A stretch of 64,000 nt of DNA from assembly GCF_964204865.1 (NCBI RefSeq), contig NC_135263.1:9097426-9161425 (forward strand), written 5' to 3'. Source of the DNA: Styela clava. Its lineage: Eukaryota > Chordata > Ascidiacea > Stolidobranchia > Styelidae. The position numbers were made by a program, and so were the translations under genes. Shown in pieces: positions 1 through 64,000 of this stretch (position 1 is its first letter; each line of letters opens with the position of its first letter). The notes beneath the pieces were generated by a model that saw nothing but the letters and a program-made list of their open reading frames with translations, was not told where the DNA came from and did no database searches.

Positions 1-416
1 TTTGCACCTGTTTAACATGACCCGATTCAAAATATATTTGACATCCATGATGAAAAATATCTTATAATGTATAATTTCGGTCATTGCTGCTCGTACTTTA
101 ATTGTATGTGATTTTATTTTCATACACGGCTGTTTGTCAAGTGTCATTTTATGTATATCAATGATACAAATGATTTCTAGGTTGTATCTTTCTTTACACT
201 CATAAAGGGTGATTGATATTCAGATGATATTTTCCGTTCTTTAGTTCGATATCGTTTTGAAAAGTACTGGCCCTGCTGTGAATTTCAGCGAGACGATTTA
301 GACTCGTTAGTTTAGACTCACTCACGACACACCATCGGTCAGAAGTGGGATCTTCATTCTGGTTGTCTTGTGTGCGATATTTGTTTTTACATTGTGGGAT
401 GAAAATTCTTTTTCAG
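1..416 (+). other. intron of RPL10 (partial)
   Basis: The window opens inside an intron. Its acceptor is the pyrimidine-rich tract ending TTTTTCAG at 416. No upstream RPL10 exon is visible, so the N-terminal half of the gene lies left of the window. In vertebrates RPL10 introns host a snoRNA. I looked for clear C/D or H/ACA boxes and could not support one here. Confidence 0.7.
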
Positions 417-1290
417 GCTCCAAACAGGTATGCGAGGTGCATTTGGAAAACCCCAAGGCCAAGTTGCTCGTGTCAATATTGGTCAGTCAATTATCTCAAT
501 TCGCTGCAAGGATAACAACAAGGCCCATACCATCGAAGCTTTGAGACGTGCAAAGTTCAAGTTCCCTGGCAGACAGAAGGTTCGTTTCACACTGGTTAAT
601 ATTTTTATAGAGTGTTTAAAAAAAGGAAGTAATAGATATTTGGGTACTTCTGTAGTATGTGTACCAGTTTAGGCCACAATTTTATTCCGATTTTCCTTAT
701 TTTAGTTCTATTACAAGTTCGGGGACTGTCTGTGTTAGCCAAGTAAATATACCCCCTACCCACAAATTGATGTAAAGTAGTCGAACAAAATTAGTTACCT
801 TCATCTTGGTACACATACTTCTGGAGCGCCGATATTTGTTAGCTAATAGTGGTTTGTCAGCAATGTTGGTACTGATATTTCATAACATTACAAAAAAAGA
901 TCAGAAACAATGTCCCGTTTGTTCATGTTGTTATGTTATAACAATAATCGCGAGATTTTTATGTAGGGTCTGATGTCCGAAAGCGTGTGTGTCTTTCTCT
1001 AGTTGTTAGTTCTATTTTCCATTCGAATCTTAATAGCAATTAAAATTTTTCGCATATATGCTGCCTGTCATCTGGTGAGTCCTGACTTACTCATGATTCA
1101 GCTTGGTGTAAATGCCTGAAACTTTCTTTTCTTGTTGCAGATCCACATATCCAAAAAGTGGGGATTCACTAAATGGGAACGACCAGATTACGAAAGGATG
1201 CTGGCTGAAGGCATTTTGATACCTGATGGTGTCACCTGCCAGTATAAGCCCGATAAAGGTCCGTTAGATGCATGGAGGAAAAGGCAATGA
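417..1290 (+). CDS. RPL10: 60S ribosomal protein L10 (uL16), C-terminal two exons
   Basis: Exons are 417-579 and 1141-1290, joined by a GT-AG intron (donor AAG|GTTCGT, acceptor TTGTTGCAG). The protein reads (R)[14 protein letters not shown], then [15 protein letters not shown], then [18 protein letters not shown], ending in DAWRKRQ and TGA at 1288. These are hallmark blocks of uL16, the large-subunit protein near the tRNA corridor and peptidyl-transferase centre. The first visible exon starts in phase 1, so the N-terminal half of the roughly 215-residue protein is outside the window. The ATG at 430 is an internal methionine, not the start. An ATTAAA poly(A) signal lies at 1321. The family assignment is secure. 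Confidence 0.95.
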
Positions 1291-2223
1291 GGTCTCTCTT
1301 GAAATTTATCATGATTGACTATTAAATCTTTGCCTTGACCTGCGATTTCTTGTATTTATCTTTGAAAATGGTGGGAATAGGCAAAATTTTATAGCAGTAA
1401 AACGGATTAATAAAAACGGATATATATATTGCGAAGAGAAAGTCAGGTTATTGTGCAAAGTTATGGGTTTTCTGTGCTTGGGTCACTGGTCATTGTACAC
1501 AAATTCATCGTGGTCCATTTTGTATCATTAATGTGTGTTGATTCCCTTGCAAGATTACAGGTTGATTATACTGGAGACCAGGATCTTATTTACCTAAATC
1601 GCTGTGTGCAACATTTATATATATAATCTAAAATACACAACGTTGATGGTCGTATTTCTGATAACTTAAAGGGGTAGGCCGGCGGTGCAAGACGCACGGC
1701 CCAATGTTGGATCATGGAGGGCAACAAAAAAGGGGGGTACCGTATACTGGATAGATCATGTTTTAGAACCATGAAGTTGTTAGAAATCTTATAATACAGT
1801 AGTGACTTGTGATATCAACAGCTGTTTGTTTAATTTTGAATAAAATGATGTTTTTGAAGCGTTCAATCTGTCGGCACACGCCGGAACTTGAAAACCCTTC
1901 CTAAAATAAGCATTGAAAATATAATGATATGGTATGTTCCCTAAACTTTGACCCCAGAAAATTTCTTTTTATACTTTACTTTTGCGAAAAAAATTTACGC
2001 CTATTTTGAGAGTGTTAGCTCTCATTGACTGGTTTATATGCTTGAAACCAAAATTTGTATGAGAATCATCCGTTTAGAAATACTGATAGCTAATTTTAGC
2101 CGGTCTGTATCTATCGCATAGTCTGCGAGCCTTATTTATGACGACTGAAACTAAAGATCCCCCGGGGAACTACGAAAACGAGGCAATGTTTACAACCTTA
2201 CTTGAATATATATATCTGTCTGA
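1291..2223. other. RPL10 3' UTR and intergenic DNA
   Basis: This holds the RPL10 3' end (ATTAAA at 1321, AATAAA near 1407). It is followed by AT-rich DNA in which I see no supported gene. Short open frames here have no family resemblance. Confidence 0.5.
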
Positions 2224-2775
2224 TTGACGGAAGTGTCTATGTCTGAGCGACCGCAGAAATTGGAACCTTTCCATCCGCGACCCACTGCCATATCTGTCTT
2301 AACCTACCTGTCGTCGATCCACTGCCATACGACCCTCAACCTTCCTATTCTCGACCCACTGCCCCATCCGCGACCTGCTGCCCTATCTCCCCACTTTCAA
2401 TTTTCGACCCACTGTCCGTCCTATCTTTTTCAACCTTCTTATCCTCGGCCCACCGCCTACTCCAACCTTCCTGTTCTCAGCTCGCTATCTTATTTACCCC
2501 AACCTTCCTGTTCTCGACTCGCTGTCCTATTTCCCACAACCCTTCTATTTCCGACCCACTGTCATATCTCTCTCAACCTCCCTATCCTCGACCCAGTGCC
2601 TACGTGCCCCAAACTACCTGCTCTTGAATTTCTTTCCTACCACCCCGACCTCTCCATCCTCGACCTTCATGACCCACCGCCTTATTTTCCTCAAACTTCC
2701 TATCCCCGAGCCACTACCCTAGCTCCCTCAACTTACCTATCCTCGACCCTCCGCCCTACAACACCCCGTACCTAA
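2224..2775 (+). repeat. C/T-rich degenerate minisatellite with an open frame
   Basis: From about 2270 to 2770 the top strand is strongly pyrimidine-rich. It repeats variants of an approximately 45-base unit containing phrases such as CGACCCACTGCC, TATCT and CAACCTTCCTATCCT. One frame stays open for 183 codons, giving a Pro/Ser/Leu/Thr-rich translation. That openness follows from the repeat composition rather than coding constraint, and the frame begins with a non-ATG codon. I treat it as a repeat, not a gene. Confidence 0.6.
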
Positions 2776-3246
2776 GCACTAACCGTGCTTTGACCACGCT
2801 CCGATCGTCACACCCAACCTCGTATGCTCGCGATTATGCAAAATCTCGGGTTTTATACGACTCTAGTATGTCAATGAGATGATCGAAGCGTACGTCGACG
2901 AAACAAGCCTATAAGGTTGACACCAATCGTGACATATTATTATGAGTACATTTAAATAATAAACAAACGTTTAGCTTCAGTGAGTGTACATGATGACAAA
3001 ACTGTTTGAAATCTTCGAAAGGCACTCATTTACATCATTTGCCAGGCCATTTAAATGTAGGCTGTAATCCTACTATCGCATCTGAACTAAAGCCCCCCGG
3101 AAGACACGAGGACAATTAAGTTATTTGATTTTGTAAACAAACCTGAAGAATGACAAATAACACGCAAATCCACGAAAACAGTGCAATGTTTACACTCATG
3201 CTTGTCCATGCATCTGAAACAAATAACTGGCTGAGTAGTTCCATAC

Positions 3247-3585
3247 CTAGAATTACCACACGTCCCGCTTTTCAGCGTTTTGTCCCGCTGATTCCCATTG
3301 ATGGCAGACGTATCGCATGTAAAACCAATACTAATTAGTCTAGATTATTTGCACTGGTATCGTTAACGTCAATTCCTTCCGATTTTTCGAACTGAACCCG
3401 ATATTTTGACAGAGAATATGCGCATGAAATTTCGATAACAATATGGTCAATAAAGACAGCCGAGACAGCTTCAAATGTAGGCCTATGTAGTAAAATTGGA
3501 AAATGTGAAGTTATAAAATCACAGCTAAGGGGTCGTTGTCTTTCGAGGCGTCCCGATTTGAAGTCACAAAAATATGGTAACCCCT
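3247..3585. mobile_element. hAT-like MITE (older copy)
   Basis: This is a 339-bp copy of the same element as 4611-5253. The ends carry ATTACCA(C/T)ACGTCCCGC on the left and ATGGTAACCCC on the right, which pair as inverted termini. It shares long stretches with the other copy, including GACAGAGAATATGCGCATGA and GTAGGCCTATGTAGTAAAAT. The flanks TTCCATAC (3239-3246) and TTTCATAC (3586-3593) match at 7 of 8 positions, a probable decayed 8-bp target-site duplication. It has no coding capacity. Confidence 0.6.
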
Positions 3586-3593
3586 TTTCATAC

Positions 3594-4003
3594 TGGGCAT
3601 TTTCGAATACCTTGTGATTTCAGAATCGAATCGAATAATATTTTTCGAATCGAATCTCGAATACTTGAAAATATATAATTGTAAGCGATTTTATTATAGT
3701 AATTGGTCCTCTCAACAAATGAATTACCGAAGACATAGAATAAATCACCCAGATAGATTACTGAGCGCTCACACAGAATAACAAACACGTTTTATCAATA
3801 ACTCACTACAGAAAATAGTCATATGTTAGAATTTCGTTGAAAAGATATGACTCCAATGAAAATAAAATTGGGGAATTCACCACGACCATTAGCGGAAAGA
3901 TAAAAACAAGATGGCGGCGATTCGAAATTTAGCTCTGAATCGATTCGAATAATTTACTATTCGATTCGATTCGAATATTCGATTCGAAATGCCCAATCCC
4001 TAA
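3594..4003. mobile_element. MITE-like element abutting the 3247-3585 element
   Basis: TGGGCATTTTCGAAT at the left and ATTCGAAATGCCCA at the right form inverted ends. The interior is rich in TTCGAATCGA-type motifs. TTCATAC flanks both sides (3587-3593 and 4004-4010), suggesting a 7-8 bp target-site duplication. The left copy is also the right duplication of the neighbouring MITE, so this element landed exactly at that junction. No transposase is present. Confidence 0.5.
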
Positions 4004-4102
4004 TTCATACCCGACATGGACTGGCAACCGGACGAAAGGGCGCGGTTCGCCATATGATTAAGCCGTCTTACCCCCCTTTTCTCCGGGATAATCTGTCTGA
4101 GT

Positions 4103-4470
4103 CAGGGGATCTGAAACTGGGGTCCGCGGACCTCCGAGAATCCGAAAAGGACCAGTAAAGATTTTATGAGTGAACCGAAATTCATCGCAATACGGAGTAC
4201 GAGATGAGCACAAATTAAAAACTTTCAGGAGAATAATTGTTGTTTTTGCTTGTGGATAATTGGTTTAATCTTTTACCCATTCAATTTGGGATCTAACATA
4301 ACAGTTCTAGCAATTCGCCACTCATTTCTTGGCGTCACAAATGTTCTTCGAACGATTCCTGGGAATGCTGGAAATCAAAACTAAAAGTAGGATGTGAATG
4401 ATGACACAAGGGACACGCTTAGATCAATAAAATATTTTAGAGGTCCGAGGTAGAAAAAATTCGAAAACTT
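4103..4470. mobile_element. possible short hAT-type element
   Basis: The left edge reads CAGGGGATCTGAAACTGGGG followed by the palindrome GTCCGCGGAC, a layout typical of hAT terminal repeats. The right edge near 4440-4470 (GAGGTCCGAGG, then AAGGTTTGAG) looks like a decayed inverted counterpart. I could not find a convincing target-site duplication, so the boundaries are approximate. Confidence 0.3.
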
Positions 4471-4610
4471 AAGGTTTGAGATAAAGAAGTATGTGAGTGG
4501 CTGCACAAAGTGCAATTTTTACGTCATTCTCGACTTATTGCTGATTGGTCATTGTTTCGAGAATAAACGAAGAAATTGAAGGTCGAAGAAACATTCTTGT
4601 CTCTGATAGG

Positions 4611-5253
4611 TAGGCTTACCATTACCATACGTCCCGCTTTTTAGCATATTGGCCCGCCGTCCCGACAAGTCAGCCAAAAGTCCCGCTTTGGCGTTCAGCC
4701 ATCCAGTATAATACACGAACATGTTCTCGTTACTGTTATTGCTGTGTAGCGCAACGCTAGCCTACTTACTGAAGGTGAATGCGTTATTTTGTTTGTTTCG
4801 TTGTCTCCCGCTAACATTGTTAGCAAACGTATCACATGTAAAATCAATTCTTATTGGTCCTGTTCGGATGTTCACGTGAATGTGACATTGAACAACGTCT
4901 TTTTGAGATTTTTCTGTTTTATCTACAGAAAAGCATGCATGGACGATAAAGTAAAGTCCCAATGCTTGAAAACAGCAGACTATTTCATTATTCTTTATTC
5001 CTATTGCTGTACATAAAAAATCTAAATTCGGATCATTTGTATTCTATTTTACGAACTGAACCCGAAATTTAGACAGAGAATATGCGCATGAACTCTCGAT
5101 GACAATATGGTCAATAAAGACAGCCGGGATGACTTTAAATGTAGGCCTATGTAGTAAAATCGGAAACTGTAAAGTTACAGGATCACAGCTAAGCGGTCGT
5201 GTCGTGTCTTTGGAGGCGTCCCGCTTTGAAGTAAAAAAAATATGGTAACCCTA
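4611..5253. mobile_element. hAT-like MITE with exact 8-bp target-site duplication
   Basis: The inverted ends are TAGGCTTACCAT at 4611 and ATGGTAACCCTA ending at 5253. They are flanked by identical CTGATAGG at 4603-4610 and 5254-5261. The element is 643 bp and contains the motif CGTCCCGCTTT near both ends. An 8-bp duplication with such ends fits a non-autonomous hAT element. Short frames inside it are not coding. Confidence 0.75.
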
Positions 5254-5475
5254 CTGATAGGTATATTTTCAAACGTTGGTTCAGTAGTAAAATTGCGCGT
5301 TCTTGTGTTAACGTTCACGTATAATACACCATCCTTATCAGAAAAATCTTATTTTATCCCAAAAGCTGACACTAAATTCTCCCAAAAGTCAACCAAGTTC
5401 ACTGGTCCAAAAATTTGGAATCGAATTCCTGGATCAATTAGATTAGCATGCAATTCAAAAAAAAAAAATACCTAA
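5254..5475 (+). pseudogene. non-LTR retrotransposon ORF2 C-terminal remnant
   Basis: The translated frame ends FSQKSTKFTGPKIWNRIP followed by GSIRLACNSKKK. The GPKIWNRIP block with surrounding basic residues is the typical C-terminal tail of LINE reverse transcriptase ORFs (CR1/L2/RTE-like families). Only about 60 residues are recognisable and no reverse-transcriptase core is present, so the copy is strongly 5'-truncated. Its left side is interrupted at the hAT-like MITE boundary. AT-rich sequence to about 5930, containing AATAAA-like motifs, may be its 3' end. Confidence 0.55.
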
Positions 5476-6179
5476 ATGTTCTTGTTAAGGATTACTACCA
5501 TGTAACAATGATGCTCATTGCATGTAGTGATAATATTCAATAATGATGAAAAAACAAGTAATTACTCATCATATAATTGTCACATAGCCACTGTTTGCTT
5601 ACTATCTTTCATTTTTTTGAATAATGTTCTACTACTCATTATTATTTTTCTTGTACCTCTTACTTTTATATTATTATTTGTATTTAGACGTAGTAGTATG
5701 TATTTACGATTAAGAGCATACTTCGTTTAAATATATTTGGTAGCTAACTGGTCGGCGGTTATTTTTTTTATTTCCTTCTCAATGATTATTTGGCTGGAAT
5801 GTGTGGTAGCTGACTTTGATCGTATCGCCATCTCCCAGTCTATACCAAAATAAATGCTGTGTAATTTATTGTTTTAATATTTATTTGTATTTTGGTTGAC
5901 AAAATAATAAACTTTTTCCTTCTCAAAGCATCGCAGTAATTTGAAACCCGCTAGCTGGCGCTTCAGTCTTCCAGTTGGAATGATTTATCATCATAATGCT
6001 TCCCTCGGTATCAGTCTTGTTCGTCTGTTCGTGGCGCCGGTAGTTGTGCCGTTGATATCCGTATGATGCTGTTCAAATTAAAGTACCGGTACCTGGTTCA
6101 AATGTATTGTGACAGTTTAATTTCATACTGCAATGAGTTCCGGTACGGTACCGTAGTTATCGAATGTAACACCACCGTG
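5476..6179. other. non-coding DNA between LINE tail and MULE
   Basis: AT-rich sequence, probably including the 3' untranslated part of the LINE remnant. Near 6080-6160 there is a cluster of GGTACC/TACCGG palindromic motifs. No gene is supported. Confidence 0.4.
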
Positions 6180-6187
6180 TTCTGAGG

Positions 6188-7269
6188 GGGAGGCGGACAA
6201 CTCGACTACACGGACAACTCACCAGAGACAACTCGACTACCTGGAGACCTGGTGAGTTGTCCGTCTTTTCGCATTTTCTACGGTGGTGTTTTAGGTCTAT
6301 AGAAAAACGTTTTTGATATTTTTAGTGCTCAAATGCTGAGAAAAATACATAAATATTCTCTAGAAAGTATTTTTATGTGTATAAGTGGCTTATTTTAATC
6401 ATGTTGTATAAATACAAATACAGTCTACAGACGAAATTGAAGTAACGTTAGCGAAGTTAGACCGTTGACTTATAGGACTGTGTTCGTTTAATTTTATGAC
6501 CTTTATTGGTATTAAATGTTTTGAATGAGCACATTTAAATATATTAAAACCTTTATACTTCACAGTAACACTTAAATATTTATGAATGTGAGCTTAGTAG
6601 TCTGTGGTTGCAGTAGTCTAAACTCGCCTACGGCAGTCGCCCGTCAACTCACCAGTCGAGCAAACGCTCTGCGACGTGACGTCATCGATGCTCGAGGTAA
6701 AGACAACTCGACTACCGAGCAACGAGAGTCAGACAACTCACTAGTCGAGCAATCGCTCTGCGATATAGATGCTCGAGGTAAAGACAACTCGACTACCGAG
6801 CAACCTCACTAGTCGAGCAATCGCTCTGCGATATCGATGCTCGAGGAGAAGACATTGCTTTGCAAAACGCAGACTCAATAGTTGCATAGCATTTACTTAG
6901 TGCCGACTGATATTAGTTGTAAGCCAACTTACCACGGCAAGGTTTCAGTCATAGAGTTGGAAATTCTTTTTGCAGAAGAAAACCAGGAACAGATAGGCAC
7001 TGTCGCTGCGCCCGGCAAAGAAACTGGGCCGAAGAATGGATAAAAGATGTTTACTTTTTGTTACGATTAATGAATTTATTATGATATTTAAATACTAAAC
7101 GTTATGGGGAAATTTAATGGATGGAAGGTTGTGTTTTCTTTTTCGTTACGAATATTGAATTTTATTTGAATTCCAGAACGTTATGGGAAATTTGCTGCGT
7201 TACATACTTACTCTTTGCAATACTGCGGCCCGTAGATCCTTGAACACCTCCGAGGAAGAGAGTCCACAG
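6188..7269 (+). repeat. left terminal inverted repeat of the MULE
   Basis: It pairs with 11091-12171 in reverse complement with only scattered substitutions (for example GGAGACCTGG here against GGAGATCTGG in the other copy). Similarity runs from the outer tip to CCGAGGAAGAGAGTCCACAG and then stops. The inner end mirrors the 3' end of the transposase frame present in the right repeat. Confidence 0.85.
6640..6850. repeat. subterminal tandem units in the left MULE repeat
   Basis: About 2.8 copies of a roughly 75-bp unit. Each unit contains GACAACTCGACTACCGAGCA, then ACTAGTCGAGCAATCGCTCT, and ends GATGCTCGAGG. The units include short self-complementary parts (CTCGA/TCGAG). The same units occur inverted at about 11510-11720. 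The outermost tips repeat the related phrases ACAACTCGACTAC and CAACTCACCAG. Arrays like this are plausible transposase-binding sites; that function is inferred. Confidence 0.65.
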
Positions 7270-7840
7270 CAGTGTTAACTCTAAGCAAATTATGAGTGCG
7301 AAAGTGCTTCGCAGTCGAAAAAAAAAGTGCGAAAGTGCTTTTGCCGATTTTAACAAGTTAGGTGCCCTAGCCTTTCATATTACCCACTTAAAACGGCATA
7401 GATACTCGAAAAGGCGCTTCTCCGGTTAATATTATGAATTAAAGAGAAGCCTTTTCGTTAACCGAGTTCCCTTTAAGCGGATTCATGTTTAATTAAAACC
7501 AGCGAATTAATCGGCAACGAAATGACATCTGCTAACACCTGCCGCGGACAAAACTTTCATGCAGTATATCACGGTGTCAGTTGCTTACTCGCGTAAACAG
7601 CAAAGACTTTCACATTTGTTACTCCTTCCATCTAACAGACACGAGGCAGGCTGGAAACCATATTAGTTACAGGGTGGATCGTATGTACAAATCCCGTGCA
7701 AAATAATCCCCCCCCCCCCCAAATATAAATAGCAATCAACTAATTAGAGTTAGGTGCGTTGGAAATTCAACTTTTCGATTTATCCCTAAACCTAATCTGA
7801 CAAATATTAATTTGTGATTTTGAACCACTTTGAAAGTCGC

Positions 7841-8015
7841 CACCCGCTGTTTTAAAAGATAGGTTAACCTACGTTCCCTCCGAAACATTACGCAGGATAC
7901 TCCCCTGTTTTAGGAGATAGGTTGACCTACTTTCCTTTCAAACTTTTTCCTCCGAAATATTACACAAGATCACTTTGAAAATCCTCCCGTTTCGTGAGCT
8001 AGCGTGACCTAATTT
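7841..8015. repeat. short degenerate tandem repeat inside the MULE
   Basis: Two to three imperfect copies of a 65-85 bp unit. Recurring pieces are AGATAGGTTRACCTAC, TCCGAAAYATTAC and CTCCCCTGTTTT. It lies in otherwise non-coding MULE interior. Confidence 0.45.
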
Positions 8016-9874
8016 CTCATTTACATTTATATTATACTATTTCAGAGCTTACCCAAAGACAAGTAATTTTTAAATGTCGACACGCCTTGGTGTGCGTGCG
8101 AGTTAGTTTAAATCGGGCAGAAAACATCATATATTGGCAAAATGTTTAGTAATGTCATGTACTTTCAGCATTCATAAATAGCACTCTTTGTAATGCTGCT
8201 GACCTAGTATCAAATATTCGCATCATAACGCCACTTGCGAGGTTTCCATATATTTCAATTACACAAATAGGAATGATGACACCAAAGAGTTTTCTTTTGC
8301 GAAGGTACACTAAATATAACGAGGGTGATTCTTGAGAAAAAACATGAATATAAAAAATAAACGAATGATATGATAGTGGATCCCAAATAATTTTGAGAGT
8401 GTCTCGAAATACCAATTCATTTGATAAATAATTTTTATTCGACCACATGAACGCTGATATCCTGAAAATTAATGTTGAAAGAGAATTACGCATTCTCAGA
8501 TATCGGACATCCAGTCGCGATATTCAATCGTTCATATGCACAAATCTCACATTAATAGTAATTGCTACCCAAGTTTGTAAAGTTTAGAAACCAACAAACA
8601 GAAAATAACTTATCCTAAAACACAATTAAAATTCAGTCGGCAATGAATTCGTCGAAAAGACGATGCCATTACAAAACAAAAAAGATTTGGTCGCGAGAGT
8701 TACGTGAGATGACTGCCGTTGTTTTTTAAGCAGAATGTAAAAAAATTTATAATTAATAAACAGGAGTTACGACGCCCTTTACACATCGTGTGTATTAAAC
8801 TTCCCTGGTACGTACTATTATTATTGTACCTAAACACCTGTTGGAGTATTTCGGACAATTTCGAATTTAAAATAAATGGAAACCCGACATATAATAAAGA
8901 CGCAAAAGTAAAATGAACATTTATTGAAAAAGTTATTATTTAAGACAACATGATCGTACAATTCCGCCAAAACCTCCATGTTCGCAAGTGAGATGATAAA
9001 TAAATACTTCCCTGTATTCGATCAATTAACTTTAGCGTATCGTTGTTCTGCCAACAAACAGCCGGGTGCAAAATATTTCCGTCCTGTGATATGCTCACAA
9101 CTATTCTCGATATTAATATCATACCCTCGCGTATGTACTTTCTATTAGCTCTTTAGTGATCCCTTCCTTCCTTGGCCAAGTAATGTTTCGAATATGTGAA
9201 CATTTTATTCGACCATACATGGCCGGCGGGATGTTAAAATTGTAAACAAGAGAGAGGTATAATCAATCGCGAATTTCGTTATAACGGCTCGTTTACGAAT
9301 TGTTGCGCCTGTTATCGTCGAAAATGATTACATTTGTTGTATTTTGAGGCATTTAAGCAGTAATAATTAGGGCATGACATCATCAAAATCGTCAAGTGAG
9401 ATCTTGAAATTGCAAATTCCGTAAATATAATTGTGAATTATTCGGTAACGAATTCAGCTTTAATGACCGTCGGGGTATTGTTTTGTTGAAAATTAGTATT
9501 AATGTGAGAGCGCCAAAAACATACAGTCCATACCGATGCGACTGCAATTTATATGGTCGCAATTGGTGTGGCGCGTTTATTAATAGTGTAAAATAAATTA
9601 AACGAATATCAATTATAACCAAGCCTGTCAGCGTGTTTATTTTCTGTGGGCAGGAATCGTAAAATACCATCTTGAGACAAATTCACTTCTATTATAAAAT
9701 CTTAATTTTCAGTTATTATCGTTATACAAATAACGTGTGGCAACTTTTTAATTTATCGTCGACCAAAAAACCACCCCACACTCGTCCAAACGTGTGTCGA
9801 GCTTGAACGACAGGAACAGATTCATCGACGACCTTAATTAGGGAAAATATGTATTTTATTGGGAATGCAAAATA

Positions 9875-10251
9875 AATGTAACAAAACGCATTTTTTTGTG
9901 ATATAACTTTGTATTTTCGGAAACGGGTTGCCGTGAAAGGTAAAATTTGATCTAAATTAATCTTTATTTTTAATGTAACAAAACACATTTTGCGATATAA
10001 CCTTGTATTTTCGAAAACGGGTGTCCTGAAAAGTAAAATATGATCTAAATTAATCGCAAAAATGTTTTATTTTAAATGTAACAAAACACATTTTTCGAGT
10101 TACAACTGTATTTTCGGATACCGGGCGTCATGGAGAGTAAAATATGATCTGAATTAACCGTAAATAATGTTTCATTCCAAATGTATCATAACGCATTTTT
10201 TGCGATATAACTTTGTATTTTCGAAAACGGGGCGTCACGAAAATTATTAAT
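9875..10251. repeat. ~100-bp tandem repeat array inside the MULE
   Basis: About 3.7 copies of a 96-105 bp unit beginning AAATGTAACAAAACRCATTT. It continues through GCGATATAACTTTGTATTTT, CGAAAACGGG and ATGATCTAAATTAATCG. Copies start near 9875, 9971, 10074 and 10179. It is not coding. Confidence 0.7.
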
Positions 10252-10750
10252 CTAATGTTTTTTCTATCGTCTAACTAACCTCTGCAACACATCATTTTCG
10301 GGGAGAACTCTAACCCGCAAAACGTCATTTAATTTAAAATAGAGAATGTTTCATGCATTTCAAAACGGAAAATCACCAGTAAGTGGACAGGGATTCAACC
10401 CTCCGGATTCAGTATTCTATATCCCCCGTGTCAGAACTTTCTGAAGAATAGAACCAGGGTTGTCCAAAACGAATCGAATATTCGAAATTATTCGAATATC
10501 AAAGTATTCGAATACCTTTTCGGCTCATTTCCGAATAATTACGAATAGTAGTCACTTTTCGCCGTAAACACGGTGTTTCGTTTTACCGGAATCTTCAAAC
10601 GACTTTTTACGCTTTCTCACGTATTGTAATGAGACGATGAAATAGAGTCGGCATTTTGATTGTTTATATTCAGCGCGAATGTACGTCGCATAGTGTTGCG
10701 ACACATTTGCACGTTTGCGTTGGTGGACATTGCCGACATACGTCTTTTAA

Positions 10751-11152
10751 TTCACAAAAAATACTCAAGATCTCAAGAACTTCGCCGAATATTTTCAAAA
10801 CACATGGTTATACAACAGTGTCTGGACTCCCAAGGATTGGTCAGTATTCGACGTAGAAATAAGAACCAACAATCATCTGGAAGGTTGGCACCGCCATTTC
10901 AACAGTATAACTCGGAAAAATATGCCTTTTTACAGTTTAATCTCAACAATGTACGAGGTAAGTATAGGGATAGAGGCGGACGTTGTGGATATTTTGGGAG
11001 AGAATGTTGTGGGGCGTGTCAACAGCAGGCATGCGGAAGCCAACGAGAGGGTGCAACATGTTTGGGAACAGTTTAAGGAAGGAGAGTTATCTGTGGACTC
11101 TCTTCCTCGGAGGTGTTCAAGGATCTACGGGCCGCAGTATTGCAAAGAGTAA
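10751..11152 (+). pseudogene. MULE transposase, C-terminal fragment
   Basis: An open frame of 133 codons runs from just after an in-frame TAA (10748-10750) to TAA at 11150-11152. It reads EYFQNTWLYNSVW, then DVEIRTNNHLEGWHRHFNS, and ends CSRIYGPQYCKE. The TNNHLEGWH block, preceded by a YFxxTW motif, is the conserved C-terminal signature of Mutator-like transposases. The N-terminal and catalytic-core regions are not recognisable upstream in any frame I read, so this is either a final exon or a truncated relic. Its last about 60 bases lie inside the right terminal inverted repeat, so the left repeat carries a mirrored copy of the gene's end. Confidence 0.65.
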
Positions 11153-12171
11153 GTATGTAACGCAGCAAATTTCCCATAACGTTCAGTATTCAAATAAAAT
11201 TCAATATTCGTAACGAAAAAGAAAACACAACCTTCCATCCATTAAATTTCCCCATAACGTTTAGTATTTAAATATCATAATAAATTCATTAATCGTAACA
11301 AAAAGTAAACATCTTTTATCCATTCTTCGGCCCAGTTTCTTTGCCGGGCGCAGCGACAGTGCCTATCTGTTCCTGGTTTTCTTCTGCAAAAAGAATTTCC
11401 AACTCTATGACTGAAACCTTGCCGTGGTAAGTTGGCTTACAACTAATATCAGTCGGCACTAAGTAAATGCTATGCAACTATTGAGTCTGCGTTTTGCAAA
11501 GCAATGTCTTCTCCTCGAGCATCGATATCGCAGAGCGATTGCTCGACTAGTGAGGTTGCTCGGTAGTCGAGTTGTCTTTACCTCGAGCATCTATATCGCA
11601 GAGCGATTGCTCGACTAGTGAGTTGTCTGACTCTCGTTGCTCGGTAGTCGAGTTGTCTTAACCTCGAGCATCGATGACGTCACGTCGCAGAGCGTTTGCT
11701 CGACTGGTGAGTTGACGGGCGACTGCCGTAGGCGAGTTTAGACTACTGCAACCACAGACTACTAAGCTCACATTCATAAATATTCAAGTGTTACTGTGAA
11801 GTATAAAGGTTTTAATATATTTAAATGTGCTCATTCAAAACATTTAATACCAATAAAGTTCATAAAATTAAACGAACACAGTCCTATAAGTCAACAGTCT
11901 AACTTCGCTAACGTTACTTCAATTTCGTCTGTAGACTGTATTTGTATTTATACAACATGATTAAAATAAGCCACTTATACACATAAAAATACTTTCTAGA
12001 GAATATTTATGTATTTTTCTCAACATTTGAGCACTAAAAATATCAAAAACGTTTTTCTATAGACCTAAAACACCACCGTAGAAAATGCGAAAAGACGGAC
12101 AACTCACCAGATCTCCAGGTAGTCGAGTTGTCTCTGGTGAGTTGTCCGTGTAGTCGAGTTGTCCGTCAGCC
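11091..12171 (-). repeat. right terminal inverted repeat of the MULE
   Basis: Reverse complement of 6188-7269. It contains the subterminal unit array (about 11510-11720) and ends GTTGTCCGTCAGCC next to the TTCTGAGG duplication at 12172-12179. Confidence 0.85.
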
Positions 12172-12179
12172 TTCTGAGG

Positions 12180-13130
12180 TTGCCGAGTTCGTTCTTTATT
12201 ATTGGCTTACAGTATTCAGGTATTGGCCATTGCTGTATTGTCTGATTGCAGGATTGTGAGTCCGTAATACTCTGATACGCAAACAGGGTGATAGATTTAT
12301 TTACCGCTAGTTCTTGTTTTTTTAAGTAACGTCATGATAACAATTGCCTAGCATTTAAATTTTTATGTGGCAATAAAAAAATAATAAATTTCACAACTGC
12401 TATTTGTAGATTTGACCTGCCTGCCAGTAAAGCCATCACCAAGTATTTAGCTATCATGGTTATCCTTATCAGTTTAATTTTTGTTTTAACCATCTTCAAC
12501 CAATATTAAAACCAATAATTGAATATATCAGTATATACAGTCATACAGATATACGGAAGAACAGAACCTTCCAATTACAGTGGAGTTATTTATTATTTTA
12601 TTAATCTATTAATTAATCTTGTCAATATCCTGATATCAGTATTTCTTTATGTGCCAATGAAGTCTGACGCAAACTCAAACAAAAATTCATCATACCACAA
12701 AAAAGTTATTTGACAGTTATTTGCAGCCTTAGACAAAAAAGGGCCATGCATGCATCTGAATCAAATAATAACTGGTTAACCGTGTCTAAATCCTGAACTG
12801 GTAATTGAACAAGAGATTAATATATTCTAAATTGGTAAACTGTGCCAATAGTGCTTGTAGTCTGTATACAGACAGCACTATCAGACTATTTACAAGGATT
12901 GTTAAAAAGTTTGCTGGTTTAAATCGTTATATCTTTTAATGCAAGTCAGTGGCAAAAGCACTAACTTGTATTAAACAATCAATGCAATTCCACAAGCTTA
13001 AGAAAATTGGCATTTCGACCTTGAATTATTAAAATTATAGCATTTCATTGGACATGTGTTAGTGGTGCTATATCTTATTTTATCTCTAGGTTAGGTTGGG
13101 ATTAAATCTTGCTACTAGACTCAGTGGTTC
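12180..13130. other. intergenic DNA left of DCP1
   Basis: AT-rich sequence with no supported gene or RNA. Short open frames have no recognisable motifs. Confidence 0.4.
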
Positions 13131-13406
13131 TCAATCTTTTTCCTTCCGTGGCCCATTTTTGTTACACAAAATCCTCGTGGCCCACTAACTTTTATTGCAA
13201 GACGAAAATGAACACTTCTCCTTCAATAAATAGAATGTAAATTACCAGTCAGCAGCAGAAAACAGCATCATCAATCATTGGTACTATAATCAAAATTAAG
13301 GATAGTCATACAAATAAAACTAGCAATTTTTATTAGTTCTGTGGCCCAGCTCAAAATCTTTCCATGGCCCAGCAGTGGGCCATGGCCCACTGATGAAGAA
13401 CAAGTG
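13131..13406. mobile_element. short hAT-type MITE just upstream of DCP1
   Basis: The left end reads (T)CAGTGGTTCTCAATC, a classic hAT terminus. The right end GATGAAGAACAAGTG is an imperfect inverted counterpart. GTGGCCCA motifs recur near both ends. The flanks TACTAGAC (13123-13130) and TACTAGAG (13407-13414) differ at one base, a probable 8-bp target-site duplication. It stops about 90 bp before the DCP1 start codon. Confidence 0.6.
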
Positions 13407-13429
13407 TACTAGAGTCTGACGTAGTCGCA

Positions 13430-13454
13430 TATTTTCAACTTGTTTTGTCATCAG
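13430..13454 (+). other. splice-acceptor-like site before the DCP1 start
   Basis: A pyrimidine-rich tract ends in TTTTGTCATCAG at 13454, 41 nt before the DCP1 ATG. It could be the 3' end of a 5'-UTR intron or a spliced-leader trans-splice acceptor. The sequence alone cannot tell which. Confidence 0.4.
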
Positions 13455-13495
13455 ATATCAAAGATTGATAGTTAAAAATTGCTAATCAATTTATC

Positions 13496-16400
13496 ATGGC
13501 ATTGAATGCCGAATTGCGTATTAATCTGGCATCGTTGAAACGTCAAGATCCATATATAGGAAATATCACGGATTCATCTACTCATGTTGCTGTCTACTCA
13601 TTCAGTCCCCAGTCTAACGAATGGGTAAGAAAAGTGTGAACTAGTATCATATTCAGATAGTGAAAAATGTCGACTGCGTTTGTCTTATATAAATATTATG
13701 AAAGGGCATACAAGCAAAATGGATATTGAAAAATTGAATTTGAATTGATGTTGACTGTTTTAATTACAATTTCAAATTGATTGTGTGCATCAGATATATA
13801 ACACCTTTAATTGTAAAATTTTAAGGATGCATGTAGTTTGTTGATTTAATTTTGATCAAGTGTAATCTTTTAGATCACATACGGCAATGGTGATTGTTTA
13901 TCCTTGAAATTTAAATTATACATTCATTTTCTATAGGAAAAGACTGATGTTGAAGGAACAATGTTTGTGTACAAAAGGTATATTAATATTTTTGATGCTC
14001 TTATATTACTACTGTGTATTATAAGTAGAATATCCAAATACTATGGAGTTGTATTTGTCAAACTCTTCAAACTTTTGCTTGCTTGGGGGTCAAATATACT
14101 TTGAATGTAACACCCTCAAACCAATAAGGTAAATTCATTTGAAGGTTGCATCTAGAAATGCACATTTTAATTATTTTTGGTCAATTATACGAGAAAGTAG
14201 ATTGTTTATATTTTGCTTTGCATTGTTTCGCATATACTGGAATAACCATATAAATTATTCATAACTCTTCATATGTATATGTTATAAGTTACACACATCT
14301 ATTGATTTATTTGATAATATATACCGGTATGTACATTGATCATGAATAAAAGTTTTGGAATTATTAAAGCAATATTTTTGAACTCATTATATTTCAAACA
14401 ATTAAGATTTATGTCAATTGTACAATGACACGTTTTATTGCTATACTTTTCATGATACCTTGTTGTGAACATATCGTTTGTAAACATACCTAATTTTGCA
14501 AAATCAAATTTTCCAGAGTTGCTCCACCATATTGGGGTTTCACAATTTTGAATCGATTGAGCATGGAAAATCTCACAGAACCACTGACTTCTGAGTTAGA
14601 GTTTCAGACACAAAATCCTTTCTTACTATACAGAAATGCGAAATGTAAGTACAATTAGATTTTGTTGATAACACTGACATTATTAGGAACCGAATAATTG
14701 AGTCTGTTTGTACCTTACATTGGCTTAATTATTATGTAAATATTTATGTTAAAACAGGTGTATGCTGTTTTATTGTCTATTCCAAAATGTAATGCCTTAC
14801 ATCAGTAAATATAAAGGAGGATAAATAATAGAATCAACGCATAACATATCAAATTACCGGATTCTCTATTTTTATTTCAAACTACTATTCTGTTTTGGTT
14901 GTCTAAAATTTTCATGAGAATTAGCCTCTTCATTGTTTAGCCAATACTATTTTTTTCAGTGCTTATTTATGGAATATGGTTCTATGATCAAGATGACTGC
15001 AAAAGAATAGGAGAGCTTTTGGCAAAGTAGGGAAATATATATATATATACCATTTTTATTCATATTGAAATCACCAATAATAATTTCTTCTGATAAAAAT
15101 GATGTTCTCTTGATTTGCTTGATATTTTTTTCATTATATTTATTGATAGCAAAAGTAAGCTATTCACTTGATTATTATGATGCATTATAATGTTCGATGC
15201 TTTGTTATCACTATTTGTAGCGGGCTATGTTTTTTGATGACATCTAAAATTTAGCGAGTTACTATTTATTCTGTGAAAGTTTGGAATTCATCTGGTTCAG
15301 AAGTGTTTATTTTCTTCGGATCCTGGGTTAAATCATAGGTGGGACACAAAGTATATAATTATACATCATTTTTAGATTATGTAGAGAATCGAGCCATCCT
15401 CTGGCAAACGACACAAAAGCACAAAAAATAAACATCTTTGGTAAATTGGATAACAGCATCTTAGGCAACAAGGAATCAGTCCCAAAGTCAAATTCCCCAA
15501 CATCCAACTCTGTGAACAGCATATCACCGGGTAGTTCAGTAGGTGGAGGTCAGAGACCACCAAGCAATAATGAGGAAGCAGATTCTGAGAGTGAAGACAA
15601 AGAAGTACAACAGAGTACTAATAAAGGATCGATTAATATAATGGATTTATTATATAAAGCTCAAGATAAATATGAAAAGGTATGTGATATTGTCAATTCG
15701 AATTTAGATTAGTAGAAATATTTATGATTATATATTAGGTAAAGGTATGTTTGTTAACCTCATATTCATTTCATCACCTCTAGAGCAGCATTGGCGTTGT
15801 CATCATTATATTTTTCAATCTGTAGGTCAGCTCGTGGACCATCCATCTAACTTTTTATACATTAAATCTTTGAATTTCCTATTAATATTATTCCTGTTCC
15901 TTACAACGAACAAACGAATCAATCGAAGGTATCACTACCGTATTTTTTGGGCATTATAGTATTGAAAGCCACCATATTCGTTATACTGTTACTACACAGA
16001 ATAAAATTTTTAGATATACCGGTAGGTAGTTTTGTATTGTAAATTGTAATATTTACAATTACAATATGTTGTTTGTCTTTGACAGGAGAAGAGAAACACA
16101 CCAGATCCAGTAGTTGATGGAGCGCAGAATGGAATGTTAATCAGTCCAACAGATGCTGAAATGCCGCTTGTCAAACCAGTGCCAATCAAACCAACTCATC
16201 CACAAAAGGTAAATCAAGATAGGGATTTTCAATCAGAATGTAAACGCAGGAATTATATTATTTCAATAGTATTACGTTTTCAGTTTTAACAACATTAATA
16301 AATCCATAATGATACATAGCTATGCTTGTAAAGTTTAAATTCATCATTACCTTTACCACCATGTATACTGGTACTTATATTGTATATTACTGTTGAGTCA

Positions 16401-19394
16401 CAAAACAAATTTCCATGAATGGAATATTGTGGTCAAACACTTACTATTGTTCGATTTCCTTTTTGCTCTTACGACTTACTTCCTGATGATAAATTGAGAC
16501 TTAGAGTACAAGTAGATAAGGATATGCTTGCTGTGCATGACAAGCGCTGGCATCTATTTCATTTGTGTCTAATCATAGACTACTGTTGAGTAATGGAGAA
16601 AGCAGATTATAGATGAAGTAATTTAGGATAGTAGAAAAAGTTCTATTTAAATGAGTACGGTAATTGAATATCGAACAGAACTGGCATAAGGTTTTTCTTT
16701 AAACAATAAATTGGTTGAAAATGAATATATGAGAAAATCATTCAGCCCCACTATCAGTATTATCACATTGATATAATTTAATCATAAAAAAGCGAACATT
16801 TATTATTACTCTGGTGGTTGTTAAATGTTGCCTTTTTTTATTTTCTAGCTCGATGTTGCATCCTTGTTTAAGCAGCAACCACATAAACCATCATCTGATC
16901 CTTCTATTGTGAACAACAATCTACCTATTACTGTGGCTCCTGCTATGCTTCCAACTCCAACTATGAATGCACCCTTTGGTGGTATTTTGCCGCAACAAAT
17001 GGTGAGTAAGAAGAAGAGTGAGGTATAGAGATATTCAACATTTTGGTATTAACAAAGTATTATAGTACATTAGACTGGATTAGTTGCACTTTATGTGTGA
17101 ATGAATACTTATTATTTGAATGTTGTTATTTTCGAGGGCAAATGCAGGTTGGTGGAAAAATTTCACTGCAACTGACAATTGCGTTCATTCGAATGATCTT
17201 TCACCTTTGACAGTATCTAATTCAATGAAACTATCGTTCTACATTAATAAATTGTTTCAGTGGTAATTTATTTATACTTTTCCACATTGATAAATAATGT
17301 TCTAGTAAGTGATTTAAATACTCAAGTTACATTTTCGATGTTGTTTTCCTCAAATAATTGTGTCTTTAATACCCAGGTTGCAATACCCACACCAAGTGCC
17401 AGTGTTAATATTCCAAATCAGCCACAAAGAAGACAGCCTCGACCTATAGGAAGATCTTATTCCCTGAACGAAATGGCAATGCGACAACATTTTGATGCTT
17501 ATGTGAATGGTAATGTTATGTCAGTTGAGGAAGTAGAAGCAAGCATGAATCGAGGTTCTACAGCAAACCGACAACAGGAGGTCAATTCTACTCTGGACAG
17601 AATGATCGATATGATTAATTCTGGAGGCGGAGTTTCTGGCAATGTGGCAACAGGAGTTGCACAAACCCCACAACTACCAGGAATACAAGAAACTGTTTTA
17701 AATACACTGCCTGCAGCACCGAAAACATCGTCTGGAAATAGTGGAAGTATTGTTGTAAATGGTAACCATGCAGTTTTCCATGGTGAGGGTGAAGTTTTTG
17801 GAAAACCTTCCAGTCTTACTTATACAGGAAGCTTGATCCATGCTGCCCAACCAGCATATGGGCAATCGTCCGGCACACCGCGACAAAGGAGTATCTCTAC
17901 ATCGGGTGTGCATGTTTCTCGACCTAATTTTATGGGTGTCAGCAGTGCACCACCAGTTGCTGTGAAAACGCCATTCACTCCTAATTTTCCTTTATTACCG
18001 AATTCGTTGACTTCGCCAGTTCAAAGCACTGCCAACTCTGCTTCTGTTCCTCTCAATCCTCAGGTTACCAAGTCTACAGTCTTTCCCACAATGCCACAAA
18101 GTGCCGATTCAAGTTTATTGCTGCATGGCAATGCGGTTATTTCTGAAAAATCATCATACAATATTCCGAATTCACTAGGTAAGAATTTATCATTTATCCA
18201 ATTTGGAAAATTTTCGAGGTAACTATTGATTGTTATTTTCAGTGTCTGCCATAACAACATCAGTATCTGCAATCAGCATCCAGGATCAGGCTAATAAGGT
18301 AAAGAAAGTTTAAAATCATATATTAGGTTTATGCCAATGTAATATAACATTCCATGATCTAAACTTCTTCGTAATAATGTTACATTTAACAGGACTATAC
18401 TATGTCTTCAGTATGCTTAGCCAGTGCTAATTTTAAAATATCTTAAGCCAATGGAACATGTGAGAATTTTTACAGACTTTTTTAAGAAAATTTGAATTGT
18501 CATGAAATTACATTGTCTATTTTTCACATTATAACTACATAATTGTGAGCATTTGGTATTAGCATGTATTATTTCAAAACTTGACTTTTAGTTTTTACTA
18601 ATGACATCATATTTTTAATGCAAAAAATTCCATTTTTCCAGGTTCCTCTCAATACCACAGTCATGCCTCGTACAAGCAAAAGTTCTCCAGCAGTTGCAGC
18701 CACTCTTATCTCACCAGAAGATTTCGAACGTTCATCGACAACACCGCAAAAGAAACTTGAATTAAAGCAGAGAATGTTGCAAGAAGTAAAGCAGCCAATT
18801 CCACAACCGAATTTGGCAACAGTTCCACTCACAAAACAACAGCTTCAACAAACACTGGTGTCCCTTCTGCAGGTACGTTACTGTCATTCTATACTGCTTC
18901 AATCTATAGTACCGCTCCTAGATTGTAAATCAACCTATTCGATATAGAGCTTATTTTGAGAGCCATAGCTCATAAAAGATTTTAAGGTAATTTCAATTAA
19001 TTCTGGATTGTCAACTGCGGCTTTGCACTATATGCGATAGGTGTTTCATGTTCGATACGATTCAAACTCCCTAATCTATTCTGTTTTACCTGTTGATGCT
19101 TATGTTGGGGTACAATAAAGTCGAAACGTGTTGTTTGTGTTTTGAATATGACGTCATGGACTCTGAAAATATGATTCTAGTCCATAGTGTAGTCCTTGGA
19201 ATCATTGAATTCGGCAAATTCCAGACTTACCCTATTTCTAGTGGCGATTAACAAGTTTGTTGACTAGCCTTTGCTTCAGTAGTCTGTCCAAATAGTCTTG
19301 CTATAATTATTAATCCTTTTTCATTCTGCAGAAAGACAGTTCTTTTCTTGCTGCAATTCATGAGGCGTACCTGACCAACTTCCAACAGACATAG
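13496..19394 (+). CDS. DCP1: mRNA-decapping enzyme 1 (DCP1)
   Basis: Eleven exons join in frame with GT-AG introns: 13496-13624, 13937-13977, 14517-14644, 14960-15026, 15376-15679, 16086-16208, 16849-17001, 17377-18178, 18243-18298, 18642-18872 and 19332-19394. They sum to 2,097 nt, or 698 residues, somewhat longer than vertebrate DCP1A/B. Residues 1 to about 121 form the EVH1-type domain (NLASLKRQDPYI, APPYWGFTILNRL, LLIYGIWFYDQDDCKRI). Near 208-223 lies the short helix motif INIMDLLYKAQDKYEK. The middle is Pro/Ser/Asn-rich and probably disordered. LISPEDFERS near 623 and the C-terminal helices (LTKQQLQQTLVSLLQ, LAAIHEAYLTNF) match the trimerisation domain. DCP1 activates DCP2 to remove the mRNA 5' cap in the cytoplasm and P-bodies. 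Only one DCP1 gene is visible here. An AATAAA is at 19515. Confidence 0.95.
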
Positions 19395-22300
19395 TCTGAC
19401 ATCAGTGCGAGAGTCACATGTTCTATGCAAGATTTCAGCAGTCTGTTTTAAACTAGATCTATTTTTAGGCAACTGGAATCTCAGCGTGTATATTCCGATG
19501 TAAAACTAGAAAAAAATAAATAATTTGGCTAATTATGTATACATTATGTCTTTAAAACACTATTGTGCCAGTATTAGAGTTGCAGTCTCACTTTGTGTTT
19601 TATTGCTTGAACATTTGAATATGTGATCCTGATGATGCAAATCAAAATTACTGTTGGGATGACTGAATGGTGACTACCGTGATTTCGGAGATAGGTCATC
19701 AAAATGTGTTGTTTCTGCCCCCAAAAATGAGGTGTATGGTCTTTTTTTACTTTTTGGTAAAAGTTCTTCTCCGAAGTTTCCAAATGTTTTGGTATTGTAC
19801 AAACTAGTTCAACTCTTCAACACGAAAATTTGTGTGTTTGTCATTCATGTCGCATCAACTGATTTTTCTTTAATATGCTTGTTGCAAATTTTCAATCCTT
19901 CATTTAGTAGCATCTTTTATCTTGGACTTATTATTTTCATTCATACCATTGAATTTTGTCAAATTAAGCTACAGGTTTTTGCAATTGTGGAGGTAAATGA
20001 GACATGCTCCATGACTGCTGTGTTTTCCTTCAATTCAAACTATGATCGAGTGATTCGATAATATCTTCATTATTGTCTGTGTACCAGGGGAATAGAATTT
20101 TTTCTATGAACATTAGTTTTGGAGTTTGTGGTACAGTTAGTTTTGTGTCATGTTGATATTTTTTGCACTTTGATTTTTAATGTTGATTCTGTATGACCTG
20201 CCATTAACCACTTTTGTTATACTGCCTGTTTGTTGTATTTTACGGCCTACCACAAGCCCAAAATCGAAACCTACAAATGTATAAATTTGTTGACAGTGGG
20301 CTTGAATATTTGATCCTGTAGCTCTCATTGAGTTATTTCAATTACTGTCAAATTATTCTGTTATGGTTGTAAAGTAGTTTTAAAACTGTGGAAAACAATC
20401 TATTAAATTTGGTAATAACATCTAACTAGACTTCGTCTGATACATTTTTTGAATCGAAAGTTGGGGTTTACTTCATTCTACCTATTCAAGATTTTTCCAG
20501 ATTGTAGTAGGGAAGCTTTCGTCGGCTGACCATTTGCCTGGAGTTCATAGCACAGCTCCCATAACCACATACTGCTTTTGTGATCACTCCGATTCAAATC
20601 GGTTTGCAATGCCAGCAATTTTGGGAGGCAGGTTATACTATATGTATCAGGGCGTCCGCAGTATAATTTTTTCACCGAGATAGATTTTACACACTTCAAG
20701 TAGACTGGACAAGGATATGCTGCATGCTTGTGGGGGAATTCGAGCAGATAAATTTATTGTCAAGATGTAGATTTCAAGGCAATCCTAAAGATGGCTATGT
20801 GGAGTTTTATAAGTGATTCAAGAAGAAAATATTACTCCGACAGTTCAATATTTACTATCGCGTTTGATGTTGTGAAAGGAGTGTTAGCTAAAAGATCTCG
20901 GTAAATAAAAGGTCTAAATATATCAACAAAAAGGTATATATATATATACAGGGTGCTCTATGAACATGTGAGCCTATAAACAACGAAAATCAGATGGGGT
21001 TCCGACTTCAGGAATATGGACGCTACTGCACCATCAATGCCGATTTTTTTTTTACCGCATACAGCAAGAAATTCATTAAATCAGAATGTTAATTATTCTG
21101 TCTCTATTAAAGGATTGAAAAGTATGTTCAGGTATATAGTCATCAAACGTATAGTATTAAAAAACCCGCCGTTGTAATGGTGAATTTGAAACTCGCACAA
21201 AATGTTCGCCAGAACCGCGTTGCGAGTGAGAAAAGACGCACCGAGTTTATTTAATGTACTTTGAACTCCGCCATAGCACAAACGCGTGACACAATACGGC
21301 ACGCACGGGATGGAAATTCAAGAAGTTGCCAAAGCTTTAAATGAAGTTTACTTTCTTCCGTAATCAGTTTTGAGCGCGTTTAACTTTCACTTATTTGTGT
21401 GGCCACAACACAGGCTATCATTCACAAAATCCTTCTATAAGAAGAACAGAACGATTCTTTAACGTTGCTGGCCTTGTATTTCTTTCGAGTCGGTTCGGCT
21501 CACGAAACAGACACACCGCTCCGTGAGAGTGGGAAATGACCGTCCAGGTCAATCAACCAATATTCGGACATTCCTCAAACGCCCCACGACTCTTTGCGAA
21601 CCCGGAGGCTTGTACGGTCGTTTAGGCCAACGAGAAGAGCACGACCACACTCCACTCCGAAACCTGAATAAAGTGAAAACGTTAGGGTTAGTTAGCAAGA
21701 GCCCCGAGAACGCACCCACCACCAACGAGATCAGGCGGCGATTGAATCTGCGACTCACAGCGTGCTGCGAACTGCGAAAGCTTCTTGTTGCGCATCAATG
21801 ACTTCAGAGTTCAATTCGATGACGATTCCTTTTTCAGTTTCCATTTCTAAACTTGTGATTACCAGAAACAAATGGATCTGTATCTATGCGCACTAGCGCC
21901 TGTCTAGACAGTCTGAGTTTTTTTTATATTTATTTTTATATTTATCCTCATATCTTATTTTTTAACGTTGTTTATAATTGATATCGTATCTAATTAGCTT
22001 TACTGGTATTCAGGTATTAATTCAATATTATGTTATGAAAATATCAGATCTTTAATTCTCCGTAATGCAGTGATGATAATAGTTTTGCTGATATTGGCAA
22101 GACCTGATACTGGGCTTTAACTTACTTAAATTGCGGTATCCTGTTTGCATCTATATCTGTATTTAAAGTATAATAAATGAAGGGGTGATGTAATATGCCA
22201 AACCATAACAAAATTGATTTGATGTCTGGTCCTTTGTTTACCATATAGCAGCTTATGATAAGTGTAAAATGCTTTAATTCTACAGCAGTATGGTACTTGA

Positions 22301-22497
22301 TGTTTCCATAGCAAGGTCTCAATACTGAACGAGATCTCAATGATACTAATCAGCACATTGAAAGTTCTGAAGTATTAAAAATCTGGCTGTTCTAATACCG
22401 GTACTGTAATACTTCAATGTAATTCAATTTCAAGACCTTCATTAAAATCAGTTTTTTTGAACATTCTCTTTAATTTAATTTTTAATTAATTTTTACA
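19395..22497. other. DCP1 3' region and intergenic DNA
   Basis: AATAAA motifs at 19515 and near 20903 suggest alternative DCP1 3' ends. A (TA)n run at 20935-20950 is followed by CAGGGTGCTCTATGAAC, which looks like the end of a DNA transposon, but I found no partner end. 21480-21800 is more GC-rich, with open frames on both strands that I do not recognise. No gene is supported. Confidence 0.4.
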
Positions 22498-22503
22498 GAT
22501 CAG

Positions 22504-22542
22504 ATGCCAGGTAAAAACTATGAAAGTTCAAATATATATTAA
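22504..22542 (+). other. possible upstream ORF of the SLC41A gene
   Basis: A 12-codon frame ([12 protein letters not shown], stop TAA) starts 6 nt after a strong acceptor (TTAATTTTTACAG, AG at 22497-22498). It ends 5 nt before the main ATG. It would be in the mRNA if splicing uses that acceptor, and absent if splicing uses the AG directly abutting the ATG at 22547. Confidence 0.4.
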
Positions 22543-22547
22543 TCCAG

Positions 22548-25500
22548 ATGCAGAAGCCTGATAAATCTGCGTCTAACTCGAAGGTAACATCTAATTCTAC
22601 CTCTTTACGTCGACGGACAAATCAACAAAATATGGTACCAAAAGCCCATCTTATAAATGATGGTCCATCAGTTTCATATTGCCGGATAAGTAGTTCAAAT
22701 GAAGAAATAAAATTAACTGATTTAACGAGCAACAAATACAATAACCAACATTTAACGAAAGCAAAAGATTCAAATATTTATCTAAATGATTTGGATACAG
22801 GAGGAGGGACAGAGCGTTCTAATTTTTCTATGGATAATTCTCGTAGTATTTCGGAGTCTGAATCAGAAGACTTCAGCGTTCAAATTTCACACAATAAATT
22901 TCAAACAAATAATGGTGGAATTAATCATATCGAATCAGATGATTTAAATGATGATGATTTGTCAAAACTACTCCCTCAATCAGCAAGTAACAGAATTCGT
23001 CGTTTTTCGGGCGATCCAAATGAACATAATGAGCATCAAGAAGAAGCATCATGTACAATTGCTTTGCAAATATCTTTTCCTTTTTTAATGGCTGGTATGG
23101 GAATGGTGTGCGCTGGCCTCGTTTTAGATAAAGTTCAAGTGAGTAACTTTATTTTGAGACTGCTTTCAAAAGTTTTCAGTCTGGCACATGATTTTGTGTA
23201 TAATAGTTACGATATAGACAAGATAAATATTATTTGCCACAACTTTTTGCAGCATTGGGAAGTCTTTGAGAAAGTGTCTGAAGTTTTCATTCTTGTTCCT
23301 GCTTTGCTTGGATTGAAAGGAAACCTTGAAATGACCTTGGCTTCAAGACTTTCAACAGTAGTAAGAACAGTTTTAATTTTGCTTCTTCAAACTTGTGTTT
23401 AGAACTTAAATTTAATCATCATATTCAAAATCAGGCCTGAGGAAAAATAGCGTTTTTATAGAGAATTTGCTCAAAGCAGAGTCACATAAACTCACTTGTA
23501 ACTAAAGGAGATTTATCTCTGAGTATGGTTATGGATGGCCATGTATATACTGATAGTTCGAGTTATTAAATTTTATCCTATTTTCATTTTGACATGTTGT
23601 CAAGTTCTGTTAGGAATATTTATTGTCAGAAAATTTTGTGTCGAGTAAATTTGTAATATACAGTGCTATTAATGGATTGCTATTAGTACATTTAATTTCA
23701 ATTGATAAATTATTGTGATTGTCATTATACATATTTTCTTATCAGGCTCATCTTGGACACCTGGATGATCCTAAGAAAAAATGGTCAATAATTGGAGGAA
23801 ATATGATTCTAGTTGAAGCTCAGGCCAGTGTGGTGGCTTTTCTTGCATCTCTTGTTGCAATGGTATTAGGGTGGATACCTGATGGAAAATGGGAAACAAA
23901 TCATGCTCTTATTCTTTGTGCAGGAAGTTTACTTACGGGAGCTATTGCTTCTGGAATTTTAGGTATGTTGGTGTTTGTATAATTTCATCTTCTTCTTTAT
24001 GGTCAGTGTTAATTTAGTATGTCATTTTTTTTTATATTGCCATTTAAAATAAAAAAAGTATGTCTACTTATTTGATTTGACTTATCCAAATTGTTGATAT
24101 AGAAGCAAGTGGATTCAGTAATTCAGTTCATTTTGATTATTAATTTTAATAATATATTGTTGTAGGTGCAATCATGATTCTTGTTATTGTTTTATCACGG
24201 AAATGTGGAATAAATCCTGATAATGTGGCAACACCTATTGCTGCTTCATTGGGAGATTTGACAACTTTATCTTTACTATCTGGAATTGCGCAGGTATATT
24301 TATTTATAGAAACCTTTCAACCTCTATTATTAAATGGATATGCAGCCCATCCCATTTGTTAAACAATATTTCAATAGTTGGTATGGATATTTTGGCGTCC
24401 GTATTTCATTGACCTTGTTTAAGTACTTTCAGAAATTCACAGTGAGCCCTCTTAGTTGGTTTAATGATAGGGTTTGAAAGCACTTGAGATGAGATATTCC
24501 ATTCCTGTACTGTCAATAAATTTTAATCATTTTTGTAACAAATGTTAAATTTACAGGTTATTTATTAGATTGGGAGTGCTCATATTCTGCTACTATGCAT
24601 TGTAATTATTGATTTGATACCCAAAATATGCCATAATGAATAATTACACTATTATCATTGTCTAAAGACTGATTTCTAACCTCCTACCTAAACAAAACAT
24701 GAATTTGTTTATAATAATCTTACTACCATGGATGGAAAAAAGTTACACATACCTGTCTTTTTAAAATTTTGAATTCATTTTTAGGTAATATTTTTCATTA
24801 CGACACAGAATCAAAACTTAATAACACCAAATTTTATATCCTGAATGAAATAAATTGAATATATATCAATAGAAAGGAGACTTATCTTTATATAGGATTT
24901 AATCTATAATTGTATGTTGCTGACGTATTGCTCAGAAATAAAATCACCAATATATTTATTTACACATTGTTTTGTTCAGGCGTTATACGATATCTTGTTG
25001 AATCCATCAAAAGTTTGGATAGTGTGGTTGATCATTGCTTTGTTTCTGCTCGTTACTCCAATTTTACTATTTCTATCTTATCGAAACATATATACGAGAG
25101 ACGTCATACAGAACGGGTGGTTTCCAATTCTTTCTGCTATGGGTATAAGTAGGTACGTACGTGCATTGAAATACATAACAACTTTTGAAGCTTTTGTCCT
25201 AATCATATAAATAGCACTGTCAAATCATGTTTGCAGACTTTTGCTATTTATCTTGTAATATAATTAGGCATCTTTTTGGCCATCAATTATGCCCTCTAAG
25301 GTGTTATTACATTTTCACCTCAAAATTTTTTTTGTGGCTGACTTTGAAACCAGCTATTATGTCAGTTCCTGATATTTTGGATAACTTGTTTTGTTCGAGA
25401 AGATGATAACACTGTATTATTCGCATTACAGATTACTTATCTTAAATACATACATTTCTTGGACACTACTTTCTGCTTCACTAAATCTCGCAGTGTGTCT

Positions 25501-27033
25501 GTATTGCAAGAATATAAAATGGTCGTTAGGGCCTTGACCGATGTTCCAATTATTCACATGAATAAGGATTGTAAATTGTTAAAAATTGTGTTATTGGTGC
25601 CATTTAAAAATAAAAAATGGCAAGATTGGTTGATTGATGACGATTAAACAAGATATAAAAACTTGAAATTCCAGTAACTTGGTAGGTTCATGTCTGAATG
25701 AATTGGTAATTGAGAATTCTGACAAGACAATTTATTGAACTTCTAAATATCAATATAGATTATTTGAATACTTGGAGTAAACTTTTTCTAACAGTATTTA
25801 TTTTGCCAATGACGATTTTGTTGAAATGGAATTCTTTTGATGATTTCAGTTGAAAGAAAGTTTATGATCTTTTGCCTTTTACAGTGTTGGAGGTTTTATT
25901 CTTGATTTTGCTGTTTCCAATAATCCTGGTATTGCTGTATTTGCTCCTGTAATCAATGGAGTTGGTGGTAATTTTGTAGCCGTTCAAGCAAGTAGAATCT
26001 CAACTCATTTACACAAATCAAATTATCCATTGGGAACACTACCAACAACCAAATCATCTGATTGTATCACTCCATGCTTTTTATATTGTGGTCAAGGTTT
26101 GTTTGAACTAATTGTAAAATTTACTAGAACTTGGTTCAAATGAGAATTTACTTCATCACAATTTCACATCTCTAGGTAATGCACATGGGAGGAGTGCCAG
26201 GGTAATGACAATGATGGCGGTTCCGGGACAACTCGTATTTTTACTGACAATCAGATTTTTGCAAGCTGGTCACACATCAATAACTCCACAATTTGTTATC
26301 ATGTATCTGGCTGTTTCAGTTATACAGGTAATTGGCCAATTCTTTCTAGTATTAAAAAAGGGGCATATGAAGCATCTACATGTAAAGTGAAACTTTTTAT
26401 CTTTCATTCTTGGATTGGAATTTGATTTGACTAAGACATTCCGATGGTGTTTATCAAATGAACCATTAGTGCATTCATGCGCTTTGATTGAAATCCATAT
26501 AAACCATCCTCATATTTGTTGTTAGGATCGATGATGTTTCCTGCCTCGTCAAATATTCAATATGAGCCATTTTTAGACCTCCTTTCATGAAATATTGCTT
26601 ATCTGTTAGTGTTTCTCAAGATACTCCTCTTTACAATTTGCTAACACCCCCACCACATTCTGCACAAAACATGAAATGAAAATGAAAGTGCCTGGCTGCA
26701 CGAAGGAATATAAAAACCTAATACGTGCTAATACACAGTCTTGTGTTGTCATATATAAGTTACATATCGAAGCGTCAATTTGTACCTCATCAAAGACTTA
26801 TAAATGCCAAGGATCTCATGTTCTAATATATTTTGTTATTTTCTCAGGTTGTTGTTTTATTATATGTCTGTCACTGGTTAGTTCATCGTTTATGGAGAAA
26901 TAAAGAAGATCCAGATAATTGTGCAATTCCTTACCTAACAGCACTCGGTGATTTGCTTGGAACTGGTCTACTTTCGCTAGGATTCCTTATTTTATGGACA
27001 ATTGGAGACAGGGATTTAGATGTTGGCGATTAG
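22548..27033 (+). CDS. SLC41A: SLC41-family Mg2+ transporter (MgtE-like)
   Basis: Eight exons join in frame: 22548-23138, 23253-23360, 23746-23962, 24166-24293, 24980-25152, 25885-26096, 26176-26327 and 26848-27033 (1,767 nt, 588 residues, similar to SLC41A2). Residues 1 to about 165 are hydrophilic, Ser/Asn/Asp-rich and presumably cytosolic. Two MgtE-type membrane repeats follow. Repeat 1 has [18 protein letters not shown] and [18 protein letters not shown]. Repeat 2 has [19 protein letters not shown] and [18 protein letters not shown]. The paired P-x5-LGD motifs carry the acidic residues expected to coordinate Mg2+. The family moves Mg2+ across the plasma membrane. Which vertebrate paralogue (A1, A2 or A3) it matches best cannot be settled by eye. 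AATAAA signals lie at 27310 and 27366. The exon-2 donor was placed after GTA to match the family sequence RLST-x-A. Confidence 0.93.
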
Positions 27034-28686
27034 GGTAAAATTTTAAGCCATATTGCCTTTGCCAAAGGGCTTTCACGCAATATTTTTAAACAGCAAAATT
27101 ATATATTTATACATTGTTTGATTATTAAATACTGGAACTAGGTTTAACATGTGTTAATTGATATCTGCAACAAAAGGGTGAGGATATGAATAACCAATAA
27201 TTCATTTTATTTGACGAAAAAAATTTAATGATGTATTGGTGTGGTGTTTTTTATTATTATCCAACTTAACTCTTATGAAGTTATTTTGGAGCATTGTTAC
27301 TGTAGGCAAAATAAAGGCCTGGGTACACATGCATTTGAAAGAAAACTACCGTAAGTTGATGGGACAATAAAGCACTTTATTTATAATCCAGTGGTGAATA
27401 TATGCATGACCCTGTTTGAAAAGTTCTTGATAAAATTGTAATAGTATTATCCATCTCATGGCTCACTATTTCACAGACTTGTGGTGAACTAAAACCTCTA
27501 TCTGTAGTTCTTTAAACAGTTATTTTACTTGTCATTAGACGTATGGTATTATTGTGTATAAGCTGCATATATTATGTCACTGCCATATTTTGTGATAATA
27601 TTTGCACATTTTTATGAATTATAAATATTTCTTGACTAACCAATATCCTGTCATTTGGTGATGTTCGTACTTACATAATAATTGTCTTCCTGTATATGGT
27701 ATTGGTAAAAAGGGCAAAATTTTTCGTAGCTAATCACCTCTATCTTTAGTAGCGTAGATATGTTTATTATCATAGTTTCATTTTCCTTAGTGTGAAATTT
27801 TAAATTTATTTGTCATCTGCTGAAAATAGTGCCTCAACTAACATGACGAACACGTCATCACTAGCATATATTTTGTTGGTGTGCAATCTGTATAAAAAGT
27901 AAATAAATATATATCTCTTGGAGATGTCATTTGGAAATAAAAGAGCAGTACTCAATGTGGAGGGCTGAAGTTAGAAGGTCCAATGCATGGGATTTTCTAG
28001 GTGAGCCGGAGGTGCAGAAATACCGGTACCTCCTTTTTTAAGCTATAGCACAAGGTGCTATTGCAGATATGAAGATTGATGGAAAGTACGTAGAACCAAT
28101 CTGATATCCCAGACAGGCCCCTTTTTGTCATCAGGATAATACATTCACATCCCATAAAATTCATTCAAAGTAATAAAAATATGTCACCATGTCCGTTTGA
28201 TGTTTTTCCTGCTCTAAAAAGTCTAAAACAGGGTGTAGATTGTTGTTAAAGTAAACTAATTTGGTTTGTTACATGTTGAATAACAAACACATGTGTGTGT
28301 AGTTGGATAGTTCATACGCATACCCCACTTGTCTAATATTTCGTATCGATCTTCGCCCAGAACGCACAGCGCATTTCTGAGACAAGGTTCACCACCTAGT
28401 TCTCAACGCGTCAATGTAGATTTCTATTTATCAAGTCCAGTGATTGCCTCTGACTGTCCTATTGATGCTCTTACCAACTTCATTCAGATTTGAGGGGACG
28501 GAACCCCATTTCGAGAAATTCTGCGCAAAACATCCTATTAGCTTATGAAACTGTACTTTAATCTGACTCTGGTGAATGGCATTAATTACAACAACTAATC
28601 GAGAGAAAAAAAATTATTTGAAGTTGTTTAATACATGTTAATGAAAGAATGCTAAATTTTCACAGTGGAGATCTAATAACAATACA
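27034..28686. other. convergent 3' regions of SLC41A and IGHMBP2
   Basis: Holds the SLC41A 3' UTR (AATAAA at 27310, 27366 and near 27936) and the unlabelled 3' UTR of the opposing IGHMBP2 gene. No gene or RNA is supported in between. Confidence 0.5.
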
Positions 28687-31600
28687 TTATTTCTTTTTGT
28701 TCACAGCTTTTCTTTTATCTTCCATTTCTTTCAATTTACTTCCCAGTTTACGCTGCAAATTTGCATGTTTATCAGGTGGTAGTTTTTTACTGGGAACACC
28801 ACTTCCATTATATAACACTCCATCTCTGGATATTTGTCGTCTTGCTGACGAATGTGCTGCAGAGCCGCAACCATGTACTTCAGGCATATGGTGTTGCAAA
28901 CAGAATGTCTTTTTGCAAAATGGGCAAACCTGTCCCAATAAAGTAGTCGATTGTTCGCAAGAGTTTCCAGCACAAATTTTGTTTGAATGAATTGCCTCGT
29001 TAACTAAATTATCGTCACTCATTTGTGGTTTATTTTTGTTCTTATTTTTCTTAATCTTTGAGTTGTGCGATTTTTGAGAACTTTTAGGATTTTGTTGTTT
29101 GTTTGATTGGAATTTATCTTTCATTGCTTTTAAACGTTCACAGTGAATTTCATGGAGTTTTATGTTTTCAGACGGCAGCTTTTTACCACAAGTTTTGCAA
29201 GTTGTGATCTCAACTTCCTCCAGTTTTATAACAGGTTCTGGTTGCTGTACATGTAATAATGTATTTTCAGGTGGTTTTTCATCTTTCAGGTTTTCAACAA
29301 CATCTTTATTTTGATTTTCTGACTTGTTCGACGTAACTTTTTCATTAAGTGATTCACTTTCCACAGTTGTCGGAGAAACATCAATTTCAAGAATTCTGTT
29401 TTCTGAAGCATTCTCTTTTGCAAGTGATATTACTATTCTTCTATCTTTGTCTATTCCAATACTTTCATGCTTCAGTCCCAATTCTTCACACAATTCATGA
29501 ACTGCGAGCCTTTCATGAGCTTTCAAGGTTGGCGAAAACTCATAGGACTTACCATCAAGGGCTTCTTGACTTGTGCTAAAGTCTAGTATTGTCTTGCGGA
29601 ATCCACTCTTGATCTTTTCCAAATCATGCTTCTCTTCCTGTTTTTGTGTGGGAACAGGTTTGCTATGTTTTTTCTTGACAACATTATCTACAAATGCATC
29701 AAAATGAGATGCATCATCATCTAAATCTTGAGTAAACTCGTGAGCCGATCTCACTTCCCCTTTCTCACTCATATAATCAACAAGAGTTTTTAAGAAGTTA
29801 TGTTTTCCAACAGTTAAAGAATCACAGATTAAAGCAAGATGACGCCGTGCACGTGTGACTGCAACGTTCATTCTTCTGTCATCAGATAAAAATCCAACTA
29901 CGCCTTTTGGGTTTGACCTTACTAAAGATAAAACAACAGCTTCCTTCTCTCTGCCTTGAAATCCATCTATAGAGCGTATTTCTATGGCTTTGTATTCTTG
30001 ATGCAAGAGCTTTCTTAATAAATCAACTTGCATATTGTAAGGTGATATGACTGCAATATCGGCTGGACTCATTCCCGCTGTGATGAGTTTTCTTACATGA
30101 TTTGCAACAATGTCGGCCTCTGCTGGGTTACCAATGGATTCACTATCAATAGTTTGAAGTTCAGGCATGTTACATCCAGCTGTATCAATGTATAATAGTG
30201 GTGTTATTGTGTCCTCTGTATCATCAACTCCTGTGAGCTCTTTCAAAAGATGATCTTTCACAGAGTCATGAGCAGTTAATTTTGAGTTATACATATTATC
30301 TGAAGACCAATTCATAATCTCACTGTTCATTCTGTATTGCACATTCAACATTTGGACAACTTTACTATGTTTGATGACAATCCTTTCCAACAATGATTGA
30401 GAAAGTTGTTTTGTAGCAGCTGACTTTGATTTCACAGTCGGGGGAAGTTGGAGATGATCTCCCGCAAGAATTGCTTTTGGTGCTTGTAGCAATGGAATCC
30501 AACATGATGCTTCTAATGCTTGACCACATTCATCAATCACAACAACATCAAAATGATCATTGGGTAAATGTTTGAGTGGTCCATCAGCATGAGCTCCCAC
30601 ATTTGTTGCAAGAATGACATCTGCAGTTGCGAGAATTTCTGTAATTGCTTTTTTCTCTCGTGCTCGTAACTCTTTCATCAGAGTCTTTTTCTCCTCTCTG
30701 AACTTGAACTGTTCTTGTTTATTGTGTTTTTTGCGAAAATTCAAGTATAAATTATCTAGATCTTTACGTACATCCTGGACAATTCTAGCTGCATCGCTTT
30801 TTGCGATCATTGCATCAAGGGATAATCGATGTAGGTCTGAAGATAAAATTCGAGCAGGATGACCGAGTCGTATAACTTTTATTGGTGCCAAAGTAGTACT
30901 GCCCAACTTTCCCTTATTTATCTTTACTTTTGAAAGTTTTTCCAAAATATTATCAATTGCGACATTGGAAGGGGCACAGGCTAAAACTTTTTGCTCATTG
31001 ATCACAAATTGAGTTATCAATTCAGCTATTGTAGTAGTTTTTCCAGTTCCTGGTGGACCGTGAATAACAGCAAGTTCTCTTTGTGACAATGCAAATTCAA
31101 TTGCACTTTTCTGGGATGTATTTAATGCATCATTATAATATTTATCAACCTTAGCTGGGCTGGAATACGTTGTTGGTTCGGCCGTTTCAAAACAGACATT
31201 AATCAATGATGAGACAATTTTTCCATGATGAAGAAGGCGTTCCAAACCTTTTTGAAGACGTCTATATGTGACTTCATTTGCAGTTTTAAAAACAAGTAAG
31301 CTCTGATCATTTGAATTTAACTCATCAGCTTTTGAGCGAGAACCATCACCATCTAATGCCACATGGATTGTATCATCTCTCACAGAAGTAACAACTCCTT
31401 GCAATTCTGGCTTAGAAAGATGATCCACATGTTTCGAGTGTAAATCCACAATGTCACCAGAAGAGAAGTAATGTGATGGCAAAGGTCTGTCTTTACCACC
31501 TCTTAATCCAAGTTTAATGATTGTTCGCCCATAAAGGCCAGTTTTCATAGATACAATGTGAAGTTTTTTTAAGCAAATTCCACGGTTTTGTAATTCTGAT

Positions 31601-31695
31601 AAAGGAAGAGACTTTTTCAGAGAGCTGCATTCTTCTATTTCAGCCTGATGTTCCTCCTTCAATAACTCTTTATGGAGTTCAACAAATTTCTCCAT
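28687..31695 (-). CDS. IGHMBP2: IGHMBP2/SMUBP-2 superfamily 1 helicase, intronless
   Basis: A single open frame of 1,002 residues, close to the 993 of the human protein. Motifs in order: Walker A HGPPGTGKTT at about 212-221, DECGQALEASCWIP (Walker B; human has DECAQ) near 388, VQYRM near 452, DGFQGREKE at 577-585, and VAVTRARR near 611. An R3H domain follows at about 695-760, then an extra C2HC finger (C833, C836, H848, C852), an AN1-type zinc finger at about 908-943 and a basic C-terminus. The family are ATP-dependent 5'-3' RNA/DNA helicases linked to ribosomes and translation. I chose the ATG at 31695, which gives MEKFVELHKELL and matches the family N-terminus. An in-frame ATG at 31755 would add 20 hydrophobic residues. 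A TTTTAG acceptor at 31722 between the two ATGs supports the shorter start. No introns are present, unlike the many-exon vertebrate gene. Confidence 0.95.
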   Translation of the reverse strand: MEKFVELHKELLKEEHQAEIEECSSLKKSLPLSELQNRGICLKKLHIVSMKTGLYGRTIIKLGLRGGKDRPLPSHYFSSGDIVDLHSKHVDHLSKPELQGVVTSVRDDTIHVALDGDGSRSKADELNSNDQSLLVFKTANEVTYRRLQKGLERLLHHGKIVSSLINVCFETAEPTTYSSPAKVDKYYNDALNTSQKSAIEFALSQRELAVIHGPPGTGKTTTIAELITQFVINEQKVLACAPSNVAIDNILEKLSKVKINKGKLGSTTLAPIKVIRLGHPARILSSDLHRLSLDAMIAKSDAARIVQDVRKDLDNLYLNFRKKHNKQEQFKFREEKKTLMKELRAREKKAITEILATADVILATNVGAHADGPLKHLPNDHFDVVVIDECGQALEASCWIPLLQAPKAILAGDHLQLPPTVKSKSAATKQLSQSLLERIVIKHSKVVQMLNVQYRMNSEIMNWSSDNMYNSKLTAHDSVKDHLLKELTGVDDTEDTITPLLYIDTAGCNMPELQTIDSESIGNPAEADIVANHVRKLITAGMSPADIAVISPYNMQVDLLRKLLHQEYKAIEIRSIDGFQGREKEAVVLSLVRSNPKGVVGFLSDDRRMNVAVTRARRHLALICDSLTVGKHNFLKTLVDYMSEKGEVRSAHEFTQDLDDDASHFDAFVDNVVKKKHSKPVPTQKQEEKHDLEKIKSGFRKTILDFSTSQEALDGKSYEFSPTLKAHERLAVHELCEELGLKHESIGIDKDRRIVISLAKENASENRILEIDVSPTTVESESLNEKVTSNKSENQNKDVVENLKDEKPPENTLLHVQQPEPVIKLEEVEITTCKTCGKKLPSENIKLHEIHCERLKAMKDKFQSNKQQNPKSSQKSHNSKIKKNKNKNKPQMSDDNLVNEAIHSNKICAGNSCEQSTTLLGQVCPFCKKTFCLQHHMPEVHGCGSAAHSSARRQISRDGVLYNGSGVPSKKLPPDKHANLQRKLGSKLKEMEDKRKAVNKKK

Positions 31696-31721
31696 ATTAT
31701 AACTTATTATGAAGAATGTAT

Positions 31722-31745
31722 CTAAAATTTTAAACAAATGAATCA
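31722..31745 (-). other. splice-acceptor-like site before the IGHMBP2 start
   Basis: On the minus strand TTTGTTTAAAATTTTAG ends at 31722, leaving a 26-nt leader before the ATG at 31695. It fits either trans-splicing of a leader or a short 5'-UTR intron. Confidence 0.4.
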
Positions 31746-31755
31746 CAGTCAACAT

Positions 31756-32181
31756 TAATTAACATGGTCGTTTGAATGAATTCATTATAGCCTACCTCAA
31801 AAATTGAAATTCAAGGGATTACCAGCCTATAAAATTTCACATGTTTCAAAAGTAATTTGAAAAATAATACTCCATGATTCAACAATACAAACATTTCAAA
31901 AAAAGCAAAAATTTTCAAGGCAATGATCTTATTAAAAATTGTCATTGCTGACATTATTCATTATTAAATGGATAAAATTTTGCCTTGATATTTTTACATC
32001 AGACATAAGTATGCATCATGAAATATTATCAACAGCTCATCAAAAAGTAATACTGGATACTATGACTGCAACATTGTTAGATGGCATATCACCTAGTTAA
32101 CAATTTAGTTCAAACTTTTTTGGTAAATGCGGAAAAATTCAACCAGTTAAATTATATAAGAAAGCAACCTAAAATTACATA
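31756..32181. other. spacer between IGHMBP2 and COA5
   Basis: About 430 bp of AT-rich DNA downstream of COA5 and upstream of IGHMBP2, both on the minus strand. No gene is visible. It should contain the COA5 3' UTR. Confidence 0.5.
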
Positions 32182-32478
32182 TTATTCTCCTTTACGGCCC
32201 CGAAACCTTGCTCTCATGTCTAAAATAGATCTCCGGCATTGATAATATGTATATCTAAGATTTTGACAAGCTGGATCAAGTTCATTACTAGCCAAGCACT
32301 CTCTTGCTGATTTTTTATCTTTAAGTATACAGTCACTTTCCATCACACATTTTTTTAGGTCATGACGAAGCATCCAACATGCTTTTGTTTGATCTTCTTG
32401 GATATCAGTAAATTTATCACCTTCACGCTGAATGTACGAGATTTCACTATTTTGATGACCTTCACTTTCAGCAGTCAT
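32182..32478 (-). CDS. COA5: cytochrome c oxidase assembly factor 5 (PET191 family)
   Basis: 98 residues from the ATG at 32478. Twin CX9C motifs are present: C34/C44 (CWMLRHDLKKC) and C71/C81 (CQNLRYTYYQC). C50 and C61 lie between, and the tail is RRSILDMRARFRGRKGE. The ending RSxLDxRARFRGRKG is diagnostic of COA5/Pet191, an intermembrane-space protein needed to assemble complex IV. The N-terminus is about 24 residues longer than the human protein and hydrophilic. The frame extends 2 codons upstream but begins there with TTG, so I use the first ATG. An acceptor-like TATAATTTTCAG ends at 32508, 29 nt before the start. The gene has a single exon, like its two neighbours on the same strand. Confidence 0.93.
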   Translation of the reverse strand: MTAESEGHQNSEISYIQREGDKFTDIQEDQTKACWMLRHDLKKCVMESDCILKDKKSARECLASNELDPACQNLRYTYYQCRRSILDMRARFRGRKGE

Positions 32479-32507
32479 CTCCAATAGAAAAGTAACATAA
32501 AGCTCTG

Positions 32508-32530
32508 CTGAAAATTATAAAGTAATTTCA
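32508..32530 (-). other. splice-acceptor-like site before the COA5 start
   Basis: On the minus strand TTTATAATTTTCAG ends at 32508 and leaves a 29-nt leader. A short ATG frame (MLLFYWR, then stop) lies within that leader and overlaps the COA5 ATG. Confidence 0.4.
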
Positions 32531-32844
32531 CAGAATTATTGTATTGAACATCATGATATTTATGAATTTACAACACTGCATAGATTCAGTATAATAATTA
32601 TAATAATCATTAATAATTATTATTATAGAGGAAAATGAGTGCATATTCACTGTACCAACAAAATCAAATCAAAAACAGCTTCAACTGGTTTCCAACATTT
32701 TCAATTGAAATTTGATGCATAACCTAATAGCACAATGCAACATAGAATCAATTTTATTCCGATATCAATTATCAGCTATTAAAGGTGTTTGTTATCTTTA
32801 AAATCTAAATATTACACTGTTAGTATGTTTTTACAGTTTGAAAA
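32509..32844. other. spacer between COA5 and MEST
   Basis: About 340 bp with an AT-rich patch of TAATAATTAT repeats near 32595-32630. No gene is visible. If the three minus-strand genes are co-transcribed, this is an intercistronic region. Confidence 0.5.
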
Positions 32845-33867
32845 TTATTTATCCAATATTTTGATGACTTCCTTCACCCATCTATTTGGGTTTTCTAGCA
32901 TCCAGAAATGTCCACAATTTTCGATAACAGCCAGTTCAAAGTCAGGAACCATATTTTGAAACGATTTGGGAATTTTAATTGGACTAACAGCATCAGAATC
33001 ACTCCATATAAATCTAGAAGGAATATCAAGTCTTTCAAGAGCAGCAAACCATCTAAACTCAAAGTGATATCGATCCCATAGATAATAAATGGTTTTGTAA
33101 GAAATATCAATTGCGCCATTGTACAAATTTATAAGCATGATATTTTGAATATCCTTCTCCCGTTCAGCTTCATCTATGTTCGGACCCCAAATCGATTGAA
33201 CTTGTTTTCGAAAGATGAATTTTCGCAATCCTAACACCTTCACAAGACTTACTAGAGGTTTGCCTATTTTGGGATACATAAGAGCAGTTTGGGTTATTCT
33301 AAAGTTTATCATTTCAAAATTCATGCCACCATTTGTAAAAGTAACACTCTGGAAATAATCATCAAAATAGCTTGGCAACATTTTTCTATCCCTCCGCGCC
33401 AGAATTTCTGTTAGAATGGAGTCACCCATATCATGTGAAACAATGTGAGCTCTCTTTATTCCCAAATGTCGCCACAGTGCCAAAACATTTTCAGCAGCCT
33501 CTCCTAATGAGTATGTGTAATTTTCCTTTGGCACATCAGAAAACCCAAATCCAATATGATCATTCACCACAACGTTTCCATATTTAGACAAATTTCTCAA
33601 TACTTTGTGGTATTCAAAACTTGAAGATGGAAATCCATGAATAATAGCAAAAGTTGGTGGATTTTTGAGGTTAATATCAGCACATTTGAGATGGATATAA
33701 AATATTTCACGTCCATGAATCGTTGCAAATTCGCCCATTTTGTACCACTCTTGAATCTCCAAAGGAAGTTCTTCAAAGGAGACACTCTCTTCCTTTAAAA
33801 GTAAACTATTCCCGACGATATAAGCACAGATTCCCAAAATTACAGCGAAGGCCTGACGAAGTACCAT
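32845..33867 (-). CDS. MEST: MEST/PEG1-like alpha/beta hydrolase, intronless
   Basis: 340 residues from the ATG at 33867; the frame extends 3 codons upstream but starts there with TTG. An N-terminal hydrophobic segment (about 4-24) suggests an ER signal anchor. The alpha/beta-hydrolase features are HGFPSSSFEYHK (77 onward, oxyanion region), DHIGFGFSDVPKENYTYSLG (a MEST-typical block), the nucleophile elbow VSHDMGD (D146), and the catalytic His in ENCGHFWML (H320). Length and order match mesoderm-specific transcript (335 residues in human), which belongs to the epoxide-hydrolase/dehalogenase-like branch. Its natural substrate is not known. The vertebrate gene has many introns; this one has none. 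I cannot exclude a related hydrolase, but the DHIGFGFSDVP block strongly favours MEST. Confidence 0.9.
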   Translation of the reverse strand: MVLRQAFAVILGICAYIVGNSLLLKEESVSFEELPLEIQEWYKMGEFATIHGREIFYIHLKCADINLKNPPTFAIIHGFPSSSFEYHKVLRNLSKYGNVVVNDHIGFGFSDVPKENYTYSLGEAAENVLALWRHLGIKRAHIVSHDMGDSILTEILARRDRKMLPSYFDDYFQSVTFTNGGMNFEMINFRITQTALMYPKIGKPLVSLVKVLGLRKFIFRKQVQSIWGPNIDEAEREKDIQNIMLINLYNGAIDISYKTIYYLWDRYHFEFRWFAALERLDIPSRFIWSDSDAVSPIKIPKSFQNMVPDFELAVIENCGHFWMLENPNRWVKEVIKILDK

Positions 33868-34239
33868 CTTTGCCAAGTTAAAATTTAATTCAAGTCAATA
33901 CCGTACTGCAATAGTTCGATAAAATGACACACCACTGTGAAGTGAAGCTAATACCACGGTGACCTGTATGTGCGACCAAGCGAAAAGTTCAAAATTTCTG
34001 GCAGAAATAATGTGGAGCTAATTTCTCATATGATAAACTTCTTCAAACGTAAATATCAGCAATGAAAACAAAGCACCTGTCAGAAAAGAGATTTCCCAAA
34101 CAATAAAAATAAAATGAGTAATGACAAAATACAAACCTTGTCAACACTGCTATCGCACAAGAGGGGGATGATTTTATTAGTGAAATGAAAATCAGATACA
34201 TTAACTATACATAACAGAATCTGAACAAATCTTGCATTT
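33868..34239. other. MEST upstream region
   Basis: Probable promoter region of the minus-strand gene group. I see no TATA box or other motif I would defend, and no gene. Confidence 0.35.
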
Positions 34240-34985
34240 AAATGTAATCCATTGTCGAAAATAATTTTTCATCATAAAACTCGATATACGCATATAACGA
34301 GAAATTTCACAATTCTAAAACCCCAGCAGCATTTTTCCAGATTAAGAGGAGCAAGCCTGTATTACTGAAAATTATTCTAGTACAGTATATATGTCGTGCA
34401 TGTAATCCGTTACTGAAAATGTCCTATTTGATCAAAATCGACATGGGCGAAAAAAGTGAAAATTCACACAACAGGGGCAAGATTTTATTATTGATAATCA
34501 TTTAAGTTATACACTCCGCATCACACAATTTGAGTCGTTTGTAATCCGTTACTGAATAAGTCCTATTCCGCCAAATTCTACATAGGGGACAAACATGAAA
34601 TTTCACAATAATCAGAATGTCTGCAACTACAACAGCATATTTTACGATTAGAAGGGGCGAGATTTATTATTGAAAAATACAATGTTATATATGTGATACA
34701 TCACACATGACTGAAAATTACTCATATTGTCCCAATCAGCAGCAAGAACGATAAAACTTGAAATTTCACAATTTTCAAACCCCAGAAGTTTGTCTGATTT
34801 TATTATTATAAATATTTTATATAAATTAGTATATGTAGTACATACTCTTTACATCATATATACAACTTGAGTTGTTGAGAATAAAAATTTGGCATTCATG
34901 TATCCTCCGTTACTGAAAATGCCCTATTTCGTCAAATTCGACACAGGCGAAAAACATAAAATTTCACAATTTAATTTTCAGCATG
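34240..34985. repeat. degenerate tandem satellite, 140-200 bp units
   Basis: Four to five diverged copies of a unit. Recurring pieces are GTAATCCGTTACTGAAAATG (near 34401, 34540 and 34900), CCTATTTCGTCAAATTCGAC and GAAATTTCACAATTTTCA, usually followed by an A/C-rich CCCCAG. Unit spacing varies. It is non-coding. Confidence 0.6.
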
Positions 34986-36129
34986 TCAGATAACCCAACT
35001 ATTCACATATTGGACTAGGACAGTGTCTAACCGGACGAGAGGTGGCGATTCGTCATATGATTATCGACTTTTCTCTTCTTCTGGTTGAATATAAAAATGA
35101 CCTTCCTTCTATCCCACCCTGAAACAGGCAGCGGTTCAGCGACTGCTCTTTCTGGCAACCCCAATCGGCCGATGTCCCCCAATATTCAAATACGGAATTA
35201 GGAAACTTGATGAATTTTTACCAATATGTTTGTGTTATAACTACCAGTAAAGTCGCACGAGACTAACTCCCAATCCTTGCTCATGCCTTTGCGCTTTTAT
35301 TTCAAACAAATTTATTTGTCACCCTATTTGAACCCCATGATTGTTCTTTTCTTGTCATTGTTGTAAACTGCTTGTCTGAAGAAGTCTGATTTTGGTCGAA
35401 ACGTTTCAGAAATACATTTGTGTTAGTGTGCAGCAGGACTCCTGAATTGCATAGTATGTTTGTGTTAAACTCACTCTTCTTTTTCAACGACTATTTCTAA
35501 TCTAACATTCCTTACAGAAAATACCAAAACAAATCCCATTATGCAATTGTGTCGCCCTTGTAGCCTACCCGAAATCTATAGAATTATGTTATTAAACTTA
35601 TTGGATGTGTTTCTTTTTACGACACTAATAATAGTATTTTATATGACAATAATGCATGGTGTATCTCTATTTCTGTTGGACGTATACAGTACATACATGC
35701 TTGAGACTTTTGATACAGAAAATTTGAACGGTATCGATATATCTGATTGTCCTGTACTTTTGCGGTCAGGTATGTTATAACGCGTTTAGATTTTATTCCA
35801 CTACACTTTATATGGCCGTCTAACAATAGTTTTGCAGTAATTTTCATTTTTTTTCTCGTATTTTCTGTATTCAATTGTTTTTTATTTATTTACTGGCTGG
35901 AAAAAATAAACTTGGCTTGAGATATTACTTGCTTTCATATTGGATGTTACCCCGAGTATCGATTTCCTTGTTTATTTTCGTAACAATGTCTCCCAGCAAA
36001 AAGACAACGAAGACGTAACAATTGCAGTTTGTGCAGCCGCTCAGACAGATAATCAAGCATGGTTTTAAACATTACTTCGTTTGTGTGTTATTGGACACGT
36101 AGTGGACATAACGATCGTTTCAATATTAT
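34986..36129. other. intergenic DNA with a dispersed repeat
   Basis: 35014-35075 (CTAACCGGACGAGAGGTGGC, then CATATGATTA) resembles 4015-4070 (CAACCGGACGAAAGG, then CATATGATTA), so both belong to one dispersed repeat family. The rest is AT-rich and I see no supported gene. Confidence 0.4.
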
Positions 36130-36166
36130 GTTGTTGTTGTTCTTGTTGTTCTTGTTCTTGTTCTTT
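36130..36166. repeat. TTG/TTC trinucleotide microsatellite
   Basis: A run of mixed TTG and TTC triplets. Confidence 0.7.
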
Positions 36167-36259
36167 GACACGTTTTTAAAAAGTCGCTTTTCTCTTCGAA
36201 TACTGGACCAATTGCTTTGAAATTTTCAGTGGTTGAAGATTAATTTTTTCGCTAGAAGG
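36167..36259. repeat. dispersed direct repeat, copy 1
   Basis: Starts GACACGTTTTTAAAAAGTCG and runs through CTTCGAATACTGGA and CAATTGCTTTGAAATTTT to GAAGGCTATTA. It matches 37229-37330 at about 90% by eye. The two copies bracket the 36.4-37.2 kb repeat block. Confidence 0.7.
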
Positions 36260-36560
36260 CTATTACTTTTGTTTATTCTTAAATTTTATATGAATCCTAT
36301 GAGATATGATATTTCATACAAAATTTCGCGGTATTTATTTTTACTCATGGGAACACTGTTTTACACTTATTTCAAGCGGTTTCGCGATCGATTGTCTTGC
36401 TCAGTACTACAGCTACTGTAGGTCGGTACTGGTAAGTTGCCATACCGGTGCCGTAACGCAGTGAAATTGACTTATTCCTTCCGCGGTATTACTAATGCTG
36501 CAATGCAAGTTTTATAGCCTATCGTATGCGGAACGGAATATCAGACCTACAGGTTCGGTA

Positions 36561-37216
36561 CCGGTACTGGTAGCTCAGTACGTAAGTACGATACTGGTAC
36601 TGGTGCCGGTACCGGTGTCTTACCACAATGAAATTACCGTAACTTATTCTTTCACGGTCCTACCAGTGCAGTAATGCAAGCGTTGTAGCACTTGTAGCCT
36701 ACTATATTTGTTTATTTTGATGAGAGTCTACTGGAAACAACATAAAATTTGAAAGGGAAGAATTGTTCTGTGATCAATTATCTGTCCTAAAGTGTAAATA
36801 ACATAAAATTTGCAAGGGAACAACTGTTCTGTGATCAATTACCGTATATGGCCTACAGTGTACAGGTAAGATGCTGGCTGACTGCTAACCGGTACTGGTA
36901 GCTCAGTACGTAAGTAGGTACTGGTACTGGTGCCGGTACCGGTGTCTTACCACAATGAAATTACCGTAACTTATTCTTTCACGGTCCTACCAGTGCAGTA
37001 ATGCAAGCGTTGTAGCACTTGTAGCCTACTATATTTGTTTATTTTGATGTGAGTCTACTGGAAACAACATAAAATTTGAAAGGGAAGAATTGTTCTGTGA
37101 TCAATTATCTGTCCTAAAGTGTAAACAACATAAAATTTGCAAGGGAACAACTGTTCTGTGATCAATTACCGTATATGGCCTACAGTGTACAGGTAAGATG
37201 CTGCCTGACTGCTAAC
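36561..37216. repeat. tandem duplication, 2 x 328 bp
   Basis: The unit starting CCGGTACTGGTAGCTCAGTA at 36561 is repeated almost exactly from 36889. Each copy contains an internal near-duplicate of about 68 bp (ACATAAAATTTGAAAGGGAA against ACATAAAATTTGCAAGGGAA). Each also has a run of overlapping GGTACCGG/TACTGGTA palindromic motifs. No coding potential is seen. Confidence 0.85.
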
Positions 37217-37228
37217 TCAGTACCGCTT

Positions 37229-37330
37229 GACACGTTTTTAAAAAGTCGCTTTTCTCTTCGAATACTGGAGCAATTGCTTTGAAATTTTTAGTGGTTAAAG
37301 ATAAAAATTTTCTCCAGAAGGCTATTACTT
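37229..37330. repeat. dispersed direct repeat, copy 2
   Basis: Second copy of 36167-36259 in the same orientation. Confidence 0.7.
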
Positions 37331-38339
37331 CTTTTTTCGCTATGACGTCATCAAAATTATGTGACTCTACGTGTCCATATATTTGAGCATAGCTCTCTTG
37401 TTTGTCAATTGTCATCTGTGTTACCAAAAATTAGTTGTAATTGAGATAATTTTATAGTCATTATGTCTTTCGATGAGCTCCAAATTAGTTGCAATAATCA
37501 AATATTAGTCCCGGAAACGCTGCGGTGAACTACGCTTAAGTTGGTTATCAATACCCGTAAGCGGCACGTGATTGAATGTGATTAATAAAAATGATTTTGA
37601 ACATGTAAACCAGTTTGTAGGCGCCAACTCTCAAAAACACTCTCAAAATAAATATATGAAAATTTGAAATAGTAAAGAATAGGAAGAATTCTGGAGCTCC
37701 AGAAGTATGTGTACCGTTCGGGTTCAGATTGTGCACCATCTTAGTGCACATGCTTCGGGAGCGCTATAATTCTTCTGGGGCCTAGAGTTGGGGAAACAAC
37801 TATATGCGTCCAGACAAAGATTTTCAGAACAATACAAAGCTGCAAAAGTTTTTCTAGGGAAAAGGAAATAGTATTTTTTTCGTATAGGCCAATTCAGTAT
37901 AGAGTACTACACTTACAGTACTCTTAAATACTCATAGGACGATCTTTCCTGTTCTGGAAAATTCAACGCAATAAAGCACAATATTATAAAAAACGTCTTC
38001 GTAGCTTTATTAAAGTCTGTCAGAGAAAATTAGACAAACAAATATGAAACCAAGCGTTGTATTTCATAGAAATTACGTCACGAGAAACAGATAAATATAC
38101 AGTGTTTTGAAAACCATTTACAGAACAACAATTTCGTTATATATTGCACGCACTCCTAACAGTCTTTTATCTTTTAATGCAGTATTCGATATAATAATAA
38201 ACAAAAAAAATAACTTTAAACGGCCAATATTAAATAGACTTATAAGTTGATTTGATGAGATTAAACTAATACTTCTAAATATAAAGATGACAGTGACGAG
38301 TGATTAATATAGTAAGTGCAAGACGGTTCTCCACTAAAG
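37331..38339. other. intergenic DNA downstream of the PAQR gene
   Basis: AT-rich. It should contain the 3' UTR of the minus-strand PAQR gene. No other gene is supported. Confidence 0.4.
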
Positions 38340-41300
38340 TTAATGACGACTAGGAAGAGCTCTACTATAGATGAAAACAATGACTGATAAAAGAACAGCG
38401 ACGGATGACATCCAACCTAAAGTTGACCATGCAGTCACACCATCGAAAGAATCTAAAGTTTTGTGTGCGCTGAAAAAATAAGAAAAGTTTTAAGAAAATT
38501 GTATGATACGATTCAGAGAAATAATATGGTTCGTGTCATAGAATGCAGAAAGCTGTCGTCAAATCATTCGGTGTTGATTCTTTTTAATGAATTTGTTAAA
38601 AAGATATATATATTAAATACAAACAACCAAATATAAACTTTGATTCTACCATGTTGTATTCCAAAAGAAAAGTTTTTACTTATTAGCCCAGGGGTTCTTA
38701 AAGTATGGGTCGCGACCCATCTAAAAATGGGTGACGCCAAGGTCGATCCAAGAGAAGATGGTCGAATCTTTCAGCTGGTCCAATGTATCAATTTACTTTC
38801 GTAACTTTAGTATTTAAAAACTATGAAATGTCATTCAAGGAAAGAACTGTTTTGAGCTCATTGTTACATCACAATTTATATAACAGTCACGGGTCTTGTT
38901 TTATGGTGTAGGTCGGTAACCATGCACATCGCTTGTCGTTGTGTTGACCGCGCGGATTCGCGGAATGTCATCTTACTGGAGCAAAATAACCAATAATGGA
39001 TGCTTTCTTTGGTAACGTGAATCCTAATGGACAAGGAAAAAAACTCGCTTGCCAACATCAGCTGATTCAAGATCTGAAGAAAATGTGGCTTCAGCTCGAA
39101 GCCCCAATTACTGCGAACGAAGCACTGTGTGCACAAGTGATGAGTGAAAAGTTGCGGGAGAGACCGAAGGCTTAGCTAGGATGGCATGTTTGCGTCGGTC
39201 AGCGGTATAGACAAATTGGAAACGAAGCCAATAATTAGAAATGACGCAATAACTTTTCTGCTACCATTCGTGACCACGTATCTATGCGAGCATGGATTTT
39301 TGGCACTGATGGTTATTAAAACTAAGGGCTCGCAATCGCCTCGATTGACGACTTGCGCATTGCCTCAATAAAATATAGGCGTGTATTGAAGATATAATGA
39401 AAAGGGAATTTCAGTTTCACCAATCACACTGAGTCAATGGACAGTTTCTAATAAAGCATTGCCTGTATTTGATTCAAAAAGTACTAACATTAAAAATACA
39501 TTTCTGTGATGTTAAGGATTGGGTCGCGACCACAAATCAGCCAGTATAGTAAATAAAAAAAACGTAGTAATCCAGACATACCTTGAGTATTCGATAGCTT
39601 CAAGAAGAGCTTCTTCTACGATGACACTTTGAGCAATTATTCCGAGGGCAATAAACATATGAAAAAACTGGTGAGAACTTCCGACAACGTCAAACCGGCC
39701 TGGAAACTTTTGTTCCGGAAATCGTGTGACATTAAAAAACGCAGCCACCAAAAAGAACATGAGATGAAGAGTGTAATAGAGTGGAAACGTTGTTTCAGCA
39801 AGTCCACACAAGTGAGCCGATTTTGGATTATCTTCAGCGTCAGAAGTGGAGGTTTCTTGTTGTTGTTGTACCAAACGTTTGTTCTCTATACATGACTCGT
39901 TTATAGGGCACGCGTTTGATTGATGGTCATAAACATATGAAAATGCGGTACTTTGTACTTCTGCGGGTTCAGCTCCCACTACTGGAATGATTGAAAATTG
40001 CAGTTTTGTATAATTTGCCTCCATGGTTGGAATAGTAACGTGGTCTCTCAGACGTAGTAATGTAGGTGTACTGATAACAACGAATGGCATAACATACGTG
40101 AGAGTTCGTAGAAGATAGCGCGCTTTCACGTGAGGGAAGCGTGTATGGCAACATAGTACGTGTGATAAAATGGCCAAGGCAGTGGCTACAGGAATATAAA
40201 ATTCTGAATGGTCTGAAAAAGAAAGCAATTTGGATAAATAACATGCACAACTGTAAAAAATGCAAGGATATATAACTGTGAACGTGGGATAAGATATATT
40301 TTACAAATCAAAAAATAATCTTAGAATTAGAGATAGAATTAGATGGCCACAAAACGCGACAGGTTTTGAGCAAATAATACGAAAGTTGGATTTCGCCGAA
40401 AAGGCACTTTGTTTCGAACAACTCAATTGCTCACTCCACCTGTAGCTTACCGCTGGTTATTGATTAGAAGTAGACCAAGTTGAAAACAAGCAATATCACG
40501 TTCGTTCACAAACGTGATTTAAGTAACAGGGCTTACATTTTTTCTCATTAGCAACGATCCCTTTTTTTTCGAGGTTTATTTAAAAATGTAATACTTAATA
40601 GTATTAAAAATAGTGTACTATACGTTTGTCTGATTAGATTTTGGATTGATTATTTGTAAATTTACATTTTAGTAAATATCATAATAATAACTCTTTTTCG
40701 AAGAATATGATCAAGATTTGAATAACTTCCAAGCAAAATTCCAAAACGGTATATACCTTCATTAAATCCATGGCAATGTGGTGGAGAAACGAGGTAAAAA
40801 TAAACGATTGTACCAGCAACGGAGTAGATCGATATTGCACCATAGTCAGTACAGAAGCATATGTGACGAACTCTTGCTGAAACGCAGTTAAACATATGTG
40901 CAAATGAACTGCAGCCGAGTAAAACGCAGCAACCTGAAAGAAGAAACGTAGCTTGTAAAATATTTCCTCAAACTACGATTAAATGCAATAGACGGCATCA
41001 ATAGTTTTTCGATATCGATATAAACAGATATTTCAAAGTTGAGATACTGTTCGCGATTTGTGCCTTGTTTTTTATGTATTGTCAATTGATTTTGTTTTCT
41101 TAATTGAAGCAATTTAGCGAGTCATTAACTTAAATTAGAAATAGCAATGCGCTCAATGGTAAGCTATTAAAAATAGAATACCATGCGGAAAATTCAATTT
41201 AAAAATACTCGTTTCTAGGTCATTCGGCATTTTCTATAACGGGAAGAATCTCCAAACAGGAGGCGCGCAGTGCAGCGAACGCTCACTTGTTTTCATGGTG

Positions 41301-42486
41301 CAATTAAGCGCCTATATTATAAATTATAGATACGATGAAAATAATCGCGCATCGATGGATTATCCTCCGTAGCTCTTACTAGTAATTAGATATTATATAT
41401 ATAAGCTGCACGACATATGGATATTGCGCATGCGACTTACGGTCCATGCAAAATTCGATAAAGGTTAAATTGATTTGGAAAATTGATTCAAAACTGACTG
41501 CAATATTGACTGAAAATGAAAATTGTGGATTCTGACTGACACACGTATAAAAGAATATCAAGCGAAAGCTGTGAGCATCACCTCCAACACGAGCGTTTGA
41601 ACTTTAGTATCGCCTGAAAACGTACGAATTAGCATGCGAAAAAAAACAAATTTTAATCTTATTTGAAACAATTAGTCAAACACTCCAACATATTCCGGTT
41701 TGTAATCTTTGTCGTCATTCAAATGCTCCATTATTTGCCTTACACCATTTTGGATTTTTTAACTGCTTCTGATAATTTTGGCTCAAACAGAAACATGAAC
41801 CGTGTCCATCTGAGCTGCCAAATGAAATCTCAATAAAATAGATTACCAATACTATAAAACGCAATTAATATGTGAATTTGTTCTCAGTCATGTCGTTTGA
41901 TAAAACAAAAAATATAGTATTTCAGAATACCCAATTGCTAATTTTATCCGATATTAAAGCAGATATAGAGAACCGCAGGTTATTTTTAGTATATTCCATG
42001 TTAAATTTATTTACCATCCATCCATTTATTTCAGTGAAGTTGTACTTCTGCCTAAATACTATGTTGTGTTAATCAACACAATTCGAAAGCAATATTCTCA
42101 CCCATAGAATAAGTCCAAAATGGATAGGATATGATCTTAACATCTTCCCTGTCCCAGTTGAGAGTTTGGGACAAATTGAAATGCCGCGACATCAAAAACA
42201 GCATTGGTAAAAAGTGAGTCCAAAAATTTAACGTTTCATTTGTGGGATGTAAAGCACTGGTAATGCAGTATTTCACAGGACTCGGATTCGGCCTGTATGC
42301 CTGTCGTATGTGGCGTTCTCGACAAAATGACGGCATTTCATCATATTTTTTCAGGTTTGGCGAATGGAGTCGAAACAGTTGTGTTGTCTTTGTCCACCAT
42401 TTTTGTAGCTTGTCATCTGAAAAATTTCCTATGCCTTCGAGTGTGCTGCTTTCATGGCTCGGAGAACATGTCCGGCGAAGTGACAT
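38340..42486 (-). CDS. PAQR: PAQR-family seven-transmembrane protein (membrane progestin receptor-like)
   Basis: Four exons on the minus strand join in frame: 42102-42486, 40757-40933, 39582-40212 and 38340-38469 (1,323 nt, 440 residues). Exon 1 carries the PAQR entry motif RQAYRPNPSPVKYCITSALH followed by PTNETLNFWTHFLP. Exon 2 has RHICFCTDYGAISIYS. Exon 3 has FPGRFDVVGSSHQFFHMF with the membrane-zinc His residues. Exon 4 ends in a final hydrophobic helix (TLGWMSSVAVLLSVIVFIYS). The pattern fits the mPR class (PAQR5/6 most similar by eye), seven-helix proteins that respond to progestin-type steroids in vertebrates; the ligand here is unknown. The protein is about 100 residues longer than usual, mostly in one polar loop with N-glycosylation sites, cysteines and a short Gln run before the fifth helix. 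The large last intron contains a hAT relic. Confidence 0.9.
38689..39533 (+). mobile_element. decayed hAT transposon in the last PAQR intron
   Basis: The left terminus reads CAGGGGTTCTTAAAGTATGG followed by the palindrome GTCGCGAC, a canonical hAT end. GGGTCGCGACC recurs at 39521, suggesting the right end, but the outermost bases are missing there. A hAT transposase C-terminal relic lies inside at 39186-39397. I could not identify a clean target-site duplication. The element fills most of the intron 38470-39581. Confidence 0.65.
39186..39397 (+). pseudogene. hAT transposase dimerisation-domain relic
   Basis: The frame contains LLPFVTTYLCEHGFLALMVI followed by KTK, matching the hAT C-terminal dimerisation motif (TTYLCExGFSxLxxIKTK, as in ZBED/SCAND3-type proteins). 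A frameshift near 39345 breaks the reading frame, and the expected tail beginning LRIA continues in another frame to a TAA at 39395-39397. The N-terminal zinc finger and catalytic core are not visible. Confidence 0.65.
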
Positions 42487-45400
42487 GTTTATCAGTTCTT
42501 TTCAATTCATTAAACAGTTAAGTTTCTATTACACATCGAATAAAGAACTTCAATAGACAATACAAAAAGCCTGAAAAAAAAAATCAAACTATAAAGCCCA
42601 GTTAATCTCGATATTTCATTAGCTTGGAAGTCGTGGGATAATCACAGATAGAAAACGATTATTTACTGACAGAGCAGCTACGCAAGAATCTTTGGTGAAG
42701 ATTCCCACCCATAGAATAAATAATATCTCTGGTAACGAGTCAGCATAAAGTTTTTGATTTTCAGAATAAGGTTTACCCTTCGCAACCTCAGAAAGAGAAC
42801 ACGCTAAAAACAGAGAAAAGCATGGAATATCAAAGTACTAAGGAAAGAGAACGGACGTTACCGACATAAATACCAATAAAATTCCAATGAAATTTTCAAC
42901 ATTCTTACTCACTATCTGAACCTATTAGTACTATAGTATGTATTACTGGAAACAGGTACAACATATGTACCGCAGTTCCCAACATATTCACCATGCTGTA
43001 CGTTAACTGACCACGAGAGTTTGAAATGAACAACTAGCAAATCGATAGGTTTCTACGAAACATGTCCTACAAAAAATCGACTTGAAAGCTTTTCGTCAGT
43101 CAATAAATAAGGATAATTTTTCCACTTTAAAGATATTTAATACCTGACAGGTGCTACCTGATTGTTCTCATTGGATTGTACGATTCTAAAGTAGTTGAAT
43201 TAATACAACAAAAGCACAGCTTGTCGTAGTGCAGTATTAATAAGTCGCCAAGGAGTAAGGGATTAATGTTATTGTGGAAGACGTAGGCCAAGTAGACTAA
43301 ATTATTTATCAAGCAGACGTACTTTACTCTGAAACGGACGTCCATACTCATCGTGTTTTTGTTTTAAAACGTCAAATCAATGTGCAGAATGGCCTTCAAA
43401 AAGGTCCGAACGTACTTTAACCTACGGCGACTTCATTAAAATGTGCAAAGTAGACGTCAGAAAAAGTTGAATATGCACGAATTATTGTTTAGAGATTCAT
43501 ATGGTATTGCCGTCCAAACTTAATCTTCTAACTTATCTCGTATTATGAAAATGTCGGTACGCGAGGTGTTCAAAATTAGAGATCGAAATGAACAGGACAC
43601 AAAAAGTAATAATTGCAAAATTTGACACAAATTAACATTATATCAGTTATCAGAGTAGAAATTAAACCAGAATGAATGTTTGAACCAGAATGAATCACGC
43701 TTATGAAGTATCCACGACGCCAAATATCGATATAAATATTTCAGGTCACCACATAATTCATTTTTGGTAAGCGTCCAACGCGCGTCAAATAATAAGCATT
43801 TTTTTGTGTTTTAAAATTTCGATGTTTCGCTTTGTTCGTAAATTCGAATTTTCTCCTCTCAGAAAATCAGTTCCACATTTTGCTACAAAATTCGGCCCTC
43901 TTCTTTTATGCGCGATAAACTCTGAAAATACGGAAATTAGTGGCATTGAACTGATATCACGTTAGCGCTAACATATTGCTATGTCCTGAATTGAAACATC
44001 TGCGACCTACCACAACCCGGAAAAATTTGCATATCTAAGTTTCTTTCGTATCTAATACATATCGTCTTTCTACACGCCTAGCACTCTCCGTAAGTACCTA
44101 ATGAACTAGATGTATATGCTGCGTTGGAACAAAAGCGAGTTTAGTACGAGTTCATACTTAGCGCGATCGATTTTCCGATACACTCTTATTATACGGTCGC
44201 GACTTTCGTCAGCTGTCGACAGAACTGCAAATTAGTTCCTATATCGGAAAATATTGAAACCGTTGCGATATCCCAATAATACTTTGAAACTCCAATTAAA
44301 CAGAACGGCTATGTAAGTCACGCGTAGATTAGTTAGTACACAATCAAATTTAGTCATTATGTCGATTTAGGGATAATTTCCTATATACATCGATGAGCGA
44401 CCACATAGGTAAGTATAAAAAAATTAAATTTCTTACTCTGAAAATTGTGATTCAAATTGGCCAGGAAACCAAAACCCGATGAAAAATAAGAAACACGAAT
44501 GCTTACAACAACTAAGAGGCAGAAAACATGAAGGCGCATATAAAATTCTATGAAAAAAGAATTCAACTAGAGGCGCTATTGGACTGCACAGCACAGTTTT
44601 AAATGTACTTCGTTTAGGAGTTTTTACACGTGCTGTAACTTGACAATATATTGCTCAAGTTTTCTGGTATCCATCTATGGCTATAAATTGGCGGGGTGGC
44701 CATGAATGTTTCCCCAATACTTAGCTGATTAGCAAATATTCCAAAACAATCGTTTTCCAGGCATAAATTCAACATTGCATTGCGACTATAACACCGCGGT
44801 ATTTATGAATGCAAAAATGCACACATTTCGATCACGTGTTATCAGCTTTTTCGTTTTGAATATCCGAATGCCGAAGGTGGTCAGAAGCTAAGTTAGCATT
44901 GATGTAGCAATAAATTTGGAACTGGTGCAGACAACAGATAATGTAAGCTTACTGAAGTTACACAAAATTGCTAATGAAACCTCCTGGCTCTAGCAGAATC
45001 CTGTGGGTTTTTCCGCGTGGCATCTCAAAATAATTCCTCACAAACCAGAGAGTTCATTAAACTACGAGGAATAAAAACTGTTCCGAGAAAGAGAACAAAC
45101 CCCAGACGTAACCAACCTGCTGCAAACGCTTCCTTGTCGGGTTCTGTCTATGTTGGTCATGTGCGCGTTGGCAACATTTGTTACGACATAGACACTACGA
45201 TATTATTACATCATACACAAAGTGTATATTCTGGTTATGAAAGCTTCGACCAGAGAAATAGGGAAATGGTTGGCGCGAAGTTCGCATGTTTCATGGAACT
45301 TATCGCTGTATTTGTTATAACAAGCTTTGAGATCCATTGATATCTATCACCTAAAATCTTGAATGTATACATCAGCTGTTACAATCAACGATACTTCCTT

Positions 45401-45774
45401 ATTCCATGTCGTATTTCTGCCATGTCTAGGCCGGTGCTTTCGCAACTGCTCATTGCAAAGGTGTATCGTATGTATCCATGATCCTATCAGAGCCATTAGG
45501 ACTGTAACTAGTGTTATCTGAAATTAAATAAGCTGTTTTAGTATTCATTACTGATTGAAGTCCAAATTATGATCAATTTGCATGATATTTTTCGGAAATA
45601 GTTCTCATGCCTACAAACGTATATAAGGTCTGAGATGATACTTGAAAACAATGAATAAGCAAAAAAAAAAATTTTACCGGGCCTATATTGAGGTCTGAGT
45701 CATTAAACCAACTCGAATTATTTCATTAAACGTTGAGGAGCAAGTGCTTATTTTGCCTAATGTTTAATCCAGCC
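42487..45774. other. intergenic DNA between PAQR and IDH3B
   Basis: This should include the PAQR promoter and any 5'-UTR exon. A minus-strand exon-like segment with acceptor and donor lies at 42681-42804 (see findings). An open frame at 45017-45340 starts with GTG and matches no family I know. Nothing else is supported. Confidence 0.4.
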
Positions 45775-46281
45775 CTGCACCATGGAATTTAAATTAGGAA
45801 AAAATGAACACACAAGCAATTCTTTCATCGCAAAATTGTTGTAGTATAAAGATCAGGCACTGTTATATCCGTAAATGGGCTTTCCTTCACGTTAATTACA
45901 TCTTGGGTGTAGTTAAAGTATGGATTTACGCTAAGATCTAGCCCTGCACCATGGAATTTAAATTAGGAAAAAATGAACACACAAGCAATTCTTTCATCGC
46001 AAAATTGTTGTAGTATAAAGATCAGGCACTGTTATATCCGTAAATGGGCTTTCCTTCACGTTAATTACATCTTGGGTGTAGTTAAAGTATGGAATTACGC
46101 TAAGATCCAGACCTGCACCATGGAATTTAAATTAGGAAAAAATGAACACACAAGCAATTCTTTCATCGCAAAATTGTTGTAGCCTAGTATAAAGATCAGG
46201 CACTGTTATATCCGTAAATGGGCTTTCCTTCACGTTAATTACATCTTGGGTGTAGTTAAAGTATGGAATTACGCTAAGAAT
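45775..46281. repeat. tandem repeat, 3 x 169 bp, upstream of IDH3B
   Basis: Three nearly identical head-to-tail copies begin CTGCACCATGGAATTTAAAT at 45775, 45944 and 46113. The third has a 5-bp insertion (GTAGCCTAGTATA). The array ends about 156 bp before the IDH3B start codon. Each unit includes an ATG-containing frame, but copies lack a shared long reading frame. Confidence 0.9.
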
Positions 46282-46437
46282 TTTTGTCGAGCATTGACAT
46301 ACAATCGAGAACTCAATTTGCCTCATGCCATCCATATTGATATTTATTATGATTGTTACGTCATAAATGTGACAAATATGCATATGTTAATTGTTTTATA
46401 CATTTTGGTACTTACTCCGGACAATACGGGCTTCGTA

Positions 46438-47580
46438 ATGGCTTTAAACGTTAAAAATGTGTTGCGGATCTTCAGATCCAACCGGTTTCAAGACTGTTAT
46501 CCTATTTGGCCAATAAATAAGTTGGAATTTCGAAGACATTTTTCGGACAAGTCGTCACAAAACAAGGAAAAACGTACGGTTACTTTGGTTCCAGGAGATG
46601 GTGTTGGACCGGAGCTAATGGCTTCCGTTAAAGAAGTTTTCAAATCTGCTTCCATACCAGTAGAATTCGAAGAGTTCTGGGTGAGTGAAATACAGGGTCG
46701 GGCAACAAACGTGCAGGTGGAAAAGTTGACAAATTCAGTCATTAAAAACAGAGTAGCATTGATTGGTGACATATCATCGCGCTTGAGTGCAACTGATGGG
46801 GAATTAGCATCCACCAAATTTGTCATCAGGAGGCGTCTTGATCTATTCGCCAATGTCGTGAGAGTTAAAAGTTTCAAAGAATATAAAACTCGCCATAATA
46901 ATCTAGATTTCGTTATCATTAGAGAGCAAACCGAAGGTGAATATACGGCATTGGAACATGAAAGCGTACCCGGCGTTGTTGAATGCTTGAAGATTATTAC
47001 AAAGGCAAAATCTGAGCGTGTTGCCAAATTTGCATTCGAATATGCAAAAAAACATGGACGCAAAAAGGTTACGGCTGTCCACAAGGCGAATATAATGAAA
47101 CTTGGAGACGGAATGTTTCTGGAGTCATGTCGCGGAATAGCAAAAAATTATCCTGATATACAATTTGAGTCAATGATTGTGGACAACACTTGTATGCAAT
47201 TGGTTTCAAACCCGAACCAATTTGACGTTATGGTCATGCCGAATTTGTACGGAAACATAATCGACAATTTGGCAGCTGGACTTGTCGGCGGTGCAGGAGT
47301 CGTTCCCGGTGAGAGCCACAGTCCGGAATGTGTGGTATTTGAAACCGGTGCTCGTCATCCGTTTGCTCAGGCCGTTGGGCGTAACATCGCAAACCCGACA
47401 GCCATGCTTTTGTCTTCCGCTCATATGCTGCAGCACTTGAATTTGACACAATATGCAAAACTGATTTCCGGTGCAGTAAACAAGGTTATCAATGGAAGCA
47501 ACGTTAGGACAACTGATCTTGGAGGATATGCCACAACTACTGAGTTCACACAAGCTGTTATTGATGAAATGCAAAAATAA
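46438..47580 (+). CDS. IDH3B: isocitrate dehydrogenase [NAD] subunit beta, mitochondrial; intronless
   Basis: 380 residues in one exon (human IDH3B is about 385). Residues 1 to about 40 are basic and lack acidic residues in the first part ([17 protein letters not shown]), consistent with a mitochondrial presequence. The body has [92 protein letters not shown] and [20 protein letters not shown]. These match the beta subunit more closely than alpha or gamma (GELAS and VVPGES are beta-like). The beta subunit is a structural/regulatory part of the heteromeric TCA-cycle enzyme that oxidises isocitrate with NAD+. The open frame continues upstream to 46246, but that part is repeat-derived and unlike the family, so I start at 46438. 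No intron is present, raising the possibility of a retrocopy. Confidence 0.93.
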
Positions 47581-48885
47581 AAATGCGAATTTTTGAGCTA
47601 TATATAGGTTTCTGCGTAATTTGATATTTATTTATTTACAAAAAAATATAATAATAATTGAAACAAAAATATGCTGTGTGTTTACTATGGTAAACTACGC
47701 GTAACTACGGCGGCAGTCTTCGTCAGTATATTCTCAAGTGTGACACCACTGCTTCGCTGTATCGAGGGCATCTCAAAACCGCACAAGAGAATAATGAAAC
47801 GGGGTGCTTGGTGATATTCACTCTCCCTACGAATGCGCTTTTCAGTAGAGTTTGTACCAAATAATGTACTCACTCTGCGAGAATTGATGGTGATTTTCGC
47901 GTATGTTCAATCTGAGCTTATCCGGACAGGTGTACAATATAGAAAAACAGCGGTAATATAATTATTGTATATATATATAATTATTGATAACGGAGAATGT
48001 TATAAATTTTATTGATATTATCATAATACTGAGGAGTGATTCGTTAAACCAGAAACACCAATTCGGGCTATGAAACAAATTCAATATTTTGAAGGAATGC
48101 GTAACTTCGCAAGCTTGGTAAAACATGCTATATACCAGGATATACAGATTAAGAACGTTTCATCTGTTTTTCAGTCATTTAACACGACGCTTTTTGTTAT
48201 ATCCGAAGTCCCAATTCATGATCTTAAACAGAATTTTCAGATAATTCCCAATTAACCCATCTGGAGTCTTTTCAATACTTTATAGAGACAAATATATTGT
48301 TCAACGACATAATATTTGAATATAATAAACTGCAACAATATTCAACAAAGAAACATAATAGATATTAAGTTTTTTTAACGATTGTTTTGTTTGCAATGGA
48401 ATAAATAAAAATAAAGCCAAAAATATATAAGGTAGCAGACAAGAACCTTAAATTCAATTGTGTCTGTTTTGAATCTTAAAAAAGAAAATGAGGATATAAA
48501 CGAGGATAAAAAATTTTACTTTTCTTGCAAATAATTTTTTAACTGTGAATCTATTGTAAAAGTGTCGGGGTTTTCATTAGATCTCCGAATTCCCAATAAT
48601 TCGCGTTTAATAGTGAGTTTGCCTGCAACTCTGGTCAAAATTAACTTTTATCTTGTTAGTCGCTAGTTGTCAATGATTTGCATAAATAAAAATAAAATTG
48701 ATTTCCGAATGTCAAACTAAAAATCTTCATGTAATATATCACAAAGTCAATAAATAATATATGAAGAAAGAAATGCAAATGTGTTCCACAGTATAACGAA
48801 ACAAAACAATAATATATAAATAAATAGCGTGATGCAAGTTATTGAGATGGGCAAATATTATGCGATAGTTATTTGTTCTGGGTTC
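47581..48885. other. intergenic DNA between IDH3B and the hormone gene
   Basis: Convergent 3' ends. A minus-strand open frame at 47685-47873 starts with GTG and is unlike anything I know. The rest is very AT-rich. No gene is supported. Confidence 0.4.
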
Positions 48886-51800
48886 CTAGTACATTCCACT
48901 TTCGTCCATTAACATTGCTTCTCTGCGGGGATGCGATCGTCTGTATTCTCGCAAAACTGGAATGGCATCTCGGTCGTCAGAATAATCTGGATAACCCGGC
49001 GCTTCGTGAAGCTTTTTCATCAATCCTCCGATCAGAGCTTCAAACATACTGTCACTTGCGGGCGTCATTGTTTCGGATGGCTTCTTCTCTGACAACGCAC
49101 ATTCGTGGTGATAAGTGCAACCGTCTGAAAACAAATATTGACGTTTATTATGAGTTTTAAAACATAAATTTGAATTCTGATGAACGGAGTACATCACAGT
49201 ATAATTAAGGTAGCATTGAATACTATAAAAAATTCAGGTCATTAAGATTCACACGGTTATATATATACATATATATGCCCAAGTCACGCGAATCTGAGAT
49301 CACACTTCAATATTTTAAGTATCTGATTCCAATGAATAAATCATTATTTCCCAATCCTCGAGATAATCTCGATACATCAGCGTTAAGCTGGACTTATAGG
49401 ACCACTTTGGCGGCTTCCAGGCATATTTAGAAAACGATGACTGTTTTAAATGAACGGCGGCTTTCGTCCTTCATTCATTATGAATAAGGAACGGAAACGC
49501 GGTTCAAAATGATTTTATCGCTGTCAAAGTTGAGGTTGCTGTTTTCACTTGACCAAAAGCGATATAAACCCATTTTCCCGTGGTCGGAAGTGAGGGAGGG
49601 GATTAAAATGATCAAATGAAGACAAGAAACGATATCAACACTTTTTCGAATATACAAATCCTAATAGTCTACATAGAATAATATAGAAAATCTTACCAGC
49701 ATTACAACACAATCCGTCAGCGGCGCACACTCCCATTGATTGTACGTTTCCCTTTTCTCTGTCTTTTCTCATGCACGTCGGACCTGCCGAGGCGCATTCG
49801 ACGGGAATTCGGGATTCGTACCGGCATGGCTCCGTTATCTCGTTTTCCCCAATGACGCAACCGAGGGCTGGCGTGCAGCACATCCGGGAGCTGAAGCACT
49901 GGCCTGTCCCTCGTAAGCCGCAAGGTGGACACTGAAATAAATAAATAACACATTGATTAGACCACTAAAAATTATAGGAAAGTCATAGTCATAACGTAAA
50001 ATCAGTCAAAAATTAGGAAAATAGCATTCCCCACCAAAATATTGCCATATAGCCATATTTATATGATTTACACTTCGATATTGTTACTCTTGTTCAGCGC
50101 GTGAAGTGCATTTGCGTAGTTGAGATTTGTGGCAAGCTACTGGAGTAAAATTTCAAAACGAATAGATTAATACGGATCTGTTTTATCTAAACGTCATGTT
50201 CCAAAAACGTTGGCAAAGTACATCTTCTTATCTATATATCGCGCTCTGGTATTTGCGTATTACTGCTGTAAATTGATTCATAAAGTTGGTCTTATTTGGA
50301 TACGATTATTGAACGCATCGAAATTTTTATTCAATGTTCTGGAGTTTCGTCTGAAAAAATTTTGGTCAATATCCGTCAGAGTATATTTGCGTCATTTTCG
50401 ATTTGAATTTTTGTCCGATTTTGATTCGAAGTCCGATTAAATGTCTAGACCGGTATAGCCGGTTTGGGTAGAAAGCAGATTAAATCATTGGATATCGCTC
50501 AAAACATTCTAGATGAGTCAGAGACCTATCGAAAGACTGTGCCCAATATCGATCATCATGGTATAAGTAATAATAACAGCAAAATCTTCACGTTTTGCAT
50601 AGTTTCGGCACAATATTCGTATTTATTTGGCAGAAAAAAATTGTAATGTAAAATAGCAATGAAGGCATTTTACATGCTAACTATTCGATAAACACCAATA
50701 TACGTTTTATTTACTTTTCACAACTTGGAGAACTTAGCAACTCTCACCACTGTGTTAAAATTGGCTGATGGCCAAACTAATATTATTTGCAATCATGAAG
50801 ATTATACCGGCTAATCTGACAAGTTGCGTAGTTTCGGTGGATATTCATGATTAATATGTATAATAAGTATTGATCTTTTATAGGGTGTATAACAAGTTTA
50901 CGTGGTACTTTTGATTTTGAATATCTCTACAGTATTCACCAAATTGCAGATTAGTTAAATATAGATTTTTGGGGATTACTAACCACCATTGGTCAACGCA
51001 TATTTCAACATGCAATCGCAGCACTTCGTTGGCATCAAGTCGACATTGTGCAACCTCACACTACCCGCTATTTGTCTTAAATATAAGAAGATCAGAGCGG
51101 CCTCATTTGAATGCTTTGGTGGTTTATAGAACAATAAATAAAAACGCGAGAACATTCATTCTTAACATGATAATCATGTTCAACAGAATGTTAAGAATTC
51201 ACAACGTTAGGGAGTCGTTCCTCGTAAGCCTGAGGTGCATTTGTATCAAACTGCGATCGAGTCGCACTTTCAATTTTTAAGCTCATTTTATTGCATCAAG
51301 AAAAGTATACTGAGCAAATCGATGACGAAGCTGTGAGATTTTCCAATCACAGACGGGCGATTCGGAGTTGGAAACGACCTGATTTCCGAGTTCATATTAT
51401 TATGAACAAAGACAAAAACTCACGACAATACCAATTATTAGCATATTAGCTCAGAGTTACAGAGACTTATCACCACAAACTTAACGAACCTCTTCAATGA
51501 CATTAGTATTTAAAACACTTAACGTTAGATTAACATGCTGATTTATTATAATTGACGTTCTAAGGCTAAGCAAAATGAATCGAATTTGAGGCAAATGGTC
51601 ATCTTTCATGTTTTTGATTAATTTTAGTCTTACAAAAAAAAATCAATCCATCGACCGTAATGAAAAACTTTTAATCTGATTATGTTGAGTAAATTATGTT
51701 GTTATAACTTTATTTTACAACAAATAATTCGAGACATACCACGAAAAACATGCATGAAATTTTGACCTCATTTATTTCATAGCCTGGTACCTCTAATTCG

Positions 51801-53380
51801 ATGTGACAACACTCGTCGTTACGCACGTTCCTTTCACGGATCGTGTAAGTGATTTCCAACGTAGCCAGTAACGTAAAGATTTGGGTTTTGATGGTTATCA
51901 GAATATTTTATCGCATACATTTATGAGTCAATCGAGACGTGCCGCCCACCCCAAAACTCAAATGGTACCAACCACTTCGCGTTACTAATTATTTCATTAA
52001 TGGAATACTACTGATATAATGTTGATGTTTTTAGCGAAAAAAGAAGAATAAACTCTCGTGAACTAATTTTTCAAACTTAACCCCCAAAATCAACAAAAAT
52101 TCAATTGAAAATTATATCTTGTCGCTCTTCAAAGTTACCAAAAAGTTTTAGCAGTATTTTTTTCATTACTGTATATAATTGCAGCTTTGAGAGAATTCTT
52201 AAAATTCATGTTGAGAGGGGTTTGTTCTACTTTGAAAAATCCTCATGGAATACTGACAAATACAATACGAAGTACGAAAACAAATAGTTCGAAAACGTCC
52301 TCTTAATGAACTCCGACATTTACCCCAGTGTCATCATTGACTAGTTAATCAATACGAATATGCAAAAATTTAAAATAGCATTCACTTTATTGGTGAGAGA
52401 TTTCACTCTTTCCGCAACAATATACTGAAAATGATATATGGAATAATTCAAAAATTAAGGTAGTTATCCGCTAACGTGTTTAATAATTTTTTGTACATAT
52501 ATATTTCATTTATTGTTCGTAGTTACGCCAATCAAAATGGGATTAAACTTATCTATTACCATCTGCGCGTCGGGAACTATACTTGATTTAATTTAAAGTT
52601 TGTTGTCTTGTTTTTGCGATAAACTGAGGTGATTAAATACCTGCACTAATTCTTATCATAGAATTCATTACTAAAATTGGAAACGAATTGTCTTTTTCAT
52701 GTACAAATGAGACAAGAGAATTTGATTATCATCGATATTTTATGTGCTAAGGACGGGACACGACGATAATGTCGTTTTGTTTATTTTCCATTTTTCACAT
52801 GCGTGTCTATCGCAAATCTGATTGTTATGATCGGCTATGTTGATTGACAGATCGCTTTATTCGAAATATTAGACAAATTAACAGAATGTCAGTGGAAAGT
52901 TCTGTTCGTGCTTATGTAAAGAAGGTTGCACAAGACGAAAAGTTCGCGACGATGTTGCATATGCTAAATGAGTTGAGACTAAATGTTTATTCTTCTTGAA
53001 AACGAGGGGTAGTCGTTCTGCGGTTTTTCGAGTATGTTTAGTCTACTGGATTAAAAAAAATCGATTATTTTTTGAGAAAAATTTTCACGGCTAAAAAAGT
53101 TTAGAAAAATGGGGAAAGTGAAACATGTTAGTTTTTCATGCAGAAAAGAATATAAATTGACAAACGAACAAACACAAAACATCGACTTACGAAGTGTCCT
53201 CACCTTTCGGATCGGAGGACCAGAACGTGTTTGCTTATCTCGTGTGGGTTCGCGCTTTCCAGAATTCCAGAAAACTGAGTTTGGACAGTCTGTTATGTAA
53301 CAACTTTCAACGCTGACGTAACTGATAATGACGACAAAAATAATTAAAAGATTCAGTCTTTCGGAGTACGATGATGTCAT
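48886..53380 (-). CDS. vasopressin/oxytocin-family prohormone with neurophysin (14-residue hormone type)
   Basis: Three minus-strand exons join in frame: 53204-53380, 49697-49931 and 48886-49124 (651 nt, 216 residues). Residues 1-26 are a signal peptide (hydrophobic core LLIIFVVIISYV). Residues 27-43 read CYITDCPNSVFWNSGKR: a disulphide ring C1-C6, a 14-residue hormone, Gly as amide donor and a KR cleavage site. A linker (44-59) leads to neurophysin from C60 (CPPCGLRGTGQCF) to C146 with all 14 conserved cysteines. About 11 extra residues (around MRKDREKGNVQSM) sit between the ninth and tenth cysteines. Residues 147-216 form a C-terminal extension. Both introns fall at the positions of the vertebrate vasopressin/oxytocin genes (before CPPC, and after the LCCNA block). 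The hormone is secreted and expected to act on a V1/OT-type GPCR. The start ATG at 53380 is the first in frame; upstream codons include only a GTG. Confidence 0.96.
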
Positions 53381-56300
53381 TTTTCTTGTTGTCGTAGAAT
53401 GATCCCGTAAATGCGGTTTGCTTGTAACAGTTTGATTGATTTTATTGCACAAATAACGTTTCACAGAATAAATTAACTACACCTGCTGTTTGAAAGAACA
53501 AAAAATAGATTAGAAGTTGACTAATCGACTCTCTCCTCTTAAAGTAAATGGATTATCCAAACTTGACATAAAGTAATAGATAAAATAATCATGTCGAATT
53601 TTGCGTTAATACTCTTACATTTTAGTTCTATTTTGTTCTTGTTGACCTTTTAGCACGCAATTGCTGATCAAAAGTGTTTCCCCCAAATCCCTTTCATCAT
53701 TCCTCGAAGACGGGCGTATTAATATCGAGTAGCCCCGAAACACGAAACCAAAAAACCGCTTTTCGGTTTCTTTATTCATTCATTGTTTAAACAATAAGTA
53801 CGGGTAACTGACAATGATTCTGCATCATACTCCACAACCTCGCCGTCATGGTGTTGGAAATTTGGGAGGAAATTGTTAGTTTCGGGTCCAGTATATAATT
53901 ACACTCGACGGCAAATAATAAAGACTGCAAATTGCATTGAATTGCTTTCTTCTCAAAAGTTGTTTCAGGTGTTTTATCCGATTTCTAATAAAATATTGAC
54001 AAAGTTTTTAGTCTGAAACGCTAAGACGTTCCATTTAGTTAGATTAATGAACTCTCATGCGACGCTGCTGTCTAACTATCACAAATCGAATGCGTTACTC
54101 GAAATTACTGCTCAGTTTATATTAGAGAATTTGAATGAAATCCACCCTTTTGAATTTCTGACGGATCTTATCCGGTTAATTAATAATTCAAGCATAAATG
54201 AGTATCTGTTTTGTGGTTGCCTTAGCTGGAAACAGTTGGCCCCGACTCCTCCCTTCCTTCTTGAGCCCGTGCTAAAAAAACATGGCTTTGTTTGTTGTTA
54301 GTTTTATTTGATGATAAATAAATAACCATATTGGTTCTAATTGATTCTAAAGCGTATTGGCATCTTATCGCGCCCTGGTCTGGCATCTTCTAAGATCAAC
54401 TATTTTAAATACATCGCATCTAAACAATTAGCAAACTCGACGAACATTCTTTTAACACACATTTTAATAAAAAAAAAAAAAAAATTGGAAGTCTTCGCAT
54501 GTCATATAGACATATTTTAGATATAAAATAATATTGTTGATAATATAATTATTAGATAAAATATATTTACTGATATATTTATTTATTAAAAATGTTTATT
54601 CTTTTATATTTAAAACAGCTCTTGTTGATGATCTCAAACAAATATTACACTATTTTGTAAAAGATTTGATATTCGAGGTTTGTATCGTAAAAACTTCCGG
54701 AACGAAATGAGGCCCATAGGGACTACCGAGAAACATATATTATTCATTAATTGAGACTACTGAGTTATCCACCAAATGAATTAAAAGTACAGTTTAAATG
54801 GAATAGTACTAAAATAATCTGAAACGCCGAACCGGATTTAAAATTTAGCACGACCTTTTTAAGTTATATGCATTAGTCATTAAGAAGCGATTTTCCGCAG
54901 GTTTAATCTCAAACGCAGACTAATTCACAAATCACAAATAATGGCAACATAATATAAAAGTCATAACGATTTAGAAGTGTTAACGAGAATTCCTATAAAG
55001 GTCATTTATGAATCTTCATATGCGCCATATACCACTTACAGACCGATTACAAAGTTTTGACTACACAAAACTCCCCATGAGTAAGATGATCGATAAGTAC
55101 TTAACAAACTCGACAAAGCTTAAAAACCATTCAAGTCGATGACTAGGAATCAATTTCATTTAAAACAACCACAGTTAAATGGACGTCCGGTTTGTAGTGC
55201 GCTGACTCAATAACTTTGGAATGTTAGACGCTACCGGTAATATGCGCAACTCGTAAATTCCTATAACAGTGGATGTGATCATCCACATTTACATAAGTTC
55301 GTCGTATGAGAAACCACCGCCAATAGTTTCCAATTAATTTCTACTTATTTAAATACAAAACATTCACAATCCGATTTAAAACTTTAGCCACGAGATAATT
55401 CGAAAAAATGAATGCGAAATAGATGCAATGCCGATTCTACCTTCTAAATCTAACAAACTGAACGTTTATCATTATCATATTTGTAATTTAAGATTTGTTT
55501 TGCGTCCCCTGTATTTAACTAACTTCTGACTTTTAAGTAATATTCTACGGCACACGTTGTATCCATACTGCCCACAAACAGTGAATTCATCATATGAAAC
55601 ACTAACGGATGATGCAGGTATATATATATCCGTGAATTTTTCTGATTTTTTTCTAATTATTCTTTTTCTTTAAACATGGACTTTTTCTAGCAATATATCA
55701 CAATCCAGCTAATGAAGCGGACGCCTATCTTCGATATAAATACACTGGGAAAATAGAAATAAACAGAAAATTCATCAAGTAAAATAAATGATAAATCATA
55801 CTGCTTCTCACTAATCCGTACTATCCGGAAAGCAGAAAACGCCATTTTTAAATTATGACGATCAGTTTCACCTTAAGTTTATGGCATACAGTTTCACACC
55901 AAAGCCGGAGAAATTCGTCTGGGACTTCCTCCTTAATTCCAAATCAAGAAAAATATTTAGACTTCACGTTGAAGTGAGAACGCACAAAAAAGAACAAAAT
56001 TGAAAAGTGTTTAATTTAACGATTTTGTTTCCACCGTATTGTTAGAGGAGGCTGATTGCGAGAGCATCGATGGCTATTTTGGAACACGCGACTTGGACAT
56101 GACGATAATATAAACTTATGATTTTATTCATTGGGGCAGCATGACAACATGTCCTGTTGAAATGTATTTGCGATGTCGTGAGGATATATAATGTCACGGA
56201 TATTTCGTACATACGTGGAAACACAAGTAAGCTGTAATGGAACCCTGTTTTGTTCATAAAAGATATAGAAAGGTTGGATATAGGTCACTCACGTCGTAAT

Positions 56301-59300
56301 GAGATAAGCTTTTACGTCACAATACATCTCCGACGTATCTTCGTCGACATGGCGTAATATAAGGAAAATGCAAGTCATTTATAGGATGAGATTCATTTCT
56401 CCATATATAACGTGGCGGAAATAGAACGGCAATACTGATTTGGGTCGCGAAATCTTTTGAATAGTTTGTGCCTCGTACGTGGCAATGTAAAAATAAATAT
56501 AGTCGTATTCAAAAATAGTATATTGAATACTGTTTTGCAAACACTCCATTAGATCTCAACATTAGAGTATCTTGACTGTACTGTTCTATATATATATATT
56601 TGTACAATATACTGTATGGATATGGTCGAAAGTATAAACGCAATCACTACGTAATATTCTAAATTCCCAGTGACTAACAATACTGCTAAGGGATAGTGTT
56701 GTTTACGTAGGAAGTAATAATTCTGAATATATCCTATGATATGTATTGAAATAAAATGATTTTAATTCGCATAAATATACATTTCTGTCGACGTCATTTA
56801 TACTTTCCTATATTTCAACAAGACGCTAATATCTTTCCACCTTGTCATTGCATGAAAATAACTAGGCTTATTTTGATTTTGTTCAGTTTCGGGTTTATAT
56901 TTTCAACTTTTGAGTCCAACTTTCTAAACTTTTTTCTGTTTCCGGATCTTGCTATACGCTCAACTCCTTTTTCTAAACAGGTACAAATGCTAATAATAAG
57001 AAATGAACACTTTGAGCACCTAAAATATTCCCAGTACATCCCCGTTTTCTTCAGCACCAAGTAAACTCGACCGTTTCGTTAAAGTGTAACAGTATCCATA
57101 ATGGTGATGCGAACATGTGTGACGTGGTGAATACCACCATTTTGTTTTATTATAACGTTGCATCATATATGCGTGCCTATTGTCGGTAGTCATGATGGAA
57201 TGTTGCGAAATTACTGAAGAAATGACGTCACGAGGTAAGGAATGTTGATCATTGACAAATGCAAATATATCCGTCTGTAACGAGACAATGGATTTCCTCT
57301 ACCGAAGGGCGTGAACCCGTTTAAAAGAAAGTTTAACCTCACTCGTATAGGTAGTACGTTACTTTCACTAATATTAGATGGGTGGCACCCCATTGTTTGT
57401 TCGATTAAATAGTATCAAGATCTGAGAAGAAGGGGTGTGTGTCGTTAACGTGACATGCCTAACATATATTATATTTTTACCCAGAGAAATATTGATAACG
57501 GAAACCATGAAATCGTTGCCAAATGGATCGACTATGTTGTTTTAGTGGTCTTAATTGTACCGCAATAGATTTCCAGTATGATTAAGCGATCCGTACAAGG
57601 AGCGATAATAGATTGACATGTATACATTCCATTCTCTGCCACGTGCCACATACTTATTATCTTTGGTTACGGGGCCGAAAAGGTCATCAGTACTTGTCAC
57701 GTTAAGTCTTCTCCATCAGGAGTAATTTCAAGTGGAAATTGACTCAAAAAACATGATTGGATAACAAGATTTATCCAACTAAATCAACCATCTGAATGCG
57801 ATATTGTGAAAGTCGGCCATCTGTGAGTAATAAAAAATTTAGGTTTCGTTTTGAGACATTTCTAAACAATTTAAAATATGTCAAATATTTGACAAATGAT
57901 TACTTCGCTCTGGTGAAAAAAAGCCCATTCTCGGCCGTGTAATTTTCCATTTCGAAAGATTTATGCTTTCATATCGTTTAAAAAAATTGAAATAGATTTA
58001 TTTTTTTTTATTTTTAACTTATAGCAAAAATAAAAATTATGGCTATTTCCCGAAACTCGATTGGGAAATTATGGAGTTTGTTTCATAACAGTTATAGCCC
58101 CATATGCAAGAGGATAATATTCTCATATATTAGTTTTGTTTCGCTGACGTCCGCCTAATAATGTATCTATTTAATGTAATAACTGCATTGTTTCGTTGAC
58201 GTCCGCGTACTGGCATTTCTTTCATTTTCATTGAAAGGAATACAAGAGAGACCGAGGTGCCGATCTCTCCCGTTTGTGACTCACAAATATATTAATAATG
58301 AACAATATATGTTCCCAGCTAAATTGCCACCAATTTTATTGTCTCAATATAAAAACAAAAAACAACAATTTACCCCATAGGAATACAAAATGCAAATAAA
58401 ATATTCATCATGTTTTATTTTTGAAGCATACCTTTTATATAGCACTGCATGCTCATATAGGCAAAAGGGATTTATTCCGTTTTAAATTCTGTCAAACGCA
58501 CCTAACTGTATCCAAATCGTAATTATCTGTCAATTATACGTCTAATAAACATTTGCGCTGAAACATGATTTTTTACCCTACGGTATTTTTGACAGGTGGC
58601 GTTGATCAAATTGCGTTAAAGGAACCCAATTAGGTATGTTTCATTTTATTGTGTTCACTGAGCATGATATTTGTATGTTTAACTCTACATCGTAATCATT
58701 TTGTGTTTTTAGAATCTATTTTGTTTAAAAATATTCAAACATCGGGATCTTCAAACAGTTCGTGATTTAACAGATGGTCACTGATCATTGTAAGCAGATT
58801 GCCGATCGATTAAATAAACATTTATTCATCGTCTTCGACAATGGTCATGGGATATTATGTTCGAATTGTTTCAGTACTGCTGTAAGTCAGTGTCCAGGCA
58901 GCCAACCATACAAACCATCAGAGTATTTCTGACGAATTTAGTCAAGTGACAAAACTGATAAACCTGATACATCGGTTGGACAACAATTATCATTACATTT
59001 CATTATTATTTGACCTGTGTATTGATTACTGATTTCATACTCTTGTCTTTGCTTGTCGCCAGTAAACATCTAATATGTGCGAGTAGAGAAACTAAAAAAT
59101 AAGCTGAAAAAAATACACGAAAACTACATGTTCAGTTTCGCACCTTCGCCTGGGAAAAGGGAACGCTCAATTTTTGCAGTGTGGCAATTAAATTATTTCA
59201 TCGGATGGATTGGACGGCAAACCATGCTCATTTACAGGTATCTCTTGCATCTGACATATTAACCCCAACCAGGACGGGCAATATTTAGAGCGGTTTGTCG

Positions 59301-62300
59301 TAGGATAATCATGATAAATGGATGGTTGCGAGCTTCTGGGTATACAATTTACATTTTCTATCAATCCGGAATGATTAACCCTTTTATTGAACTATATTTA
59401 GATGTGAACTTTATTGAAGTGTAGTAACGTAGTTTCTATTTCTCTATTAGCAAAATATGTGCAAAATCGACTTGTGAATTTTAGTATATAGCATGTACAT
59501 TATTGTAGAATTTTAAGTTATCAGGCTAAAAGCAAGAGCCCCTATAAAAGAACCCAATACGATTGTGGTTCAGTTTAAATAAAAACTTAGTTATTCTATA
59601 GAATATGACGATTTTATAGGAGCTTAAAGATGTTCTTGCGTTACTACACGGAGAAATTGCACTCCAATAGACAGGGATGATCGAAATCTTTTTTCGTCGC
59701 TGCATTATAATGTGCATTAAAGCGTGCATGTTATCTCGATTAAACTGGCAGCTAGCTTCCGCGTGGAGAGAGAGGGGGTGGAAGGAGGGTGTTTATTATG
59801 AGCGGCCGCTTCCTTTGGTTGGTACATGGGTGATTTATATCAGGACCAAGCAATATCGGATACATTTATATCGAAGAAGCTCAATTTTTACTTCACTTTA
59901 TAGACCAAAATGGAGGATACAACTACAACCCAATCATTTGAATATCGTAATGTTTTCTGGGAGACATTGAGTCATGCTCCACTTTTTTAACATGTTATTA
60001 TGACGTCACAGTTTAAATTTATATTTCATTTCTTGCATCCGCGCTCCACAAAATATAACTCTCGAATCGAAATAATAAAAATATATTGATTGTACTTTGG
60101 TACACTCTACTCGTAGGGCTATTTATAGAATTTTAAAAAACAAAGGTTTTTTGGTCCGGAAGCTTAGAGAATAAACATCAAAACGTCTACAATTTAAATT
60201 CCATTTATATGGAATACCTAATGATAATAAACGAGTGCGGTTTACATGCATTAGTATATTGAAATTAAGGTATTTGACATTGGGTAGTACTACGAGTATA
60301 AGCAATGAACGAAATAGATACTGATGAAATCATGACTTAGCTGATATTTTTGGATAAAAGAAACGGAAAATCCAACTCTTATTTTTATCGAATTCCCCAT
60401 CACACATTATATTCAAATCGGACAAATATAGGGATAAAACGTTTTTCACCTTTCTTCAGGGAAAATGTCAAACTGTTTATAAATTGATCCCACGCTGGAA
60501 AAATACTGTATTTACTAGAAATATTTCATTGTGACGTAAACCCACGAATTCAAATTTCTTTGACGTCAAACCTTTTTAAAATTAGGTTGTTATGTTACCC
60601 TCTGCAGTTCGTGGCTACTCAAAAACTTGCATATATATTTACAACGACGATTTTAATTATTTCTGTAGTAGCTTGTTCAATTGTGTTCAAGCAAGAATAA
60701 TTCATAGCGTCTTGCACAATAATTAGTATTTACCTGAAGCTGACAGCGTTATTCTGCAGCACGTATTTTCCAACTACAAATACCCTCAGGACACCAGGTC
60801 TTAATTATCAGAGATTTTAGAGTTATTTCAATAATAAAAATAATAATAAAAACAATAATAAAAATGGAATTAAAATTAAAAAAAAACATGAGGGAATTCA
60901 ATCTTTTCCAACAATTGCTGTAGATAATATCTACTTGAAAAAGCTGAAAGGGGTAAACTGGAAAAATATATGCCATATCGGCTAACATTTACGGGGAATT
61001 CTGTTTTGTTCAAATTGTTGTTTCATTGTTTTATTATAGCGCTAGTTTGTTTTAGTGTAAAAAACAACAACAGAGTGATAATCTTATACCCGTTGACAGA
61101 TATTTTTCAAAAATATAGTAACTTATACCCTTAGCTCGCAAACGTAGCCACATCAATACAGTTTCTTACTTTCCTGCTAATAAGGCAAAGAAATGAACGA
61201 TTGCGACGGTGAAGTCCCGAGTATATGTTAAACTTTACGATTGAATTGAACTCGCCCGATGAATTTACTACATTTTTATTCGAATTTATAGGTAAAAAAT
61301 TGAACAATTTTGTCTTCACTTATATTATACAACTTTTGTAATACGAAGATCAAACTCACCCATAAGTAGAACGAGACAAAAATCATCTATACCGGGAAGA
61401 TTCTTTCCACATCCTTCCTGACCTTCCTTGGCATGCATGCTTTCTATATTCCATAAATTCTAATCATGATTCATCTTTATATCCGACGCTCGGATGCCTG
61501 TTTCCCAATAATTCATTAAAAATTCAGCTTTGAAATAAGACGATGTCAGCACGCCAGATTGAGTTGATAGCAAGCCGGTTGGTTATAGAAAACTCTTGCA
61601 TAGTTCAAGGATAAATCATGCATAAAATTTGTGATTTAAATATGACTCAAACAAAACACAATTCTCATATAATGCAATGGTTGTATCTATAAAAAACACA
61701 TATTTAGACAGTATATTCAACAAACAATATCAAACATTTATGCGTCCCGAGTCTGCTTCCGAGGGAATACGCAAACAAATATTCCCCTCTGTGTATCATC
61801 TCATCAAGGATCACGTTTACCTTTAATATCATTCTAGGCCCTTCGTTCACTTACAGGTATTAAAAAGATAATATGACAACAGAATGCAATAAGAAAAGGA
61901 ATATATAATATTGGAAAATATGCATTAATAAGAGACTTTGTACATTTTGTAATATTACCATCTTCATATTTTAGTATTCACATATATTTTTGCACAGAAA
62001 ATGCTAAGAAATAGCACTTACTTTTAGGACTTTGCTTTTATTTTAGCAAATTATTAGTTTTGATTTTTCTTTTAATAAAGGTTGTTATAGTGTTTGAAGG
62101 ATAATTTCGGTTAATAGGAATTGGAAGTAATGTTTATTATGTATGGAAGTATTCAAACGAGAAGGCATTTCTTCCTATCTCATAAAAATTGTGACTCTTG
62201 TATGGTCATTATCTCGTTCTGTTCATGACTCCTTGTTTAATCACAGCAAGGCAATTCTTATTCCCATGGCTCATTCGTATTTACGTAAACTTTACTTCGT

Positions 62301-64000
62301 TTAGGAACACTGACCAACTCATGTATGAATACGCGGATGACACTCTTTTAGATTAAACATATATTTTTAGATATATTGACGATCTGTTCGAGTTTTTTAT
62401 TTTTTATATAAGTTGTTGTTTCAAAATATCTGGGCTGATAATCACTTCCCAGAGAAACACTTGGAAAAGCCGCCACTCTGGGCAAATAGCGTTGAAGACT
62501 TTATGAGGTGTTAAACATTGTTTCAAACAAATATGTAGACGAGCAGATGGGTAAGGCTGCTGGCAACGAAAGAAACGTGACCGACCATGTATAGATCCAA
62601 ACTTTCAATTCTGTGACGGCAATATGATCCAAGGTCATCGCGTTTACTAAACCAATACTTGAGTTCTTCCATTTGGCGATTTTATTTTGTAATTGTATAC
62701 TTTGGTGGTTATTGTTCTATTTAGACTGTGTTTTAGGGTAGACAACAAGGTGTATTTAAAAATTGTGAATCATTGAATTCGTTTTTCCTTTGTATCTTAC
62801 ATACCTATTTTAAAAATATACTCCAAATTATACCCAGAGCTGTCAGACGCATGGAACGAAATATTTGAGTTGATATGAGTTTATCTCTCGTTTTCAGTTG
62901 AACATGATCATATCTGTATTGTTCATCAGCTGATTAAGCATTGTCTGTCAAAAATTAATTAATGAGATAAAGATCGAAATGTGAACTATGCTGTAAGAGA
63001 GAAAAACAGATCTAAGGCGTTTTGTGACAAACATATTTTCGTTTTCAACGTTATGCTTTGGTTGCCATTTTGTTGCGATTTGCCTTTGTTCAAATAAGAT
63101 GTTAAATGATACTTCCATATAAGAGTGATGCAAGAGGTGCTTTTTCGCGCGCGCTATTAATGCACAATGCAACTGAAAGAGAAAAACCTATACATGCCTA
63201 CAACTATACAATGAATGTGAATCGGTTCTAATAAAAATGACATTGATCGACTAAAGATAAATATGTGTAGGTTCATATCACATCTATATTGACGAAAAAA
63301 AGTTGCATAATAATGTTTCCGTTCACAAAGGAAAATACAACAACAAGGATGATGCTTATAGATGGATGTGTGAAGAATGTGCTGAATTTGTATCTTTTTC
63401 ATGTTTTGAATAATAATTCGATATTTTTCAGAACCTAATTGAGCCCGGAGTTACAAAGTCACAAAATTTCTGCAAAAACTGATTTATACCAACTTTGATT
63501 TGAGAGCCGCTACAGATCAAGTTGGTGATAAGTAAATTTTGTAAAACTCTGATAAACTTGCATTAATAATACAAAATGCCAAATAACAAGTTGGTTATTT
63601 TTTCGTTACTAAAAAATGCAACGTTTGTCTATATTTTGTCATGTTTTTTTGTTAAACAACACCAAACAATCGTAAATAAACCAAAAAAGTTGTTGAGGTA
63701 GATCGAGATTTGAGATATTTTCATGCTGCTTTATCTGAAACAAGTTATCTTGCTATTATTGAGTTTCATAATTAAAGTATAATATTATTATATTTACAAT
63801 GATTTTACATTTTCTCCGTGTTTGTGAATGTGGGATTTCGTTATCACGCTTCAGTATACTGTACTGGCTGGAACATCTATTTAGTTCAAGCCTGTTGATA
63901 CACAGCAACCAATGTGCCAAACCACAAGACCAATTTTTGAGATGGTGTCAACATAAGTGAAATGGGTTGCATTCCTTTGTAGTATTCAAAATCTTTTGAT
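53381..64000. other. gene-poor region upstream of the hormone gene
   Basis: 10.6 kb of AT-rich DNA with no frame longer than about 100 codons and no recognised protein motif. It includes the promoter side of the hormone gene. CRE-like TGACGTCA sequences occur at about 57224 and 60001. One minus-strand exon candidate is at 61360-61438. A homopolymer A run sits near 54470. Enhancers are plausible but cannot be identified by reading. Confidence 0.4.
61360..61438 (-). other. candidate first coding exon, unassigned
   Basis: On the minus strand an ATG at 61438 opens a 26-codon frame beginning MHAKEGQEGCGKNLPGIDDF. It runs into a strong donor (CTTATGG|GTGAGT) at 61360. I do not recognise the sequence and found no matching downstream exon, so it may be chance. 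Confidence 0.2.

Follow-up and report, generated by a model that had tools for sequence, protein, structure and literature searches.

The window analysed here, a 64,000-nucleotide stretch of the Styela clava contig NC_135263.1, carries on its minus strand a gene for a precursor of the vasopressin/oxytocin (VP/OT) type, which is complete as read and apparently intact (Table 1). Its three exons can be joined in frame into a coding sequence of 651 nt for 216 residues with 16 cysteines, of which the hormone has two and the neurophysin the other 14. About 6 kb past this gene lie exons that probably belong to a PAQR/HlyIII-type membrane protein. The interval between them holds a long uninterrupted frame for the NAD subunit beta of mitochondrial isocitrate dehydrogenase (IDH3B), which is either an intronless main gene or a retrocopy that has stayed intact. 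The stop-to-stop frame of IDH3B starts inside the last copy of a 169-bp tandem repeat situated immediately before the gene. The window also holds a SMUBP2/IGHMBP2-type helicase gene, apparently without introns, and a duplicated 327-bp unit rich in GGTACCGGT-like words. No tRNA and no Rfam family at gathering score was found in the window.

Table 1. Features of the hormone gene and its surroundings, in positions of the window.
Feature	Position	Strand	Basis or remarks
Coding exon 1: signal peptide, hormone, GKR, 16-residue linker	53204..53380	-	phase-0 donor AAG/GTGAGG at end
Predicted signal peptide MTSSYSERLNLLIIFVVIISYVSVES, 26 aa	53303..53380	-	hydrophobic core; putative cleavage just ahead of Cys27, from the -3/-1 rule (Val, Ser)
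Hormone CYITDCPNSVFWNS	53261..53302	-	sequence
GKR amidation and dibasic cleavage site	53252..53260	-	sequence; processing predicted
Intron 1, 3272 nt, phase 0, GT...AG	49932..53203	-	exon joining
Exon 2, neurophysin core, 12 of 14 cysteines	49697..49931	-	PF00184 and PDB matches; acceptor ttatttcag, donor G/GTAAGA
Segment CMRKDREKGNVQSMGVC, holding the ten-residue neurophysin insertion	49725-49775	-	
Intron 2, 572 nt, phase 1, GT...AG	49125..49696	-	exon joining
Exon 3, neurophysin C-terminus (last 2 Cys), 70-residue C-terminal extension, stop TAG	48886..49124	-	in-frame junction; acceptor tttgttttcag
C-terminal extension SMFEALIGGLMKKLHEAPGYPDY	48889-49098	-	KK and RR sites
IDH3B frame	46183-47580	+	best PDB match 2.4e-145
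169-bp unit, three tandem copies	45767-46279		97% matches
PAQR/HlyIII-type exons (probable)	39515-42501	-	
PAQR/HlyIII-type exon	39515-40300	-	above Pfam cut-off
Further probable PAQR/HlyIII-type exons	40682-40972, 42076-42501	-	no Pfam match; assigned by eye
327-bp unit, two copies	36560-37216		98% matching
SMUBP2/IGHMBP2-type helicase, 1023 residues, R3H and AN1 zinc-finger domains	28690-31758	-	one uninterrupted frame

The first-pass annotation had set the limits of the first exon of such a hormone gene exactly, leaving the strand unstated. Read on the minus strand, from 53380 to 53204, this segment is precisely coding exon 1 and gives, in order, MTSSYSERLNLLIIFVVIISYVSVES-CYITDCPNSVFWNS-GKR-EPTRDKQTRSGPPIRK followed by the GT donor, with GKR directly after the hormone as had been described. 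Cys1 and Cys6 of the hormone come directly after a signal-like segment (MTSS...SVES, then CYITDC), whose core, LLIIFVVIISYV, has a best 12-residue mean Kyte-Doolittle value of 3.24. This segment is predicted to be cleaved off as a signal peptide, by its hydrophobicity and the -3/-1 rule. A motif made of the cysteine ring, a G and two basic residues matched once in the window and never in 200 mononucleotide shuffles of it. With a looser motif covering the ring only, a second match appeared at position 39458 of the minus strand; it was rejected, because stop codons flank it closely and an amidation site is missing.

Stronger support than this chance test of the motif is provided by exon 2, because it is a neurophysin exon above the PF00184 cut-off that follows exon 1 on its strand after 3.3 kb. 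It was one of six open stretches that contained eight or more cysteines in 60 residues when all six frames of the window were scanned, and it matches Pfam Hormone_5 (PF00184) with an E-value of 8.1e-13 (49.5 bits, cut-off 27.2). Searched by themselves, exon 1 gives no Pfam match and exon 3 none above cut-off (only DUF4734, 16.4 bits versus a cut-off of 25). When exon 2 was searched against the PDB (E up to 0.001), all eight distinct matched sequences were neurophysins, those of the bovine structures 1jk4 and 1npo being matched at an E-value of about 7e-5; the alignment to neurophysin II spans 77 residues. In bovine neurophysin II the loop between the 9th and 10th cysteines is short, and exon 2 is ten residues longer there. 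The limits of exon 2 fall at cysteine 1 of the neurophysin and shortly after cysteine 12, the same sites at which introns divide the VP and OT genes of vertebrates. Modelling of exon 2 alone by AlphaFold2, without relatives, gave a mean pLDDT of 57.6 and a pTM of 0.36, values from which no structural inference was taken.

The C-terminal extension encoded by exon 3 could release a further peptide at its KK and RR sites. It resembles copeptin by eye, but this identity was rejected, since the local alignment score with human copeptin (26) was matched by 244 of 2000 shuffles and that with rat copeptin (21) by 749 of 2000.

The Styela oxytocin-related peptide (SOP) of Styela plicata is reportedly to be credited to Ukena (2008). 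Its sequence, with 14 residues and an amide, is CYISDCPNSRFWST-NH2 (PMC7181382, Table 1; PMC2656470, Table 3), which agrees with the 14-residue form ascribed to the Styela group in the first-pass annotation. The hormone encoded here is identical to SOP at 10 of the 14 positions and carries Thr instead of Ser at position 4, Val instead of Arg at position 10, Asn instead of Ser at position 13 and Ser instead of Thr at position 14. Against the SOP sequence printed in those tables, the four differing positions, including the replacement of the tail Arg by Val, had been named correctly. This identity, together with GKR and the neurophysin exons, bears out the proposal of an elongated, amidatable hormone of the Styela type; the term "divergent" holds for four substitutions in 14 residues relative to S. 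plicata, and not in any wider sense. Since SOP is published, the elongated 14-residue form was already known, and what is new, within the literature searched, is the sequence variant. The string CYITDCPNS is absent from the text of the open-licence PMC papers searched, and no second SOP-like sequence was seen in the available portions of the literature on ascidian VP/OT peptides. The exact hormone sequence may already be present in animal protein databases as an automatic prediction.

Position 8 is the classical discriminator between VP and OT, and Asn occupies it in all three ascidian peptides compared (S. plicata, the present one and Ciona). The further suggestion that loss of the tail Arg could alter receptor preference is speculation that we do not favour. 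Stated more broadly, the tail substitutions (Arg10 to Val, Asn13 and Ser14) would have changed receptor recognition or potency relative to SOP. The tail does hold three of the four differences, and the peptide has one positive charge fewer than SOP; because Arg10 to Val removes this charge, an effect on affinity is possible. However, Asn8 and the ring are unchanged except for Ser/Thr4, and Thr4 is also found in the insect peptide CLITNCPRG and in the Apostichopus peptide CFITNCPLG (both in PMC7181382). In addition, S. plicata has Arg at position 10 where the present peptide has Val and that of Ciona has Asp (compared without gaps, from the sequences given in that source), so that a basic residue at this position is not conserved in the ascidian peptides seen. 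With Asn8 shared, position 10 variable and Thr4 present elsewhere, the claim of a changed receptor preference is left with the difference of one charge, and a change of recognition or potency appears unlikely. Slightly less probable again is a retuning by hormone-receptor co-evolution within styelid ascidians, of which Arg10 to Val and the new C-terminal dipeptide would be the mark, with the peptides of the two species discriminating each other's receptors.

A single match to the PF00184 profile was obtained in the whole assembly (376,610,584 bases in 379 contigs), and 14 control genomes gave no match to this family. When the full precursor was searched against the assembly (E up to 10), only its own three exons were recovered among the best candidates scored. 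That the locus is a pseudogene or a decayed duplicate of a VP/OT gene is very improbable, as it is the sole copy found in the assembly, its three exons are open, the 16 cysteines are kept and the splice sites are GT...AG. Precursors of NG peptides (NGFFFamide type) are said, after Elphick (2010) and Elphick and Rowe (2009), to contain neurophysin as well, but such a precursor is scarcely credible here, given the Cys1-Cys6 ring with Pro7, the 10/14 identity to SOP and an exon 1 in which no NG peptide is visible by eye ahead of the amidation site.

The assembly was also searched with a segment of a vertebrate V1a-type receptor (TM2-TM4). Three matches were obtained from 38 scored candidates (E up to 0.001), the best of which lies on contig C16 with an E-value of 6e-15 and 48% identity. 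One TAA is counted inside this match; since the match begins one codon ahead of the open frame of the exon, this TAA is read as intronic and located just before the exon. The locus concerned (L005, minus strand) has two exons, carrying ...VALFQVLPEILM... and ...VCTAMDRYLAIRYPMQTFKQ..., both of which are above the Pfam 7tm_1 cut-off. In the reciprocal PDB check, which covers L005 only of the loci L005, L006 and L007, the top 12 distinct sequences of either exon (among the best 60 of 90 matched for one and the 29 matched for the other) all belong to vasopressin V1a, vasopressin V2 or oxytocin receptors. The exons found are of the TM1-TM4 type only, and no TM5-TM7 exon was detected by a motif and hydrophobicity filter in the 9 kb examined. 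Because both exons match VP/OT receptors best, this locus likely encodes a VP/OT-type receptor with which the hormone would interact in the same genome.

On these grounds the locus is very probably an intact three-exon gene, single in the assembly, for a 216-residue preprohormone of the VP/OT type, likely the orthologue of SOP, whose product would be processed and act as follows. The signal peptide would be removed before Cys1, and a prohormone convertase would cut after GKR with conversion of Gly into an amide, the product being disulphide-bridged CYITDCPNSVFWNS-NH2, whose computed monoisotopic [M+H]+ is 1645.677 and which the neurophysin would carry through the secretory granule. Released from the cerebral ganglion, the hormone would activate a VP/OT-type GPCR, for which the locus on contig C16 is a candidate, and the resulting contraction of siphon muscle would limit the intake of dilute water, as reported for SOP. 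According to section 17 of PMC7181382, the cerebral ganglion of S. plicata expresses both the gene for the SOP precursor and the peptide, SOP expression increases in dilute seawater and siphon muscle contracts in response to SOP. For the Ciona peptide, the role given there is to promote oocyte maturation and ovulation. The present hormone most likely corresponds to SOP in function as well as descent, as a siphon-contracting peptide of the ganglion; orthology makes the siphon role the likeliest, and a reproductive role is possible.

The gene provides a second 14-residue amidatable hormone of the VP/OT type, described here with the structure of its whole gene and with a candidate for its receptor, and suggests that the SOP form occurs beyond the single species for which it has been published. 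It also makes visible which tail positions tolerate change, an observation that is useful to comparative endocrinology, but expected.

With 14 residues, the hormone departs from the classical VP/OT hormones, which are the majority and have nine. Length is not definitive of the wider family, since section 17 of PMC7181382 includes in it the ascidian peptides of 13 and 14 residues. Like the vertebrate VP/OT precursors with neurophysin (PDB 1jk4, 1npo, 2lbh), the precursor has a hormone, GKR and a 14-cysteine neurophysin, whereas the vertebrate hormone is a nonapeptide and the present gene has a longer hormone, the ten extra neurophysin residues and an extension that is not significantly copeptin-like. 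With the Ciona vasopressin (CiVP, CFFRDCSNMDWYR, without amide; PMC7181382) it shares a lengthened C-terminus, Asp5, Asn8, a Trp in the tail and a three-exon gene; CiVP differs in having 13 residues, no amidation signal, Phe2-Phe3-Arg4 and Ser7. The Ciona gene is flanked by RPS6KA3 and CELSR3 according to PMC2656470, and neither was seen among the 16 other window ORFs chosen for Pfam, a partial survey. The closest likeness is to SOP, with which the hormone has in common its 14 residues and amidation signal, the ring CYI.DC, PNS and the tail FW, that is, the core CYIxDCPNSxFW. The genes also agree in their number of exons and introns, three exons and two introns being given for both SOP and the Ciona gene in PMC2656470.
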